Virus record (IMG/VR): IMGVR_UViG_3300042453_002472
Span: 95,978 to 159,977 of that record
Source of the DNA: a virus
DNA: 64,000 bases
Strand: one strand, 5' to 3'
Shown: one piece after another, positions 1 to 64,000 of the stretch
How positions within the stretch are numbered: position 1 is the stretch's first letter
Layout: every line of letters starts with the position of its first letter
Made by a program: the position numbers and the translations under genes
The notes under the pieces: model-generated
What the model saw: the letters and a program-made list of their open reading frames with translations, nothing else
Database searches by the model: none
Told to the model about the DNA's origin: nothing

Positions 1-423
1 CTAAAATTAAAACATTTATTAAAAGAAGATGAGCAGAAATGGAATCCTGCTGATTATAAGTCGCCAGCACAATTAGGTAAAACGACTGGATTAGATGCCG
101 AAGCAGATCAAAGAATACAGGATAGTTTTTTATCTAAACTAGAACAAAACTATTCTAGAATAAAACGAGCTCGTATTGATATGGCTGAGTTTAAAAATGA
201 TGTGATGGATTTGTTATCAATCTATAAAGATAAAACGCCTGGCAGTGCGACTACTATGGATTTTATAAATGCATTTTTAGAATTATATCCATATTCAAAA
301 ACATATAGCGGATGGCAAGGAACTTACCGAGATGTAAGAGATAATCTTAATCGTATGTTACAACACGCATATGCAATCCAATCCGGCGATACTAGCAGTT
401 ACGCATATCGATTTTCAAAATAA
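1..423 (+). CDS. Partial small virion-type protein with capsid-targeting-like N-terminus
   Basis: The reading frame is open from base 1, so the gene starts just outside the window; at least 140 residues are visible. The first visible residues, LKLKHLLKEDE, match the tag seen on a dozen other genes here (K-L-K-x-[I/L]-L-x-E), so the true start is probably one or a few codons upstream. The rest is hydrophilic and mixed alpha-helical in character, with no family I recognise. An internal ATG at 181 could be mistaken for the start, but reading continues upstream without a stop. It ends 6 bases before a second tagged gene. Role as a co-packaged virion protein is inferred from the tag only. Confidence 0.6.
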   Translation, partial: LKLKHLLKEDEQKWNPADYKSPAQLGKTTGLDAEADQRIQDSFLSKLEQNYSRIKRARIDMAEFKNDVMDLLSIYKDKTPGSATTMDFINAFLELYPYSKTYSGWQGTYRDVRDNLNRMLQHAYAIQSGDTSSYAYRFSK

Positions 424-429
424 GTAATT

Positions 430-930
430 ATGAAAAAACTAGAAAACATCCTAGCAGAAAATATGCGTCGTTTTAATACAAAAAATCTACACGAAGCTGA
501 TTTAAGTGATTTGGAAAATAAATTAGGATTCGATGGTGCCAATCGAGATCCTCGAACAGGTAATCCAATGTTTGATCCTAAGAATTTAAAACTTCATATT
601 AACCGAGTTGATTATGATACCAACATTTCTGGTATTACATCTATGTATTTTCAAGGATCTGGAATTGATGATAAAAATACATTTCAAGATATTGTGAACG
701 ACATCAAACAAGATATTGAAAGTAAAAATGATCCAACTGGTGCATATGATCAAACCAGATTAGTATCCGACATTACATTTGACTGTGAACTTAAAGTTGG
801 TACCGATACTATCGATTTGACAGTTACATATGATGAAGATGGTGATATTCAAAATGTAGAAATACAGGATGAAGATATTGCTACAAAATATGGAATAAGT
901 GATTCTACGATTATGGATTATTTATTTTAA
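430..930 (+). CDS. Small protein with extended ILAENMRRF...NLHE tag
   Basis: A 166-residue acidic protein. Residues 1-23 carry the long form of the tag: ILAE at 7-10, then NMRRFNTK, then NLHE ending near residue 22. Near-identical tags start the proteins at 14147 and 21502. Both ILAE and NLHE end in the [I/L]-x-E cleavage signature of T4 prohead protease gp21. The body (residues 24-166) is unrelated to those two proteins, rich in Asp, and has no family I recognise. I infer a prohead-targeted internal protein whose tag is removed at maturation. It lies 6 bases after the preceding tagged gene and is followed by a 104-base spacer holding a promoter. Confidence 0.7.
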   Translation: MKKLENILAENMRRFNTKNLHEADLSDLENKLGFDGANRDPRTGNPMFDPKNLKLHINRVDYDTNISGITSMYFQGSGIDDKNTFQDIVNDIKQDIESKNDPTGAYDQTRLVSDITFDCELKVGTDTIDLTVTYDEDGDIQNVEIQDEDIATKYGISDSTIMDYLF

Positions 931-957
931 AAACAAAAAAAAACTTAACAAATTACT

Positions 958-985
958 TTGATTTAACGATTTAATTACTTATAAT
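958..985 (+). promoter_or_regulatory. Sigma70-like promoter upstream of ssDNA-binding protein gene
   Basis: TTGATT at 958-963 and TATAAT at 980-985 are separated by 16 bases in a 104-base intergenic gap, 49 bases before the start of the SSB gene. It fits the TTGGAW-17-TATWWT set seen elsewhere in the window. Confidence 0.5.
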
Positions 986-1034
986 GTAATTAATATTTTA
1001 TATTTTATTAACCAATTAAAAAAGGATTTAACCA

Positions 1035-1811
1035 ATGGGCTTAAATTTAGATGCCATAAAGGCAAAACTCAATCAGTTGAACAAAACTGATGAAAAGAAA
1101 AACAATTTGTGGAAACCTGAAGCAGGTAAAACAAGAATCCGTATCGTGCCATATGTGCACAGAAAAGACAATCCATTCTTAGAATTGTATTTTCATTACG
1201 ACATTGGCAAAAGATCAATGTTATCACCGATCTCATTCGGCAATGCAGATCCAATCGTAGAGTTTTCAGACAAACTAAAAAAAACTGGCGATAAGGATGA
1301 ATGGATGATGGGTCGTAAAATTGAGCCTAAAATGAGAACTTATGTACCTGTTATCGTGCGCGGTAAAGAAGCAGAAGGTGTAAAGTTTTGGGGATTTGGT
1401 AAAACTATCTACGCAGAACTATTATCAATTATCTCTGATCCAGACTATGGAGACATTACAGATTTAATGAATGGTCGTGATATTGATGTAGAATTTACTC
1501 CTGCAGAAGGTGGTGCATTTCCAAAAACTGCAATTCGAGTGAAACCAAACACACAGCCAGCAACAGAAGATAAAGCAATTGCTGAAAAGATTATGAATCA
1601 ACCAGTAATTACTGACATATTTCCTGAACCAACTTATGAAGAGTTAGAAGTTGCATTAACAGAATGGATGAATCCTGAAAATGCAGATTCAGATGTAGCA
1701 GCTGATGAAGAAGAAGAGGCACAAGGCGTTTCAACACCAGCAAAAGCTGCAAAGCCAGTAGCAGGTAAAGTTGATGACGTAGCATCAGCATTCAATGATC
1801 TTTTTAATTAA
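1035..1811 (+). CDS. 32: gp32-like single-stranded DNA-binding protein
   Basis: A 258-residue T4 gp32-type SSB that would coat replication and recombination intermediates. The N-terminal basic segment (residues 1-35) leads into LWKPEAGKTRIRIVPY (26-41) and a PFLELYFHYDIG block (47-59) typical of the gp32 core. The C-terminus (about 215-258) is acidic and Ala-rich with a final FNDLFN, as expected for the tail that recruits partners. T4 gp32 has a His/Cys zinc site; this protein contains no cysteine at all, so that module is absent or replaced. It begins the gp32-UvsX-RNaseH-gp41 block, with AAAGGA upstream of the start. Confidence 0.88.
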   Translation: MGLNLDAIKAKLNQLNKTDEKKNNLWKPEAGKTRIRIVPYVHRKDNPFLELYFHYDIGKRSMLSPISFGNADPIVEFSDKLKKTGDKDEWMMGRKIEPKMRTYVPVIVRGKEAEGVKFWGFGKTIYAELLSIISDPDYGDITDLMNGRDIDVEFTPAEGGAFPKTAIRVKPNTQPATEDKAIAEKIMNQPVITDIFPEPTYEELEVALTEWMNPENADSDVAADEEEEAQGVSTPAKAAKPVAGKVDDVASAFNDLFN

Positions 1812-1824
1812 GAAGGAGTTATAA

Positions 1825-2988
1825 ATGGCAAAGAGTAAAAGCAAACTGGAACTGGAAGACTCATTAGCAAGTACATTAGCTGATAGCATTAACAAGCAAT
1901 TTAAAGGGCAAGCTCTTAAAACAGCTTTCTTTTTAGAAGGAGATGCTGATTCACCAAGCAATGTAACAGAATGGATTTCATCTGGTTGTGATATGCTCGA
2001 TTTAGCGATTTCAAACCGATCGAACGGAGGATTCCCAGTAGGTCGGATAACTGAAGTTACCGGATTAGAAGCATCAGGTAAGTCTTTATTAGTATCTCAT
2101 GTAGCTGCAGAAACACAGAAAAAAGGTGGATTAGCAGTTTATATTGATACAGAAGCAGCAACTAGTGCTGAATTTATGTCAGCTATTGGAATTGATTTGA
2201 AATCAATGTTATATGTTCCATTAGAAACAGTAGAAGAAATTTTTGAAACAATTGAAACTATTGTTGAACAGGTACGTAAATCAGATAAAGATCGTCTCGT
2301 TACTATTATTGTTGACTCTATTATGGGTGCATCTACAAAAATAGAAATGGCTGCTGAATATGACAAAGATGGATATGCTACCAGTAAATCAATTATTCTA
2401 TCAAAAGCAATGCGTAAGGTAACTAACTGGATTGCACGAGAAAGAATTTGTTTGATTATGACTAATCAGTTACGAACTAAATTAGGGGTATCATTCGGCG
2501 ATGCGTGGACAACATCGGGTGGTAAAGCGATTCCATTTCATGCATCTGTACGTCTTCGTCTTAAGAATACTGGAATGATTAAAGCCAAAGTTGAAGGCGT
2601 TGAACAAGTGGTAGGAAGTAAGACTGAAGTACAAGTAGTGAAAAACAGAATGGGTCCTCCGCATCGAAAAATCAACTATGACATCTATTATGATAGTGGT
2701 ATTGATAACTATGGTGGATGGCTTGAAACAATGAAAAAATACAATCTAGTAAAACAATCAGGAGCTCATTATACATTAGATGACACTGATATTGAAACTG
2801 GAGAAGTATTTGGAGAAATTAAATTTCAATCAAAAACATTTGTAGATAAGGTAATCAATCAACCAGAGATTAAAGATCGATTGTATAAAAGAATATGCGA
2901 TGCGTATATCTTTAAGTATCAAGCTGGTATCGATGGCGGTATTGATGACGTAATTATTACAGATGAGGTTATAGACGAAGAAGCTTAA
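1825..2988 (+). CDS. uvsX: UvsX-like RecA recombinase
   Basis: A 387-residue RecA/UvsX-family strand-exchange ATPase. The Walker A motif GLEASGKS is at residues 80-87, a Walker B-type VTIIVDS lies near 155-165, and LIMTNQLRTK followed by a DNA-binding loop-like TSGGKAIPFHASVRLRL comes near 210-240. Its role would be recombination-dependent replication and repair together with the gp32-like SSB just upstream. AGAAGGAG precedes the ATG. The stop codon overlaps the start of the downstream exonuclease gene by one base, so translation is probably coupled. Confidence 0.93.
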   Translation: MAKSKSKLELEDSLASTLADSINKQFKGQALKTAFFLEGDADSPSNVTEWISSGCDMLDLAISNRSNGGFPVGRITEVTGLEASGKSLLVSHVAAETQKKGGLAVYIDTEAATSAEFMSAIGIDLKSMLYVPLETVEEIFETIETIVEQVRKSDKDRLVTIIVDSIMGASTKIEMAAEYDKDGYATSKSIILSKAMRKVTNWIARERICLIMTNQLRTKLGVSFGDAWTTSGGKAIPFHASVRLRLKNTGMIKAKVEGVEQVVGSKTEVQVVKNRMGPPHRKINYDIYYDSGIDNYGGWLETMKKYNLVKQSGAHYTLDDTDIETGEVFGEIKFQSKTFVDKVINQPEIKDRLYKRICDAYIFKYQAGIDGGIDDVIITDEVIDEEA

Positions 2989-4046
2989 TGAACAGGTATC
3001 AACAGCTATTCAAACAGTTACAACAAGAAAAGGAAAATAGTCCATCAAGTGTCAATGATCATATTATGGTGCTTGATGGGCTAAACACCTTTATTAGAGC
3101 GTTTGGAGCAACTCCATCTACAAATGAAGATGGTGATCATATCGGAGGAATTACTGGATTTTTATTTTCAATAGGTAAAGTAGTTCGAGATTTTAAACCA
3201 TCTCGGTTAGTTATCGTGTTTGATGGTAGAGGCGGATCTGCTCGTCGCAGAAAGATTTACGGCGATTATAAAGGTAATCGAGCAAATAAAACACGTTTAC
3301 GTAGACACGATCATCAACAATTTGCTACAATTGAAGATGAACAGGAAGCAATGCGTTGGCAATTTTCTCGATTAGTATCATATCTAGATAATTTACCAGT
3401 AACATTTATTTCAATTGATGGTATCGAAGCAGATGATACGATTGCATATATTGCTGATATGTATCAAGGTATTTCTAAAAAAATTACCATAGTTTCAACG
3501 GATAGAGATTTTTATCAGTTAATAAGTCCTACAATTCAAGTATGGTCGCCTATCAAAAAGAAAATGTATGACGAACAAGCATTATTAGATGAATTTGGAG
3601 TACATCCAAATAACTATGTTATTTATCGAACATTTACAGGCGACACCTCTGACAACATACCCGGGGTATCTGGAATAGGTCCAAAGACAATTATAAAAAC
3701 ATTACCCGAACTTGCTGATACTACTGAGTTTACGTTAGATGCATTATTTAATAAATGCACTAATAATTTAAATGAATCAAAAACATATGGTAAAATACTA
3801 GAAAATCAGGATACTATTGATAAGAATTATCGTTTAATGAATATTAAATTATTAGATATTCCAGCTCAGAGTGCTACGGTAATTCGAGGTATATTAGATC
3901 AGCCGATTCCAATGATGAACAAAATGGAATTTCAAAGATTATTCATGGAAGACAAAATGTGGTCAACTATGAAAAATTTACCAGATTGGTTAAATAATAC
4001 ATGGTTATCACTAAATGCATTTGCACAACAAACACATAAAAAATAA
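2988..4046 (+). CDS. rnh: RNase H / FEN-type 5'-3' exonuclease
   Basis: A 352-residue 5' nuclease like T4 RNase H, expected to remove RNA primers from Okazaki fragments. Visible signatures are IMVLDGLNTFIR (about 26-37), VIVFDGRGGSARR (about 74-86), the metal-binding GIEADDTIAY (about 145-154), TDRDFYQL, and the helix-3-turn-helix GDTSDNIPGVSGIGPKT (about 220-236). All acidic metal ligands of the family seem present. It is somewhat longer than T4 RNase H (305 residues). It follows UvsX with a one-base overlap. Confidence 0.9.
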   Translation: MNRYQQLFKQLQQEKENSPSSVNDHIMVLDGLNTFIRAFGATPSTNEDGDHIGGITGFLFSIGKVVRDFKPSRLVIVFDGRGGSARRRKIYGDYKGNRANKTRLRRHDHQQFATIEDEQEAMRWQFSRLVSYLDNLPVTFISIDGIEADDTIAYIADMYQGISKKITIVSTDRDFYQLISPTIQVWSPIKKKMYDEQALLDEFGVHPNNYVIYRTFTGDTSDNIPGVSGIGPKTIIKTLPELADTTEFTLDALFNKCTNNLNESKTYGKILENQDTIDKNYRLMNIKLLDIPAQSATVIRGILDQPIPMMNKMEFQRLFMEDKMWSTMKNLPDWLNNTWLSLNAFAQQTHKK

Positions 4047-4047
4047 C

Positions 4048-4076
4048 TTGGAATTTATACATAACTATTATATAAT
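4048..4076 (+). promoter_or_regulatory. Sigma70-like promoter upstream of helicase gene
   Basis: TTGGAA at 4048-4053 and a perfect TATAAT at 4071-4076 with a 17-base spacer. The predicted start of transcription is at or just before the helicase ATG at 4083, so the leader would be very short or absent. Confidence 0.6.
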
Positions 4077-4082
4077 AAGTTT

Positions 4083-5450
4083 ATGACAGATAAACTATCG
4101 GAATATGGCTGGAGCTTTCAAGTAAAAGTTTTAGCAGCAATGTTTACCGACCGAATATTTTTACAACAAATTGCCGATATTATTCGCCCAGAGTATTTCG
4201 AATCAGATGCAAATAATTGGGTATTAGAAACAGTTTTAGATCATTTTCAACAATATAAAACACCCCCAACAAAAGATGTTTTAAAAGTTCGATTAACTGC
4301 ATTAAGTGAATCTGGTCCAGAATCTATACTTAAAACTGCAATACTAGAACAACTTAAAGATGTGTTCCGATACATGGAATCAGATGATTTAAGTTTTGTC
4401 AAAGATGAAATACTTAATTTCTGTAAAAATCAGGAAATTAAACGGGCAATTATGGATTCGGTTAATTTGTTGCAACGTGGAAATTATGATGAAATAAAGT
4501 CAAAGATTGATACAGCAATGAAAGCTGGTGCTGATACTAATATTGGGTTAGAATATAAACTTAATATATCAGCTCGATACGCCGAAGCATCGCGTCATAC
4601 AATTACAACCGGATGGGATGTTATTGATGATTTAATGGACGGCGGATTAGCTCCAGGTGAATTAGGTGTAGTAATGGCACCAGCTGGTATTGGTAAATCA
4701 TGGCTCTTAATTAACATTGGAGCTAATGCAGTAAAGGCAGGTCATACCGTAATACATTACACATTAGAACTTAATGAAAATTATGTAGGACAACGTTATG
4801 ATTCGGTATTAACTGGTATTAATGCACAGAGCTTAAAAAATCATCAAGACACAGTTGAAGATAAAATGAAAAGTTTACGCGGTGATTTGATTGTAAAATA
4901 TTTTCCAACTAAATCAGTTGGCGTAATGGGATTAAAAGCTCATTTAGAAAAAACTATTATGCTAGGTAAAAAGCCAGATGTTGTAATTGTAGATTATGGT
5001 GATTTGTTAAAAATCAATACAAAAAAGGACAAACACGAGGCATTAGAAGAACTTTACGAGGAGTTACGAGGAATGGCAGGTGAGTATGATATTCCGGTTT
5101 GGACGGCATCACAAGCAGGTCGAAGTGCGTTAGAAGAAGATATTATTGAAGCAGATAAAATTGCATCATCATATGGAAAAGTGATGGTAGCTGACTTCTT
5201 GATGTCATTGTCTCGTAAGGTTGAAGATAAAATGTCAGGTACAGGTAGAGGTCACGTTATTAAGAATCGGTTCGGCCCAGATGGCATTACCTTGCCTAGT
5301 AAAATTAACACAAACAACGGCCAATTTCAATTTTTTGAGCCACAAACAACACAAGGCAAACAGACCACACAAGTTATGAAAACAGGCGAAAATGTTATGA
5401 AGAAAAATTTAGCACAAAAATTCAAAGATTTGGGTGGAACTTTAGGATAA
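4083..5450 (+). CDS. 41: gp41-like replicative DNA helicase (DnaB family)
   Basis: A 455-residue hexameric helicase of the T4 gp41/DnaB family. The N-terminal helical domain (1-150) starts like DnaB-type proteins (LAAMFTDRIFLQQIADIIRPEYF). The RecA-type motor has Walker A APAGIGKS at 199-206, the H1a glutamate in HYTLELNE, and Walker B DVVIVDYGDLL near 300. WTASQAGRS matches the polar-residue motif H3. It would unwind ahead of the gp43-like polymerase; no gp61-type primase is visible in this window. It is followed by an intrinsic terminator. Confidence 0.92.
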   Translation: MTDKLSEYGWSFQVKVLAAMFTDRIFLQQIADIIRPEYFESDANNWVLETVLDHFQQYKTPPTKDVLKVRLTALSESGPESILKTAILEQLKDVFRYMESDDLSFVKDEILNFCKNQEIKRAIMDSVNLLQRGNYDEIKSKIDTAMKAGADTNIGLEYKLNISARYAEASRHTITTGWDVIDDLMDGGLAPGELGVVMAPAGIGKSWLLINIGANAVKAGHTVIHYTLELNENYVGQRYDSVLTGINAQSLKNHQDTVEDKMKSLRGDLIVKYFPTKSVGVMGLKAHLEKTIMLGKKPDVVIVDYGDLLKINTKKDKHEALEELYEELRGMAGEYDIPVWTASQAGRSALEEDIIEADKIASSYGKVMVADFLMSLSRKVEDKMSGTGRGHVIKNRFGPDGITLPSKINTNNGQFQFFEPQTTQGKQTTQVMKTGENVMKKNLAQKFKDLGGTLG

Positions 5451-5454
5451 AACC

Positions 5455-5469
5455 ATATTTATATAAAAT
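5455..5469 (+). promoter_or_regulatory. Late-type AT element (ATATTTATATAAAAT)
   Basis: A member of the recurring ATATTTATWNWAA set, here just after the helicase stop and before the hairpin at 5471. Its position upstream of a terminator makes a promoter role uncertain at this particular site. Confidence 0.25.
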
Positions 5470-5470
5470 G

Positions 5471-5499
5471 AGGTCCGGATAATATTCGGCCCTTTTTTT
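5471..5499 (+). terminator. Intrinsic terminator after helicase gene
   Basis: AGGTCCG (5471-5477) can pair with CGGCCCT (5487-5493) with one mismatch around a 9-base loop, followed by a seven-T run. It separates the helicase from the ribonucleotide reductase gene. Confidence 0.6.
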
Positions 5500-5542
5500 A
5501 TCTAATAAACATTTATATTTTTTAAATTAAAGAGATTACAAC

Positions 5543-7399
5543 ATGGAGATTTCAAACAAAATTTTAAGTGAAATTACAGTATACATGAAGTATGCAAAGT
5601 ATGTTCCCGAGCTCAATCGTCGAGAAACATGGGAAGAATTAGTTACGAGAAACAAAGAAATGCATCAAAAGAAGTATCCGCATTTGCGAGATGAAATTGA
5701 AGCTGCATATAAATTTGTTTATGATAAAAAAGTATTACCATCGATGCGTAGTTTGCAATTCGGCGGAAAACCAATTGAAATCTCCCCTAACCGAATTTAT
5801 AACTGTGCATATTTACCAATTGATGATTATCGAGCATTTGGCGAAGCAATGTTTTTACTTTTAGGCGGTACTGGTGTAGGATATTCAGTTCAAACACATC
5901 ACGTAGAAAAATTGCCTGAAATTCGTAAACCTAATCCAAAGAAAACACGAAGATATCTTATCGCGGATTCGATCGAAGGATGGGCTGATGCAGTAAAGGC
6001 ATTAGTTAAATCGTATTTCGAAGGTGGATCTACGTTTACATTTGATTTTTCGGATATTCGTGCCAAAGGTGCTCGTTTAGTAACATCCGGAGGAAAAGCA
6101 CCAGGCCCACAACCACTTAAAGAATGTTTAATTAAATTAGCCGGTATCTTAGATGCAAAAGAAGATGGCGATAAATTAACTGCTATTGAAGTACACGATA
6201 TGGTTTGTCATATTGCAGATGCAGTATTAGCCGGGGGTATTCGTAGAGCAGCTCTTATTAGTCTTTTTAGTGCCGATGATGAAGAAATGATTTCATGCAA
6301 ATCTGGTAATTGGTGGGAGCATAATCCACAACGAGGGCGTGCAAACAATTCAGCAACATTAATGCGTCATAAATTAACAAAAGAATTCTTTATGGATTTA
6401 TGGAAACGTGTTGAATTGTCAGGAGCAGGTGAACCAGGAATTTATTTAACAAATGATAAAGATTGGGGAACGAATCCATGTTGTGAAATTGCATTACGAC
6501 CATTTCAGTTCTGTAATTTATGTGAAGTTAACGCGTCTGACATCGAATCACAAGAAGATTTAGAAGCAAGAGTACGAGCAGCAGCATTTATTGGAACACT
6601 TCAAGCAGGTTACACTGATTTTCATTATCTTCGTCCAGTATGGAAACGTACGACTGAGAAAGATGCCCTTATCGGAGTATCCATGACAGGAATCGGTTCT
6701 GGAACAGTGTTAGGCTATGATATGAAAGCTGCCGCAAAGGCAGTTAAAGAAGAAAATGTACGGGTAGCTGAATTGATTGGAATCAACAAATCAGCTCGTA
6801 CTACCACAGTTAAGCCTGCAGGGACGACATCATTAGCATTAGGAACATCATCAGGTATTCACGCTTGGCACAATGATTATTATATTCGTCGCATTCGTGT
6901 AGGAAAAAATGAAGCAATTTATTCATACCTAGCAATCAATCATCCAGAACTTATTGAAGATGAGTATTTCCGTCCACATGACACTGCAGTTATTTCAATT
7001 CCTCAAAAAGCACCAGAAGGCGCTATTATGAGAACAGAATCCCCATTCCAATTATTAGATCGTATTAAAAAGGTACACCTAGAATGGGTTAAACCAGGAC
7101 ACCGATCAGGAAATAATACTCACAATGTTTCTGCAACCGTTTCACTTAAAGCAGATGAATGGGAATTAGCTGGCGAATGGATGTGGGAGAATAGAGATCA
7201 TTATAACGGATTATCAGTATTGCCATATGATGGCGGAACTTATACACAAGCTCCATTTGAAGATTGTACTCAAGAAACATATGAGAACATGATGAAATCT
7301 CTTCATAATATTGATTTGAGTCAAGTAATTGAATTAGATGATAATACCGACTTATCAGGCGAATTAGCTTGTGCTGGTGGAGCGTGTGAGATAAAATAA
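5543..7399 (+). CDS. nrdJ: Adenosylcobalamin-dependent (class II) ribonucleotide reductase
   Basis: A 618-residue single-chain ribonucleotide reductase making deoxynucleotides for phage DNA. The active-site loop NPCCEI (N311, C313/C314, E315) and the following FCNLCEVN match the thiyl-radical region. The phosphate-binding KPAGTTSLALGTSSGIH stretch lies near 425-441. The C-terminal tail ELACAGGACEIK has the two cysteines (C610, C615) that shuttle electrons, expected to be reduced by the phage thioredoxin at 10794. No separate small subunit is nearby, and the overall pattern is that of the B12-dependent triphosphate reductases (family members are about 740 residues, so this is short). Cobalamin dependence is inferred from family resemblance. 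Confidence 0.88.
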   Translation: MEISNKILSEITVYMKYAKYVPELNRRETWEELVTRNKEMHQKKYPHLRDEIEAAYKFVYDKKVLPSMRSLQFGGKPIEISPNRIYNCAYLPIDDYRAFGEAMFLLLGGTGVGYSVQTHHVEKLPEIRKPNPKKTRRYLIADSIEGWADAVKALVKSYFEGGSTFTFDFSDIRAKGARLVTSGGKAPGPQPLKECLIKLAGILDAKEDGDKLTAIEVHDMVCHIADAVLAGGIRRAALISLFSADDEEMISCKSGNWWEHNPQRGRANNSATLMRHKLTKEFFMDLWKRVELSGAGEPGIYLTNDKDWGTNPCCEIALRPFQFCNLCEVNASDIESQEDLEARVRAAAFIGTLQAGYTDFHYLRPVWKRTTEKDALIGVSMTGIGSGTVLGYDMKAAAKAVKEENVRVAELIGINKSARTTTVKPAGTTSLALGTSSGIHAWHNDYYIRRIRVGKNEAIYSYLAINHPELIEDEYFRPHDTAVISIPQKAPEGAIMRTESPFQLLDRIKKVHLEWVKPGHRSGNNTHNVSATVSLKADEWELAGEWMWENRDHYNGLSVLPYDGGTYTQAPFEDCTQETYENMMKSLHNIDLSQVIELDDNTDLSGELACAGGACEIK

Positions 7400-7406
7400 T
7401 ATTTAG

Positions 7407-7418
7407 ATATTTATTAAT

Positions 7419-7419
<1 letters not shown>
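7407..7419 (+). promoter_or_regulatory. Late-type AT element abutting start codon (ATATTTATTAATA)
   Basis: A 13-base element whose last base is the A of the next gene's ATG. Identical copies lie at 44735, 51620 and 54443, and at all four the next gene carries the [I/L]-x-E tag. No Shine-Dalgarno sequence is visible between element and start. Confidence 0.45.
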
Positions 7420-8169
<750 letters not shown>

Positions 8170-8201
8170 AATATTCTATATTATAATTAATAAAACAAGT
8201 T

Positions 8202-8906
8202 ATGACAACGAAACAAAGAACAAATTTAGAATTAGTGCATCCTGGCTTTGCAAATGGAGTTTCTATTCAGTTAGCAACAAAACAATCGATTGAAGGTCCA
8301 GATGCTAGATTGACTACAGAAGAAAAACAAGCTATTATCGATAAAGCTGCATATCATTATGGTCAATTCTTAACCGCATTAGGCGTAACATGGGAATCTG
8401 ATCCAAACTCGGCTGATACACCTCGGCGAGTAGCAAAGGCATATGTAAATGACTTATGGGCCGGTCGATATGAACCAATGTCAGATATTACAGCATTTCC
8501 AAGTGATGGATACGATGGCATTGTGTTTGAAGGAGGTATTCCATTAACATCAATGTGTAGCCATCATCATCAAACTATTATGGGTCTAGTTCACGTTGCA
8601 TATATTCCGGGTGAAAATAGCAACGTTATTGGTTTAAGTAAATTGAATCGAGTAGTTGAGCACTTTGGCAGACGAGGTGCAATTCAAGAACAATTAACTG
8701 TTGCTATCCACCACGCAATTGATGAACTTATCGAAAACAATAAAGGTGTAGCAGTAATGATTGAAGCAACTCATAACTGTGTGCAATGTCGAGGAGTTAA
8801 GCATGGTGGTGCTTCAATGAAAACTGCGAAATTATCTGGTGCATTTTTAGAAGATGGCAACGCAAGATCAGAATTTTATCAATTTGTAAAAGGTTATAAT
8901 AATTAA
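8202..8906 (+). CDS. folE: GTP cyclohydrolase I (FolE-type)
   Basis: A 234-residue enzyme converting GTP to 7,8-dihydroneopterin triphosphate, the entry step to 7-deazaguanine and folate synthesis. Zinc ligands appear in SMCSHHH (C and H) and in HNCVQCRGVKH (C), and LSKLNRVVEHFGRR is the conserved substrate-binding helix. The first 50 residues are extra relative to the catalytic core. It forms a block with QueD (one base apart) and QueE, and a DpdA-like gene lies at 17001, so its product is more likely used for DNA base modification than for folate. Confidence 0.92.
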   Translation: MTTKQRTNLELVHPGFANGVSIQLATKQSIEGPDARLTTEEKQAIIDKAAYHYGQFLTALGVTWESDPNSADTPRRVAKAYVNDLWAGRYEPMSDITAFPSDGYDGIVFEGGIPLTSMCSHHHQTIMGLVHVAYIPGENSNVIGLSKLNRVVEHFGRRGAIQEQLTVAIHHAIDELIENNKGVAVMIEATHNCVQCRGVKHGGASMKTAKLSGAFLEDGNARSEFYQFVKGYNN

Positions 8907-8907
8907 T

Positions 8908-9372
8908 ATGGCACGTTACATTTCAACAAAATTATTTGATGGTTACTCAACTTGTTTCCGTCAATGGAAAGCAGAAGATACTCATTGTAAATTCTTACAT
9001 GGATATGCTGTATCATTTAGAGTATGGTTTGAAGGAGAATTAGATCATCGTAATTGGGTATGGGATTTTGGCGGTATGAAGCGTTCTAAAACTCAAATTG
9101 CAGGTATGTCTCCAAAAGATTATTTTACATTTTTATTAGATCATACTACAATCGTTGCATTAGATGATCCATATTTAGATAAATTCAAACAAATGGATGA
9201 AGATGGTATTATTCAATTAAGAATTTTACCAGCTACTGGATGTGAAAAATTTGCAGAACATTTATATTATGTAATAAATGCATTCTTAAAAGAAGAAACA
9301 GAAGGCCGAGTAAAAGCTATCAAAATAGAAGTATACGAACACGAACGAAATTCAGCAAGTTATGAACAATAA
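8908..9372 (+). CDS. queD: QueD-like 6-carboxytetrahydropterin synthase
   Basis: A 154-residue member of the 6-pyruvoyl-tetrahydropterin synthase superfamily, expected to turn dihydroneopterin triphosphate into 6-carboxytetrahydropterin. HCKFLHGYAVSF (about 27-38) holds the catalytic cysteine and a zinc-site histidine, and LLDHTT and GCEKFAEHL match later motifs. The usual HGH is HGY and the first zinc histidine seems replaced in STCFRQW, so this is the variant form rather than the E. coli type. Position between folE and queE supports the pathway assignment. Confidence 0.82.
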   Translation: MARYISTKLFDGYSTCFRQWKAEDTHCKFLHGYAVSFRVWFEGELDHRNWVWDFGGMKRSKTQIAGMSPKDYFTFLLDHTTIVALDDPYLDKFKQMDEDGIIQLRILPATGCEKFAEHLYYVINAFLKEETEGRVKAIKIEVYEHERNSASYEQ

Positions 9373-9577
9373 TAAAGACCAAATGAAAGTAGAAGTTAAT
9401 GAGATGGCAATAACTCAACAAATTAAAATTGCTTTAGAAAACTCCAATCTAAGTGTTGTTGTTACACCAATTATGTTTGATCCTAACGAATTTATACCAG
9501 TACTAGGTGTGTTAGTAAAAAACGAGGATTCTAGTTATACTAGAAAATATACAATAACGGTTAAACCAAATAACTAA
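9362..9577 (+). CDS. Small hypothetical protein in 7-deazaguanine block
   Basis: A 71-residue protein beginning MNNNKDQMKVEV, overlapping the end of queD by 11 bases; an internal ATG at 9383 is a possible alternative start. Content is beta-rich with no recognisable motif. It is kept because of tight packing in the operon and the absence of any other use of the interval. Confidence 0.5.
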   Translation: MNNNKDQMKVEVNEMAITQQIKIALENSNLSVVVTPIMFDPNEFIPVLGVLVKNEDSSYTRKYTITVKPNN

Positions 9578-9580
9578 ACC

Positions 9581-9952
9581 ATGAAGAGTAATGATCAATA
9601 TATGTCACTGTATGATTACAGTGGTAAAGCATCTCGAGAAAGTGGACTAGGTCAAAAAGTGTATGAAGCTGCAAAGTCAAAAAATATTCATGTTATTTAT
9701 CAAGATCTACCACCAGACTTATCTAGACCAGAATATAATCGAGTAGCAACATATCCAAAATCATTTCTAGATGAATACTTTGGCAAAACTACACCCGGTG
9801 ATACATTTGCTTCTGAATTAGCACAGGCTGATTTGCGTTATTTACTTGAACGTTTATATTCATTAGAAAATAAGTTTGATGAATTAATTAAAAAATTAGA
9901 TACCAATGTTACCAATAGTGTTGAGTCAATCGATGACGACCTACCATTTTAA
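9581..9952 (+). CDS. Hypothetical protein between queD and queE
   Basis: A 123-residue protein with a helical C-terminal half (ADLRYLLERLYSLENKFDELIKKL, likely coiled coil, about 83-107) and an acidic end VESIDDDLPF. An ending in acidic residues plus LPF-like hydrophobics resembles partner-recruiting tails of replication proteins, but this is only a resemblance. It begins 3 bases after the preceding stop and its 3' end is 7 bases before the queE start. Confidence 0.55.
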   Translation: MKSNDQYMSLYDYSGKASRESGLGQKVYEAAKSKNIHVIYQDLPPDLSRPEYNRVATYPKSFLDEYFGKTTPGDTFASELAQADLRYLLERLYSLENKFDELIKKLDTNVTNSVESIDDDLPF

Positions 9953-9959
9953 GGAATTT

Positions 9960-10736
9960 ATGAAGCCAGGAAGAATAACAGACTACAATAAAACATTGCC
10001 AATCATAGAATTATATCGTTGTGTGCAATCAGAAGGAAGCCGATTTGGTAGACCAACAATCGCAGTACGCACTACCGGATGCACTCATCGATGCTATTTT
10101 GGTGAAGGTGGCTGGTGCGATAGCTGGTACAGTTCAATTCATCCAGAAAAAGGTACTTTTACATTCAATGATATTATTAAAATTTACGACGAAAATCCAC
10201 ATATTAAAGAAATGATGTTAACTGGAGGATCCCCGACAATGCATCCAGCACTAGTTAATGAATTGACACATTTTGCACATGAAAGAGATATTCTTATTAC
10301 TATTGAAACTGAAGGTTCTCATTATATTGAAACTGATTACCCTATTGGCCTCCTTTCTATTAGTCCTAAGTTTGCCAATAGCGTACCCGTTGTGGGCGTT
10401 GCTACACCGCAAGGGACGATTACGGATGAAAAGATGGTTAAGCAACATAATAAATTCCGTCTCAATAGCGAAGCGATAGATAAAATGATTGCATATCACG
10501 CAGATTATCACTATAAACCAGTCTGGGATGGTACTGAAGAGAATCTACAAGAAATTGAATTGTTTAGGATTCAACATAATATTCCAAAGGATAAAACGTA
10601 CATAATGCCTGCTGGTGATACTAGAGACGAATTGATTAAAATGTATCCGTTGGTATTTGAAATGTGTGCTAACCATGGTTATAACATGACAGGAAGAGAC
10701 CATATCGTGGCATATGATACTAAAAGGGGAGTTTGA
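9960..10736 (+). CDS. queE: QueE-like 7-carboxy-7-deazaguanine synthase (radical SAM)
   Basis: A 258-residue radical SAM enzyme that ring-contracts 6-carboxytetrahydropterin to 7-carboxy-7-deazaguanine. The cluster motif is TTGCTHRCYFGEGGWC near residues 37-52, i.e. C-x3-C-x7-C, longer than the canonical C-x3-C-x2-C but within the diversity of QueE. MLTGGSPTMHP is the GGEP-like SAM-binding motif and IETEGS follows. The start at 9960 is chosen because AAGGAA sits just upstream and the stop of the previous gene is at 9952; an ATG at 9906 or 9933 would overlap it. Confidence 0.85.
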   Translation: MKPGRITDYNKTLPIIELYRCVQSEGSRFGRPTIAVRTTGCTHRCYFGEGGWCDSWYSSIHPEKGTFTFNDIIKIYDENPHIKEMMLTGGSPTMHPALVNELTHFAHERDILITIETEGSHYIETDYPIGLLSISPKFANSVPVVGVATPQGTITDEKMVKQHNKFRLNSEAIDKMIAYHADYHYKPVWDGTEENLQEIELFRIQHNIPKDKTYIMPAGDTRDELIKMYPLVFEMCANHGYNMTGRDHIVAYDTKRGV

Positions 10737-10759
10737 TATGTGGACAACGACAACGACAT

Positions 10760-10787
10760 TTGGAAATTATGAAATTAATTATATTAT
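10760..10787 (+). promoter_or_regulatory. Sigma70-like promoter upstream of thioredoxin gene
   Basis: TTGGAA at 10760-10765, 16-base spacer, TATTAT at 10782-10787, with the thioredoxin ATG at 10794. It lies in a 57-base intergenic gap. Confidence 0.5.
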
Positions 10788-10793
10788 AAAGAA

Positions 10794-11042
10794 ATGAAAC
10801 AAGTACTTTATTTTTCAGCAGAATGGTGTGGACCATGCAAAATGATTAAACCACAAATTCAACAATTACAATCTCAAATGACAATTACATTTATTGACGC
10901 AGATGCAAGCCCAGATACATGCAGTAAATACAACGTACGAACTGTGCCTACATTGCTGATAATTAAAAATGGAATAGAAGTAGGACGAATACTAGGAACT
11001 GCTATAACAAAAGATGCAGTAATAAATTTATATAATAAATAA
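10794..11042 (+). CDS. Thioredoxin
   Basis: An 82-residue minimal thioredoxin with the redox motif WCGPC at residues 11-15 and the cis-proline TVPT near 55-58. It is shorter than typical bacterial thioredoxin (about 105), having lost the N-terminal helix/strand. The most likely substrate within this genome is the C-terminal cysteine pair of the class II ribonucleotide reductase at 5543. Confidence 0.9.
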   Translation: MKQVLYFSAEWCGPCKMIKPQIQQLQSQMTITFIDADASPDTCSKYNVRTVPTLLIIKNGIEVGRILGTAITKDAVINLYNK

Positions 11043-11057
11043 AAAAAGGAATAAGTT

Positions 11058-11357
11058 ATGAATTGGAAACCAATTGGAGATCAAGTTCTTGTTAAACAGC
11101 AAGAAAAACAAGAAAAAACAGCGAGTGGTATTATTGTTATGGCTGGTATGGATGATTATGTAACGTGTGATGTCATTGCAATTGGCGATGGTTTGTTTAC
11201 GCATACTGGTGATCGAATTCCAATGACAACAAAACCCGGCATGCAAGTTAAAATTTACAATGGGAATATCGGATCCCAGAAAAAAGTTACAATTGATGGC
11301 GATGAATATGTACTTATTCGTGAATCAGAAATTGCTATGATAAATACCAATGTATGA
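11058..11357 (+). CDS. groES: GroES-like co-chaperonin
   Basis: A 99-residue co-chaperonin. IGDQVLVKQQEKQEKTASGIIV (first strands plus mobile-loop region) and EYVLIRESEIAMI at the C-terminus follow the GroES pattern; T4 gp31 performs the same role for capsid folding but is much more diverged. A full GroEL is encoded at 59738, so the phage may carry both halves of its own chaperonin. GroES and GroEL genes are 48 kb apart rather than in one operon. The last 4 bases overlap the next gene. Confidence 0.88.
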   Translation: MNWKPIGDQVLVKQQEKQEKTASGIIVMAGMDDYVTCDVIAIGDGLFTHTGDRIPMTTKPGMQVKIYNGNIGSQKKVTIDGDEYVLIRESEIAMINTNV

Positions 11358-11587
11358 TTGAATTCATAGGATGGGTAAGCACGGCATTGGTTTTGTTAGG
11401 ATACATTTCCAATGCCAAAGGCTATCCAATGTTTGCGATGATTGCTTGGATAATTGGTGATATTGGTTGGGTATCATATGATTTATATATAAACAATATA
11501 AGTCACCTAGTATTAAGTTTTGTCATCATATCAATTAATTTATACGGAATTATTCGTATATTACACAATAAAGAAATTACAAAGTAA
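11354..11587 (+). CDS. Small multi-spanning membrane protein
   Basis: A 77-residue protein with about three hydrophobic segments (residues 4-20, 26-46, 50-70), positive residues at the C-terminus. The ATG overlaps the groES stop by 4 bases and the stop is directly followed by the polymerase ATG. It resembles short YgjV/PnuC-like membrane proteins in spacing, but family assignment is not secure. Possible role in inner-membrane transport or superinfection exclusion is a guess. Confidence 0.6.
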   Translation: MIEFIGWVSTALVLLGYISNAKGYPMFAMIAWIIGDIGWVSYDLYINNISHLVLSFVIISINLYGIIRILHNKEITK

Positions 11588-14098
11588 ATGTATCAAAATA
11601 TTTCATATGACAGAAAATCCGGTACTATGCACGTGTGGGATGATGAATTAGGACATCAAAAATTTCCATTTAAACCATATGCATATTTACCAGACTCTGC
11701 AGGAACATATGTATCATTAGACGGCACTACATTAAAACAGATACCAGGAAATCATAAAGATAATCCTGCTTCATACGAATCTGATCTAAATGAAGAAGTC
11801 CGAACCCTGATAGATTTATACTATGAATCAGATTTAGTATCAAAAGGACATCGCGATTTTTTCTTTGATATTGAAACAGCAAAAGATGAAAATGGATATA
11901 GTACTATACATGATACGCGCACGGCTATAACATCAATTGCATATTATGATAAAATTGGTAATGATAGACGAGTACTTATATTAGACGAACTGAATCGCAT
12001 AAAAGAACGTGAAATACAAGGCGATGGTTATGTTTTAGAAATATTTCGAGACGAAAGAGATCTTTTAACCAGATTTATAAACATATTTGCGGCTGTACAA
12101 CCAACTGTAATTACAGGATGGAACACTGATGGATATGATATTCCATATTTATTGGGTCGTGCTAAAAAGGTATTAGGTGTAAATGCCATCAAAAAATTAA
12201 GTCCGGCTGGAATTGTAGATTATAATCCAAAAAAGGAAAAATGGAAAATATTTGGTGTTTCTAGTTTAGATTATTTGAAACTATATAAAAACTTTACATA
12301 CAGCGAATTACCAAATTATCGATTAGATACTGTTGCAAAACTAGAATTGGGTCGAGGTAAAGTTGAATATGAAGGTGATTTAGATGTTCTTTTTACACAA
12401 GATATTCACAAGTTTGCTTTTTACAACATGACAGATACCGATTTGGTTTATGAATTAGATGAAAAGTTACAGTTCATAAACTTAGCACGGACTATATGTC
12501 ATAAAGGACATGTACCATATGAAGATGTTTATTATGCATCTAAATATCTAGATGGTGCTGCTATAGTAGATTTAAAACGTAATGGATATGTAGCTCCAAA
12601 TAAACAATTCCGTTTTATTGAAGAAGAAACTGCAGCTGATGTGTTGGCAGGTGCATATGTAATGGCACCGGTGCCTGGATTGTATAAATGGATATATGAC
12701 TTGGATTTAACATCTCTGTATCCGAGTATCATTATGAGTTTAAACATATCTCCAGAAACAAAGATCGGAGTTATTGCTAATTGGGATGAAACATGTTTAT
12801 TAAAAACTGATCCGGTATCGGTACAAATTGGAAACAAAACGATTACAGATGTTAAACAATGGTTAACCGATAATAAATATACAGTTGCTAGCAATGGAAC
12901 GGTGTATCGAACCGATATAAAAGGATTTTTACCAACAATTCTAGCAAAATGGTTTGATGAGCGGGTAGAATTTAAAGATAAGCGTGATGAATATGAAGTA
13001 GGTAGTGATGATTATAAGTTTTATGATGCAATGCAGTTAACACAAAAAGTATTGCTTAATTCATTTTATGGAGTATTAGGACTTAAAACGTTTCGATTCC
13101 ACGATTTAGATAATGCTGGTGCTATTACAGCAACTGGACAAAGTATTATTAAATTTTCAGCAAAAGTTATTAATAATCATTACCAAAAAGAAATTGGACA
13201 TTCAAACTTTATTAATGCATCCGGTCAACAAGCTGAGTTTGCATTTTATACTGACACAGATTCAACATTTGTTTCTAGTTTACCGCTCATACAGCATCGT
13301 TATCCTGGATTCGATGAAACAGACGAACAATTCATGATTGAAAAAACCAATGAAATTGCATCTGAAGTACAACTTAAAGTAAACACAATGTACAACCAGT
13401 ATGCAAAAGTATTTTTAAATACAGATTCGCATCGGTTCACAATTAAACAAGAATATGTTGCAAAATCTGGTTTATGGATTGCTAAGAAAAGATATGCACA
13501 GTGGGTTATCTTTAAAGAAGGTAAACCTACTAACAAAATGGATATTAAAGGATTAGATGTAGTTAGATCATCATTCCCAGATGAGTTTAAAACTATAATG
13601 AAAGAAACATTATGGTATATTTTGAAACAAAACAGCAAACAAGCTACATCTGAAATGATTTTAAAATTCAAAGATTCATTGAATAATGCAGAATTAACAA
13701 GTGTAATGAAGAATTCAGGTGTTAAAGAAATATCTAAATATACTAAGAAACGTAAACCTTTTAGTGGATATTTATCTGGTTCGCCAGCTCATGTTAAATC
13801 AGCAATTAATTACAATGACATGTTAACAACATTAACAACTGATGTAGTTTCTATCAAAGATGGTGATAAAGTGAAATGGGCATATCTTCGAAATAATCCA
13901 TATGGATTTGATACCATGGCACTTAAAGGTTACCAGGATCCTACGGAGATTGTAGATTTTGTTGCAATGTACATTGATCGTAACAAGCAGTTTGAACGCG
14001 AATTAAAAGGCAAACTAGATGATTTCTATGCAGCAATGACGTGGGGCGTATTGCCAGAAAATAATAATGCGGCAAAGTTTTTTAGCTTTGGTAAATGA
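11588..14098 (+). CDS. 43: Family B DNA polymerase (gp43-like)
   Basis: An 836-residue replicative polymerase with 3'-5' proofreading. Exonuclease motif Exo I is FFDIETA (D94, E96), Exo II lies near VITGWNTDGYDIPYL (about 177-191), and Exo III near YNMTDTDLVYEL. Polymerase motif A is DLTSLYPSI (373-381), motif B includes KVLLNSFYGVLG, and motif C is YTDTDS (554-559). T4 gp43 is 898 residues, so this is slightly compact. It is the centre of the replisome with the clamp at 18261 and loader at 19410/20764. The gene is intact with no intein or intron visible. Confidence 0.95.
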   Translation: MYQNISYDRKSGTMHVWDDELGHQKFPFKPYAYLPDSAGTYVSLDGTTLKQIPGNHKDNPASYESDLNEEVRTLIDLYYESDLVSKGHRDFFFDIETAKDENGYSTIHDTRTAITSIAYYDKIGNDRRVLILDELNRIKEREIQGDGYVLEIFRDERDLLTRFINIFAAVQPTVITGWNTDGYDIPYLLGRAKKVLGVNAIKKLSPAGIVDYNPKKEKWKIFGVSSLDYLKLYKNFTYSELPNYRLDTVAKLELGRGKVEYEGDLDVLFTQDIHKFAFYNMTDTDLVYELDEKLQFINLARTICHKGHVPYEDVYYASKYLDGAAIVDLKRNGYVAPNKQFRFIEEETAADVLAGAYVMAPVPGLYKWIYDLDLTSLYPSIIMSLNISPETKIGVIANWDETCLLKTDPVSVQIGNKTITDVKQWLTDNKYTVASNGTVYRTDIKGFLPTILAKWFDERVEFKDKRDEYEVGSDDYKFYDAMQLTQKVLLNSFYGVLGLKTFRFHDLDNAGAITATGQSIIKFSAKVINNHYQKEIGHSNFINASGQQAEFAFYTDTDSTFVSSLPLIQHRYPGFDETDEQFMIEKTNEIASEVQLKVNTMYNQYAKVFLNTDSHRFTIKQEYVAKSGLWIAKKRYAQWVIFKEGKPTNKMDIKGLDVVRSSFPDEFKTIMKETLWYILKQNSKQATSEMILKFKDSLNNAELTSVMKNSGVKEISKYTKKRKPFSGYLSGSPAHVKSAINYNDMLTTLTTDVVSIKDGDKVKWAYLRNNPYGFDTMALKGYQDPTEIVDFVAMYIDRNKQFERELKGKLDDFYAAMTWGVLPENNNAAKFFSFGK

Positions 14099-14131
14099 TT
14101 TTTTTTTTTGCATATATTTATATTAAAATTA
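14099..14131 (+). repeat. 33-base leader repeat, copy 1 (T11-G-NN-19-mer)
   Basis: Eleven T, then G, two variable bases, and the 19-mer TATATTTATATTAAAATTA at 14113-14131. Copy 2 is at 21461-21493; the two differ at 2 of 33 positions. Both precede genes with the ILAENMRRF tag. The 19-mer contains the ATATTTAT late-type element; the T tract may also help terminate transcription from the polymerase gene. Confidence 0.65.
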
Positions 14132-14146
14132 TGTTAAAGGATACTA

Positions 14147-14533
14147 ATGTCAAATATTAAACTAACAGATTTGCTAGCAGAAAATATGCGTCGGTTTAAA
14201 ACTAAAAATTTAAATGAAGAACATCCTGGGATTTTATTTCCAGCTTCTAAAATGGCAATAGGAGCTGGAGGACTTTTGGCAGCTGCAGTTGCAACATATG
14301 CAAAAGTATTTTCTGGAAAAAGTGCAAAAGAGCGAGAACAAGCTCGTATGGTATTAAACATACAAAGCATGATTATAAAAGATACAGATCCAGATGAAAT
14401 TCTTAAATATATGAAATCGATAGATTCTACTATAGATGATGCAACTGGAATTGAAATTATGAAAGCATTAGGTCGACAATTAGGATTGTATGTAGATCCA
14501 GAAAATGAAGACGATTCTACTCCGTTAAGTTAA
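14147..14533 (+). CDS. Membrane-segment protein with extended ILAE/LLAE tag
   Basis: A 128-residue protein. Residues 1-25 are the long tag: LLAE at 8-11, NMRRFKTK, then NLNE near 20-23. After the tag comes a hydrophobic Ala/Gly-rich segment (MAIGAGGLLAAAVATYAKVF, about 34-53), then a charged helical region. If the tag is cleaved, the mature protein would start just before the hydrophobic helix, which could insert into membranes, for instance during genome delivery. It is bracketed by the 33-base leader repeat and a terminator, so it looks like an independent cassette. Confidence 0.68.
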   Translation: MSNIKLTDLLAENMRRFKTKNLNEEHPGILFPASKMAIGAGGLLAAAVATYAKVFSGKSAKEREQARMVLNIQSMIIKDTDPDEILKYMKSIDSTIDDATGIEIMKALGRQLGLYVDPENEDDSTPLS

Positions 14534-14545
14534 ACTAAATATTTT

Positions 14546-14573
14546 AAGTGCAATTTAAACGTTGCACTTTTTT
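14546..14573 (+). terminator. Intrinsic terminator of tagged-gene cassette
   Basis: AAGTGCAA (14546-14553) pairs with TTGCACTT (14562-14569) over an 8-base loop, followed by T-rich sequence. The 15-mer GCACTTTTTTACTGT at 14564-14578 recurs exactly at the second cassette's terminator (22049-22063). Confidence 0.8.
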
Positions 14574-14586
14574 ACTGTTAAAACAT

Positions 14587-14615
14587 TTGGTTATTTTAAT
14601 ATTATTACATATAAT
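14587..14615 (+). promoter_or_regulatory. Sigma70-like promoter after cassette terminator
   Basis: TTGGTT at 14587-14592, 17-base spacer, perfect TATAAT at 14610-14615, ahead of the gene starting at 14627. It restarts transcription immediately after the cassette terminator. Confidence 0.6.
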
Positions 14616-14626
14616 AAAAGAAAAAT

Positions 14627-15064
14627 ATGTACGGAAAAAAGCAATGGCGCGGCCGCGAAGTAGAAGGTCGGTATTCGGATATTATGACATTCTTTGTTAG
14701 AGAGTTAGTTAACAATAAACTAGAAGTAAAATCATATACAGAATATCCACATTATTATTTTACTATAGAATATATGCGACAAATTGAAGATAATGCACAA
14801 TATCTTTCAATTATCCGGCATATTTTAGATACAACTAATTGTGCTATAACCATTGAAGCTGCTAAAGACACTTTAAAGAACATTCCTGTGGATCTTGTTA
14901 ATCGATGCCACATTATTTATCGTATACAAGATGATGCAGTACAACTGCTAAAAGACACCGATACATTGAGTATTGATGCTGGTTGGTATCGTGTGCACCA
15001 GATTACTAAGTGCAATATGATGGAAATTCAGCCTGATAACTATAAATTTGATGAAGAACTATGA
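14627..15064 (+). CDS. Hypothetical protein upstream of cytidylyltransferase
   Basis: A 145-residue soluble protein with aromatic-rich N-terminus (YPHYYFTIEYMRQIE) and mixed helices. I do not recognise the family. The stop overlaps the next start by 4 bases, so it is translationally coupled to the cytidylyltransferase-like gene and transcribed from the promoter at 14587. Confidence 0.65.
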   Translation: MYGKKQWRGREVEGRYSDIMTFFVRELVNNKLEVKSYTEYPHYYFTIEYMRQIEDNAQYLSIIRHILDTTNCAITIEAAKDTLKNIPVDLVNRCHIIYRIQDDAVQLLKDTDTLSIDAGWYRVHQITKCNMMEIQPDNYKFDEEL

Positions 15065-15477
15065 AATTAGGAGTTATAGCAGGTAATTTTGATGTAATGC
15101 ATCCAGGTTACATTAAAATGTTTAAAGAATGTAAAAAACATTGTACTTGGTTAATAGTATTATTACATGAAGATCCTAGTTTAGAACGCCCAGAGAAAAT
15201 GAAACCAATATTATCTTTAGATGACCGAAAAGAAATGTTGTATTCATTAGAAATGATTGATGAAGTTATAGCATATTCTACCGAAGAAATACTATATGAA
15301 TTCCTTAAAGGAATCGATCCAGATGTACGGTTTTTAGGCGATGATTATATTGGAAAAGATTTTACTGGTAAGGAATTAGGTATCGATATTCATTACATAA
15401 ACAGAGACCATGGATGGTCAACCACTAAATTTAAAAAACAAATAGCAGATGAAGTACAGCGTAGTAGTAACATTTAG
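15061..15477 (+). CDS. Cytidylyltransferase-like nucleotidyl transferase
   Basis: A 138-residue protein of the HxGH nucleotidyltransferase superfamily, closest in length and layout to glycerol-3-phosphate cytidylyltransferase (TagD-type). GNFDVMHPGYIKM (8-20) is the nucleotide-binding motif and GWSTTKFK near 118-125 corresponds to the ISTT motif. The second histidine of HxGH is Tyr here (HPGY), which may change activity. A role in making a CDP- or other NDP-activated precursor for the glycan genes is plausible but unproven. Confidence 0.72.
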   Translation: MKLGVIAGNFDVMHPGYIKMFKECKKHCTWLIVLLHEDPSLERPEKMKPILSLDDRKEMLYSLEMIDEVIAYSTEEILYEFLKGIDPDVRFLGDDYIGKDFTGKELGIDIHYINRDHGWSTTKFKKQIADEVQRSSNI

Positions 15478-15802
15478 TATGGAAGGGTTTCATTGTTGGC
15501 CTGCAGCAAAAGACATATTTCCACCAGTAGCATTTTTATCAGATAGACATCGTCATATGTTCGGGTTTCGTTGTTATGCAACAGTAACACATACAGATCG
15601 CGACAAAGAATTTATTTTATTGAATCGTGAAATAAAAAGAACATTACAATTGAGCTTCGAAAAAGGCTTTGCCAATGTGTTAGAATTCGGACCAATGTCA
15701 TGTGAAGCAATTGGCGAATGGTTATTAGATCAATTTCCAGAACTATACAAAGTAGAAGTTTGGGAAGATTGGGAAAACGGCGCTATAATTGAGCGTGATT
15801 AA
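15449..15802 (+). CDS. Conserved phage-type protein of unknown function
   Basis: A 117-residue protein. The motif GFHCWPAAKD followed by FLSDRHRHMFGFRCYATVTH is a pattern I have seen in small phage proteins of unknown function; His, Trp and Asp residues are concentrated there. A Trp/Glu-rich C-terminus (VEVWEDWENGA) follows. It overlaps the preceding gene by 29 bases. I cannot assign a reaction. Confidence 0.65.
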   Translation: MKYSVVVTFSMEGFHCWPAAKDIFPPVAFLSDRHRHMFGFRCYATVTHTDRDKEFILLNREIKRTLQLSFEKGFANVLEFGPMSCEAIGEWLLDQFPELYKVEVWEDWENGAIIERD

Positions 15803-15803
15803 C

Positions 15804-15832
15804 TTGGATAGTTTTAAAAAATTTATTATTAT
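15804..15832 (+). promoter_or_regulatory. Sigma70-like promoter upstream of glycosyltransferase/dpdA pair
   Basis: TTGGAT at 15804-15809, 17-base spacer, TATTAT at 15827-15832; the downstream ATG is at 15841, giving a leader of only a few bases. Confidence 0.55.
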
Positions 15833-15840
15833 AAGTTATA

Positions 15841-17001
15841 ATGAGGAATTTATTTTATTTCGGTTTAGAACCACTTAAAGCTCGATACACATATCAGCTT
15901 TCAAAAGAATGGATGCCAGCCACATTCGAACCATATGTAAAAGCTGGAAAATTAAACTTTATAGATATTGAAGGCGAATTTGATCCTGATCAGCAAATTA
16001 AAGTTGGTGCAGTATTAGATGCTATTGGTAGAGGTAAATTTAGTTTGACACAATGTCAAAATTTTCTTCAACGAATTTATAATGATGAAGTTAAATCTGG
16101 AGATATTATCTTTTTGCAAGATTATTGGACTCCTGGTTTAGATGCAATTTGGTATGCATTGGATTTATATGGCATTGAAGTTAAAGTGTATGCAATGCTT
16201 CATGCACAATCTGTTGATGAATATGATTTTACATATCCAATGGCAAAGTGGATGCGTAATTATGAATTAGGATTAGATAAACGAATGTCTGGCATCTTTG
16301 TCGGTAGCACTATTCATAGAGAACAACTTCGAGCAGCTGGATTCACTGCACCAATTCATGTAGTTTCATTACCAATTCATAAACAAGCTACATTAGCAAA
16401 ATTACCAAATATATCTGAACGAAAGAAAAATGTAGTAGTATATTCATCTCGTTTAGACAAAGAAAAGAATCCGTTTTTCATGTTAGATGTTGCAGAACAG
16501 TTTTTAGAACAACATACTATATGGGAATGGCATGTAACTACATCTGGTAAAGAATTTAGATCGATGCTTCCTGATGTAATTGATGCAATGAAAGCATTAG
16601 CTAAACGTCAACCTCGTTTTAAATTGTTAAGTGGATTGTCAAAAGAAGAATATTACACTGAATTAGCTACATGTAAAATTCAGTTCAATTCAGCATTACA
16701 AGATTACGTGTCTTGGACAGTTATTGAAGCAACGGCATTTGGTGCTGATATTGTATATCCTAATTTCAGATCTTTCCCTGAATTTATAGATTATGATCGT
16801 TTATACAAAGCATTTGATGTTACGAGTGCATTACGATTATTACAGCATACAATTGAAACACAAAGAACACATTACAATATAGTTGATATTTCTGACTTAG
16901 GTCGGCAGTTAGAAGCTTATATTATGGTTAATGATATAACTCAAGAACATAATATATGGCATGAAACAGCATATTGTAAACATTTAATACAAGGAAAATA
17001 A
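15841..17001 (+). CDS. Glycosyltransferase-like protein (GT-B fold) next to dpdA
   Basis: A 386-residue GT4-type glycosyltransferase. The C-terminal half has VVVYSSRLDKEKNPFFMLD (about 199-217), a donor-binding start, and SWTVIEATAFGADIVYP (about 293-309), matching the E-x7-E-like nucleotide-sugar region. The N-terminal acceptor domain is unusual. It overlaps the DpdA-like gene by one base and is driven by the same promoter, so it might act on the modified nucleobase rather than on the glycans made far downstream; this is inference. Confidence 0.72.
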   Translation: MRNLFYFGLEPLKARYTYQLSKEWMPATFEPYVKAGKLNFIDIEGEFDPDQQIKVGAVLDAIGRGKFSLTQCQNFLQRIYNDEVKSGDIIFLQDYWTPGLDAIWYALDLYGIEVKVYAMLHAQSVDEYDFTYPMAKWMRNYELGLDKRMSGIFVGSTIHREQLRAAGFTAPIHVVSLPIHKQATLAKLPNISERKKNVVVYSSRLDKEKNPFFMLDVAEQFLEQHTIWEWHVTTSGKEFRSMLPDVIDAMKALAKRQPRFKLLSGLSKEEYYTELATCKIQFNSALQDYVSWTVIEATAFGADIVYPNFRSFPEFIDYDRLYKAFDVTSALRLLQHTIETQRTHYNIVDISDLGRQLEAYIMVNDITQEHNIWHETAYCKHLIQGK

Positions 17002-18251
17002 TGAGTAAAAAGTTTATTTACTATCCTTCATTATCAGCAGGATCAATGGTATCAGCATTCAAAAAGGATGCTAAGTTTGAAGATGGTACCACTATGCGAT
17101 TTTTCGGGAAAGATTATCCAGAAGAATGGAGGCATCCATATTTTTTGATTACAGCAGGTCACCATTACAAGAAAATGGATTTTCGTCAACAGATTGGTCT
17201 AGATGATGATGTATTAGTATTTGGAGATTCAGGAGGATTCCAGATTGCTACTGGTGCATTGAAATGGGATAGCACACTTCGAGAAAAAATATTTCATTGG
17301 TTAGAAGCTAACAGCGATGTAGCAGCTAACTTAGATATTCCACCTCGAGTTACATTTGAAAATCGTTTTCAAGATTCGATGGATATTTCTTTTGATAACT
17401 TTAAATGGTTTGAAAAACATCAATCAGGCAAGACAAAATTCTTAAATGTAATTCAGGGTACATATAACGAAGAATATAACACATGGTATCATAAATTTAA
17501 AGACTTTGACTTTAACGGATGGTGTATTGGAGGTCCAAAGCGATTAGTTGATTTTATGTATGTTATTGCATTAATGTTGCAAGAAAGAGAATTTGAAAAG
17601 CCTCATGTTCAATATATTCACTTGTTAGGTATTTCAAAAATATCAGATTTCTTTATTCTATCCACATTACAAAAGTTACTTAATGACTTAACTAATGGTC
17701 GTGTGCAATTATCGACAGATTCATCGTCACCGGGTCAGTATCCAGTATATGGAACATATCTTCACTCAGGTAATTATAAGACACAGACATTTACAGAATT
17801 GTATTTCCCTAAGAATGCTGAATATCGTAGAAAGACACATATTAAGCAAGGTAAAGATTCGGTAGATATCGATAAGACAAAACATGTACCGTGTAGTATG
17901 GATTGTCCAGCATGTAAAGATTTTACGTATGAATATTTAGGCGGGCTGACTACAGATGGATTGGATCGATATTCACAAGAAGGTATGCCAAGAATGGTTG
18001 TGCATAATACACATTTGTATGTGAATATTGCAAAGGATATTGACAAAATGGTTGATAGTCATGTTGAATTGTTAGAAACAGCTATTCCAACGGATTTGTT
18101 TAATGTGATATTATCATTACATGATATGTTTGCAGATCCAGAAAATGCAATGCATGTATATGCAAAATACAAAAAAACATATAAAAAATTCGGAGGGGAT
18201 TCTATATCAACTACCGATGCAAATAAGTTCGCAGAATTCTTTAAATTTTAA
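17001..18251 (+). CDS. dpdA: DpdA-like DNA 7-deazaguanine transglycosylase (TGT superfamily)
   Basis: A 416-residue member of the tRNA-guanine transglycosylase superfamily. FGDSGGFQIATG (about 73-84) has the catalytic-site Asp of TGT enzymes, GWCIGGPK (about 173-180) the base-binding GG, and STDSSSPG (about 240-247) the likely nucleophile Asp. HVPCSMDCPACKD near 296-308 is the zinc-cysteine site. Phage proteins of this size and context (with folE, queD, queE) exchange guanine in DNA for a 7-deazaguanine base, protecting from host restriction. A tRNA substrate cannot be excluded. Confidence 0.85.
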   Translation: MSKKFIYYPSLSAGSMVSAFKKDAKFEDGTTMRFFGKDYPEEWRHPYFLITAGHHYKKMDFRQQIGLDDDVLVFGDSGGFQIATGALKWDSTLREKIFHWLEANSDVAANLDIPPRVTFENRFQDSMDISFDNFKWFEKHQSGKTKFLNVIQGTYNEEYNTWYHKFKDFDFNGWCIGGPKRLVDFMYVIALMLQEREFEKPHVQYIHLLGISKISDFFILSTLQKLLNDLTNGRVQLSTDSSSPGQYPVYGTYLHSGNYKTQTFTELYFPKNAEYRRKTHIKQGKDSVDIDKTKHVPCSMDCPACKDFTYEYLGGLTTDGLDRYSQEGMPRMVVHNTHLYVNIAKDIDKMVDSHVELLETAIPTDLFNVILSLHDMFADPENAMHVYAKYKKTYKKFGGDSISTTDANKFAEFFKF

Positions 18252-18260
18252 AAGGTAAAC

Positions 18261-18971
18261 ATGGAAAAAAGTAAATTACAATCATTTATTAATCGCTACT
18301 ATTTAGCAGGAAATTGTGAAGCGGTTATTCTTAATGAAAATTCTACCGGTGTAGGTTGTAATCTAATCGATCAAGATCAAACCGTAGTAGGTAAAATTCA
18401 ATGGAAAACTACACCATTTATGAATGGATCGTTAGGTATTAATCATACCGGTGCATTGACAAAAATGCTTAGTGCCGTAGGAGAAAAAATTAATATTGAC
18501 GTGCAAGAATCTGCAGGTAAAAACTATGCAATGAAAATTTCAGAAGGTACCACAAAGTTAACCTTCATGTTAGCAGATACCACTGTAATTCCAGCAGTAC
18601 CAACAATTAATGCAGAACCAGATTATCAGGTTTCAATCGATGTTGATGATGAATTTATTAGTAAATTTATTAAAGCAAAAAATGCATTGCCAGATGCTAA
18701 GAATTTTGCAGTACAAGTTGTAAATGGTAGTATAAAATTTATTATTAACTATACCACTATTAATGCAGATAACATTTCATTTGAAGTTGGTCCTACTAAT
18801 ATTACTAATATGGAACCTATCTGTTTTTCAGCAGATAAATTAAAAGAAATTCTTATCGCAAATAAAGGTGATTCTGGTAAACTTCATATTTCACCAGAAG
18901 GATTAGCAAGAATTGATTTTACCGGAACTGATTTTGAATCATCTTATTGGTTAGTACAATTGCAAAATTAA
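18261..18971 (+). CDS. 45: Sliding clamp (gp45-like)
   Basis: A 236-residue protein with the beta-rich, low-aromatic composition and size of T4 gp45 (228 residues). No strong motif is diagnostic; the assignment rests on length, on LQSFINRYYLAGNCEAVILNE at the N-terminus resembling clamp domain 1, and on its place before the gp44/gp62 clamp-loader genes. It would tether the gp43 polymerase and, in T4, also activate late transcription. AAAGGTAAAC precedes the ATG. Confidence 0.8.
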   Translation: MEKSKLQSFINRYYLAGNCEAVILNENSTGVGCNLIDQDQTVVGKIQWKTTPFMNGSLGINHTGALTKMLSAVGEKINIDVQESAGKNYAMKISEGTTKLTFMLADTTVIPAVPTINAEPDYQVSIDVDDEFISKFIKAKNALPDAKNFAVQVVNGSIKFIINYTTINADNISFEVGPTNITNMEPICFSADKLKEILIANKGDSGKLHISPEGLARIDFTGTDFESSYWLVQLQN

Positions 18972-18973
18972 TT

Positions 18974-19402
18974 ATGATAGTATCTGTAGTAAATCAGTCA
19001 AATAATGCACTACCTGCATACGAAACTCCGGGTAGTGCTGGTTTAGATATCCGATGTATTAATGAAGTCGCAATTGACTCAGGCGGCAGATGTTTAGTTG
19101 AAACTGGATTATTTGTAGAAGTTCCGCAAGGTTATGAATTGCAAATAAGACCAAGAAGTGGATTGGCACTAAAACATGGAATTACTGTGTTAAATTCACC
19201 GGGCACGATTGATTCAGATTATCGGGGAGAAATAAAAGTTATTTTGATTAATCATGGTCCGCACTCTATTATATTCAATCCAGGCGACCGAATAGCACAA
19301 ATGGTTTTATGCAAAGTAGAACAGATACAATGGTTACCGGTAGCTGGATTAACTGGAACTAAACGAGGAGAAAAAGGATTCGGTTCTACCGGAGGAAAAT
19401 AA
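18974..19402 (+). CDS. dut: dUTPase (trimeric Dut)
   Basis: A 142-residue dUTP pyrophosphatase that keeps uracil out of DNA and supplies dUMP to thymidylate synthase at 62695. All five family motifs are visible: AGLDIRC, RPRSGLALKHG, NSPGTIDSDYRGEI, FNPGDRIAQMV and RGEKGFGSTGG. I use the ATG at 18974, 2 bases after the clamp stop, since an upstream in-frame ATG at 18947 would lie inside the clamp gene. Confidence 0.95.
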   Translation: MIVSVVNQSNNALPAYETPGSAGLDIRCINEVAIDSGGRCLVETGLFVEVPQGYELQIRPRSGLALKHGITVLNSPGTIDSDYRGEIKVILINHGPHSIIFNPGDRIAQMVLCKVEQIQWLPVAGLTGTKRGEKGFGSTGGK

Positions 19403-19409
19403 TTATATT

Positions 19410-20336
19410 ATGTTTAATACACAAGAAAATACACTTTGGGTCGAATCATTTCGTCCCGACACATTAGAAGGATATATAGGTAATGAACATATCATTGAAA
19501 AAGTACGCATCTTTATTAATAATGGTGATGTTCCTCACTTATTATTCTATGGTACCGCGGGTACTGGGAAGACCACGTTGGCAAAAATCATTGCCGGTAG
19601 TGTGGATGCCGATGTTATGTATATAAATGCATCCGATGAAAACTCAGTAGATGCTGTACGGGATAAGATTAAACGTTATGCATCGACAGTAGGATTTCGA
19701 CGATGGAAAATCATTATATTGGATGAGGCTGATTATTTGACACCAAATGCTCAAGCAGCATTACGTAATTTAATGGAAACATATAGTAAAACAACCCGTT
19801 TTATTCTTACATGTAATTATGTAGAAAAGATTATTGATCCAATACAATCTCGTTGTCAAACATTTGCAATTACTCCTCCGAATAAAACAGATGTAGCAAA
19901 GCGGCTTGTGCAAGTATTAGAAGAAAAGCAAATTGAGTTTGATATTAAAGATGTTGCTGCAATAATTAATGCATCATATCCAGATATTCGTCGTGCAATT
20001 AATGCAGCACAAGCATCAGTTGTTAATAACACATTGCAACTAGATAAAGCAAGTGCTATACAAGCAAATTACATGACAGAAATATTAGATGTATTACGCA
20101 ATTCTGCAGACAAGAAAGGTGCATTCACTAAAATACGTCAAATTATTGCAGATAGCAAAGTAAGAGATTTTACGGCACTATACACATTTCTATATGACAA
20201 TTTAGATGAATTCGCTCATGGACATGTAGCTCCATGCATTTTAATTATTGCAGAAGCTCAATACAAAGATGCATCTGTTGTAGACAAAGAAATCAACATA
20301 ATGTCCATGTTTGTAAATATATTAGGAGAAATATGA
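19410..20336 (+). CDS. 44: Clamp loader large subunit (gp44-like)
   Basis: A 308-residue AAA+ ATPase that opens and loads the gp45 clamp. Walker A GTAGTGKT at 48-55, Walker B DEAD at 105-108, and the arginine-finger SRC motif at 147-149 are all present. T4 gp44 is 319 residues. It overlaps the downstream gene by 4 bases (ATGA), and the small clamp-loader subunit follows two genes later. Confidence 0.94.
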   Translation: MFNTQENTLWVESFRPDTLEGYIGNEHIIEKVRIFINNGDVPHLLFYGTAGTGKTTLAKIIAGSVDADVMYINASDENSVDAVRDKIKRYASTVGFRRWKIIILDEADYLTPNAQAALRNLMETYSKTTRFILTCNYVEKIIDPIQSRCQTFAITPPNKTDVAKRLVQVLEEKQIEFDIKDVAAIINASYPDIRRAINAAQASVVNNTLQLDKASAIQANYMTEILDVLRNSADKKGAFTKIRQIIADSKVRDFTALYTFLYDNLDEFAHGHVAPCILIIAEAQYKDASVVDKEINIMSMFVNILGEI

Positions 20337-20551
20337 GTAAATTAAATGTTAATATTGGCCCAAACGATATGCAGCCAATTCAATGCAAAGAATGTGATGG
20401 AATGTATTTTCGTCAAGTAATGGCAATTAACAAAGTATCAAAATTTCTAACAGGTGGGGATAAAGATACAATGGTTCCGGTTCCTGTGTTTCGATGTGAT
20501 GATTGCGGGTCTATTCCAGAAGTGTTTCAACCCATTAAACTGAAAAAATAA
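20333..20551 (+). CDS. Small zinc-ribbon protein
   Basis: A 72-residue protein with two Cys pairs, CKEC near 20-23 and CDDC near 55-58, spaced as a zinc ribbon. I choose the ATG at 20333, which overlaps the gp44 stop as ATGA; the frame is open further upstream but that would lie inside gp44. Placement among clamp-loader genes suggests a replication or late-transcription accessory, without direct evidence. Confidence 0.7.
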   Translation: MSKLNVNIGPNDMQPIQCKECDGMYFRQVMAINKVSKFLTGGDKDTMVPVPVFRCDDCGSIPEVFQPIKLKK

Positions 20552-20763
20552 TGTCTAGCCCATACTATAAAGACGATGTAACAATTGTTTTTAAAACATC
20601 AGCTCGGAGCAATGCTAAAACCAAAATGAAAACATTGCGCAATAAAAGTATTGATGATGTGTTAGAACGTAAAATTCCCGGAATACCAGATACAGCAGTT
20701 ATACTAGAAATGGGTATTGGTCCAAATTTCGAAAAACAATGGCGAACTAAATATAAACTATAA
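20551..20763 (+). CDS. Small basic hypothetical protein
   Basis: A 70-residue Lys/Arg-rich protein (SARSNAKTKMKTLRNKS) with a hydrophobic central PGIPDTAVILEMGIG. It shares one base with the preceding stop and is directly followed by the gp62-like gene. No family recognised. Its basic character would allow nucleic-acid binding. Confidence 0.6.
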   Translation: MSSPYYKDDVTIVFKTSARSNAKTKMKTLRNKSIDDVLERKIPGIPDTAVILEMGIGPNFEKQWRTKYKL

Positions 20764-21216
20764 ATGGCAGAAGAAAAAAAGGGTGCAACTATCTTTGATT
20801 TTATCGAAGGCGTAACAAGCAAAAAGAAAGCATGGAATAAATGGAGTGAAACTGATCAAAAGGCATTTTCTCCATATATTGTTAATCGTTGGCTTTCTAT
20901 GCGACAAGATTTAGTTGAGGTTATTAATGAGTTACAGACATACACAATAGGGTTATTACGGCCACAAGAAACATATCGTCTTTATTACGAACTATTACCG
21001 CATAACAAGGCATTTGCTAAATACATTAAAGGTAAAAAAGAAGATAAATTTTCCGATAAACTAATCTCTCAAGTTGCAGAGCACTACAAAGTAAGTCGTT
21101 CTGAAGCAACTGATTACGTGGATTTGATGGATCAAACTAGTTGCACTCGTCTGCTAAATTTATATGGATATTCGGAGAAAGAAGTAAAAAACATGATGAA
21201 AGGAGTTAGAAAATGA
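20764..21216 (+). CDS. 62: Clamp loader small subunit (gp62-like)
   Basis: A 150-residue protein positioned as in T4, shortly after gp44. The block IFDFIEGVTSKKKAWNKW followed by FSPYIVNRWLSMRQDLVEVINELQ resembles the N-terminus of gp62 proteins of marine T4-like phages, and the pattern of a short helical C-terminus also fits. T4 gp62 is 187 residues and poorly conserved, so the call relies on both context and this block. It overlaps the next gene by 4 bases. Confidence 0.75.
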   Translation: MAEEKKGATIFDFIEGVTSKKKAWNKWSETDQKAFSPYIVNRWLSMRQDLVEVINELQTYTIGLLRPQETYRLYYELLPHNKAFAKYIKGKKEDKFSDKLISQVAEHYKVSRSEATDYVDLMDQTSCTRLLNLYGYSEKEVKNMMKGVRK

Positions 21217-21458
21217 GTGTAAACACGCAATCACATTACCGAGGTAAAGATAGCCTGTATAAATTCGCAGAAGATTGGGAACTTAATAGCTATGAATTTG
21301 ATATTATTAAACGAATCGTACGTTGTCGTTACAAAGGATCATTTACCGAAGATTTAAATAAGACTAAAGATTTAATTGATATCTATTTAACAGAACAACA
21401 ACATACACATACTCCAAAAATAAATGTTATTGGATGTTCTTTGGATTTAACAAAATAG
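21213..21458 (+). CDS. DUF3310-like protein
   Basis: An 81-residue protein with SHYRGK (7-12), then a helical IIKRIVRCRYKGSFTEDLNKTKDLIDIYL segment, which follows the small DUF3310 pattern (SHYxG ... AIKYLxR ... EDLxKAxxYL) common in phages. Function of the family is not established; it is often annotated as nucleotide-kinase-like. It completes the replication operon before the T11 leader repeat. Confidence 0.65.
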   Translation: MSVNTQSHYRGKDSLYKFAEDWELNSYEFDIIKRIVRCRYKGSFTEDLNKTKDLIDIYLTEQQHTHTPKINVIGCSLDLTK

Positions 21459-21460
21459 TA

Positions 21461-21493
21461 TTTTTTTTTTTGATTATATTTATATTAAAATTA
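21461..21493 (+). repeat. 33-base leader repeat, copy 2
   Basis: T11 (21461-21471), G, AT, then TATATTTATATTAAAATTA at 21475-21493. It matches copy 1 at 14099-14131 at 31 of 33 positions and likewise sits just upstream of a gene with the ILAENMRRF tag. Confidence 0.65.
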
Positions 21494-21501
21494 GGAAATA
21501 T

Positions 21502-21939
21502 ATGATAAAACTAAAAAATATTCTAGCAGAAAATATGCGTCGTTTTAAAACTAAGAATTTAAACGAAGATGAAGATAAAGCATATAATGCACAACAAGAT
21601 GCTATACGACTCAATAAAATTGCAAATCATTATTTAATGGAGCAAGAGACCATTAATTTTGATAAAAATTATTTTACTAATAAAAAACAAGGTCAAATTA
21701 CTTTTGACGATTACGGGTTCCCAACAGATGTTGATGGAGTTCAAATAACAGATTATGAAACTCAGTGGCAACCAAACTTCACCACAAAAAATTTTGGTGG
21801 GAGAGGAACTAAAGGTGGTAAATATAATTGGGTTTATGGTGAAACTGTTTCAACGGGTGTTAACGCTCCAGGGCAACAAAAACCAGGTATCTCAATTAAA
21901 GACGAGAATGAACAAGAGGTTGGTACATTTATTTTTTAA
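21502..21939 (+). CDS. Small protein with extended ILAE...NLNE tag
   Basis: A 145-residue protein. The tag MIKLKNILAENMRRFKTK continues to NLNE (about 20-23) and is almost identical to those at 430 and 14147. The body is hydrophilic, Asn/Gln/Gly-rich, with TKNFGGRGTKGGKYNW near 91-106, and has no family I recognise. It lies in a cassette bounded by the leader repeat and the terminator at 22033. Inferred prohead-targeted internal protein. Confidence 0.7.
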   Translation: MIKLKNILAENMRRFKTKNLNEDEDKAYNAQQDAIRLNKIANHYLMEQETINFDKNYFTNKKQGQITFDDYGFPTDVDGVQITDYETQWQPNFTTKNFGGRGTKGGKYNWVYGETVSTGVNAPGQQKPGISIKDENEQEVGTFIF

Positions 21940-21948
21940 ATAAAAACT

Positions 21949-22029
21949 ATGGAACTAAATAGATTTAGACAATTATTAGAATCAACAAAAAGAGTGGGTT
22001 TTTTTTATTTTATGGTATTTTATTTATAA
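21949..22029 (+). pseudogene. Short remnant of a tagged gene
   Basis: A 26-codon frame starting MELNRFRQLLESTKR, i.e. a tag-like sequence with LLE-S, followed by a Phe/Tyr/Leu-rich run from a T-rich stretch and a stop. I read it as the 5' stub of a decayed or truncated tagged gene inside the second cassette; it could alternatively be a real micro-protein. Confidence 0.4.
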
Positions 22030-22032
22030 GTG

Positions 22033-22058
22033 GTGCAGCATTATTGCTGCACTTTTTT
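22033..22058 (+). terminator. Intrinsic terminator of second tagged-gene cassette
   Basis: GTGCAGCA (22033-22040), loop TTAT, TGCTGCAC (22045-22052), then six T. It shares the 15-mer GCACTTTTTTACTGT with the terminator at 14546. Confidence 0.9.
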
Positions 22059-22067
22059 ACTGTCCGG

Positions 22068-22096
22068 TTGTTTCCTATTATATTTTTTCTTATATT
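22068..22096 (+). promoter_or_regulatory. Sigma70-like promoter upstream of nuclease gene
   Basis: TTGTTT at 22068-22073, 17-base spacer, TATATT at 22091-22096; the nuclease ATG follows at 22103. As at 14587, a promoter directly follows the cassette terminator. Confidence 0.5.
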
Positions 22097-22102
22097 TAAT
22101 GT

Positions 22103-23059
22103 ATGAAAAATGGTTATATTAATCCTGTCTATAAGCTATCATTACGCGATGCTGACACAGTTCCTCGTAGAATATCATATTCACAATGGTACATGTATGA
22201 ACGGTGTCCGTTATCCTGGAAACTTGCTTATATAGATGGATTGGCTCCATTCCAGGCTTCAATCGATACATGTTTTGGTACGGCATTCCACGAGACAATG
22301 CAGTATTATATTGAAGTTATGTATACCAAATCGGTTAAACAAGCAGATGCGTTAGATTTGCGAAGTATACTAACTAACAAACTGCGAGAAGAATATCAAC
22401 GCAATGTAACTGATACCGGATCACACTTTTCCAATCCATTGCAGTTAGCAGAATATTTAGAAGATGGTGTTGCTATTTTGGAATGGTTCAAGAAACGACG
22501 CAAACAGTATTTTTCTACTAAAGATTGGGAATTGGTAGGCATTGAAATAGAGTTATGTACCCCGGCATCGCCTAGTAATCCATCGGTTTATTTATTTGGA
22601 TTTATTGATTTGGTTATACGCCATATTCCAACTAATACTATACATGTATATGATATTAAAACAAGTCGTGGCGGTTGGAACAAATATCAAAAATCAGATC
22701 CTTTAAAAGCAGCCCAACTCGTATTATATAAAAATAAATTTTCCGAGCAATTTGGTGTCCCGAAAGAAAATATTGTAGTTGAGTTTTTTATTGTGAAACG
22801 CAAAATGATTGAAGAGTCAATGTTTCCACAAAAACGCATACAATTATTTAAACCTAGCTCCGGCACGGTAACACAACGCAAAGTTCAACGTCAAATTGAT
22901 GCATTTGTAGAACATTGTTTCGATTCTGAAGGAAATAAACTTGCAGATAAACCATATATGGCCATTTCTGGAAAGGGTGATAAAAATTGCAAGTATTGTC
23001 CATTCAAAACAGATTATATGAATTGTCCTAAAGAAAATAGGATTCGTGCCGAAAAATAA
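22103..23059 (+). CDS. PD-(D/E)XK nuclease of the RecB/Cas4 type with Fe-S cysteines
   Basis: A 318-residue nuclease. The N-terminal YSQWYMYERCPLSWKLAY (about 26-43) and FGTAFHETMQYY (about 58-69) are the RecB-family entry motifs, FGFIDLVIRH carries the metal-binding Asp, and VYDIKTSRGGW is the D-x-K core. Cysteine 35 plus three cysteines in KNCKYCPFKTDYMNC near the C-terminus fit a Cas4/AddB-like iron-sulfur cluster. No Cas1/Cas2 or repeat array is nearby, so a phage DNA-processing or recombination role is more likely than CRISPR adaptation. Confidence 0.85.
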   Translation: MKNGYINPVYKLSLRDADTVPRRISYSQWYMYERCPLSWKLAYIDGLAPFQASIDTCFGTAFHETMQYYIEVMYTKSVKQADALDLRSILTNKLREEYQRNVTDTGSHFSNPLQLAEYLEDGVAILEWFKKRRKQYFSTKDWELVGIEIELCTPASPSNPSVYLFGFIDLVIRHIPTNTIHVYDIKTSRGGWNKYQKSDPLKAAQLVLYKNKFSEQFGVPKENIVVEFFIVKRKMIEESMFPQKRIQLFKPSSGTVTQRKVQRQIDAFVEHCFDSEGNKLADKPYMAISGKGDKNCKYCPFKTDYMNCPKENRIRAEK

Positions 23060-23071
23060 CTATAATATAGT

Positions 23072-23281
23072 ATGATTCAATATAAACATAAACATGCATA
23101 TGTATATCGATTTGAAATACAAAAGCGAGCCCCATTTGTAGGATGGGAAGTTATGGAATATGTTTTACTAACTGATGAAACTGGACCTAATAGTAAAAGT
23201 AACCGACAACTATTAGAAACTGGATTACGAATAGCATATAATCATATGCCAAAGAGTGTTAAATTTTCATATGAAAAATAA
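23072..23281 (+). CDS. Small hypothetical protein
   Basis: A 69-residue basic protein (MIQYKHKHAYVYRFEIQKR) with a beta-rich first half and a helical second half. No recognised family. It ends one base before the SLOG-like gene start, consistent with an operon. Confidence 0.55.
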   Translation: MIQYKHKHAYVYRFEIQKRAPFVGWEVMEYVLLTDETGPNSKSNRQLLETGLRIAYNHMPKSVKFSYEK

Positions 23282-23282
23282 T

Positions 23283-23687
23283 ATGGCAAAAGTAGCATTA
23301 ATCGGAAATACAGGTTGGCAAAATAAACGCAAAGTTCAGGAAACATTGCAAATGTTAAAACGTAAATTTCCAGATGATCTGATTATTATTGGAGCTGGTG
23401 GGAATGAAGGTGCTAATTATTTTGTAAGAAAATTTGCATTAGAATTCGGAATGAATTATCAGGAATTCAATCCATCATTTTCTGGATATAATTTATATTC
23501 AGCAATGCCAGAATCATATTATGGTAAAAAATATCATTTTTCACAATTACATCATCGCATGAAACTAATTGCACAACAATGTGATTACATGATGATTATG
23601 ACTAATGAATCACAATTAGACCCGGTATTACAAACAGCATATACTAATGTGAACAAGTTGAATAAACCAGTGGTTATTTTAGGTTAG
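23283..23687 (+). CDS. YspA/cpYpsA-like SLOG-domain protein
   Basis: A 134-residue Rossmann-like protein. VALIGNTGWQNKRKVQETL at the start and IIIGAGGNEGANYFVRKFALEFGM near 36-59 match the SLOG family nucleotide-binding pattern (GxxG followed by GGAxGxD-like loop). SLOG proteins are proposed to sense or process nucleotide-derived ligands. The ATG at 23283 avoids overlap with the previous gene. Confidence 0.65.
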   Translation: MAKVALIGNTGWQNKRKVQETLQMLKRKFPDDLIIIGAGGNEGANYFVRKFALEFGMNYQEFNPSFSGYNLYSAMPESYYGKKYHFSQLHHRMKLIAQQCDYMMIMTNESQLDPVLQTAYTNVNKLNKPVVILG

Positions 23688-23689
23688 TA

Positions 23690-23704
23690 ATATTTATAAT
23701 AAAG
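23690..23704 (+). promoter_or_regulatory. Late-type AT element upstream of glycan operon
   Basis: ATATTTATAATAAAG lies after the SLOG-like gene and before the ribosome-binding AAGGAA of the first glycosyltransferase. It is the only such element at the head of the 18 kb glycan operon, so it may drive it. Confidence 0.4.
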
Positions 23705-23720
23705 TTATAAGGAATAATAA

Positions 23721-25211
23721 ATGGAGTTACCAAAGTTAAAAAAAATTGATCCAAACAAGCCAGCAAAAAAGAAAATTTTATTGTTAGCAGATGATTTTCG
23801 TTTACCATCCGGTATTGGAACAATTAGCAAAGAAATTATTTTCAGCACAGTTAAAGAATTTGATTGGGTTCAAATTGGAGCTGCAATCAATCATCCGGAT
23901 GCTGGCAAGGCATTTGATTTGTCTGCAGAAATTGCCCAAGAAACTGGGGTAGAAGATGCATCAGTTAAATTGATACCATATAATGGATATGGCGACCGAA
24001 ATATTTTATTTGCGGTACTAAATCAAGAAAAGCCTGATGCTATTCTTCATTTCACCGATCCTCGTTATTGGACTTGGTTGTATGCGATCGAACATGAAAT
24101 CAAAACAACCTTTGGTATTCCTATTACCTATTATTCAATTTGGGATGATTTACCATATCCAATGTGGAATGCCCCATATTACGGTAGTTGTGATATGATT
24201 ATGGGAATTAGCAAACAGTCTGATAATATCCATAAAGAAGTGCTTAAACAGAACGGATTTGGTGTTGTAGATTACGACAACGGAGATTCAGTACCTGCAG
24301 ATATTAAATGGAATGATGCAATCACCGGTTTCGTGCCTCACGGATTAAATCATAACACGTTCAAACCATTAGAAGCTACAAATCCAGCATACGCAACAAT
24401 GTTTGAAAGAATTAAAAAACAAAATGATGTAGACTTTGTAGTATTTTGGAATAACCGAAACATCCGAAGAAAACAGCCAGGTGATGTAATATTAGCATTC
24501 AAACACTTTACAGATCAACTACCAGAAGATAAACGATCTAAAGTTGCATTACTAATGCATACGCAACCAATCGACGAAAATGGAACCGATTTACGTGCAG
24601 TAGCAAAAGTACTTGCCCCGCAATGTAAAATTATTTTTTCAGAACAAAAATTATCTGGAACGGATCTAAACGCAATGTATAATGTTGCAGATGTAGTGGT
24701 AAATATTGGTTCTAATGAAGGTTGGGGTCTAAGTTCAACCGAAGCAATATTAGCTGGAATCCCGATTATTAACAACGTAACTGGCGGATTGCAAGATCAA
24801 TGTGGGTTCGTAGATGAAAATGGCGAATGGATTTGTTTTAACGGAGAGTTTTCTACAAATCACACCGGTAAATATAAAAAACATGGATCTTGGGTAAAAC
24901 CAGTATTTCCAACCAACCGTTCATTGCAAGGATCACCAGCAACACCATATATTTTTGATGATAGAGCTCAATTTGAAGATGTTTCAGACGCAATCATGTA
25001 TTGGTATCAAATGTCTAAATTAGAAAGAGACACGAGAGGATTAGCAGGAAGACAATGGGCTTTAGAAAACGGATTAACGGCAGAGCAAATGGGTAATAAA
25101 ATGATTGATATGTATCGTTATTTGTTTACCGCATATAAACAACCAAGACCTTCATACACATTACACCAAGTACAGCCAACAGAATATAAACAAACAGGAA
25201 TAGTAGCATAA
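23721..25211 (+). CDS. Glycosyltransferase, GT4-like (GT-B fold)
   Basis: A 496-residue retaining-type glycosyltransferase. The donor-binding domain shows DFVVFWNNRNIRRKQP (about 235-250), NVADVVVNIGSNEGWGLSSTEAILAGIPII (about 320-350; E-x7-E region), as in GT4 enzymes. The N-terminus has an unusual charged MELPKLKKIDPNKPAKKK, whose ELPKLKKI motif is echoed at the C-terminus of the next protein. No membrane segment is seen. First gene of the glycan operon; its stop overlaps the next start by one base. Substrates unknown. Confidence 0.82.
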   Translation: MELPKLKKIDPNKPAKKKILLLADDFRLPSGIGTISKEIIFSTVKEFDWVQIGAAINHPDAGKAFDLSAEIAQETGVEDASVKLIPYNGYGDRNILFAVLNQEKPDAILHFTDPRYWTWLYAIEHEIKTTFGIPITYYSIWDDLPYPMWNAPYYGSCDMIMGISKQSDNIHKEVLKQNGFGVVDYDNGDSVPADIKWNDAITGFVPHGLNHNTFKPLEATNPAYATMFERIKKQNDVDFVVFWNNRNIRRKQPGDVILAFKHFTDQLPEDKRSKVALLMHTQPIDENGTDLRAVAKVLAPQCKIIFSEQKLSGTDLNAMYNVADVVVNIGSNEGWGLSSTEAILAGIPIINNVTGGLQDQCGFVDENGEWICFNGEFSTNHTGKYKKHGSWVKPVFPTNRSLQGSPATPYIFDDRAQFEDVSDAIMYWYQMSKLERDTRGLAGRQWALENGLTAEQMGNKMIDMYRYLFTAYKQPRPSYTLHQVQPTEYKQTGIVA

Positions 25212-26476
25212 TGAGAAACGTAGTTATAGCATCACCAGTAGCAACACAAAGTGGTTATGGACATCATGCACGTGAAATTATCACGAATATTATAGAACAA
25301 AAATCAGATGAATGGGATGTAAAATTAGTATCATTGCCATGGGGAGCGACTCCAATGTCATATCCATTGGTACCTGATTTGCAACGAAGAATCATTCCGT
25401 TGCCACTAACACAGCAACCTGACATATGGATTCAAATTTCTGTTCCTAATGAATTACAACCAGTAGGTAAATACAATATCGGAGTAACTGCAGGAACCGA
25501 AGGAGATATTTGCCCGGAGGATTGGATTGATAAATTAAATGCCATGCAATTAATTATTGTTCCGAGTGAATTTACTAAAACAGTGTTTATTGAAACTTCT
25601 AAAAAGCATAACAAACCATTAACTGTTAAAATAGAGGTAATTCCAGAATATTTTGTTGAGACGGTTTATAATAATAAAGATGTTGTAGCATCAGTACCTG
25701 CATTGGATGACATTAAAGAGTCTTGGGCGTATTTATCAGTTGGTCATTGGTTGCAAGGACAAATCGGTGAGGATCGAAAAAATATTTCTGGACTTGTGCA
25801 TTGTTTTTTCAATACATTCAAAAATACAAAAGATATGCCGGCCTTAATATTAAAAACGAGTGGGGCTACTTATAGTATAATGGATCGAATGGATATTGAA
25901 TCCAAAGTATTACAGATACGAGATATGTTCGGTAACGCAAAACTTCCAAATGTATATGTATTGCATGGTGAGTTGACAGATGCTGAAATGAATGCATTGT
26001 ATAATCATAGCAAAGTAAAAGCAATGGTAACATTTACTAAATCTGAAGGATTTGGTCGACCATTATTAGAATTTTCTACAACCGGTAAACCTATTATAGC
26101 ACCGCATTATTCTGGACAAGCTGATTTCTTGAAAAAAGATTTTATATGTGAATTGCCAGGCGGATTAACACCAATTCATGCATCTGCACAAAATCCATTT
26201 TTAATTGGAGATGCAAAATGGTTTACTCCTGATTATACATACGCCGGCAAGATGTTGCAGGATGTTCGTAAAAACTACAAGAAATGGTGTGATTTAGCAA
26301 AACGACAAAGATACTTTGTTAATAGCACATTTACTAAAACTGCTGTATCAGATATCTATAAGAACGTATTACAGCACATAGAAGAAATGGTAGCAAAGAT
26401 ACCAAAGCCAGTAGAACTTAAGTTACCGCAGCTAAAAAAGATAGAATTGCCTAAGTTACAAAAGGTTGGAGAATAA
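25211..26476 (+). CDS. Glycosyltransferase, GT4-like (GT-B fold)
   Basis: A 421-residue glycosyltransferase. ASPVATQSGYGHHAREI (4-20) is an acceptor-domain glycine loop, and ALYNHSKVKAMVTFTKSEGFGRPLLEFSTTGKPIIAP (about 262-298) is the donor-side E-x7-E region. It ends PQLKKIELPKLQKVGE, resembling the N-terminus of its upstream neighbour, so the two may interact or share an origin. A promoter lies over the end of this gene. Confidence 0.82.
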   Translation: MRNVVIASPVATQSGYGHHAREIITNIIEQKSDEWDVKLVSLPWGATPMSYPLVPDLQRRIIPLPLTQQPDIWIQISVPNELQPVGKYNIGVTAGTEGDICPEDWIDKLNAMQLIIVPSEFTKTVFIETSKKHNKPLTVKIEVIPEYFVETVYNNKDVVASVPALDDIKESWAYLSVGHWLQGQIGEDRKNISGLVHCFFNTFKNTKDMPALILKTSGATYSIMDRMDIESKVLQIRDMFGNAKLPNVYVLHGELTDAEMNALYNHSKVKAMVTFTKSEGFGRPLLEFSTTGKPIIAPHYSGQADFLKKDFICELPGGLTPIHASAQNPFLIGDAKWFTPDYTYAGKMLQDVRKNYKKWCDLAKRQRYFVNSTFTKTAVSDIYKNVLQHIEEMVAKIPKPVELKLPQLKKIELPKLQKVGE

Positions 26477-26494
26477 TTTAAAATAACGTATTAT
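26466..26494 (+). promoter_or_regulatory. Sigma70-like promoter over the 3' end of glycosyltransferase gene
   Basis: TTGGAG at 26466-26471 (in coding sequence), 17-base spacer, TATTAT at 26489-26494, six bases before the next ATG at 26500. Confidence 0.45.
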
Positions 26495-26499
26495 ATATT

Positions 26500-27147
26500 A
26501 TGAAAATAAGTTATGCTGTAACCGTTTGTGATGAATTTATAGAAATTCAACGATTGTTAGCGTTTTTGTTAGAACATAAACAACCTCATGACGAAATCGT
26601 TATTCAAATGGATTTGTCTGTAGCTGATCTTAATAGTATGTCAGAAGCTAAAAAATTAGTTTGGCAGTATATCATGAAACATAATGAACAAGGGCATTGC
26701 CGAGTTATATTTAACCCATTAAATAGCGATTTCTCAGCATTTAAAAATCATTTAACCCAACAATGTACCGGAGATTATATCTTCCAAATTGATGCTGATG
26801 AATACCCATCAGAGGATTTAATTAAACATTTACATGAGCTTTTAGAATTAAATCCTGAAATGGATATTTTCTTAGTACCACGAGTAAACACAGTTGAGGG
26901 TTTAACACCTGAACATATTCAACAATGGGGCTGGAAAGTAAACGAAAAAGGTTGGGTTAATTGGCCTGATTTTCAATGGCGTATTTGGAGAAATGTACCT
27001 GAAATTAAATGGATAAATAAAGTACATGAGCGGTTGGATGGGTTCAAAACATATACTATTCTACCAGATGTAGAATATTTTGCTTTATATCACCCAAAAA
27101 CAATTGACCGACAAGAAAAACAAAATAATTTTTACAATACATTATGA
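26500..27147 (+). CDS. Glycosyltransferase family 2-like
   Basis: A 215-residue GT-A enzyme. It begins ISYAVTVCDEFIEIQRLL and has the metal-binding FQIDADEYPSED (about 91-102, DAD as the DxD motif), as in family 2 enzymes related to LPS core glycosylation. WRIWRNVPEIKWINKVHERL is also typical of this group. The stop overlaps the downstream dehydrase gene by 4 bases. Confidence 0.8.
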   Translation: MKISYAVTVCDEFIEIQRLLAFLLEHKQPHDEIVIQMDLSVADLNSMSEAKKLVWQYIMKHNEQGHCRVIFNPLNSDFSAFKNHLTQQCTGDYIFQIDADEYPSEDLIKHLHELLELNPEMDIFLVPRVNTVEGLTPEHIQQWGWKVNEKGWVNWPDFQWRIWRNVPEIKWINKVHERLDGFKTYTILPDVEYFALYHPKTIDRQEKQNNFYNTL

Positions 27148-28529
27148 TTAATAAAACGTACACTGATTTAGAACGAGAATTCATAGATTCTAAAGATTTA
27201 AAAGTAGAAGATATTTTAAATCTAGTAGAAAAGTTCATCAAACATAAAGAATCATCTAAAACATGGGAAGCTGGTAAAGATTTAGTTCAATATGCTGGAA
27301 ATTATTTTGATGAAAAAGAATATATAGCAGCAGTTAAAACATTACTAGGAGGATGGTTAGTTTTAGGACAAGAAGGTATACGTTTCGAATCCAGATTTCC
27401 TAAACGGTTAGGTAAAAAATTAGGAATTTTAACGAACAGTGGATCTAGTGCAAATTTATTAATGTTAGCAGCATTAACCTCAAAACGAGGTATGAATTTG
27501 CCAAAAGGAACTAAAGTATTAACTCCAATTGCTGGATTTCCTACAACAATTAATCCTATTTTGCAGTTAGGATTTACTCCGGTATTTGTGGATATTGAAT
27601 TAGAATCTTTAAATTTAAATTTAGATCAAGTAGAACAAAAATTAAAAGAAGATCCGGATATTAAAGTTATAACATTTGCACATGTTTTAGGAAATCCTCC
27701 TAATATGGATCGTTTAATGGAATTGGTTGAAAAATACAATTTAATTTTATTAGAAGATTGCTGCGATGCATTAGGTTCAAAATACAAAGATCAGCCATTA
27801 GGAACATATGGCAAAATGGCCAGTTGTTCATTTTATCCAGCACATCATATTACTATGGGTGAAGGCGGTTTTGTTGCATGTAATGATTTAGAAACGGAGC
27901 GAATTTTAAGAAGTTTTAGAGATTGGGGTCGAGGCTGTTATTGTGTAGGAAAACAAAATCAGTTAGAATGCGGAATGTGTAATCAACGATTTAATAATTG
28001 GTTACCAGCTCTGCCAAATGACGTATTTGACCATAAATATGTTTACGAAGAAATTGGTTATAATTTAAAACCAATAGAAATGCAAGCTGCTATGGCATTT
28101 GTGCAAATGCAAAAATTAGAAGAAATAGGTCAAATTCGAAGAAAAAATCACGCATTAATTGTTGATATTTTTAAATCATATGAACAATTCTTTTATTTAC
28201 CAAAAGCAACAGAACACGCAGATCCAGATTGGTTTGCTGTAGCATTAACGGTAAAAGATGGTGCTGGATTTACGAGAGCCGAATTTTGTCAATTTTTAGA
28301 ATCACACAAAATACAAACACGGCCATATTTTGCTGGTAATATTATGTTACAGCCAGCATATCAAGGATTAATGGATCCTGAACAAGTAATCAATGATTTT
28401 CCAATAGCCAGAAAAGTTACAACCGATACATTCTTTTTAGGTTGTAGTCCAGTTATTACAGAAGAACAAATTGCATATATTAAAACAATTGTAGATAAAT
28501 TTTTTAATTTTAATTTTAAGAATAAATAA
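27144..28529 (+). CDS. NDP-4-keto-6-deoxyhexose 3-dehydrase (DdhC/RfbH-like, PMP and Fe-S)
   Basis: A 461-residue member of the DegT/DnrJ aminotransferase-fold family that removes the C3 hydroxyl of an NDP-4-keto-6-deoxy sugar. SFYPAHHITMGEGG has a His pair (H234, H235) where aminotransferases have the PLP-binding lysine, the hallmark of the PMP-dependent 3-dehydrases. Cysteines C265, C267, C276 and C279 match the 2Fe-2S site of DdhC/AscC. The family acts with a reductase partner; none is visible here, so a host reductase may serve. The GDP-mannose 4,6-dehydratase next door suggests a GDP-linked substrate, whereas classical DdhC uses CDP. Confidence 0.9.
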   Translation: MINKTYTDLEREFIDSKDLKVEDILNLVEKFIKHKESSKTWEAGKDLVQYAGNYFDEKEYIAAVKTLLGGWLVLGQEGIRFESRFPKRLGKKLGILTNSGSSANLLMLAALTSKRGMNLPKGTKVLTPIAGFPTTINPILQLGFTPVFVDIELESLNLNLDQVEQKLKEDPDIKVITFAHVLGNPPNMDRLMELVEKYNLILLEDCCDALGSKYKDQPLGTYGKMASCSFYPAHHITMGEGGFVACNDLETERILRSFRDWGRGCYCVGKQNQLECGMCNQRFNNWLPALPNDVFDHKYVYEEIGYNLKPIEMQAAMAFVQMQKLEEIGQIRRKNHALIVDIFKSYEQFFYLPKATEHADPDWFAVALTVKDGAGFTRAEFCQFLESHKIQTRPYFAGNIMLQPAYQGLMDPEQVINDFPIARKVTTDTFFLGCSPVITEEQIAYIKTIVDKFFNFNFKNK

Positions 28530-29506
28530 TGAAAAAGAAACGAGCATTAATTACAGGTATCGGCGGGATGGATGGATCTCATTTAGCCGAATTTTTATTA
28601 TCAAAAGATTATGAAGTATTTGGATTAGAACGAAGAAAAAGTACACCATATACTCCGAATTTATTCAAAGTATCCGATCAAATTCATATGTTGAAAGGAG
28701 ATTTATCGGATCAAAATTCATTAGTTCGCGCAGTTAAAGATAGCGAACCGCATGAAGTTTATAATTTAGGAGCACAATCCTTTGCTGGAGAAAGTTGGGG
28801 AACACCGGAACAAACTTCAGATATAACCGGTTTAGGTGCATTACGCGTTTTAGAAGCTATTCGCGAATATGGAAATAAAAACACTAAATTTTATCAAGCA
28901 TCGTCATCTGAAATGTTTGGTAAAAAAGGTGGAACTGCTAATGAATTAACAGATTTTCATCCATGTTCGCCATACGGTGTAGCAAAATTATATGCGTATT
29001 GGATTACTAAAAACTATCGAGAAAGTTATGGTATGTTTGCAGTAAATGGAATTTTATTCAATCATGAATCAGAACGTAGGGGTGTAGAATTTGTAACACG
29101 AAAAATTACTGATGGAGTTGCTCGTATACATTTAGGATTAGCAGATCATATAACATTAGGAAATATCGAATCTAAAAGAGATTGGGGATATGCGCCTGAT
29201 TACGTAGAAGGAATGTGGATGATGCTTCAACAAGATACTCCGGAAGATTTTGTTTTAGCAACTGGTAAAACATATTCAATTAAAGAATTTTTAGATTATT
29301 CATTTGCGTGTATTGGAATTGATAATTGGAGTAAATTTGTTAAATTTGACAGTAAATTATTACGTCCAGTAGATCCGATGTGTTTATTAGGCGATGCATC
29401 AAAAGCAAAAGAAAAATTAGGATGGGAACCTAAAACCAGTTTGGAACAAATGGTTAATATAATGGTAACTAATGATATTAATTTATTAAAAAATAATATA
29501 AAGTAA
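28529..29506 (+). CDS. gmd: GDP-mannose 4,6-dehydratase
   Basis: A 325-residue extended SDR enzyme making GDP-4-keto-6-deoxymannose. ALITGIGGMDGSHLAE (6-21) is the NAD(P)-binding and GMD-typical loop, YNLGAQSFAGESW follows near 79-91, SSSEMFGK carries a catalytic Ser/Glu, and SPYGVAKLYAYW (Y149-K153) the catalytic dyad. LFNHESERRGVEFVTRKI is strongly GMD-specific. It supplies the ketosugar for the dehydrase upstream. Confidence 0.93.
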   Translation: MKKKRALITGIGGMDGSHLAEFLLSKDYEVFGLERRKSTPYTPNLFKVSDQIHMLKGDLSDQNSLVRAVKDSEPHEVYNLGAQSFAGESWGTPEQTSDITGLGALRVLEAIREYGNKNTKFYQASSSEMFGKKGGTANELTDFHPCSPYGVAKLYAYWITKNYRESYGMFAVNGILFNHESERRGVEFVTRKITDGVARIHLGLADHITLGNIESKRDWGYAPDYVEGMWMMLQQDTPEDFVLATGKTYSIKEFLDYSFACIGIDNWSKFVKFDSKLLRPVDPMCLLGDASKAKEKLGWEPKTSLEQMVNIMVTNDINLLKNNIK

Positions 29507-29510
29507 ATAT

Positions 29511-30743
29511 ATGGAAAATAACATCAAAGTTGTAAATTTAGGCGAACATTATGTTTCGGATTTTATTAAATCAGAATCCGACTATACCGGCCGAGAAAAA
29601 TATAGTTTAGATTTAGTATTAAACACTGAAATTGGCGCTGCTAGATTAACGGGAATGCCACCAAATGAAACGATGTGGGGTAAGTATTGGTATCGTTCCG
29701 GAATTAATGCTACTATGACTAAAGAATTAGGAAACATTGTAGATGAAATAACATCTCGAGTAAAACATCAATCAGGTGACATATGGTTAGATATTGCATG
29801 TAATGATGGAACTTTATTAAAGCAAGTACCTGATACTTATAGTAAAATAGGTATCGATCCTGCAGATGATACTTTTGTTAACGAATCATCTAAAGTAGCT
29901 ACGATTGTACAAGATTATTTTAGTTACGACGCATATCAACGTACGGGGTATGGCGATAAAAAAGTCAAAGTTATAACGACGATTGCTATGTTTTACGATC
30001 TATTAGATCCGCATCCTTTTATTAATGATGTTTGTAAAATATTAGATGATAATGGAATATGGGTATTACAATTGTCATATACTCCATTAATGATTAAACA
30101 ATTGGCATTTGATAATATTTGTCACGAACACGCATATTATCATTCAATTGGTTCATTTAAAAAATTATTTGAGAGTCACGGATTAAAAATAGTCGACTGC
30201 AGTTTAAATGATGTTAATGGAGGTAGTTTCCGAGTTTATGTACAAAAAGAAACAGCTGACGTTACATCATTTGGTACTAGTCCATTAAGAGATGTATGTA
30301 AATTTAGAGTAGATTCGTTACTAGAATATGAAACTACATTCTATAATATGAATGATTTAAATATATGGAAAAAGTTTCAGTCGGATATTGAAGAACTTAA
30401 AGAACAAACCGTAAACTTTATTAAACAAGAAAAAGCTAAAGGTAAAGTAATTTGCGGATATGGCGCATCGACAAAAGGAAATACATTATTACAATGGTTT
30501 GGATTGGATCATACAATGATAGATGCAATTGCAGAACGTTCCCCATATAAATTTGGATTAAAAACAATTGGAACTAATATTCCTATTTTATCGGAAGAAG
30601 AAGTTAGAGCAATGAAGCCAGATTATATGTTAGTACTTCCGTGGCATTTTATATCTGAATTTGTACAAAGAGAAGATGAATATTTGTCAAATGGTGGTAA
30701 ATTTATCGTTCCATGTCCTAAGTTTGAGATAATTGGAAAATAA
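29511..30743 (+). CDS. NDP-ketosugar C-methyltransferase-like protein
   Basis: A 410-residue SAM-dependent methyltransferase of the sugar C-methyltransferase type (TylC3-like). The SAM site is WLDIACNDGTLL near 93-104, and the C-terminal domain IKQEKAKGKVICGYGASTKGNTLL with YMLVLPWHFISEF matches the family's second domain. The usual N-terminal zinc-cysteine motif reads LVLNTEIGAARL, with both cysteines replaced, so zinc binding is lost. It would methylate a ketosugar made by the two upstream genes. Confidence 0.82.
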   Translation: MENNIKVVNLGEHYVSDFIKSESDYTGREKYSLDLVLNTEIGAARLTGMPPNETMWGKYWYRSGINATMTKELGNIVDEITSRVKHQSGDIWLDIACNDGTLLKQVPDTYSKIGIDPADDTFVNESSKVATIVQDYFSYDAYQRTGYGDKKVKVITTIAMFYDLLDPHPFINDVCKILDDNGIWVLQLSYTPLMIKQLAFDNICHEHAYYHSIGSFKKLFESHGLKIVDCSLNDVNGGSFRVYVQKETADVTSFGTSPLRDVCKFRVDSLLEYETTFYNMNDLNIWKKFQSDIEELKEQTVNFIKQEKAKGKVICGYGASTKGNTLLQWFGLDHTMIDAIAERSPYKFGLKTIGTNIPILSEEEVRAMKPDYMLVLPWHFISEFVQREDEYLSNGGKFIVPCPKFEIIGK

Positions 30744-31663
30744 TGAAAATATACTACATAAATAGTAAACAAAAAAATTGCGGGGTGTATCAATACGGGT
30801 TACGTATCTGGGATACCCTGCAACATTGCGATTTGGATATTGAGTATTTTGAAATAGAAACGTTGCAAGATTTTAATCAGTTAAATTTATCTCAAGTTAA
30901 CGTATTGTTGTTTAATTGGATTGAAGGTGGTCCTACTGGGCCATATGGTTGGTTAAATCATGGACTTCTTCAACATGTAAAAAATAATTTTCCGGATTTA
31001 AATACAGTAACAATAATGCATACGCCAGATTTTCATACTGCTACGTTTGATTATTATATTGATCAAGATCCATTAAAAAATGGTTTTACGAGACCATTAT
31101 ATAAATACGATCTTAGTAAACCTAAACCAAAACACGATGTTGTACATATTGGCTCATTTGGGTTTGCTGGAGAACGTAAAGGTTTTGATGACTTAGTAAA
31201 ATTAGTAAACGATCAATTTGAAAATGCACAAATTAATATTCATATTACTAGAGCATATTATGGCGATAATGACGGTATCGGTCAAAATGCAGATATTGAA
31301 AGAATGAGATCGGTACTGTTAAAACCTGGAATTAAATTAAATATTACTACTGAGTTTCTTTCAAATGAAGAAATTTTAGATTTTTGTTATAACAATGATT
31401 TAATGGCATTTGCATATCGATATGGCCGCGACATTTCTGGAGTTCCTGATTATGTAATATCTACTAATACGCCATTAGCAATTACCAATGTAGGTATGTT
31501 TAATCCGGTGTACGATCCTAATATAGATATGGCATTACATACATTACCAGAAATATTAGAATTTAATAAAACAACTAACTATGTAGAAAAATTGCGGAAA
31601 GAATGGTCTCAGGAAAATTTAATTGATACATTTAAACGTTTAATAGAATTCGTAACAGCATGA
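30743..31663 (+). CDS. Glycosyltransferase-like protein
   Basis: A 306-residue protein with GT-B features: an N-terminal YYINSKQKNCGVYQYGLRIWD, HIGSFGFAGERKGFDDLVKLV near 133-153 as the donor-domain entry, and a late LMAFAYRYGRDISGVPDYVISTNTPLAI segment. The catalytic details are not clear. Overlaps both neighbours by 1-4 bases. Confidence 0.7.
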   Translation: MKIYYINSKQKNCGVYQYGLRIWDTLQHCDLDIEYFEIETLQDFNQLNLSQVNVLLFNWIEGGPTGPYGWLNHGLLQHVKNNFPDLNTVTIMHTPDFHTATFDYYIDQDPLKNGFTRPLYKYDLSKPKPKHDVVHIGSFGFAGERKGFDDLVKLVNDQFENAQINIHITRAYYGDNDGIGQNADIERMRSVLLKPGIKLNITTEFLSNEEILDFCYNNDLMAFAYRYGRDISGVPDYVISTNTPLAITNVGMFNPVYDPNIDMALHTLPEILEFNKTTNYVEKLRKEWSQENLIDTFKRLIEFVTA

Positions 31664-32280
31664 AAACATATTCACAAGTATACCAAGATCAATTTGCACT
31701 AAAACTTATTGGGAACGCCGGGTTTTTTGTAGATATTGGCGCCGGATTTGATCACACTGGAATCAATAGTAATACATTGCTTCTAGAAGAAGCTGGTTGG
31801 AAAGGCGTATGTATTGACGGAGACCCAGCATCAGCAACAAATCGTCGTAATGTAAGTATAAATTCGGATGTATTAACTGTTCTTATACCTCAAACGGAAT
31901 TACGAGATATTTTTAATTTTTATGAAGTGCCAACCGTAATTGATTACATATCATTAGATATCGATCCAACATCAATCGTTGGATTAGAAAATTTTCCATT
32001 TGATTCGTATGAATTTAAAATAATGACATTTGAACATGATTTTTATGCTGGCGGCAATGAGTCTAAAACAAAATCATATGATATTTTATCATCAAAAGGA
32101 TATATTCGATTATGCGACGATGTTAAAGCACCAAATGGTAGTTTAGGATTATGGGATGATACTAATTACTTCGAAGATTGGTGGATTAATCCAAAATATT
32201 TTTCAAATGAATTTATATCGAATAATTACTTTGAAAAATGCACTGGACTTCATATTATAGAAAATATTAAAAATAAATAA
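31660..32280 (+). CDS. FkbM-type methyltransferase
   Basis: A 206-residue methyltransferase. YSQVYQDQFALKL and FFVDIGAGFDHTGINSNTLLLE (about 22-43) give the SAM-binding loop, and GVCIDGDP and YISLDIDPTSIVGLENF are typical of the FkbM family, which O-methylates sugars. Likely modifies the glycan product. It overlaps the upstream gene by 4 bases. Confidence 0.82.
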   Translation: MKTYSQVYQDQFALKLIGNAGFFVDIGAGFDHTGINSNTLLLEEAGWKGVCIDGDPASATNRRNVSINSDVLTVLIPQTELRDIFNFYEVPTVIDYISLDIDPTSIVGLENFPFDSYEFKIMTFEHDFYAGGNESKTKSYDILSSKGYIRLCDDVKAPNGSLGLWDDTNYFEDWWINPKYFSNEFISNNYFEKCTGLHIIENIKNK

Positions 32281-32286
32281 CGTTAT

Positions 32287-32637
32287 ATGTTAAAGATTAG
32301 TTTAGATGAATCGTATGTATTTGATTTACTATCAATTTATGAAGTAAAATTAGAAAACAGTACCGGCATTGTCAATAAAAAATTAAACACTTCATATCAG
32401 TTATTAAGTGATGAAATAATAAATCAAATAGGAATCGATAAATTTAATCAAATAAAAACTAGCATCGAATATGAAATGTTACGAAATACCAATGCATTAG
32501 TGTTTGAATTAGTCGACAGAGCACACGAATCTGAATTATCTACTATAACTGCTAAAGCAAATTACGACCGGTATTTAAAAAAAATAGCAATACAAGAAAA
32601 ATTTTTCGAAACTGAATATACTGAGATAAAATTATGA
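32287..32637 (+). CDS. Hypothetical protein in glycan operon
   Basis: A 116-residue helical protein (LLSDEIINQIGIDKFNQIKTSIEYEMLRNTNALVFELV). No motif recognised. Its spacing (6 bases after the previous stop, 4-base overlap with the next) shows it belongs to the operon. Confidence 0.6.
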   Translation: MLKISLDESYVFDLLSIYEVKLENSTGIVNKKLNTSYQLLSDEIINQIGIDKFNQIKTSIEYEMLRNTNALVFELVDRAHESELSTITAKANYDRYLKKIAIQEKFFETEYTEIKL

Positions 32638-33380
32638 AGTTTTTAATGGGAGGCAAATTAGGTGATTTTGTTCATTCATTATTTGCTGTAAAAAATTTAT
32701 GCGAACTTCATAATGAGCCGGCTGATTTATACATGTACGACATAGGATGGGAATTTGGAATTGAAAATACATATCAAGAGTTGTATGATATAATTATGCA
32801 ACAGCCATATATTAAAAGTTTCGGAATATATGATAATTACGTTAAACATGAAGTTCCGGCGGAATATATTGATTTAGGACGATATATTGACTCAGAACTA
32901 TTATATCAAACGTGTTGGTCAAATATTTATCAAAACATGTTTAAATTTACGATAAATGGCGACTATAAATGGTTAACGTATAATAAACTCGATACCATTT
33001 TACAAAACAAAATATTAATACAACGTAAAGCTAATGTAATGCGTAATCCAGATTTTCCATATGAACGATTAATTGATCATTATGGTAAAGACAACGTATT
33101 ATTTATTTCGTCTACCATTAATGATTATAATGAATTTCCGTATAAACATTTAGTTGAATTTTACAAGGTAACAACTTTAGATGAATGGTTTACTTCTATT
33201 AATTCATGTAACATGTTAATCGCAAATTTATCAGCCCCAGCCGCTATAGGACATGCATTAGACAAAAAAAGAATTATTGAATTACCAAATCAAATAGATT
33301 TTATGCATTGTATTGGAGAAGAACGATATTCTGATAATGTTTATTGGTTTTTAAATGAAAATACGCACAATTTAGTATGA
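32634..33380 (+). CDS. Possible heptosyltransferase-like (GT9-like) protein
   Basis: A 248-residue protein beginning MGGKLGDFVHSLFAVKNL, like the GxxGDxxxxxP loop of ADP-heptose:LPS heptosyltransferases, with NMLIANLSAPAAIGHALDKKRIIEL near 205-230 similar to the donor-site region of that family. It is shorter than typical GT9 enzymes (about 330), so the call is tentative. Confidence 0.55.
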   Translation: MKFLMGGKLGDFVHSLFAVKNLCELHNEPADLYMYDIGWEFGIENTYQELYDIIMQQPYIKSFGIYDNYVKHEVPAEYIDLGRYIDSELLYQTCWSNIYQNMFKFTINGDYKWLTYNKLDTILQNKILIQRKANVMRNPDFPYERLIDHYGKDNVLFISSTINDYNEFPYKHLVEFYKVTTLDEWFTSINSCNMLIANLSAPAAIGHALDKKRIIELPNQIDFMHCIGEERYSDNVYWFLNENTHNLV

Positions 33381-34210
33381 AACCTTTTGTAATTTACACA
33401 TATGATTATGATCCGGGTGTTGGCGGAATCAAAGTAATGCATAAATTATGTCATTTACTAAACCAAATTGGTTATCCTTGTTATTTAATGCCAATCCATG
33501 TACGAGATACATTTAATGTATGTTCCGATTACAATACGCCGTTAATAACTCAAGAAATATTTGATAACATTTCTGATGCAATTGTAATATATCCGGAAGG
33601 AATTCATTATAATCCATTGAATTCAAAAAATGTGGTAAGATGGATATTAGGCCCAGCAAATCAAACAGATTATAATACATATTCAGATACGGATTTAATA
33701 TATTGGTATATGGATTATTATTATACTGACGAATTAGGATCGCGCGAAAATCAATTAATGATAACAGAATTTCATTCGAATATATTTCAAAATAAAAATG
33801 TATCTAGAAACGGAAGTTGCTATTCTATACGAAAAGGAAATCCAAAATCATTAGTACACCCAGCTGACTCGATTGAAATTAAATTTCATGATGCTGGAAA
33901 TTTATCAAATATATCAAGTATATTTAATGCAACTAAAAAATTTTATTGTTATGATAATTATACTTTTTTATCTATACAAGCAGCAATGTGTGGTTGTATA
34001 AGTATAGTAATCCCAGACGGAACAAAAACAAAAGAAGAATGGTTAATGGGATCTAGGTTTAATCCATATGGGGTAGCTTTCGGCGAAACCGATATCGACA
34101 GAGCAATAGAAACATTGCCATTGTTATATAAAGAAATTGAAATAGCTGAAGAAGATATGATTAAACAAGTTAATAAGTTTGTAGAACGATGTAAAGAAAG
34201 ATTTGTATGA
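33377..34210 (+). CDS. Glycosyltransferase-like protein (GT-B, WsaF-like)
   Basis: A 277-residue protein with DYDPGVGGIKVMHKLCHLLNQIGY (about 10-33) and a C-terminal AMCGCISIVIPDGTKTKEEW, as in rhamnosyltransferase-like GT-B enzymes. CYDNYTFLSIQAAMCG holds the E-rich region equivalent only loosely. Four-base overlap with both neighbours. Confidence 0.6.
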   Translation: MKPFVIYTYDYDPGVGGIKVMHKLCHLLNQIGYPCYLMPIHVRDTFNVCSDYNTPLITQEIFDNISDAIVIYPEGIHYNPLNSKNVVRWILGPANQTDYNTYSDTDLIYWYMDYYYTDELGSRENQLMITEFHSNIFQNKNVSRNGSCYSIRKGNPKSLVHPADSIEIKFHDAGNLSNISSIFNATKKFYCYDNYTFLSIQAAMCGCISIVIPDGTKTKEEWLMGSRFNPYGVAFGETDIDRAIETLPLLYKEIEIAEEDMIKQVNKFVERCKERFV

Positions 34211-35157
34211 AAGTAGTTTATGTGACCGGATGTTTAGGATTTATAGGATCCTATGTGACACGTACGTGTTTAGAAAAAGGTTGGTATGTTAAAGGCGTTG
34301 ATAAAATTACATATGCTGCAAATAAAGATGTATTAAATGAATTTAAAATATATCCAAATTTTTCTTTTGTGCATTGCGATATCAATGATTTAAAATTTTT
34401 ATATGATTGTGATTATGTGATTAATACTGCAGCAGAAACACATGTTGGAAATTCAATTGTTAGCAGTTCTGAATTCATTAAATCAAATATCGATGGTGTT
34501 CATAATTTATTAGAACTTATAAAGAATCATCGAGGGGAACATTCTAAAAAACCAATATTATTACATTTTAGTACAGACGAAGTATATGGAGATATTGAAT
34601 CTGGCGAACATACAGAAGAACATCTATTAAAACCTTCTAATCCTTATTCAGCAACAAAAGCTGCAGCCGATATGTTAATATTAGCTTGGCAACGTACTCA
34701 TAATGTACCGTATGTAATTGTTCGTCCTACAAATAATTACGGCATTGGTCAGTATGTAGAAAAACTAATTCCTAAAGCGTGCAAATTATTAACATTGGGA
34801 AAAAAAATACCATTACATAATGGTGGTACTCCCGTTAGAAATTGGCTACATGCACAAGATACTGCAAATTCTATAATTACAATCATAGAATCTGGCGTCG
34901 AAAATGAAATTTTTAATATATGTGGTGGGTTTGAACAAAGCAACTTGGAAACTGTTAAAAAACTTCTTATTATAAATAATATTGATATAAATGATATTGA
35001 AAAATATATTGATTTATCATATAATAGGCCAGGTATGGATGTTAGATATTCATTAAATGATTCTAAACTAAGATCTCTAGGCTGGGAACCGAGGAAACAA
35101 TTTGATGTTGAGTTAAAAGAAATTGTAAAATATTATAGAAATAAATTTATATGGTAA
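34207..35157 (+). CDS. NAD-dependent sugar epimerase/dehydratase (RmlB-like)
   Basis: A 316-residue extended SDR. VTGCLGFIGSYV (5-16) binds NAD, HFSTDEVYGDI near 119-129 has the TDE triad residues of dTDP-glucose 4,6-dehydratases, NPYSATKAAADM supplies the Tyr/Lys dyad, and RPTNNYGIGQY the substrate loop. Could be a true 4,6-dehydratase acting on dTDP-glucose or a related NDP-sugar. A second nucleotide-sugar branch in this operon is thus possible. Confidence 0.85.
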   Translation: MKVVYVTGCLGFIGSYVTRTCLEKGWYVKGVDKITYAANKDVLNEFKIYPNFSFVHCDINDLKFLYDCDYVINTAAETHVGNSIVSSSEFIKSNIDGVHNLLELIKNHRGEHSKKPILLHFSTDEVYGDIESGEHTEEHLLKPSNPYSATKAAADMLILAWQRTHNVPYVIVRPTNNYGIGQYVEKLIPKACKLLTLGKKIPLHNGGTPVRNWLHAQDTANSIITIIESGVENEIFNICGGFEQSNLETVKKLLIINNIDINDIEKYIDLSYNRPGMDVRYSLNDSKLRSLGWEPRKQFDVELKEIVKYYRNKFIW

Positions 35158-36902
35158 AAGTTAGTGATGTTATAGCAGAATTTTTAGAAAAGAATAATAT
35201 CGAAGTTGTATTTGGTATTATCGGGTCTGCTAATTCTCATATATACAATTCCATAAATAACAAATCTAATATTAAATTAATCGCTGTACATCATGAACAA
35301 GCTGCCGTTATGGCAATGGGAGCATATTATAGATCTACTGGAAAACTGGCTGCATCACTAGTTACAGCCGGCGGAGGATCTTCGAATTCATTTACTGGTA
35401 TTTTATCCAATTGGGCAGATTCAATTCCTGGAATTATTATATCGGGACAAGAACAATCATATTATATTAATGAATATTCAGATATGAGAATGTACGGTAT
35501 TCAAGGATATGATTCAGTAGATACATTTTCAAAACATACAAAAATGTCTGTTCGAATCACTAAAGAAAATGTATACGAAACATTTGAAAAGGCATTTGAA
35601 ACAACACAAATCAATAGACCAGGTCCTGTATTTTTAGAAATACCATTTGATATTCAAGGACAAATGGTTGAAGAACAACCTATCACCCCATTTAAAAAAT
35701 TAAACACTCCAATGTTAAGTCCAAAAACATTAGACTTAATAGATTTACTTAACCAAAGTAAAAGACCAGTTGTAATTGGAGGACATGGAGTTAAATTATC
35801 TCAATCAGAAAAATTATTTAAACAATTTATTGAGCAACATAATTTACCCACAATATTAACTTGGTCAGCAGTAGATTTACTTGAAGAAACTCATTCAAAT
35901 AACTACGGTCGTTCAGGTGTTCAAGGACAACGTTCATCCAATTTTATAGTACAAAATTGCGATTTATTAATTGTAATGGGAAGTAGATTATCTCTATTAC
36001 AAACAGGATATTCTAGAAAAGATTTTGCACCTAATGCAACAATAGTTCATATTGATATAGACTCAACAGAAACAAATAAATTTGATGGATTACCAATTAA
36101 TGAAGATATCGGAAACATCTTATATGATTTAATTTCAGTTGATTTAATTAAAGTAGACACTACGGATTGGAAATTATATTGCGATAACATTCGAAACAAA
36201 TATCCTAGAGTAATGCCTGAACATTTAGTTGATCCTACTAATTCATATACATTTATAGATTGGTTCTCAAACAAAGTACCCGATAACTATACAATTGTTA
36301 CGGACATGGGAACTGCTTTATTAAGTGGCTTTTATGGATTTAATATCAAACCAAATCAAAAGATGTTTACATCATTAGGTTTAGGCGAAATGGGATATGG
36401 TCTTGCCGCGGCGGTTGGCGCTGGATTTGGTAATAAGTCAGTATTATGTTTGAATTGTGATGGAGGTATGATGATGAATTTACAAGAACTTCAAACAATT
36501 AAAACTCATAATTTGCCAGTTAAAATTGTTATCTTTAACAATGATGGCTACTTAATGATCAAGCATACGCAAAACATGTTATTTGGTGGAACGAAAACTT
36601 GCGTTGATAAATCAACAGGCGTAGAACTTCCAGAATATAAAAAAGTAGCAGATGCATTTGGATATGATTATTATACATTAGATAATGTTGATGATTTTTT
36701 AGCAGCTACCAATCAAAGTATTTTAGAAGTATTTATGGATCCGAATCAAGAATTTATACCTAAAGTAAAAGGTATCAAAAATAATGACAATACAATTCAA
36801 GCTGGATTACTAGAAGAAATGTCGCCATTGTTGCCTTTAGAAGATATTAAAGCGGCGATGGTTTCCGGAATTAATGAACGAAGTAATAGTATAACGAGAT
36901 GA
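35151..36902 (+). CDS. Thiamine-diphosphate-dependent enzyme (acetolactate synthase-like)
   Basis: A 583-residue ThDP enzyme. The activating Glu is in AVHHEQAAVMAMG (E49), the central domain has VVIGGHGVKLS near 202-212, and the cofactor site reads LNCDGGMMMNLQEL to IFNNDGYLM, a GDG-x-NN motif with Cys for the first Gly. In glycan clusters such enzymes (for example YerE in yersiniose synthesis) add a two-carbon unit from pyruvate to a 3,6-dideoxy-4-ketosugar. Together with the 3-dehydrase at 27144 this suggests a C4-branched sugar. An acetolactate-synthase role is less likely in this context. Overlaps the upstream gene by 7 bases. Confidence 0.85.
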   Translation: MVKVSDVIAEFLEKNNIEVVFGIIGSANSHIYNSINNKSNIKLIAVHHEQAAVMAMGAYYRSTGKLAASLVTAGGGSSNSFTGILSNWADSIPGIIISGQEQSYYINEYSDMRMYGIQGYDSVDTFSKHTKMSVRITKENVYETFEKAFETTQINRPGPVFLEIPFDIQGQMVEEQPITPFKKLNTPMLSPKTLDLIDLLNQSKRPVVIGGHGVKLSQSEKLFKQFIEQHNLPTILTWSAVDLLEETHSNNYGRSGVQGQRSSNFIVQNCDLLIVMGSRLSLLQTGYSRKDFAPNATIVHIDIDSTETNKFDGLPINEDIGNILYDLISVDLIKVDTTDWKLYCDNIRNKYPRVMPEHLVDPTNSYTFIDWFSNKVPDNYTIVTDMGTALLSGFYGFNIKPNQKMFTSLGLGEMGYGLAAAVGAGFGNKSVLCLNCDGGMMMNLQELQTIKTHNLPVKIVIFNNDGYLMIKHTQNMLFGGTKTCVDKSTGVELPEYKKVADAFGYDYYTLDNVDDFLAATNQSILEVFMDPNQEFIPKVKGIKNNDNTIQAGLLEEMSPLLPLEDIKAAMVSGINERSNSITR

Positions 36903-37756
36903 AAATAAAAGTAGCAATTTTAGGTACAGGTAATATCGGTACCGATCTCATGTTAAAGTCAATTAAAACTGACTTTATTGATGTAGTAGCATTCGTAGGA
37001 AGAAGATTGGATTCTGGCACGATGAGTATTGCTAAATCAAAAGGAATTAAAATATCAGATCAAGGAATTGATTATTTCAAAAATAATCCTAATTGTTGCG
37101 AAGTGGTATATGATTGTACTAATGCTACAGATGCTAAAGAACATGCTAAAATCTTTAAAGAACAAGGAATCAAAGTAATTGATTTAACTCCAGCAAAAGT
37201 TGGGGATATGTGCGTACCTGATGTTAATGGAGATATTATATTAACGGATGATAATGTTAACATGATTACGTGTGGGGGACAAGCATCAATGCCAATGTTA
37301 CATTTAATATCAAAACATTGTAAAGGATTAGAATACGTAGAAATTGTGTCTCAAATTGCATCTAAAAGTGCCGGAATGGCTACGAGAATCAATGTTGACA
37401 ATTACATTAAAACTACAAAAAATGCAATAACTAAGTTCACCGGATGTAGAAAAACTAAAGTTATTCTTAATTTGAATCCCGCAGAACCATGCGTTGATAT
37501 GCAAACTACTATTTTTATTAAAACTAAAGAAATTGATTTTAATAATTTAACAGAAAAGATTGCAGAAAAAATAGAAGAATTAAAAACTTATATACCATAT
37601 TACGAACTAGTATTACCGCCTACACTAAATGAAAACGGAGTAGTTGTATTAAGTATTAGGGTAAAGGGAACTGGAGAGTATCTGCCAGAATATGCCGGTA
37701 ACTTAGATATTATTAACTGTGCGGCAATTAAGATTACAGAAAAATTAAAACATTAA
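36899..37756 (+). CDS. Acylating acetaldehyde dehydrogenase (MhpF/DmpF-like)
   Basis: A 285-residue enzyme converting acetaldehyde, CoA and NAD to acetyl-CoA. KVAILGTGNIGTDLM (4-18) binds NAD and NMITCGGQASMPMLH has the catalytic cysteine C125. Family members are about 310 residues and usually form a channelling complex with 4-hydroxy-2-oxovalerate aldolase, which is the next gene here. In this operon the pair may supply or recycle a C2/C3 unit linked to the ThDP enzyme. Confidence 0.88.
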   Translation: MKIKVAILGTGNIGTDLMLKSIKTDFIDVVAFVGRRLDSGTMSIAKSKGIKISDQGIDYFKNNPNCCEVVYDCTNATDAKEHAKIFKEQGIKVIDLTPAKVGDMCVPDVNGDIILTDDNVNMITCGGQASMPMLHLISKHCKGLEYVEIVSQIASKSAGMATRINVDNYIKTTKNAITKFTGCRKTKVILNLNPAEPCVDMQTTIFIKTKEIDFNNLTEKIAEKIEELKTYIPYYELVLPPTLNENGVVVLSIRVKGTGEYLPEYAGNLDIINCAAIKITEKLKH

Positions 37757-37758
37757 CT

Positions 37759-38757
37759 ATGAAAAATATAATCATTACGGATTCTAGTCTTAGAGACGGA
37801 AATCATAGCGTTAAGCATACTATTAGTTTAGACAGCATCGAAAGATATTGTCAATTTGCGGATAAAGCTGGAATACCTGTTGTAGAAGTAGGGCACGGTA
37901 ATGGTTTAGCAGCATCGTCGTTATTGATAGGAAAATCTCCTAATACCGACAAAGAAATGTTAACTATTGCTAGAAAAAATCTTAAATCATCAAAATTAGG
38001 AGTTCATACGATTCCAGGCTTATCTACTATTGATGACGCAATGTTAGCTATCGATTATGGAGTCGATGTATTTCGTGTCGCAACACATTGTACTGAAGCA
38101 ACTTTATCAAAATCCCACATAGAATATTTAGCAAAGACCGGTAAAACGGTATATGGGGTATTAATGATGTCTGCTTTAATCACACCAGCTGAGTTAGCAG
38201 AACAAGCTAAGATCATGGAAGAATATGGCGCCCAAGCTGTTATCATTATGGATTCGACAGGCACTTATTTACCTGCTGACGTAAAAGAACGTATTAGTTT
38301 GTTAAAATCACAATTAAATATTAAAGTTGGGTTTCATGCGCATAATAATTTAGGATGTGCTGTAGCTAATTCATTAGTAGCTGCCGAAAATGGAGCTGAA
38401 TTGATTGATGCGTGTATTCGAGGATTTGGGGCTGGAGCTGGTAATGCACCTTTAGAATTATTATTACCTGTGTTTGAACGTAGTAATTTTTCTACCGGAA
38501 TTAGTTTTGAAGAAACGATTAAAGAAGCAGATCGTGTAATGGATTATTTAGTTCCAACACATCCCGTATCCACGCCCATTAATGTTTTAACTGGATTAAC
38601 AAAATTATTTTCCGGATTTGAGAAGCCGATAATTAAAGCATCTAAATTATATGGAATTGAATATTCATCTCTTATTTTTGAGTTAGGAAATAGAAAATTA
38701 GTTGCAGGACAAGAAGATCTTATTTTAGAAGTAGCACAAAAGCTGAAGAATAAATGA
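37759..38757 (+). CDS. 4-hydroxy-2-oxovalerate aldolase (MhpE/DmpG-like)
   Basis: A 332-residue DRE-TIM metallolyase. DSSLRDGNHSVKH (8-20) has the catalytic R-D pair, VEVGHGNGL follows near 41-49, the metal-binding HAHNNLGCAVANS lies near 194-206, and GFGAGAGNAPLE near 221-232 is strongly DmpG-specific. It cleaves 4-hydroxy-2-oxopentanoate to pyruvate and acetaldehyde, or runs in reverse as a C-C bond former. In a phage glycan operon it may act on a different aldehyde. Two bases separate it from the dehydrogenase. Confidence 0.9.
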   Translation: MKNIIITDSSLRDGNHSVKHTISLDSIERYCQFADKAGIPVVEVGHGNGLAASSLLIGKSPNTDKEMLTIARKNLKSSKLGVHTIPGLSTIDDAMLAIDYGVDVFRVATHCTEATLSKSHIEYLAKTGKTVYGVLMMSALITPAELAEQAKIMEEYGAQAVIIMDSTGTYLPADVKERISLLKSQLNIKVGFHAHNNLGCAVANSLVAAENGAELIDACIRGFGAGAGNAPLELLLPVFERSNFSTGISFEETIKEADRVMDYLVPTHPVSTPINVLTGLTKLFSGFEKPIIKASKLYGIEYSSLIFELGNRKLVAGQEDLILEVAQKLKNK

Positions 38758-39524
38758 AAATATTAATTACAGGTAAAAATGGTTACATAGGACGAAGTTT
38801 GTATTCATATTTACATTCTAAATATGAGGTTACTTGCATTGGAAGAGATGATTTCGATTTAACCGATTCGATAGCTACAAATAATTGGTTTTCCGGAAAA
38901 TATTTTGATGTAGTAATTCATACTGCAATCGTTGGCGGTCACAGAAACAAACTAGAAGACAGTTCAATTATAGATCAAAATATAAAATTATACTATAATC
39001 TTTTAAATCACCAAACTAATTATAATAAATTTATAAATTTAGGATCTGGTGCTGAACTAACTCATTCGACTCCGTACGGTTTAAGCAAATTTATTATTAG
39101 TCAATCGATTAACGATAAACCAAATTTTTATAATTTAAGAATATTTGGAGTGTTCGATGAAAATGAATTAGATACCAGATTTATTAAATCAAATATTAAA
39201 CGTTATATTAACAAAGAAACGATCCAAATATACGAAAATAAATTAATGGATTTTATTTATATGAAAGATTTGGTTACTTTAATAGAATATTATATTAATA
39301 ATAATAATTTACCAAAAACTTTAGATTGTATATATTCAGGTCTGAAATTATATCTTTATAATATTGCTAAAATTATTAATACTTTAGATACATATGAAGT
39401 TCCGATATCAGTAGGAAATAATATATCTGGCTATGTAGGTCAATATTATCCTTTAGATGTAAATTTTATTGGATTAAAACGCGGAATAGAAGAAACGTAT
39501 AATAAGTTAAAAGAAATGCTATGA
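38754..39524 (+). CDS. NAD-dependent sugar epimerase/reductase (SDR)
   Basis: A 256-residue SDR. ILITGKNGYIGRSLYSYL (3-20) binds the cofactor, HTAIVGGH is similar to GDP-fucose synthase, and TPYGLSKFI (about 103-111) has the Y-x3-K dyad. Likely a GDP-4-keto-6-deoxy sugar epimerase/reductase finishing the pathway started by GMD. Four-base overlaps on both sides. Confidence 0.78.
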   Translation: MKILITGKNGYIGRSLYSYLHSKYEVTCIGRDDFDLTDSIATNNWFSGKYFDVVIHTAIVGGHRNKLEDSSIIDQNIKLYYNLLNHQTNYNKFINLGSGAELTHSTPYGLSKFIISQSINDKPNFYNLRIFGVFDENELDTRFIKSNIKRYINKETIQIYENKLMDFIYMKDLVTLIEYYINNNNLPKTLDCIYSGLKLYLYNIAKIINTLDTYEVPISVGNNISGYVGQYYPLDVNFIGLKRGIEETYNKLKEML

Positions 39525-40420
39525 ATATAAAAATAATGTATCATATAATGCCATGGGAAATTGACTATGCATTACTTTCATTTATACAATTAAAAAAATC
39601 TAAGTATTTTTTATCAAATGAACATACAATAATTATTGATTCCGTTTTAAATTTATCTGACAAACTAATCGATTGGGAACAAACAAAACTTCCAAAAGAT
39701 TTTTTTATACAAAAGTATGAAAATATTTCTATTTTATTGAATGATTATATTCATAATCCAAAAATTATTGAAGGAGATATTTTATACGGACATTTGGATT
39801 TACAAAAATCTGCTATGCATGAAACGGTAGATTATTATATAACAATTTGTCCAGATATGTATTTTCATGAACATTTATTAGAATATATCATACAAGCGGC
39901 GACTACAATAAAAAATGAATATTTCGTAATTACTCCGCAAATATGTAGAATGTGGGATGAAAGTTGGGAAATATTAACGCATCCCAAATTTGCAATTGGC
40001 CCGCATTATGGTTGGGAACACACCACCGATATATTTGATGTAGATTATTTTATTAAAACAACATCAGATCCGGTTAAATTAACACCAATTAATCAAGAAA
40101 AATGGGCAGGATGGTTCGATTTATATAGTAAATCATATTACGAAAAATTAGCACCAGTTCAAGAAGATTGGGTTGGGTATGGAGGATGGGATTATTATGG
40201 ACTTGTAGTTAGTACAATTGCCAAACAACATGGATATGATTTTCAACAATATCGACTAGATAATCAAATTATATTTGAATATGGAACCGGACCGTTAGTT
40301 GGAAAAGAATTTTCTAGTTATTATAGAAATAATATCGTTAAGACTGATGTATCAGAACAACGAACTAATTTTAATCAAAATATTGATTTTTACATACAAA
40401 AAAGAATACAAGAATTATGA
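39521..40420 (+). CDS. Hypothetical glycan-operon protein, possible glycosyltransferase
   Basis: A 299-residue Tyr/Trp-rich protein. GDILYGHLDLQKSAMHETVDYYITICPDM near 90-118 has a YITICPDMYFHE stretch in the place where GT-A enzymes keep their metal-binding region. GWEHTTDIFDVDYF and DWVGYGGWDYYGLVV follow. I do not recognise the family; the guess rests on context between two sugar genes. Confidence 0.5.
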   Translation: MNIKIMYHIMPWEIDYALLSFIQLKKSKYFLSNEHTIIIDSVLNLSDKLIDWEQTKLPKDFFIQKYENISILLNDYIHNPKIIEGDILYGHLDLQKSAMHETVDYYITICPDMYFHEHLLEYIIQAATTIKNEYFVITPQICRMWDESWEILTHPKFAIGPHYGWEHTTDIFDVDYFIKTTSDPVKLTPINQEKWAGWFDLYSKSYYEKLAPVQEDWVGYGGWDYYGLVVSTIAKQHGYDFQQYRLDNQIIFEYGTGPLVGKEFSSYYRNNIVKTDVSEQRTNFNQNIDFYIQKRIQEL

Positions 40421-41559
40421 AAAATAACATATCATTATTAGTAGGATTAAAGAATAATTTAGACTACAACAAACATTTTTATGAAACAACTCGAGAACTT
40501 TATCCAGATACAGAATTATGTTTTGTAAGTTACGGATCAACAGATGGGACTCACGAATGGTTAGAAACATTAACGGATAATAATGTTAAGTATTTTTATT
40601 CGGATGAATCTAAAACATTTTCCGATACGTTTAATAAAGCTGCTGAATTAGCAACTAAAGATTATGTAGCATATTTGCATAACGATATCGTTTTAGCCCC
40701 GGGATTCATTGAAAATTTAGAAAAACATGTAAACTCTGAAAATATAGTGTCATATACCACAATAGAGCCGCCTATATTCGCAGATCATGAACGTCCTGGT
40801 AAATTGATATATGATTTAGGTACATCTATAGAGGCGTTCGATAAAGATGCTTTATATGAGTTTGTACAAATCAAACAAAAACAATATGCTGATAAAACCG
40901 AATCTGGTATTACGTTTTTTATGTGTATGCCTAGAATCAAGTTGTTAGAAATTGGAGGTATGGATAATTTATTCAATCCAATGTTTTGTGAAGATGATGA
41001 TTTAATTTGTCGTTGGAAAATGTTAGGAATGAAATGTTTTACGGCATTGGATGCGATATGTTATCATTTTGTAAGTAAGACATCTAGATTTTCAGAAGAA
41101 TATCAAACCAGAACTCAACAAATAGAATTGACATCCAATCGAAACTACGTTAGAAAATGGGGAAGTAGATCCGAAGCTCCAAAATATAACATTGCATTCA
41201 TAGTAAAAAATTGCACATCAGATGTATTAGAACTATTAGAACCGTGGTGTGATAGAATATATATTGAAGATAATATGCAGGTTATAACAACTCATTACAT
41301 TGATCGAGAACAACCGAATACTAAATTCGATCTAACAAAACGAGTACTTCATACCGGCTACAATGATCCGCATGGTGAAAATGATATTGTAGTAGAATTT
41401 GATAAACTACAATTAACAAACCAGGATTTCATGTATATTCAACAATTAGCATCTATTATACAGGATTCAGGTGAAATTGGTGACTTTCAATTAGGCAATC
41501 TCAAAATATCTGTATATTCATTAGAAACATACGAAAAAAATCTTATTAATATAATCTAA
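40417..41559 (+). CDS. Glycosyltransferase family 2
   Basis: A 380-residue GT-A glycosyltransferase. SLLVGLKNNLDYNKHF starts the nucleotide-binding domain, VSYGSTDGTHEWL near 38-50 is the family-2 loop, YLHNDIVLAPGF near 90-101 holds the DxD-equivalent NDI, and FCEDDDLICRWKMLGM near 189-204 the catalytic EDDD. The last 110 residues form an extra domain. It ends the glycan operon. Confidence 0.85.
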   Translation: MKNNISLLVGLKNNLDYNKHFYETTRELYPDTELCFVSYGSTDGTHEWLETLTDNNVKYFYSDESKTFSDTFNKAAELATKDYVAYLHNDIVLAPGFIENLEKHVNSENIVSYTTIEPPIFADHERPGKLIYDLGTSIEAFDKDALYEFVQIKQKQYADKTESGITFFMCMPRIKLLEIGGMDNLFNPMFCEDDDLICRWKMLGMKCFTALDAICYHFVSKTSRFSEEYQTRTQQIELTSNRNYVRKWGSRSEAPKYNIAFIVKNCTSDVLELLEPWCDRIYIEDNMQVITTHYIDREQPNTKFDLTKRVLHTGYNDPHGENDIVVEFDKLQLTNQDFMYIQQLASIIQDSGEIGDFQLGNLKISVYSLETYEKNLINII

Positions 41560-41562
41560 TAC

Positions 41563-41577
41563 ATATTTATTAAAAAG
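41563..41577 (+). promoter_or_regulatory. Late-type AT element upstream of lysis region
   Basis: ATATTTATTAAAAAG lies 4 bases after the last glycan gene and 55 bases before the first holin-like gene. It shares the ATATTTATTAA core with the elements at 7407, 44735, 51620 and 54443. Confidence 0.4.
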
Positions 41578-41631
41578 TTACTTTAAATTGAATAGGTTAT
41601 TGTTTTAAACAAATAAAAACAAGGAAATGCT

Positions 41632-41892
41632 ATGAGGTTTAATGAAATTTTTAAAAACTCAAACGATTACAATGAAAAAACAATCATTGGATTTATGTCT
41701 TTCGCAGTAATGACATTGGCAATGATAGTTGATTTAGTAACTGGTTACTTTGGTAATGAGTTGAAACTTAACGAATACATTTACAATTCATTTGTTATTG
41801 TTACTTTAGGTAGTTTGGGTATTGCAGGTTTAGAAAAATTTGCAGGTAAAAATAACAACAATCAAAATAATAACGAAGAAGAACTAGGTTAA
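41632..41892 (+). CDS. Holin-like small membrane protein
   Basis: An 86-residue protein with two hydrophobic helices (about 19-40 and 49-66) and an Asn/Glu-rich polar tail (GKNNNNQNNNEEELG). The layout (short N-terminus, two transmembrane segments, charged C-terminus) is that of a class II-type holin. AAGGAAATGCT precedes the ATG. Position before the endolysin cassette supports a lysis role, but no functional residue is diagnostic. Confidence 0.6.
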   Translation: MRFNEIFKNSNDYNEKTIIGFMSFAVMTLAMIVDLVTGYFGNELKLNEYIYNSFVIVTLGSLGIAGLEKFAGKNNNNQNNNEEELG

Positions 41893-41945
41893 TTTAGTTG
41901 TCACTATCAAATTTAATTTTGACGTAAAACTGAAAGAATATTCGA

Positions 41946-43061
41946 ATGAAAAACCTATCAAAAGAAGAGTTATTAAGCAGGATAGAAGCAATTAATAGGA
42001 GTAATGCTCTTATTTATTTCGATCTTAATGGTATCATATTAGGCGTTAATGACATTTTTTTGGAAGCAATGGGTTATGGTATAGGTAAACACGAAGATCT
42101 TATCGGTAAACACCATAGCATGTTTGTATGTGAAGATTACGCAAAGTCATATGAGTATGAAAAGTTTTGGGATATCTTAAGAAGTGGTAAGTATTATCAA
42201 GGTGAGTTTGAAAGACGAAGAAAAGATGGAAGTCTTATCAATCTTCAAGCAACTTATAACCCTATTTTTGATGAAGACAACAAGATTACCAAGATAATGA
42301 AAGTTGCTACTGACATTAGTGCAATTGTCAATAGCAAGAAACAGATAGATGCCATCAACAGAAGTACAGCTCTTATTAGTTTTAACATTGATGGATTTAT
42401 AACAGATGCAAATTCTATATTCTTAGAAACCATGGGTTATAAAGCTAATGAAAAAGCTAAAGTCATTGGAAAACATCACAGCATTTTTGTTAGCTATGAG
42501 TATTCTAAATCTGATGACTATACTAAGTTTTGGGATAGTTTAAGAAAAGGTAAGTATTTTGATGGAATATTTGAAAGAAGAAAAGTAGATGGATCTACTG
42601 TTTATTTACAAGCATCTTACAATCCTGTTTTAGACAGTAAAGGAAATATCACTGATGTAGTTAAAATTGCAACCGATGTCACTGAGGCTGTAAACAATAA
42701 GAAGAAAATCGACGACTTAACAACAAATTTACAGGTAGAACTTGATAACTCACAAAAGCTTAAGAATGCAATTGAGATAGAAAAAGATGCAGCACTAAAT
42801 GACTTAGATGTCATGATGAAAAAAAGCCAAAGTGAGCTAATAAAAATAATTGTTAAAGTTGCATTAGCTGTTATAGTAGGAGTAGGAGTTGTAACAACAA
42901 CATTATACTGGATGGCTATTATAACAAACCAAGACACACAAATAATAGGCTCTACATGGAGTAATATGTTTAGTGTATTATTAACAAATGCCTTTTCAAT
43001 AGTTGGTACAATCATGGGTATCAAGTATGCTACACAAGAAGGCAGTAAAGAAAAAAAATAA
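41946..43061 (+). CDS. Tandem-PAS membrane protein in lysis region
   Basis: A 371-residue protein with PAS domain 1 at about 12-126 and PAS domain 2 at about 134-248. Each has an IGKHHSMFV/IGKHHSIFV block, a YxKFW segment, an FERR-DGS block, an A-x-YNP-hhD block and an ending ATDI/ATDV, the chemotaxis-receptor (Aer/BdlA-like) PAS pattern. A predicted coiled coil (250-298) and two hydrophobic helices (299-326, 341-362) follow, with a Lys-rich end. No histidine kinase, MCP signalling or GGDEF output is present. Such PAS domains bind haem or flavin and sense oxygen or redox state. Location between a holin-like gene and the endolysin suggests environmental control of lysis or membrane permeability (inference). 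Confidence 0.85.
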   Translation: MKNLSKEELLSRIEAINRSNALIYFDLNGIILGVNDIFLEAMGYGIGKHEDLIGKHHSMFVCEDYAKSYEYEKFWDILRSGKYYQGEFERRRKDGSLINLQATYNPIFDEDNKITKIMKVATDISAIVNSKKQIDAINRSTALISFNIDGFITDANSIFLETMGYKANEKAKVIGKHHSIFVSYEYSKSDDYTKFWDSLRKGKYFDGIFERRKVDGSTVYLQASYNPVLDSKGNITDVVKIATDVTEAVNNKKKIDDLTTNLQVELDNSQKLKNAIEIEKDAALNDLDVMMKKSQSELIKIIVKVALAVIVGVGVVTTTLYWMAIITNQDTQIIGSTWSNMFSVLLTNAFSIVGTIMGIKYATQEGSKEKK

Positions 43062-43097
43062 AAAACATAGTAATAACAAAAAAAAAAAGAGTTAATT

Positions 43098-43916
43098 ATG
43101 GTACTTAAAAGAGGTGACAACAACGAAGTTGTAAAGAAAATTCAAGTAGTATTAGGTGTAGATCCAGTAGGAAACTTTGGCCCTAAGACAGAAGAAGCAG
43201 TAAAAGCTTGGCAAACTAAGAATGGTTTAAAAGCAGATGGAGTAGTAGGACCTGCTACATTAGCTAAAATGGGAATAGTTGTAGAATCAAAAACTGCAGC
43301 AAAACCAGCTTCTAAAACAACTGCTGCTCCTAAATATACATTAGAGCAAGTTAAGAATGCAGTTATTGCAAAAGGATACAAATGGTTTGAAGGTAAAGAT
43401 TATCTATTAAACATTGTAGGAGCTCGAAATTCCGACACAGGTCACAAAGTAACAAATTTGTTTGACGACCATATCACATTATCTTACACAGTTGGTGGTG
43501 AAGAAAAATTCCATTGCTGGCCAGCAACAACAGATCCTGGAACAAAGGGCGTTATGAAATATGGAAACAAAGCGGGTGTAGCACGATTAGTAGAAGGACA
43601 ATATATTGATTCTCATATTATGCGATTACATGCTGGGAAATATGAAGCCTTAGGACAAAATAAAGCAGTTAAAGTATTCCGTGATCCGAACAAGGATATG
43701 ACATATGATGAAAATAAAATTCAAGAAGGTGTATTTGGAATCAATATTCATAAAGCTGGTGCAGACTCAACATTTGTAGAGAATTGGTCAGAAGGATGCC
43801 AAGTATTTAAACGTTCTAAAGACTTCGAAGAGTTTATGGCAATTTGTCGTATAGCTCGTGCAGCAAACGGAAATAAATTTTCATACACATTAATTGAATC
43901 CAATGATATAAAATAA
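43098..43916 (+). CDS. Endolysin: peptidoglycan-binding domain plus L,D-transpeptidase-like domain
   Basis: A 272-residue protein. Residues 1-60 form a PG_binding_1 domain (LKRGDNNEVVKKIQ, then GNFGPKTEEAVKAWQ and GLKADGVVGPATL). An Ala/Lys linker follows to about 85. The C-terminal domain has INIHKAG with H218 and WSEGCQVF with C234, the His-x15-Cys spacing of YkuD-type L,D-transpeptidase folds, which in phage would cleave rather than form peptide links. No signal peptide, so export needs a holin; one follows immediately with a one-base overlap. Confidence 0.75.
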   Translation: MVLKRGDNNEVVKKIQVVLGVDPVGNFGPKTEEAVKAWQTKNGLKADGVVGPATLAKMGIVVESKTAAKPASKTTAAPKYTLEQVKNAVIAKGYKWFEGKDYLLNIVGARNSDTGHKVTNLFDDHITLSYTVGGEEKFHCWPATTDPGTKGVMKYGNKAGVARLVEGQYIDSHIMRLHAGKYEALGQNKAVKVFRDPNKDMTYDENKIQEGVFGINIHKAGADSTFVENWSEGCQVFKRSKDFEEFMAICRIARAANGNKFSYTLIESNDIK

Positions 43917-44332
43917 TGAAATCAATCCCATTAGCAATATCACTTGTACTAACAACAACCATGACATTTATTAGTACATATTTTTACAATCTAACCTTAG
44001 ATCACGTCGAACAATATTTGGCATTAATTGCTGTGGTATTGTTCGACGGGTTTTTTGGAATAGTTGCTGGCGTTAAACGAGAAGGCTTCCAAACATTTAA
44101 AGCACTAAAAGTATTGCGAACCACAGTAACATGGATTGTAATTTTAACAGTGTTATTGCTAGTGGAAAAAGGATTTCCTGGCACCGGTTGGTTAAGTGAA
44201 ACAATATTGGTGCCATTTATTGTTTTTGAATTATTAAGTGCATTAAAAAATGCATCCATGGCTGGATTCATTCAAGCAAACCTTTTGAATCAAATTCTAG
44301 ATAAATTTGATACACATAAAGGCGAACGATAA
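43916..44332 (+). CDS. Phage holin-like membrane protein
   Basis: A 138-residue protein with three to four hydrophobic stretches (about 5-27, 35-52, 69-86, 98-113) and a polar C-terminal helix ending HKGER. ALIAVVLFDGFFGIVAGVKREGFQTFKALKVLRTTVTWIV follows the toxin-secretion/phage-lysis holin pattern (D-x2-hG-h2-hxK). It shares one base with the endolysin stop, giving a classic holin-endolysin pair. Confidence 0.75.
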   Translation: MKSIPLAISLVLTTTMTFISTYFYNLTLDHVEQYLALIAVVLFDGFFGIVAGVKREGFQTFKALKVLRTTVTWIVILTVLLLVEKGFPGTGWLSETILVPFIVFELLSALKNASMAGFIQANLLNQILDKFDTHKGER

Positions 44333-44351
44333 TAATCGTATTAATATAATT

Positions 44352-44379
44352 TTGAATACATGTAATAAGTTCATATTAT
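44352..44379 (+). promoter_or_regulatory. Sigma70-like promoter upstream of membrane protein gene
   Basis: TTGAAT at 44352-44357, 16-base spacer, TATTAT at 44374-44379, six bases before the ATG at 44385. Confidence 0.4.
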
Positions 44380-44384
44380 AGTAT

Positions 44385-44735
44385 ATGAATTATCGTTACA
44401 TACTATTATCATTTTTACTATTTATTTTAGGTCAAATTATAGTTTGGATACAAGTTAATGGTCCATTAATTTGGCCATGGGCAAAAGAATGGCGATGGGC
44501 TTTAATGTTACTAGGAGTTCCTATCACGTGGTTGTTTATGGAAGCAACTAGTTATGTTGTGTATGGATTCGGTGGGTTATTTTGGCCCGGACGTTTTATT
44601 TCATTTTGTGCTGGTATATTCATATTCACACTAATGACATATATTTTTCGTGATGAGGCAATTAATGCAAAAACTGCAATATCTTTATTATTAGCATTTG
44701 CACTAATATTAGTACAGCTCTTTTGGAAAACGTGA
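44385..44735 (+). CDS. Small four-helix membrane protein
   Basis: A 116-residue very hydrophobic protein with about four transmembrane helices (4-24, 40-56, 62-82, 95-113) and Trp-rich loops (IWPWAKEWRW). No family recognised. It lies between lysis genes and virion genes; possible spanin-independent lysis accessory, exclusion protein or transporter fragment, none supported directly. Confidence 0.6.
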   Translation: MNYRYILLSFLLFILGQIIVWIQVNGPLIWPWAKEWRWALMLLGVPITWLFMEATSYVVYGFGGLFWPGRFISFCAGIFIFTLMTYIFRDEAINAKTAISLLLAFALILVQLFWKT

Positions 44736-44747
44736 TATTTATTAATA
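44735..44747 (+). promoter_or_regulatory. Late-type AT element (ATATTTATTAATA)
   Basis: A perfect copy of the 13-base element, 13 bases upstream of the start of the 592-residue tagged protein at 44761. Confidence 0.45.
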
Positions 44748-44760
44748 AATACGATGTATC

Positions 44761-46539
44761 ATGTCAAAATTTAAAGTAATAAATACAATTATACAGGAAG
44801 AAGTTGAATCTGTTCTTACGGAACAACTAATACAAGAACAAACTTCACCCAAATGGACTAAAGTTGATCAACTATTTCGATCGTCTGGTGAAACACCAGG
44901 AAACTTTTCTGGGTTAAGAACATATTCATTTGATGATCCTGAAATAGGCATGGTACAATTATTTAGTGATGGTACTGCATATATTCAATCATCAAACACC
45001 GAAACAACGTGGAACTATTCAGAAACCGGCGGTACACCTAAATTATCAGTTGATGGCAACGAATTAGAAGTAATTAAAGTTTCGTCGTTAAGAAAACAGA
45101 AACAAAGCAAACAAAAACAACAAGCAATTACAGCAAAACAAGCTCGCGACAAAGCTCCATCTACCATTGATACTATTCAAACTGCAATGGATTGGCTTGG
45201 ATTGATTCCAGGATATGGTGATATAATAGATGCTGTTAATGCTATAATATATTTTTCTAGAGGTAAATATTTAGAAGGTACTTTATCTTTAGTTGCAATC
45301 ATACCAGTTGTAGGATCTGGTATAAAATTAGGTTTTAAAGGTGCTATACAAACTTTAGGCGGAATGAGTTCGGCATCTAAAATTTGGAAACAAGCTGCAG
45401 GTGGATCTAGCAGTAGTATTACACAGTTAACTAAATTTTATCAAGAAGCAGTTGCGTCTGGTAAACTTAGCAAGTCTCATTTAAAACTAGTAGCTGATAA
45501 AGGCGATGCTGTGGCTAACATTCTTTTAAAGGGAAAGAAATACTTCGGACCTGGGGTTGACAGACAAATAGATCGAGTTATTGGTTCATTAAACAACACA
45601 GTAACTAGGCCTATTAGACAATCTTTTGCATCAAAAGTTGTTGCGGCAGCTAAAGCATCAAAAGCTGCTAAAACTGGTGGTAATGTTTTAAATAAAGTGT
45701 TAACTATTGGATCTGTTGGTGTATATAGCACTGCTAAAAATATCTTAAAAAAATATGGAGTAGGTACAAGAGAATTAAAATTGCTTAAGGATGCGATGGA
45801 TGTTCGATGGGCAAAGCAACTAATAAATAGTCCAGATAAAACTGCACTTATATTTAAAAGCAATAAAAAGTATTCAGCTGCGGAAGCGGCATCATTTGGA
45901 ATACCTCCGTGGCTTCAAGTAAAATCTTTTTCTCAAATTAGAGATTGGATGGATAATGTTAAACAGACCGATCCATTAAAATGGAAAAAGATATCAGATT
46001 ATATTGCCAGAACATCCACTGATAATAAATTGTATAAAACATATGTTGAAAATACATTTTCACAAGCATCTAACATATTTCGACCTGGGGCAGTAGCTAC
46101 TGCGGGAATGCCTGAAATGTTTTCTAAAATAATTAAATTAGATTCATATCGATTGTCAAATCCAAAGAACGTTGATATTGTATACAATGAATTAGAAGAT
46201 TTCGCAGAAAAAATTGGATGGGACACAGAAGATAATCCACAAGGAGTTATCATGCCGGCGTTGTATATGGTATATAATAACTACTTAAAAACATATGTAG
46301 AGCAACCAGTAGCTGCTGTAACTGGAGTTGCAGCTGGGTTAGGAATCGGATCAGTTGGTAATGCAGACCAATCTGCGACTGTCGATGAACCGAGTACTAT
46401 TAGTACGGTTGGATCTCAAATAAAAATCGATTTTAAAAATGCATCTGGACAAACCACTGATCGATTAGCAACACTGCGTGAAAAGGGATATTCGGAAGAA
46501 GAGATACTTACATTAAAACGCGAATTGGATATCGAATGA
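44761..46539 (+). CDS. Large tagged virion-type protein with pretoxin-like segment
   Basis: A 592-residue protein. The N-terminus has a helix ending VESVLTE (about 16-22) then LIQEQ, two candidate prohead-protease sites. DWLGLIPGYGDIIDAVNAII followed by LSLVAIIPVVGSGIK (about 144-190) resembles the membrane-active 'pretoxin' module preceding toxins in polymorphic toxin proteins. The middle is Lys/Ala-rich and the C-terminal part has hydrophobic VAAVTGVAAGLGIGSVG (about 521-537). No catalytic motif is recognised. I infer a large internal protein delivered with the genome, perhaps inserting in membranes. It overlaps the next gene by 4 bases. Confidence 0.65.
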   Translation: MSKFKVINTIIQEEVESVLTEQLIQEQTSPKWTKVDQLFRSSGETPGNFSGLRTYSFDDPEIGMVQLFSDGTAYIQSSNTETTWNYSETGGTPKLSVDGNELEVIKVSSLRKQKQSKQKQQAITAKQARDKAPSTIDTIQTAMDWLGLIPGYGDIIDAVNAIIYFSRGKYLEGTLSLVAIIPVVGSGIKLGFKGAIQTLGGMSSASKIWKQAAGGSSSSITQLTKFYQEAVASGKLSKSHLKLVADKGDAVANILLKGKKYFGPGVDRQIDRVIGSLNNTVTRPIRQSFASKVVAAAKASKAAKTGGNVLNKVLTIGSVGVYSTAKNILKKYGVGTRELKLLKDAMDVRWAKQLINSPDKTALIFKSNKKYSAAEAASFGIPPWLQVKSFSQIRDWMDNVKQTDPLKWKKISDYIARTSTDNKLYKTYVENTFSQASNIFRPGAVATAGMPEMFSKIIKLDSYRLSNPKNVDIVYNELEDFAEKIGWDTEDNPQGVIMPALYMVYNNYLKTYVEQPVAAVTGVAAGLGIGSVGNADQSATVDEPSTISTVGSQIKIDFKNASGQTTDRLATLREKGYSEEEILTLKRELDIE

Positions 46540-47627
46540 TTAATGAATATGAAACTCAGTCTACACTAAATCCAAAACTTTGGAATGGTACCGAGTTACA
46601 TCCTAAATTGCGATTAGGTTTATTGAAAATTGCGAGATCATTCTATAAATTTCTAGAAACAGATGCTCCGGTATTAGATATTATATTAATTGGAAGTAGT
46701 GCAAACTATAATTGGACTAAATTTAGCGATATCGATTTACATGTTGTTATAAATTATTTACAGGTTAACGATAACATGCATCTAGTAAGTAATTATATGC
46801 ATGCAAAAAAGAGTGTATGGAATTTAAAATATCCGTTAAAATATAAAGGAATGGATATTGAGTTATATGCACAAGACTCGAATGAGAACCTACATTCAAC
46901 GGTTGGTGTGTTTTCTGTGTTAAAAAATAAATGGCTGCATAAACCAACGGCTGATACTATATCGATTGATGATGATGCTATTGAACAAAAAGCAAAACCA
47001 TATGAATATGAAATCGATTCAATTAAAGAAACAGATCCAACTGCTATAAAGAAAATTAATAAAATTAAAAATAAATTAAGAAAATTACGACAGTCTGGTT
47101 TAGATGCTAATGGTGAATATTCTGTAGAAAACATGGCATTTAAACATCTACGTAATAAAGGATATATCGAACGTTTAAACAGATTAGAGCAAACGATATC
47201 TATAGGTAGGTTATCTATAGAAAACATTGTTAAACAAGAGGTTATGGATATAATTCAAGAAAATAAACATGCAGATGTTACTGAATCATTGATAATGCAT
47301 GTAACTGGTAAAAAGAAGTTAGACACTACCGGGTGGGATTCTGTGTTAACACAGACACAAGCAGTTACCGATCCGATGGGGCAATGGAGACATCCAGGTA
47401 AATGCACAATGATACCTACGCCATATGGAGGCATCACAATGGAACATGTTGAATATGATGTTTTAGGAATCGATGACACGGGTCATATGATTTTAATGAA
47501 ACCGGGACAACAATATCAATATCCGGGCACACAAGTATTTGAAATACCAAATACGGCACAATGGCAAACTATGATCATGCAATTACAAAACTCAATTCAA
47601 AATGGAGCAATCGATGCAAAATGGTAG
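46536..47627 (+). CDS. Nucleotidyltransferase-domain protein
   Basis: A 363-residue protein. IGSSANYNWTKFSDIDLHVV (about 52-71) is the minimal nucleotidyltransferase GS-x(n)-D-x-D motif with the two metal-binding Asp residues. A long charged helical region (165-240) and a C-terminal beta-rich domain (270-363) follow. Similar proteins occur in T4-like phages without known function. It might adenylylate or uridylylate a host protein or RNA; the target is unknown. Confidence 0.7.
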   Translation: MINEYETQSTLNPKLWNGTELHPKLRLGLLKIARSFYKFLETDAPVLDIILIGSSANYNWTKFSDIDLHVVINYLQVNDNMHLVSNYMHAKKSVWNLKYPLKYKGMDIELYAQDSNENLHSTVGVFSVLKNKWLHKPTADTISIDDDAIEQKAKPYEYEIDSIKETDPTAIKKINKIKNKLRKLRQSGLDANGEYSVENMAFKHLRNKGYIERLNRLEQTISIGRLSIENIVKQEVMDIIQENKHADVTESLIMHVTGKKKLDTTGWDSVLTQTQAVTDPMGQWRHPGKCTMIPTPYGGITMEHVEYDVLGIDDTGHMILMKPGQQYQYPGTQVFEIPNTAQWQTMIMQLQNSIQNGAIDAKW

Positions 47628-47814
47628 TAGAGGTTTAGGTGATGATATTAAACGGATAACATCAGCTACAGGATTAGATCAACTTGCAAAACGAATTGCT
47701 GAGTTATTAGATGAAGATTGTGGGTGTGATGATCGACGAGAATGGTTGAATGAACGAACAAAAAATTGGCCAATGTATAAAAAAAGGAATATAGGAAATG
47801 GCAATAATAAATAA
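47614..47814 (+). CDS. Small conserved-looking phage protein with CGCDDRRE motif
   Basis: A 66-residue helical protein. ITSATGLDQLAKRIAELL then CGCDDRREWLNE (about 39-50) is a pattern I associate with a small conserved phage protein near tail genes. I choose the ATG at 47614; one at 47602 is also possible. It overlaps genes on both sides (14 and 17 bases). Confidence 0.6.
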   Translation: MQNGSRGLGDDIKRITSATGLDQLAKRIAELLDEDCGCDDRREWLNERTKNWPMYKKRNIGNGNNK

Positions 47815-48607
47815 AACAGGTATTACTAATGGTGGTACTATTCAAGCAGAACACATAACCCGAGCTATAGATGCATTAAGTGGAGTTGGTACCGATAGCA
47901 TTATAGCTTCTGGATCATTTACTGGATCATTTACAGGAAGTGCTGGAATAACTAATTTACAAATAGGAACAAACGGATATTTTATTTCCGAAACATCGGG
48001 TATCGTTTTATTAAATGCTACTAATAATAGTTTAGATACTCAGATTCGCCACCGGAACGGGATTATTTCTTCTTCATTTTCGAATTTAGGGTTATTAATT
48101 AATGCACCTGTAAGAGCAACTTCATTTACTGGATCGCTTTTGGGTACACTTACTGGGACAGCATCTTTTGCTACAACAGCATCCTATGCATTAAATGCAA
48201 TTGGATCTGGTACTGAATACATAACTTTAACATTTTTTCATTCACAAGTAACAAATACAGTAAATGGACGAGAAACATATATCGGAGGCTTCGCAGCTCT
48301 ACCGAACACAGTAGGTCCAAATCAAATTGGATTAGTAGCGCCTTTCGCCGGTGATATTATATATGCTGCAGCCACATCCTATGCATCAACCACCGGATCG
48401 GCTACGGTAGATACTGATTTATTTATCGATGGTACTAATATTACTGCTATTAAACAATTAGATTTAAGTAACGCATATGAGGCTGGTGCAATTGAACCAG
48501 GTACCGCAGTTAATGGCGGTGAAATAGTTACAATTAGACTAACAGAAACTGGTGCAAGTAGTGCCGTTTGGGGCGTTAATGTTACAGTTGTGATTAAAAG
48601 CACATAA
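47798..48607 (+). CDS. Tail-fibre/appendage-like protein with SxTG repeats
   Basis: A 269-residue Ser/Thr/Gly/Ala-rich protein. It begins AIINKTGITNGGTIQAEHITRAIDAL, then has SGSFTGSFTGSAG (about 46-58) and TSFTGSLLGTLTGTASFATTASYA (about 108-131), short repeats common in phage appendage proteins. The C-terminal half (145-269) is a beta-rich domain with a GAxSAVWGVNVTVVIK ending. GGAATATAGGAA precedes the ATG. A receptor-contact or baseplate decoration role is inferred. Confidence 0.7.
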   Translation: MAIINKTGITNGGTIQAEHITRAIDALSGVGTDSIIASGSFTGSFTGSAGITNLQIGTNGYFISETSGIVLLNATNNSLDTQIRHRNGIISSSFSNLGLLINAPVRATSFTGSLLGTLTGTASFATTASYALNAIGSGTEYITLTFFHSQVTNTVNGRETYIGGFAALPNTVGPNQIGLVAPFAGDIIYAAATSYASTTGSATVDTDLFIDGTNITAIKQLDLSNAYEAGAIEPGTAVNGGEIVTIRLTETGASSAVWGVNVTVVIKST

Positions 48608-48611
48608 TCAA

Positions 48612-48626
48612 ATATTTATATAAAAA
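48612..48626 (+). promoter_or_regulatory. Late-type AT element
   Basis: ATATTTATATAAAAA just after the tail-fibre-like gene, followed by AAGGAAAAT and the ATG at 48634. Same class as the elements at 14114 and 59698. Confidence 0.4.
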
Positions 48627-48633
48627 GGAAAAT

Positions 48634-48801
48634 ATGAAACTTACAAAAGAACAAATCTTAGGAATTATTCGTCATGCTTTAACATTTGTTGGAGGTATCT
48701 TTGTTATGCGTGGATTAGTTGATGAAACCGTAGTAACAGAAATAGTTGGTGGTGTAATTACACTTACTGGCACGATTTGGTCTATCGTATCAAAAGGATA
48801 A
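48634..48801 (+). CDS. Small holin-like membrane protein
   Basis: A 55-residue protein, too short for most gene callers. It reads MKLTKEQILGIIRHALTFVG, then GIFVMRGLVDE, then VVGGVITLTG-type hydrophobics and ends SIVSKG. Two hydrophobic segments separated by a polar VDETVVTE turn resemble short phage holin-like proteins located near tail genes. An RBS (AAGGAAAA) supports it. Confidence 0.65.
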   Translation: MKLTKEQILGIIRHALTFVGGIFVMRGLVDETVVTEIVGGVITLTGTIWSIVSKG

Positions 48802-48802
48802 T

Positions 48803-49669
48803 GTGAATACTATTAGTTTTAAATTCGAATCAGATCCCGATGTATCGGAAAATATAACGGTATCTGGTATTACCGGTCAACTTGACGTAGCTCTTAATTC
48901 AATTAATTCAACGGACCAAGCAGCCACTGCAGATAATTCTTTGCGAATAACCGATCTAAATCAAGCGGATCGAGAGACTAGTATGTTTCCATCCCGGTAC
49001 ATTATTGATGATACTACAGATAACTTATTTACTACAAGATTTTTAATTGATGAAACAGGATATATTACTATTAATTTAACTAGTATGTTGTCTAATTCAA
49101 GATTACTTAAATTCGTAACAAAATATAAAGACTCTAGTGTGTTAAGCGTTACAATTAACATACCAAAAACGACTAACTATGGTAGTTTAACTAGAAATTT
49201 TAAACTACCGGTGAAATGGAAACAAGGTGAACTCGGTTTAACGTTTGATCCATATGATTACTATGACCAAGCCGATGCTATTATTCTGCAACCAATAGCA
49301 GATCAAGTTACCGAATTTGCAACTTTACGTCGAACATACAAAACGATAGAAGACGCATATCTTTTAATTAAAAATCAATTCGAAACGCAATTAGTTGGCG
49401 AAATTGATCTAGAAATTGATACCGCTGAGACATATGAACCTAGAAACTTTAAAACAGTTATAACCAGACTATTAGAATTTCAAGTTGGTACAATACAGCC
49501 AGCATTAGACTATACTAAGACAGCAAAGTTAACAACTGAGTACGACAGATTAAATACGATGAATACATTGATCAATGTTATTTGTAAAATGTATCCGGAT
49601 GTAACTATAGAAGATGGTGAAGGTATTCCATATGATTCTGCTGATAACCTCGAACAAGCTACATTATAA
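48803..49669 (+). CDS. Virion-associated hypothetical protein
   Basis: A 288-residue protein with GTG start directly after the small holin-like gene. The N-terminal 60 residues are Ser/Thr/Asp-rich and beta-like, and the rest includes TTNYGSLTRNFKLPVKWKQGELGL. No family recognised; beta-rich content and place beside the tail-fibre-like gene suggest a structural protein. Confidence 0.6.
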   Translation: MNTISFKFESDPDVSENITVSGITGQLDVALNSINSTDQAATADNSLRITDLNQADRETSMFPSRYIIDDTTDNLFTTRFLIDETGYITINLTSMLSNSRLLKFVTKYKDSSVLSVTINIPKTTNYGSLTRNFKLPVKWKQGELGLTFDPYDYYDQADAIILQPIADQVTEFATLRRTYKTIEDAYLLIKNQFETQLVGEIDLEIDTAETYEPRNFKTVITRLLEFQVGTIQPALDYTKTAKLTTEYDRLNTMNTLINVICKMYPDVTIEDGEGIPYDSADNLEQATL

Positions 49670-49688
49670 GTAATACACAAAGGATATC

Positions 49689-50141
49689 ATGAAGCAACAA
49701 TTAACAGAATGTGGGTGTGACTCTGAAATGGATCATAGCAACATCGACAACTACATGTTTTTTCAAAATCTCAAAACCATCAAAAAAATGGTAGATTCGA
49801 TGTTACAATTGGATCCGGCACATGTAGACCAAATTCTATCAGATGGACATGGTTGGGCTGCAGATCATATTGCCACATCTAAAGATGATGTAGAAGAAGT
49901 TGGAGGATTCTTGATGAATAATATGTCAACATCCGATTCATATAACAATCAACAACCACAATTCGTTCCAGTAGATTTTAAAAATCATCTACGTAGTGTA
50001 ATGTCTGAAAAAATACAACGTGTAGATGATGGATGGGCAGTATATCCAAGCAAAGGTGGTAAACGTTTAGGTACACATCCAACAAAAAAAGCTGCATTAA
50101 AACAATTGGCAGCAATTGAAATTTCAAAACATAAAAAATAA
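49689..50141 (+). CDS. Virion-type protein with short LTE tag
   Basis: A 150-residue protein starting MKQQLTECGCD, with L-T-E at 5-7 as a possible but weak cleavage site. The C-terminus (about 110-150) has DGWAVYPSKGGKRLGTHPTKKAAL then KQLAAIEISKHKK, a motif I have seen repeatedly at the end of phage proteins of unknown role. It shares one base with the next tagged gene. Confidence 0.6.
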   Translation: MKQQLTECGCDSEMDHSNIDNYMFFQNLKTIKKMVDSMLQLDPAHVDQILSDGHGWAADHIATSKDDVEEVGGFLMNNMSTSDSYNNQQPQFVPVDFKNHLRSVMSEKIQRVDDGWAVYPSKGGKRLGTHPTKKAALKQLAAIEISKHKK

Positions 50142-50560
50142 TGCAGAAGCTTAAACACATATTAATCGAAGCAAAAACCGGGTGTCCGGTTGCAACACAA
50201 GATATTCATGTTAATTTAAAAAATCGTCAACATGCAATAGATGAGTATTACTATGGTCCTGCTAATCCAGATAAACCTGGATCATATTGGAAAGATGCAG
50301 CAAAGCGTTGGAAAATTGATGAAGCTACTGCAAAAACAATGAAATGTGCAAATTGTGCAGCATTTGATGTTTCTGATAAAATGTGGAATTGCATGTCTAA
50401 AGGAATAGAAGGCAAAGAAAAAAATATCGATGCAATGGCTACAATTGAGAAAGCTGACTTAGGTTATTGTAACTTTTTACATTTTAAATGTGCCGGTACA
50501 AGATCTTGTACTGCTTGGGTAACAGGAGGTGCATTAGATGATAAGGATCTAACTAAATGA
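50141..50560 (+). CDS. Tagged protein with cysteine cluster (HiPIP-like pattern)
   Basis: A 139-residue protein. Tag MQKLKHILIEAK (predicted cleavage after E10, ILIE-A). YYGPANPDKPGSYWKDAAKRW is followed by four to six cysteines: KCANCAAFDVS, WNCMSKG, LGYCNFLHFKCAGTRSCTAW. The spacing C-x2-C ... C ... C-x7-C resembles high-potential iron-sulfur proteins and a family found in marine T4-like phages. A packaged iron-sulfur protein would be unusual. It overlaps the next tagged gene by 4 bases. Confidence 0.7.
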   Translation: MQKLKHILIEAKTGCPVATQDIHVNLKNRQHAIDEYYYGPANPDKPGSYWKDAAKRWKIDEATAKTMKCANCAAFDVSDKMWNCMSKGIEGKEKNIDAMATIEKADLGYCNFLHFKCAGTRSCTAWVTGGALDDKDLTK

Positions 50561-50952
50561 TGAAATTAAAAAATATATTAAATGAAAGCAATGTTGTTGA
50601 TCCAATGCAACTTGCAAAACCATTTTTTAAAGAGTTTTCAAAACAAATGAAAACATCTGCTAAATTTTCATATTTAGGATTAAAAAACAAAGAACATATT
50701 TTCAGTGCACCTATAGATGATTTAGGAACATTGAAACTAATATTTTCAAAAGCAGAATTTGTAGCAAAAGTTTGCGATTCGTATGCATACTTTGGCATTG
50801 TGTATCTGCTAAACGGATTAGAACAGTTTGACGCAACAGTTTGTTTGATAACAAAAACAAAAAATTCATTCGATACTAAATTGTTTGATGATGCTGATTC
50901 AGATTTTAATAATTCAAAAACCAATTTTTCAAACATAATAAAAAAGTTATAA
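50557..50952 (+). CDS. Tagged small protein (ILNE)
   Basis: A 131-residue protein starting MMKLKNILNESN with predicted cleavage after the Glu of ILNE. The body is an alpha/beta-looking soluble domain (SAKFSYLGLKNKEHIFSAPIDDLG) with no family recognised. It overlaps its neighbours by 1-4 bases within a run of tagged genes. Confidence 0.65.
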   Translation: MMKLKNILNESNVVDPMQLAKPFFKEFSKQMKTSAKFSYLGLKNKEHIFSAPIDDLGTLKLIFSKAEFVAKVCDSYAYFGIVYLLNGLEQFDATVCLITKTKNSFDTKLFDDADSDFNNSKTNFSNIIKKL

Positions 50953-51620
50953 TGTACGATTTAAAATTTGAATTAATACGACCCACATATCGAGACATTC
51001 AAATTTCAAAACCATTACCAGAAGATGTAGCAGAACATGTATTAATGAATTATACATGTCATGTAGATCATGAAGGTTTTGATTTAAATGAAATTGAACA
51101 AGAATATTATAAGCATAATGGAGTCTCGTTAGAACATGATACCACGTGGTATAAAGATGGAGAAGCTTCTAATGGAGCTCATGCAATAATACTCCCATGG
51201 TTCACTCAAACCGAACAATCTTCTTTAATTCTCGATCATAGTCAATTTGTATTCAGACACCCAATTGTTGGTGATGCTGCTGAACAAATTAAACGTTATG
51301 CAAAACGTCGGCCGGAATTATTACGCGTATTAAGTGCAGAATTTAAATGCGGTTTAGATTTATGTATCGATTATATAACTGAGGATAGAGTTTATCCGGT
51401 AGTGCATATTGAATGGGATTATTTACATGTTAACGAAATGTTGCCAGATATCGATTATGTAGAACACGTATTGCAAAATATAGATTGGAATCATATTGTT
51501 CCTACTGTAATGCGATTCAATTATATGTCTAAAAATAATTTAGATGCATTTCAACAAGCAGATTTTAGATCCATGTTATTATTTGGCAGAAAATCATATA
51601 AACTGATTCCTACATTGTAA
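50952..51620 (+). CDS. Hypothetical protein between tagged genes
   Basis: A 222-residue protein without the tag. Rich in His, Trp and Tyr (GVSLEHDTTWYKDGEASNGAH). I see no catalytic motif. One-base overlap with the upstream gene suggests co-translation with it. Confidence 0.6.
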   Translation: MYDLKFELIRPTYRDIQISKPLPEDVAEHVLMNYTCHVDHEGFDLNEIEQEYYKHNGVSLEHDTTWYKDGEASNGAHAIILPWFTQTEQSSLILDHSQFVFRHPIVGDAAEQIKRYAKRRPELLRVLSAEFKCGLDLCIDYITEDRVYPVVHIEWDYLHVNEMLPDIDYVEHVLQNIDWNHIVPTVMRFNYMSKNNLDAFQQADFRSMLLFGRKSYKLIPTL

Positions 51621-51632
51621 TATTTATTAATA
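51620..51632 (+). promoter_or_regulatory. Late-type AT element abutting start codon
   Basis: ATATTTATTAATA, whose last base is the first base of the ATG at 51632. Identical to the elements at 7407 and 54443, and like those without a Shine-Dalgarno between element and start. Confidence 0.45.
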
Positions 51633-51964
51633 TGAAACTAATAAATTTACTATTTGAAAAAAAATCTAAACCAGATACATTCGAAGACTTCGCAGACACT
51701 AGAGAGTCTGGAGCAAAAAAGATTGCGGATTCTGCTCACAGCAAAGGCGGATTAGCATTATTAACGTGGCATCACTTTAAAGTTAAACTTCCATATTATA
51801 AAAAAGCTGCGGCCGGTAAATTTGATTTAAAAGCTGCAAAACGCGAATTTAAAGCAACCTATAGTAAAATATCTACATCGATGACTCAAACTGAATTTCA
51901 ACGAGAAGTAGGTCGATTAGAAGTACTAGGTGAATTGATTATACGTGAAGAACGAGGCAAGTAA
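51632..51964 (+). CDS. Tagged small basic protein (LLFE)
   Basis: A 110-residue protein starting MKLINLLFEKKSK, with predicted cleavage after the Glu of LLFE. The body contains SKGGLALLTWHHFKVKLPYYKKAAAGKFDLKAA, a motif I have seen in other phage proteins, and is strongly basic, so it could bind packaged DNA. Its stop is directly followed by the lysozyme-like gene start. Confidence 0.65.
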   Translation: MKLINLLFEKKSKPDTFEDFADTRESGAKKIADSAHSKGGLALLTWHHFKVKLPYYKKAAAGKFDLKAAKREFKATYSKISTSMTQTEFQREVGRLEVLGELIIREERGK

Positions 51965-52849
51965 ATGATACATCTAAAATCTATACTGTCAGAAGCATCT
52001 CTAGCATTTGACAATGAGTTCAAAGAAATGGTTAAGCAATGGGAAGGTCCTGGACCAACTGATGCTAATGGAAACCATCTAGCATATGATGATGCTAACC
52101 CTAGGGTTCCAGCAAAACCAGGGGCAACGATAATTGGTACACTAACTATTGGATATGGTACAACAGCAGCGGTATATCCGTCGTTAAAACCAGGGATGAA
52201 AATATCAAAAGCTGCAGCTGAAAAGTTGTTAGCAAAAGGCATTGCAGACAATGAAGCAAAAGCAGCTAGGTTGATTCCTAAATTTGCGTCATATCCTAAA
52301 TATGTACGAACGGCAATATTAAATGCAATCTATCGAGGTGACCTAGGACCAGTAACTCGCAAAATGATTAATCAGGGCAAATGGGATAGAGTTGCAGATG
52401 AATATCTTAATCATCCGAATTATCTAAATCCAGGCCGATTTAAAGGTGTAGTTAAACGAATGAAATCTAATGCAGATGCATTTCGTAAATATGCTTCTGA
52501 ACTAAAAGGAACTGGTAGTAAAAGTAAATCTGTTGCAACGAGCTCAGGTATGCCAAAAGATCCTGCGGCAGGATCATTGATAGGTAAACTGGTATATCCT
52601 AGAAAACGAACATCAGCTGACTATGTAAATGTTCGTACGTCCCCAGAAGTAAATACCGGATTAATTCACAATTTTCAAACCAAAATAACATGGCCGGATC
52701 CAGTTGGTAAAATCATGAAAATCTCAAAAGATGACCAAGGTCAAACATGGTATATGGTTAAATTACAACCAGGTGTAGGCAACACTACCGGAGTTGGATA
52801 TGTTCGGTATGACAATGTAACAACTGATAAGAATGCTAAATATATCTAA
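51965..52849 (+). CDS. Tagged lysozyme-like protein with C-terminal SH3-like domain
   Basis: A 294-residue protein. Tag MIHLKSILSEASL (cleavage expected after E10, ILSE-A). The catalytic part resembles GH24 lysozyme: MVKQWEGPGP (likely acid Glu), HLAYDD, then TLTIGYGTTAAV. NAIYRGDLGPVTRKMINQGKW continues the fold. Residues about 205-294 form an SH3-like module (PRKRTSADYVNVRTSPEVNTG). It would degrade peptidoglycan during genome delivery as a virion lysin, rather than act as the lytic endolysin at 43098. Confidence 0.78.
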   Translation: MIHLKSILSEASLAFDNEFKEMVKQWEGPGPTDANGNHLAYDDANPRVPAKPGATIIGTLTIGYGTTAAVYPSLKPGMKISKAAAEKLLAKGIADNEAKAARLIPKFASYPKYVRTAILNAIYRGDLGPVTRKMINQGKWDRVADEYLNHPNYLNPGRFKGVVKRMKSNADAFRKYASELKGTGSKSKSVATSSGMPKDPAAGSLIGKLVYPRKRTSADYVNVRTSPEVNTGLIHNFQTKITWPDPVGKIMKISKDDQGQTWYMVKLQPGVGNTTGVGYVRYDNVTTDKNAKYI

Positions 52850-52856
52850 TATATAA

Positions 52857-52885
52857 TTGGATAATTATTTGATTTTACTTATTAT
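52857..52885 (+). promoter_or_regulatory. Sigma70-like promoter upstream of clpS block
   Basis: TTGGAT at 52857-52862, 17-base spacer, TATTAT at 52880-52885, in a 41-base gap, 6 bases before the ATG at 52891. Confidence 0.55.
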
Positions 52886-52890
52886 ATGTT

Positions 52891-53085
52891 ATGGAGAATT
52901 TTATAGATAAATTATTGATTACATCCATTAACCATATGAAAACTAATTCATGGGAATGGCCAGATCACTGGGATACAGATCGAAAGCAACGATTTTTAAA
53001 TCAATGTTTAGACTATGCAACAAAAAATGAGTTCTATGAACAATGTGCAATTATCAGAGATGTCCAAAAAACAATCAACAACTAA
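52891..53085 (+). CDS. Small hypothetical protein upstream of clpS
   Basis: A 64-residue helical protein with Trp-rich SWEWPDHWDTDRKQRFLNQCLDYA. Ends overlapping the clpS gene by 26 bases. Similar Trp/Asp-rich short proteins are frequent in phage early gene clusters. No function assigned. Confidence 0.55.
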   Translation: MENFIDKLLITSINHMKTNSWEWPDHWDTDRKQRFLNQCLDYATKNEFYEQCAIIRDVQKTINN

Positions 53086-53326
53086 ACGAGGTCAGTGGCA
53101 AGTAATATTGCATAATGATGATATTAACACGTTTGAACATGTGATCGGATGCTTAATGGATATATGTAGCCATAATTATTTACAAGCCGTACAATGTGCG
53201 AATATAGTGCATAACACAAAACAATGTTCAGTGTATGTTAGTAATTATGATGATTGTGAAATGGCATTCGAAGAACTATATTCTCAAGGTTTAAATGTTA
53301 CATTAGAAAAATACAAACAACGATGA
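53060..53326 (+). CDS. clpS: ClpS-like adaptor protein
   Basis: An 88-residue N-end-rule adaptor of ClpAP/ClpCP. WQVILHNDDINTFEHVIGCL (about 13-32) is the conserved ClpS N-degron-binding beta-strand/helix with the Asn-Asp pair, followed by IVHNTKQCSVYVSNYDDCEMAFEEL and a C-terminal LNVTLEK. I start at 53060. A phage-encoded ClpS could redirect or block host proteolysis. The NDDxNTFxHVI form is what I associate with Bacteroidota. Stop overlaps the next start (ATGA). Confidence 0.82.
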   Translation: MSKKQSTTKRGQWQVILHNDDINTFEHVIGCLMDICSHNYLQAVQCANIVHNTKQCSVYVSNYDDCEMAFEELYSQGLNVTLEKYKQR

Positions 53327-53499
53327 TTAAATGGTGGTATAAATTTAGGATTAATATGCTGCATGCTACATATCATAGAAATATGAAACGAGCTGAAGCA
53401 GCCCGAAAAGAACAAAACATTATTGAATTTAAAAAATATATTTACCAGGCAGAAGATGCTTGGCGTAAAATAGTTATATTAACAGAAAAAACAAAATAA
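53323..53499 (+). CDS. Very small basic hypothetical protein
   Basis: A 58-residue protein starting MIKWWYKFRINMLHATYHR, Lys/Arg-rich and helical (KRAEAARKEQNIIEFKKY). It overlaps clpS by 4 bases (ATGA), the strongest support for its being real. Possible partner of the ClpS-like adaptor; no family recognised. Confidence 0.55.
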   Translation: MIKWWYKFRINMLHATYHRNMKRAEAARKEQNIIEFKKYIYQAEDAWRKIVILTEKTK

Positions 53500-53502
53500 G
53501 TT

Positions 53503-53889
53503 ATGGGTAAAAGATCAGTATACTCAGGTGAATCGGCGAAGGACCGTTCAATAAATTTGATGGATAAATTCATCACAAAAAATGCAAATCGAGAAAAGAA
53601 TCATCCAATCCTTCCAGCACGCCGTAAAGATCCTAACATTGCATTAGAATTATGGCCACTTAAAGATCAAATTGAATACTGGGAAACGCGCACAGATGCA
53701 GATCGTTTTGACGAACAATATTCAGCATATTCTACATGGTATGATGATCTTAAACAAAGAAGCGGTGTGTATCCATCTACATTCTTAGATTTTACAAGCA
53801 AATTAAAAACGGAGATGCGAGAAATGTGGGAACGTAAAATGCATCCTAAACATGCTATTATCGAACTCCGCAAAAAAGGAGTATATTAA
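53503..53889 (+). CDS. Hypothetical protein
   Basis: A 128-residue charged protein (VYSGESAKDRSINLMDKFITKNANREKNH) with Arg/Lys-rich termini. No motif recognised. It lies 3 bases after the preceding small gene and 2 bases before the HNH gene. Confidence 0.6.
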   Translation: MGKRSVYSGESAKDRSINLMDKFITKNANREKNHPILPARRKDPNIALELWPLKDQIEYWETRTDADRFDEQYSAYSTWYDDLKQRSGVYPSTFLDFTSKLKTEMREMWERKMHPKHAIIELRKKGVY

Positions 53890-53891
53890 TT

Positions 53892-54443
53892 ATGTCTCAG
53901 CAGTATAAGTATGTGTATGGAAAAGGACGTACGGCATATGATTTGCCAGAGTCTGATATTCGATATGCAATAGCTAATACTAAATCAAATGCCGAAGCAG
54001 CTCGTTTCTTAAAGATATCATTCACTACATACAAAAAATATGCTAAAATGTATGTGGATTCTGAAACCGGTAAAACTTTGTATGATATGCATACAAACCA
54101 AGCTGGACATGGTATTACTAAAGACAGTCAACGAGCAGCAGCAGGTCGATATACAATTGATGGTATATTAGAAGGCAAGTATCCAAACTATCCAACATGG
54201 AAGCTTCGTAATCGGTTGTTGGCATTGAACATAATGGCAGAAGAATGCCAGTGCTGTGGATATGCAGAACGAAGAGTTACTGATGATACGGTACCGTTGC
54301 TATTAGATCATATTGATGGTGATGAAACCAATCATCGCATAGAAAATTTACAAATGCTTTGTTTGAATTGTTATTATCAACAGGTAGGTGCTCCTTTTAA
54401 TAAAGAGAAGGAAATGTTTTGGAACTATAATGCACTAGGCTGA
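53892..54443 (+). CDS. HNH endonuclease-like protein
   Basis: A 183-residue protein. The N-terminal half is helical with SDIRYAIANTKSNAEAARFL, a helix-turn-helix-like DNA-binding segment. The C-terminal half has CQCCGY, LLLDHIDGDETNHRIENLQMLCLNCYYQ, a zinc-finger-HNH motif with two Cys pairs and the catalytic D-H. It could be a homing endonuclease or a DNA-packaging nicking enzyme; the plain insertion between two unrelated genes favours the former. Confidence 0.75.
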   Translation: MSQQYKYVYGKGRTAYDLPESDIRYAIANTKSNAEAARFLKISFTTYKKYAKMYVDSETGKTLYDMHTNQAGHGITKDSQRAAAGRYTIDGILEGKYPNYPTWKLRNRLLALNIMAEECQCCGYAERRVTDDTVPLLLDHIDGDETNHRIENLQMLCLNCYYQQVGAPFNKEKEMFWNYNALG

Positions 54444-54455
54444 TATTTATTAATA
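54443..54455 (+). promoter_or_regulatory. Late-type AT element abutting start codon
   Basis: ATATTTATTAATA ending at the A of the ATG at 54455; the TG of the HNH gene's TGA stop lies just before it. Confidence 0.45.
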
Positions 54456-55204
54456 TGGTATCAATGAAAGCTCTTATTATCGAAGGACGTTACGATAGCA
54501 TAGTATCCGAACTGTCTCGTAGATTGCTTAAGGTAGTAAAAGATAGTTATTCTTCCGTAACAGATCCAAAAGGTATGTTTGCTGGAAAAAAGATATACTT
54601 CAAATCCGGAGAATCAGTTCCTAATATCGATGATGATTCTGTATTCAAAGAGATTTATTTTGAAGAAGTAGAAAATGCTACTATACCATTAGATTTCTAT
54701 CTAGCACTTAAAGTGCAATGGGTTGAAGGTTTAAATGATTTCCGAATCGGTGGTGATGCTTACAACGCAACAGGTAAAAATGCAGATGAAATGCCATTGG
54801 TTGAAATTCGCTTTGAACTAGATCCAGCGGAATATCCTCAAGTATTAAGTGAAGTTGCAATTGAACTGCGAGACACATTGCGTCATGAAATTGAGCATAC
54901 TACACAATCCGGATGGAACACAATTGATTCTAAATATTTGCCATCAGACATGGCGCAACGATCCAAAATACAGACTGGTGATCAACGCCCGGCGAAATAT
55001 TTCTTACTTAAAAAAGAAATCCCAGCAATGATACAAGGAATGTATCTCAAAGCTAAAAAGAAACGAGTACCATTTAAAATAGTAGTTGATGAATACTTGG
55101 GACGATGGGTTGCAAATGGAACTATTACTGCACAAGAAAAACAACAAATAATAGATACCTGGAGAACATATCTCCCTAAATTAGGAATACGACAGGAGTT
55201 GTAA
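54455..55204 (+). CDS. Tagged HExxH metallopeptidase-like protein
   Basis: A 249-residue protein starting MVSMKALIIEGRYD; an alternative ATG at codon 4 gives MKALIIEG, closer to the tag of its neighbours, with cleavage expected after LIIE. The zinc-binding HExxH is RHEIEHTTQSG (H144, E145, H148). No third ligand is certain. The protein is acidic in the middle and basic toward the C-terminus. A packaged protease could act on host envelope or on virion proteins. Start overlaps the AT element at 54443 and the stop shares one base with the next gene. Confidence 0.7.
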   Translation: MVSMKALIIEGRYDSIVSELSRRLLKVVKDSYSSVTDPKGMFAGKKIYFKSGESVPNIDDDSVFKEIYFEEVENATIPLDFYLALKVQWVEGLNDFRIGGDAYNATGKNADEMPLVEIRFELDPAEYPQVLSEVAIELRDTLRHEIEHTTQSGWNTIDSKYLPSDMAQRSKIQTGDQRPAKYFLLKKEIPAMIQGMYLKAKKKRVPFKIVVDEYLGRWVANGTITAQEKQQIIDTWRTYLPKLGIRQEL

Positions 55205-55968
55205 TGATTAAACTAACTAATTTACTAAATGAAGATTTGCGTAGATGGGTCAAAGAAAAATGGGTTGATCAACACGGTAGGCCTTGTGGCAATGATAAAA
55301 CAAAAGGCGTAAAAAAATGTCGTCCTAGTAAAAAAGTATCCGACGATACTCCTAAAACATGGAGCTCATTTGATAAAAAAGAAAAAGAATCATTAGTACG
55401 ACAAAAGAGACAGGTAGGTATGGGTAACCGTACTCCTAAAGCTGAAGAAATAAATTTAGAGGAAAAGACGAAAGCAAAACGAGATGCTTGTTATCACAAA
55501 GTAAAAGCGAGATATACTAGAAACGGAGGCACATGGCCATCGGCATATGGATCATTAGCTTTATCTAAGTGTCGCAATGTCGGAGCAAAAAATTGGGGAA
55601 ATAAAACAAAGGAATCCATGGAAGAAATGACGGTATGCAATGAATGTGCAATTGTAATGTTAGAAGATATTAAATCCGGAAAACTTAATGTATTAACCGA
55701 AGCAGAATATCAAGGTCGCACAGTTAAATTGGGTAAACCAATGCGAGGCGATGTTAAGAAGTTTAAAGTGTATGTTCGCAATGCAGACGGCAATGTAGTT
55801 AAAGTTAACTTTGGCCATGGCGGTACCTCAGCAAAGAGAGCTGGCCAGAAAACAATGCGCATAAAAAAATCTAATCCGGCTCGTCGTAAAAGCTTCCGGG
55901 CAAGACATAACTGTGAAACTCCAGGACCTAGATGGAAAGCAAGATATTGGTCTTGCCGTGCTTGGTAA
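55204..55968 (+). CDS. Tagged DUF5872-like protein with internal cleavage-like site
   Basis: A 254-residue basic protein. Tag MIKLTNLLNED (LLNE-D), then RRWVKEKWVDQHGRPCGN and VGMGNRTPKAEE typical of DUF5872-like proteins, then DACYHKVKARY and LALSKCRNVGAKNWG. Near residues 158-163 LNVLTEAEY has L-T-E-A, a second gp21-type site, separating a distinct C-terminal domain (GKPMRGDVKKFKVYVRNADGN and a CETPGPRWKARYWSCRAW ending) that I recognise from other phage proteins. It may be a polyprotein processed in the prohead. Confidence 0.75.
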   Translation: MIKLTNLLNEDLRRWVKEKWVDQHGRPCGNDKTKGVKKCRPSKKVSDDTPKTWSSFDKKEKESLVRQKRQVGMGNRTPKAEEINLEEKTKAKRDACYHKVKARYTRNGGTWPSAYGSLALSKCRNVGAKNWGNKTKESMEEMTVCNECAIVMLEDIKSGKLNVLTEAEYQGRTVKLGKPMRGDVKKFKVYVRNADGNVVKVNFGHGGTSAKRAGQKTMRIKKSNPARRKSFRARHNCETPGPRWKARYWSCRAW

Positions 55969-56000
55969 TTTGAAATAATTTTTTTATATAAGATATAACA

Positions 56001-56177
56001 ATGGCAGATCAGATCGAAGAAATATTGATGGAAGCGTACGCTTATGGAATTCATGAAGAAGTATTTGAAACAGTGGATCGAATACAACATGAATTTCCAT
56101 ATGATCGAGTAGCTTTGTATGAAACTGCATTTCAACAAACCATGTCACGTTATGAACAAACAGATTCTGAAGATTAA
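56001..56177 (+). CDS. Very small acidic hypothetical protein
   Basis: A 58-residue protein reading MADQIEEILMEAYAYGIHEE and ending MSRYEQTDSED. Acidic and helical. The ATG follows a T-rich leader and the gene overlaps the next by 26 bases. No family recognised. Confidence 0.5.
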   Translation: MADQIEEILMEAYAYGIHEEVFETVDRIQHEFPYDRVALYETAFQQTMSRYEQTDSED

Positions 56178-56304
56178 TTTAGGAGCATCGCGCGAATCCC
56201 AACGACAACAAGGCTATTTTGATGGTCGGTTTGTTGAACGGTCTGAACAATCTAAAAAAATATATACACGTAAGAATAAACATAAAATTAAATCATATGA
56301 ATAA
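56152..56304 (+). CDS. Small basic hypothetical protein
   Basis: A 50-residue basic protein starting MNKQILKINLGASRESQRQQ then GYFDGRFVERSEQSKKIY, ending KNKHKIKSYE. I choose the ATG at 56152; one at 56119 is also in frame. Its Lys/Arg-rich C-terminus would suit RNA or DNA binding. No family recognised. Confidence 0.5.
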   Translation: MNKQILKINLGASRESQRQQGYFDGRFVERSEQSKKIYTRKNKHKIKSYE

Positions 56305-56338
56305 ATTACTAGTAGCATGAAAAAAGTTATCAGATAAT

Positions 56339-56367
56339 TTGGAATTGTAACGGATTATTCTTATATT
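56339..56367 (+). promoter_or_regulatory. Sigma70-like promoter upstream of MoxR ATPase gene
   Basis: TTGGAA at 56339-56344, 17-base spacer, TATATT at 56362-56367, then AAAGAG and the ATG at 56390. Confidence 0.5.
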
Positions 56368-56389
56368 TAAAGTATAAAAATAAAGAGTT

Positions 56390-57529
56390 ATGAAAAGCAA
56401 AACATTTGGTATTATCCGAGATGGTCGGGTATTTGAAGTAAACAGTGGCAATGATATTACAGCATTGTTCCGAGACAGTATGATTAAAGCAGCAGCGCAG
56501 AACGGCAAAGCATTAGCATTTGATCCGGACACTGCACGAGCTCGGCAAGTAGATTTATCTGAAATCCCAACAGAGCCAGCAACACCACAACCTAAGCCGG
56601 TAACGGAAATGGATGCTGCCATGGCATTAATTACACGTGCGGCAGATATCAAACCAGCTGATTTGGAAATGTCTGACATTAAATGGAAGTATCTTGTAAG
56701 GTCAGCAGTTCGTGGCAAAAACATAATGATGGTTGGTCCAGCTGGATGTGGTAAGACTCAGGCAGCAAAGGCTCTTCCTCAAGCAACAGATCGACCTTTC
56801 TTTTATTTCAATTTAGGAGCTACGCAGGATCCTCGTGCCACTCTTATTGGTAACACTCACTTTAAAGATGGACAAACTACATTTGATGAGTCGGCATTTG
56901 TGAAAGCAATTCAAACTGAGAATGCAGTTATATTAATGGATGAGTTGTCACGAGCTCATCCCGAAGCATGGAATATCTTAATGACAGTACTAGATGAAGG
57001 TCAACGTTACCTTCGACTTGATGAAGATATCGATGCTCCAACTATCCAGGTAGCTCCAGGCGTATCATTTATTGCAACGGCAAACATTGGTACGGAGTAT
57101 ACATCGACACGCGTATTAGACCGAGCATTAATGGATCGATTTGAAATTATTGAGGTTGATATCTTGACATTAGAACGCGAAGAAGCATTGCTAATGAAAC
57201 GTTACGGCAATGTAGTGTCAGCTGATTTGATTCATGCGGTAGCAGATATTGCCGACACAACTCGTAAAGAATGGAGATCTGAAACCGGTAAGCTAACCAC
57301 AATGGTTTCTACTCGTATGACAGTTCGTGTATGTGAGTTGTTGGCAGATGGATTCACGTTAGCAGAAGCAGCAGAGGTTTCAATACTCCCATTCTTTGAT
57401 GCATCTGGTGGAACCGATTCAGAAAGAACATTTATTAAACAGATTATACAGAAACATATGGCTACTGCTGAGAAAGACATTTTCAACACCGGTGAGGTAG
57501 ATCGAGAGTCTGAAAGCATACCATTCTAA
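56390..57529 (+). CDS. MoxR/CobS-like AAA+ ATPase
   Basis: A 379-residue AAA+ ATPase. After an 85-residue unique N-terminus come Walker A MMVGPAGCGKTQ (about 114-125), Walker B VILMDELSRAH (about 182-192), TANIGTEYTSTRVLDRALMDRFEIIEV (sensor and Arg-finger region, about 228-255) and a winged C-terminal lid. MoxR ATPases act as chaperone-like motors with a VWA partner; the gene after the hairpin encodes one. In cyanophages such genes are often labelled cobS. Confidence 0.88.
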   Translation: MKSKTFGIIRDGRVFEVNSGNDITALFRDSMIKAAAQNGKALAFDPDTARARQVDLSEIPTEPATPQPKPVTEMDAAMALITRAADIKPADLEMSDIKWKYLVRSAVRGKNIMMVGPAGCGKTQAAKALPQATDRPFFYFNLGATQDPRATLIGNTHFKDGQTTFDESAFVKAIQTENAVILMDELSRAHPEAWNILMTVLDEGQRYLRLDEDIDAPTIQVAPGVSFIATANIGTEYTSTRVLDRALMDRFEIIEVDILTLEREEALLMKRYGNVVSADLIHAVADIADTTRKEWRSETGKLTTMVSTRMTVRVCELLADGFTLAEAAEVSILPFFDASGGTDSERTFIKQIIQKHMATAEKDIFNTGEVDRESESIPF

Positions 57530-57547
57530 GATCTTTTTCATAGCTCG

Positions 57548-57608
57548 AAAAAGAAACAGTTACGGCTAAAACTCCCATTCGTTAATCAGCGGAGTCTGTT
57601 TCTTTTTT
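57548..57608 (+). ncRNA. Structured hairpin between MoxR and VWA genes (terminator or small RNA)
   Basis: AAAAAGAAACAG (57548-57559) pairs perfectly with CTGTTTCTTTTT (57596-57607), and ACTCC (57571-57575) with GGAGT (57591-57595). The right strand is continuous while the left carries an 11-base bulge (57560-57570), and a T6 run closes it. The structure looks more elaborate than an ordinary terminator and lies in a 140-base gap. Confidence 0.6.
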
Positions 57609-57618
57609 AACTTTACGG

Positions 57619-57647
57619 TTGGATCGTACTGGATAATTTCTTATATT
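57619..57647 (+). promoter_or_regulatory. Sigma70-like promoter upstream of VWA gene
   Basis: TTGGAT at 57619-57624, 17-base spacer, TATATT at 57642-57647; a further TATAAAAT follows at 57653. The gene starts at 57670. Confidence 0.5.
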
Positions 57648-57669
57648 TATAGTATAAAATAATTGAGAT

Positions 57670-59697
57670 ATGAAAAAAGATTTTGGGTTTAAAGGTTATG
57701 CAAATTCCACCGCATCAAGTTTCTGGTTAGACTCAGACTTTGATGTTAATTTCCGAGAAGAAAATCGTGTTGATTATACTAAATTAGCTGCAGCTCAAAG
57801 AGCTATTGGTAATTTTGTTAATATTGTTACTGGCCAGCAAATACCAGTTGTATTTCAAAGCCGAGAAGAGAGTTATACAGACGGTAAGCGAGTTGTTATC
57901 GGCACTAAACTTGAGGATAAGAATTTTGATCCGGCAGTTGGATTAGCATTGCATGAAGGCAGTCACATTGCATTTACTAACTTTTCATTGTTTGAAGGTG
58001 CTACTCGTTTATCCAATTCTAAATTTGCAAATCGAATTCGACTTAAAGGCCTGGATCCGGATATGAACATGACCGAAGCCGAGTTTTCTAATATCAAGTC
58101 ATTGTTGAATTGGATTGAAGATCGTCGCATTGATTACAAAGTATATACAAATGCTCCAGGATATCGTATGTATTATGAAGCAATGTATAACAAGTATTTC
58201 AATGATAAGATTATTGATAAAGCATTGCAAACTGGAGAAAAGGTTGCTGAGGATATGGATAGTTACATGTTTCATATTATCAATTTTACTAATCCAAATC
58301 GTCAGTTAGATGCCTTAAAGGAACTGCGACGCATATGGAATCTTGTTGATTTGAAAAATATTAATCGTTTGAAATCGACTGAGGATGCGCTAGATTTGGC
58401 GTGTGATGTATATCGTGTTCTTCGAGATGCTACTGCTAATGCAGAACAAGAAACCAATAATGTGTTTGATGATGTTCAAAAAGGCAATGATCCAGGCGGT
58501 GATAGTATGCAAATGGAAGCGGATGTCAGTGATGATGAACAAGACTTAACAGAAGATAATGATGATTCAGATAAAGGTTCTTCTTTAACATTAAAAGAAC
58601 TTGACAAGTTGCAAAAAGCAATACAAGCACAACAAGATTTTCTCGATGGTGATGTAGCTAAAAAAGGTCGATTAACTAAAAAGGATGCTGGCATCGTAGA
58701 AGCGATTAAAGAATCTGGTACTGAGACGCGAGTTGTGTATACAGATGCTGGCGGTACTGGTTGTCCTGTTGAAACAATTGTAGTCAAAAAATTGACTCCA
58801 GCAATCATAGAATCATTACCTAGTTTGTTTGCATCACATGCAAGTGAGTATGTTTCGGGCACGCGAGTGTTTAATGAAAGTAACTGGGGCAGTCGTACGA
58901 TTATCCAACATCAACAAGCAGTCGATGCCGGCATTGTGTTAGGCAAGAAGTTAGGTAATAAGTTGCAACTCCGAAACTCAGATAAGAGTTTGAAGTCAAC
59001 TAGATTAGCAGCTGGTAAAATTGATAAGCGTTTAATATCTCAATTGGGATATAACAATGTGAATGTGTTTCATCGTGTAGTAACTGATCGATACAAGAAC
59101 TATTTCATACACATTTCAATTGACGCATCTGGTTCAATGAATGGTGATAAGTTCAAACAAGCTATTACAAGTGCAGTAGCAGTCGCACAAGCAGCTTCAA
59201 TGACAACCGGTATCCGAGTACAAATTGCTTTCCGCGGTACTGATACTATAGGAGGAGGTCGTGAAAAATGTGTTACGGTTTATGCATATGATTCGGCACA
59301 TGACAAAATGAATAAGATACGAAGCTATTTCAAATACTTAACAACATTTGGATGTACTCCGGAGGGCATTGCTTTCAAAAGTATTGAGTCAGATCTTAAA
59401 TCGGACGCAAAAGGAGATGAATTGATATTCCTTAATTATTCAGATGGTGAACCTACAGATATATCCGGCACTGACAGTTACTATAACGGAGTGCAATTCA
59501 CCCGACGTGTTATTAACGGTTTCCGAGGATTAGGCATGAACATTGTAAGTTATTTTATTTATTCTGGATATGTATATGCAGATACCCGAGAAAATTTTCA
59601 GAAAATGTATGGCATCGATGCCCAATTCATCAATCCAGAAGATATGAGAGATGTTGCAAAAACATTGAATCAAAAATTCTTGGAAATGGCTGTGTAA
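57670..59697 (+). CDS. HExxH plus VWA-domain protein (CobT-like)
   Basis: A 675-residue partner for the upstream MoxR ATPase. LALHEGSHIAFTNF (H95, E96, H99) is a zinc-metallopeptidase-like HExxH. An acidic linker (about 270-305, DDEQDLTEDNDDSDKG) separates it from a VWA domain with the MIDAS DASGSMNG (D485, S487, S489) and LNYSDGEPTDISG. CobT of cobalt chelatase has the same VWA and acidic linker; the HExxH speaks for a peptidase or processing role. Either a chaperone-like complex or a protease checkpoint is possible. Confidence 0.82.
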   Translation: MKKDFGFKGYANSTASSFWLDSDFDVNFREENRVDYTKLAAAQRAIGNFVNIVTGQQIPVVFQSREESYTDGKRVVIGTKLEDKNFDPAVGLALHEGSHIAFTNFSLFEGATRLSNSKFANRIRLKGLDPDMNMTEAEFSNIKSLLNWIEDRRIDYKVYTNAPGYRMYYEAMYNKYFNDKIIDKALQTGEKVAEDMDSYMFHIINFTNPNRQLDALKELRRIWNLVDLKNINRLKSTEDALDLACDVYRVLRDATANAEQETNNVFDDVQKGNDPGGDSMQMEADVSDDEQDLTEDNDDSDKGSSLTLKELDKLQKAIQAQQDFLDGDVAKKGRLTKKDAGIVEAIKESGTETRVVYTDAGGTGCPVETIVVKKLTPAIIESLPSLFASHASEYVSGTRVFNESNWGSRTIIQHQQAVDAGIVLGKKLGNKLQLRNSDKSLKSTRLAAGKIDKRLISQLGYNNVNVFHRVVTDRYKNYFIHISIDASGSMNGDKFKQAITSAVAVAQAASMTTGIRVQIAFRGTDTIGGGREKCVTVYAYDSAHDKMNKIRSYFKYLTTFGCTPEGIAFKSIESDLKSDAKGDELIFLNYSDGEPTDISGTDSYYNGVQFTRRVINGFRGLGMNIVSYFIYSGYVYADTRENFQKMYGIDAQFINPEDMRDVAKTLNQKFLEMAV

Positions 59698-59713
59698 ATA
59701 TTTATATTAAAAT
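59698..59713 (+). promoter_or_regulatory. Late-type AT element upstream of GroEL
   Basis: ATATTTATATTAAAAT, a 16-base match to the core of the leader repeats at 14114 and 21476, followed by AAAGTTATAAAAGGA and the groEL ATG at 59738. Confidence 0.5.
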
Positions 59714-59731
59714 AAAGTTATAAAAGGATAA

Positions 59732-61356
<1,625 letters not shown>

Positions 61357-61357
<1 letters not shown>

Positions 61358-61614
61358 TGGAACAGCGGTTATTCGAACAACTCAAAAAGATTACAAACAA
61401 GAAGCGTAAAAGGCCGGTGGAAGATATCCATCGGTCTTTGGCTATTGTAGAATGTATTATACGGGATGCCGATGACTTCGGCGTAACTCCTCAAATAGTT
61501 ACATTAGCATTGCAGCATATGAAACATAATCCTAAGTTAGATATATCTGATGCTATAATGCTAGCCTATGATGAGTGGTTTGATGCTGGATTACGCACTT
61601 TTAACAATGGTTAA
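61357..61614 (+). CDS. Small hypothetical protein after GroEL
   Basis: An 85-residue mixed-charge helical protein (LFEQLKKITNKKRKRPVEDIHRSLA) that shares one base with the groEL stop. The second half, VTLALQHMKHNPKLDISDAIMLAYDEWFDAG, reads as two helices. No family recognised. Confidence 0.6.
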
Positions 61615-61631
61615 TATAAAAGTAAATAAAG

Positions 61632-61844
61632 ATGACACCAGTATATAAACATGGAGAAGCCGCGTACATAGTTATGCGGCAGACTCCTGTTCATCATTTT
61701 GCAAAAGGATTCGATGATCCACCCAACATGGAGTATGTGCAGTCGTACATGAAGTGGTTAGGAGCAGATCACGTGTTACGAACCCAAACGCATTTCATGT
61801 TTTGTGAAACTATCCCGGATGTAGATTTTGAAATCATAGAATAA
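61632..61844 (+). CDS. Small hypothetical protein
   Basis: A 70-residue protein with His/Tyr/Met-rich sequence (VMRQTPVHHFAKGFDDPPNM). It lies in a run of tiny unknown genes before thyA. Confidence 0.5.
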   Translation: MTPVYKHGEAAYIVMRQTPVHHFAKGFDDPPNMEYVQSYMKWLGADHVLRTQTHFMFCETIPDVDFEIIE

Positions 61845-61855
61845 TTTCATATAAT
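61828..61855 (+). promoter_or_regulatory. Sigma70-like promoter in small-gene run
   Basis: TTGAAA at 61828-61833, 16-base spacer, TATAAT at 61850-61855, just before the ATG at 61861. Confidence 0.4.
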
Positions 61856-61860
61856 ATGTT

Positions 61861-62112
61861 ATGACAGAAAGAGAATTACAATTATTAGGATTTGAAAGAG
61901 AAGACTACTGTGATTGGGATGGAGACCACCACTACTATTCTTATCAAATCACAAACGGAATGTCCTTTATATCATCAGCAAGTGATGAAATTGAAGAAGA
62001 TGGTCAATGGTATGTAGATGTATTCAACACACAGCATCCGATCCGTTTCTGGAAATTTGAGGAAGTACAGTCACTTATTAACAAATTAGAAAAACATTTG
62101 ATTAAAGAATGA
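61861..62112 (+). CDS. Small acidic hypothetical protein
   Basis: An 83-residue acidic protein with clustered aromatic residues (DYCDWDGDHHYYSYQI). Its stop overlaps the next start by 4 bases. Acidic, aromatic short proteins of this kind are candidate host-takeover factors, but nothing specific supports that. Confidence 0.55.
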   Translation: MTERELQLLGFEREDYCDWDGDHHYYSYQITNGMSFISSASDEIEEDGQWYVDVFNTQHPIRFWKFEEVQSLINKLEKHLIKE

Positions 62113-62378
62113 AAGCTAAACTACTAAAAAAATTACGAAAAGATTGTAGTTGGACATTCGTTCAACAAGATGTCGGTGGCGTTGTAGTAGACAAATGGAT
62201 GTTATTACACGGAGGTTTTATTAGTGAGTACTATAACTCAGAATCATTAATAAAACACGTGTTGCAATATAATGCAGATTATTATGATGCTTTTTGGGAT
62301 TGGCCATGGGACAACATATTTCACCAATATCATACCAAAGTAACCGAACGTACGTTTAGAAAATACAAACAAAGATGA
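62109..62378 (+). CDS. Small hypothetical protein
   Basis: An 89-residue protein with Trp/Tyr-rich DYYDAFWDWPWDNIFHQYH near 56-74. Coupled by ATGA overlap to both neighbours. Confidence 0.55.
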   Translation: MKAKLLKKLRKDCSWTFVQQDVGGVVVDKWMLLHGGFISEYYNSESLIKHVLQYNADYYDAFWDWPWDNIFHQYHTKVTERTFRKYKQR

Positions 62379-62539
62379 CTAAATTAGAAATCAAAAAATG
62401 TGTTTTAGAAATCCTAGATACATTATATGAAAGAAACGGATTTGATGATTGGTGGGATCAATTGGATGATGACGTTGAAAATGAAATAACAGCAGAGCTT
62501 GAATCTATTATTGAAAAAAGATTAAACAAATATGAGTAA
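62375..62539 (+). CDS. Very small acidic hypothetical protein
   Basis: A 54-residue protein starting MTKLEIKKCVLEILDTLYER with DDWWDQLDDDVENEI and ending KRLNKYE; acidic and helical. It overlaps the upstream gene by 4 bases and the downstream one by 8. Confidence 0.5.
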   Translation: MTKLEIKKCVLEILDTLYERNGFDDWWDQLDDDVENEITAELESIIEKRLNKYE

Positions 62540-62693
62540 AGACCAAGCAAAAGACGCTCTAATCGAGTTACTGTATATTCAGATGATTGACCTATCCCTG
62601 ATGTCCAAGATTGAACTAGGTGATGATGTGATTGCTGAAATCAATCGACTTAAAAAGATTATTAATAAACCATACGAGGAAAATTTGTGTTAA
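62532..62693 (+). CDS. Very small hypothetical protein before thyA
   Basis: A 53-residue protein starting MSKDQAKDALIELLYIQMID with a predicted helix hairpin (IAEINRLKKIINK). One base separates it from thyA. No family recognised. Confidence 0.5.
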   Translation: MSKDQAKDALIELLYIQMIDLSLMSKIELGDDVIAEINRLKKIINKPYEENLC

Positions 62694-62694
62694 C

Positions 62695-63885
62695 ATGAAC
62701 ACGTTAGATAAACAATACACAGACCTACTGCAAGACATCCTAGACAACGGAGTAACAAAGGAAACTAGAAATGGAGGCACACTTTCAGTGTTCGGCCGAC
62801 AGATTCGACACAAGATGTTAGATGGGTTTCCACTTCTTACAACCAAGAAGATGCCATTCCGTCTTATAGCAACAGAGTTGTTGTGGTTCCTACGTGGCGA
62901 TACTAACATCAAATATCTTGTTGACAATGATTGCCATATTTGGGATGGTGATGCTTTCAAAAACTACCTAAACACTTACAAAGGTAATTTTGAAATGGAT
63001 AAAGACGAGTTCGTTGAAGCTATAAAAACTAATCCTGAGTTTGCTAAAAAGTGGGGGTCGCTCGGGCCTGTATATGGTAGGCAATGGAGAAATTGGGAAA
63101 CAGATGATACTGATGCTCCTCGATATGAACATTGGAAGAAAGATATAGACCAAATCTCAAACCTAATCCGTGACCTTAAAACCAATCCAGACTCAAGACG
63201 TTTGATGGTTAATGCTTGGAATGTTGGAGAATTGGATCAAATGACTCTTCCACCTTGTCATTATGGATTTCAAGTTTATACAAGAGAGTTGAGTTTAGAA
63301 GAAAGAAAAGTTATTGCTAAAAAAGTATTACCAATATTAAATACATTTTTAGGAAACCAAAGTGAAGAAGGTTGGATAGAACAATGTGAAAAATTAAATA
63401 TCCCAACCAGAGCAATCTCTTTAATGTGGAATCAACGTTCAGTAGATACATTTTTAGGTTTACCATTCAATATTGCATCTTACGGATTGTTATTAGAAAT
63501 CATTGCTAAGGCAGTTAATATGATTCCTGATGAATTGATTGGTAACTTGGGTGATACACATTTGTATTTGAATCACGTTGAACAAGCTAAAGAACAGATT
63601 GGTAGAGAACTAAGTGAATCTGAAAGGTATAGAATATTCGAAGATAGAGGATATGAATTTAGAATGATAAAGGATTGGTCTAAAGAAGAACAATACGATA
63701 AAGCTGGTATACCAACCCGAACAAGAGAACCATACCCACTGCCTGTTTTAAAACATATGAAAACAGATGAGTTCTATAAAGCGTTAAGTGAAGATACATC
63801 TTTGTTTACCCATATAGATCCAACAGATTTTCAAGTAGAAAACTATCAATCACATCCTAAAATTGTTGCCCCATTAAGTAATTAG
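62695..63885 (+). CDS. thyA: Thymidylate synthase (ThyA)
   Basis: A 396-residue dUMP methylase using methylene-tetrahydrofolate. MLDGFPLLTTKKMPFR (about 41-56) is the Arg-containing loop, LPPCHYGFQVY has the catalytic cysteine, and GNLGDTHLYLNH with FNIASYGLL are conserved. T4 Td has 286 residues; here extra segments sit around 80-125 and ELSLEERKVIAKKVLPILNTFLGNQS (about 202-227). The ATG at 62695 follows a 1-base gap after the previous gene. It supplies dTMP with the dUTPase and ribonucleotide reductase. Confidence 0.94.
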   Translation: MNTLDKQYTDLLQDILDNGVTKETRNGGTLSVFGRQIRHKMLDGFPLLTTKKMPFRLIATELLWFLRGDTNIKYLVDNDCHIWDGDAFKNYLNTYKGNFEMDKDEFVEAIKTNPEFAKKWGSLGPVYGRQWRNWETDDTDAPRYEHWKKDIDQISNLIRDLKTNPDSRRLMVNAWNVGELDQMTLPPCHYGFQVYTRELSLEERKVIAKKVLPILNTFLGNQSEEGWIEQCEKLNIPTRAISLMWNQRSVDTFLGLPFNIASYGLLLEIIAKAVNMIPDELIGNLGDTHLYLNHVEQAKEQIGRELSESERYRIFEDRGYEFRMIKDWSKEEQYDKAGIPTRTREPYPLPVLKHMKTDEFYKALSEDTSLFTHIDPTDFQVENYQSHPKIVAPLSN

Positions 63886-63887
63886 TT

Positions 63888-64000
63888 ATGAAAATAAGCA
63901 TAGACCAAATAATAGGACAAATATATCCGTTGCCTTACATAAAGATTACCCATACTAAATGGTTGAACGGTAGCTATGAATTTTGCATAGGTTGGTTACG
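63888..64000 (+). CDS. Partial CDS at window end
   Basis: Open from the ATG at 63888 to the last base, about 37 residues: MKISIDQIIGQIYPLPYIKI, then THTKWLNGSYEFCIGWL. Too short to assign. It starts 2 bases after the thyA stop. Confidence 0.45.
   Translation, partial: MKISIDQIIGQIYPLPYIKITHTKWLNGSYEFCIGWL

Follow-up and report, generated by a model that had tools for sequence, protein, structure and literature searches.

What would a virus do with ClpS, an adaptor of Clp proteases? The question is raised by a small gene in the window, i.e., the whole 64,000-nucleotide stretch of DNA that was analysed, which forms the final 64 kb of a virus record of 159,977 bases (~160 kb):

53060..53326, + strand: clpS, an 88-aa ClpS-family adaptor of the Bacteroidota type with a short N-terminal extension (Pfam PF02617)

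A preliminary description of this DNA had noticed a ClpS-like protein with the Asn-Asp residues of the substrate pocket, and this observation held up: N19-D20-D21, the equivalents of E. coli N34-D35-D36, and H51, the equivalent of H66, are present. The protein matched PF02617 with 63.6 bits, the curated cut-off being 23 bits (E=1.5e-17; residues 11-79, positions 4-78 of the 80 in the profile), and among the PHROGs it weakly matched phrog_27368 ('ATP-dependent protease'; E=0.0015). Judged by its sequence, the product of 53060-53326 is a genuine ClpS-family protein. The likely start of the gene is at 53060. An alternative in-frame ATG at 53015 would add 15 codons; it was dropped because these codons fall inside the conserved upstream gene, u64 (see below), and because the relatives L003 and L004 lack an ATG upstream of the 53060 equivalent. 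When the phage record was searched for Clp partners, both ClpP and the Clp_N domain were absent, and therefore ClpS can act on Clp solely via the host machine.

The host of the window phage is likely a member of the Bacteroidota, since the relatives of its ClpS and a GroEL encoded by the phage both point to that phylum. The closest cellular relatives of the window ClpS come from Bacteroidota, with identity up to 48%, in a ranking that is partly biased by the search pattern used. The GroEL gene lies farther downstream:

59738-61357, + strand: full-length phage GroEL of 539 aa, with 67-72% identity to the GroEL of Bacteroidota/Chlorobiota

Its identity to planctomycete and actinobacterial GroEL, in comparison, is 51-58%. 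Start sites of the window phage are A-rich; Shine-Dalgarno-like motifs are more frequent than in shuffles, yet are found in a minority of genes. On the host side, ClpS was present in 125 of 149 Bacteroidia genomes, and a protein of 844-876 aa with Clp_N and UVR domains was found in each of the four Bacteroidia genomes checked for both domains, consistent with these proteins being ClpC.

The phage clpS is the second gene of a block of four, which is followed by an endonuclease-like gene:

52891..53085, + strand: u64, a 64-aa protein of an orphan family, overlapping the clpS start by 26 bases

53323..53499, + strand: h58, a 58-aa basic protein of an orphan family, its start overlapping the clpS stop by 4 bases (ATGA)

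53503..53889, + strand: d128, which comes after h58 in a constant order across the clade and encodes a mostly helical, 128-aa protein of an orphan family

53892..54443, + strand: HNH endonuclease-like protein, 183 aa, syntenic and downstream of the block (phrog_10822 HNH endonuclease, E=1.2e-16)

ClpS had been described before as coupled by a 4-base overlap to a micro-gene for a basic, 58-residue protein. This was right as far as it went, the start of the 58-aa ORF lying inside the ClpS stop, but the 26-base overlap with u64, the conserved block, and the variation of the pocket in close relatives had been omitted. Searches of viral contigs reached 88 stretches with u64 (80 kept), 49 loci with h58, and 7 with ClpS itself; some contigs were reached via both u64 and h58, so that the loci counts are not independent. 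ClpS lies between u64 and h58 in 107 of the 110 loci scanned, and the remaining three end just after u64. The gene order u64, clpS, h58, d128, HNH was constant in the cassette loci compared, with the HNH gene directly after d128 in all of them, and it is also kept in the more distant L003 and L004. Because clpS and h58 overlap, by 4-32 bases, at 61 of 63 distinct junctions, the overlap is not due to chance. Purifying selection acts on all four block genes (median dN/dS: u64, 0.22; ClpS, 0.28; h58, 0.26; d128, 0.22). Given the fixed order, the junction overlaps and the purifying selection across the clade, the block is part of the core of an uncultured clade rather than a stray acquired gene. 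The members of this clade are large, T4-like, uncultured viruses carrying clpS as a core gene, and their hosts are probably Bacteroidota bacteria.

Among named phage records, no isolate carries the block, u64 and d128 each being absent; the closest to the window ClpS in these records are from three unannotated metagenomic phages of 635-642 kb (37-45% identity). The nearest DNA polymerase to that of the window phage is from Microcystis phage Mel-JY01 (44.5%), for which a literature search found no paper. In the unrelated viral ClpS loci L006 and L007, a tRNA-like stretch (containing TTCCAAGCA) is found just after the clpS stop. In the window itself no tRNA gene was found; a gene at 17001-18251 (+ strand) matches queuine tRNA-ribosyltransferase (TGT; E=3.3e-7). 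Just 3' of the ClpS region there is a gene for a CobS/MoxR-like AAA ATPase (56390-57529, + strand) and then one for a large protein with a cobalamin-biosynthesis-like match (57670-59697, + strand).

The small proteins of the block have invariant segments, EQCAIIRDV in the u64 family alignment and AEDAW in the h58 family. The 58-residue protein has 14 Lys/Arg as compared to 6 Asp/Glu residues, and its AlphaFold model is a two-helix hairpin (helices 2-29 and 33-57; pLDDT 95.8). No confident match to h58 was found in Pfam, among PDB sequences or by fold, and assigning a function from the fold was given up, since a two-helix hairpin resembles many unrelated proteins, all with E above 1. PDB-sequence and fold searches with d128 were likewise without a match. 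A C-terminal stretch of u64 is weakly UVR-like (hhalign score 16.9, where 100 column shuffles reached at most 15.1). Membership of u64 in the UVR family was nevertheless rejected: none of 25 family members matched Pfam UVR (PF02151) at E up to 5, and the motif's RD is absent in the relative L003; the likeness is a lead only.

In Caulobacter ClpS, N47, D49 and H79 contact the alpha-amino group (PMC12493166). The alpha-amino-binding residues of E. coli ClpS, N34, D36 and H66, correspond to N19, D21 and H51 of the window ClpS, and all are intact. For the clade we used 62 distinct ClpS sequences, drawn from the loci found by the neighbour searches, and for cells 50 HMM-drawn Bacteroidia ClpS; a first set of bacterial ClpS was kept out of the pocket statistics, as its search pattern contained the pocket motif itself. 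The triad was jointly intact in 12 of the 62 clade sequences vs. 47 of the 50 cellular ones, so that the earlier argument from the pocket does not hold as a general rule. The cellular set shows no variation at N34 or H66 and has D or E at the D36 position in 47 sequences; in the clade set N34 is replaced by D in 15 sequences, D36 is retained in 21, and H66 is replaced by D or N in 7. The kinds of change are limited, N34 going to D, D36 mostly to N or S, and H66 mostly to D, and a tree built without these three columns requires at least 9, 23, and 4 changes, respectively. General divergence does not explain the loss of the triad, because the phage set is less diverse than the cellular set (mean identity 51% vs. 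40%). Against random triples of columns the triad excess is moderate (permutation P about 0.03). The hydrophobic positions of the specificity pocket (17, 28, 47, 50 and 78) are conserved in the clade at least as well as in cells.

Changes are also seen outside the triad. Gly69, invariant in cellular ClpS, is lost in about half of the clade and is Lys in the window phage. Both ends of an alpha3 surface segment, D61..C66, are near-invariant in the phages, unlike in cells, the window ClpS itself having Ser at 61. Residue 84 (numbered as in the window ClpS) is Lys in 61 of the 62 clade proteins, a point at which most cellular sequences have already ended. The repeated alteration of the pocket suggests that the host protease is re-tuned rather than that the host adaptor is copied, and changes such as D36N or H66D could have re-tuned, rather than abolished, binding of the alpha-amino group.

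These pocket data bear on two ways in which the phage protein might deliver substrates. The phage ClpS may be a working N-degron adaptor, supplementing the host ClpS and delivering to host ClpCP those proteins, whether of the host or of the phage, whose N-termini are destabilising, a role already proposed for the ClpS of jumbo phages (PMC7824862). Such ordinary delivery could operate in the window phage because its triad is intact, as is its hydrophobic pocket, and NDD plus His is also found in the relative L003, in the unrelated viral ClpS of L005, and in the L006 and L007 translations. With the triad kept by so few clade members, with an N-terminal extension that is short (see below), and with purifying selection still keeping clpS although its pocket has changed, we consider ordinary delivery an unlikely role, if one to be kept in view. 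Alternatively, the hydrophobic pocket might read a new signal, an internal or an N-terminally blocked (e.g., formylated) side chain, the free-amino anchor being dispensable. Conservation of the hydrophobic positions alongside a relaxed alpha-amino triad, and triad changes that recur and are of few kinds, would fit a new signal, but the hydrophobic residues are perhaps retained for folding and the idea comes without a candidate substrate; we regard it as quite improbable.

A second departure from the cellular adaptor is in the N-terminal extension. The N34 equivalent is preceded by 18 residues in the window ClpS and by 16-21 in nearly all clade ClpS, as compared to at least 24, and typically 26-37, in cellular ClpS, for which plausible upstream Met residues were taken as starts. 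In the window ClpS, 11 to 12 residues lie ahead of the core, and compared to cells the phage extension lacks about 10 residues. The E. coli ClpS extension, with its roughly 25 residues long enough to engage both unfoldase rings, lies inside the ClpA channel, with residues 16-26 in the D1 (first) ring and residues 2-15 in the D2 (second) ring, and the pull on this extension forms part of delivery (PMC9663308). With E. coli ClpA as the yardstick, from which ClpC may differ, the short phage extension should mainly reach the first ATPase ring, and the shortness would thus favour docking over full delivery. The docking residues E79, E82 and K84 of E. coli ClpS are N62, D65 and E67 in the window ClpS; the Bacteroidia ClpS do not keep them either.

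The mechanism that we favour is that phage ClpS docks on the N-domain of host ClpC and alters what ClpCP degrades, either by re-specifying or by restraining the protease, a proposal that we rate the leading candidate though somewhat short of probable. Phage ClpS would be produced during infection, would bind the host unfoldase, which in Bacteroidota is ClpC, at its N-domain, and would displace, or compete with, the host ClpS. Once docked it would slow other degradation, and in some clade members the modified pocket might present a particular target chosen by the phage. The products of u64 and h58 may be co-translated with ClpS and work as partners of it or of ClpC. In E. coli, ClpS inhibits the degradation of ssrA substrates (PMC9663308). 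Leptospira ClpS1, in which the pocket His is replaced by Asp, binds ClpA and inhibits both its ATPase and its proteolysis (PMC12493166), and because it still binds and suppresses ClpA, a modulator can do without the canonical triad. The two live mechanisms, redirection of proteolysis and blocking of the host adaptor, had both been listed in the preliminary description. More broadly, clade ClpS might be a host-protease modulator that acts on ClpC together with u64 and h58 and does not need a free N-terminus, so that part of the ClpCP activity is turned off or given a new recognition rule; this wider claim we hold tentatively, as possible rather than probable.

Two further roles turn on the neighbourhood of the block, in which several genes have N-terminal tags:

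51965..52849, + strand: lysozyme-domain protein with tag MIHLKSILSE, upstream neighbour and context only (Pfam Phage_lysozyme, E=2.2e-7)

54455-55204, + strand: 249-aa protein with a tag and a HEIEH motif like that of metalloproteases (DTLRHEIEHTTQ), having relatives across the clade

G000:C1:65604-66092, not within the window: prohead protease of the S77 type (E=9.1e-34 to Pfam PF03420)

Members of the tag family, MxKLxxLLxE, are at window positions 430, 7419, 14147, 21502, 50141, 50557, 51632, 51965, 54455 and 55204, and elsewhere in the record. Several tags continue as LAENMRRFxTKNLNE, and a second cleavage site is possible. A scan found prohead-cleavage-type N-termini in 16 ORFs where 1.2 were expected, the cleavage sites being predictions from the sequence. 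It had been suggested earlier that phage ClpS guards or handles proteins whose N-termini are newly exposed by prohead cleavage. The block does lie between tagged genes (51632 and 51965 upstream, 54455 and 55204 downstream), and the excess of tag-like N-termini and the S77 prohead protease would supply the cleaved proteins; nothing beyond this proximity of genes links them to ClpS, however, and tagged genes are found elsewhere too. In the clear tags the predicted cleavage would leave I, N, A, D, S, K and G at P1', with none of F, L, W or Y, so that the residues to be exposed are not classical N-degrons, and new ClpS would be made only once the injected proteins are already inside. Ile leaves a small opening, because cyanobacterial ClpS2 can bind Ile (PMC7966870). 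In sum, the link to prohead cleavage is weak and a role of this kind is very unlikely. The same surroundings might instead indicate that the ClpS fold was co-opted for a non-Clp role, e.g., in assembling the virion or in pairing structurally with u64 and h58. The location among tagged, probably internal-head genes, the phage-specific D61..C66 surface motif, and the fixed block with small orphan genes would all suit such a co-option, but the core is still recognisable as ClpS and several pocket residues are kept, and we think a non-Clp role distinctly unlikely.

How phages control host AAA+ proteases is poorly understood, and those phage ClpS genes that we found in the literature have been noted rather than studied. 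In the clade, an otherwise conserved ClpS comes with dozens of natural versions of the N-degron pocket, together with fixed small partner genes. With such a clade it can be tested directly whether ClpS must read free N-termini in order to act on Clp unfoldases, and whether phages steer host protein degradation by adaptors rather than by protease inhibitors.

The phage protein differs from each of the known ClpS systems in its own way. It shares with Bacteroidota cellular ClpS the fold family and the NDD..NTF..H, QCA and GKC-type segments, at the identity given above, whereas in the clade the extension is about 10 residues shorter, the triad and Gly69 are relaxed, and alpha3 is changed to D61..C66. 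With the ClpS of E. coli and Caulobacter, the N-recognin of ClpAP, the window ClpS has in common the fold and the equivalents of N34, D36 and H66; compared to the E. coli protein, the Met40 gate is Phe, Met62 is Ala, E79, E82 and K84 are lost, and the N-terminal extension is about half as long. Leptospira ClpS1 resembles the altered clade members in its natural change of the pocket His to Asp and still binds and inhibits ClpA (PMC12493166), but it is cellular, has an N-domain of normal length (22 residues), and has a second, canonical ClpS alongside. In chloroplasts ClpS1 works with ClpF, a plant UVR protein (PMC7966870), i.e., ClpS is teamed with a second, UVR-bearing factor, and the end of phage u64 is weakly UVR-like; ClpF, however, also has a YccV domain while u64 has no Pfam UVR match, and the parallel is a lead only. 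Phage-encoded ClpS is already published as a kind, including the idea of targeting to host ClpAP: a jumbo-phage survey found ClpS in several phages (e.g., AMM43882.1) and proposed it as a supplier of targets to host ClpAP (PMC7824862), and in Agrobacterium phage Atu_ph07 ClpS (gp708) is listed alongside ClpA, ClpX and a Clp proteolytic subunit (PMC6102473). Atu_ph07 thus has Clp components of its own, unlike the window phage with neither ClpP nor Clp_N, and ClpS is found in only some of the surveyed jumbo phages, whereas in the window clade it is part of a fixed, overlapping four-gene block. It is this genomic context that looks new.
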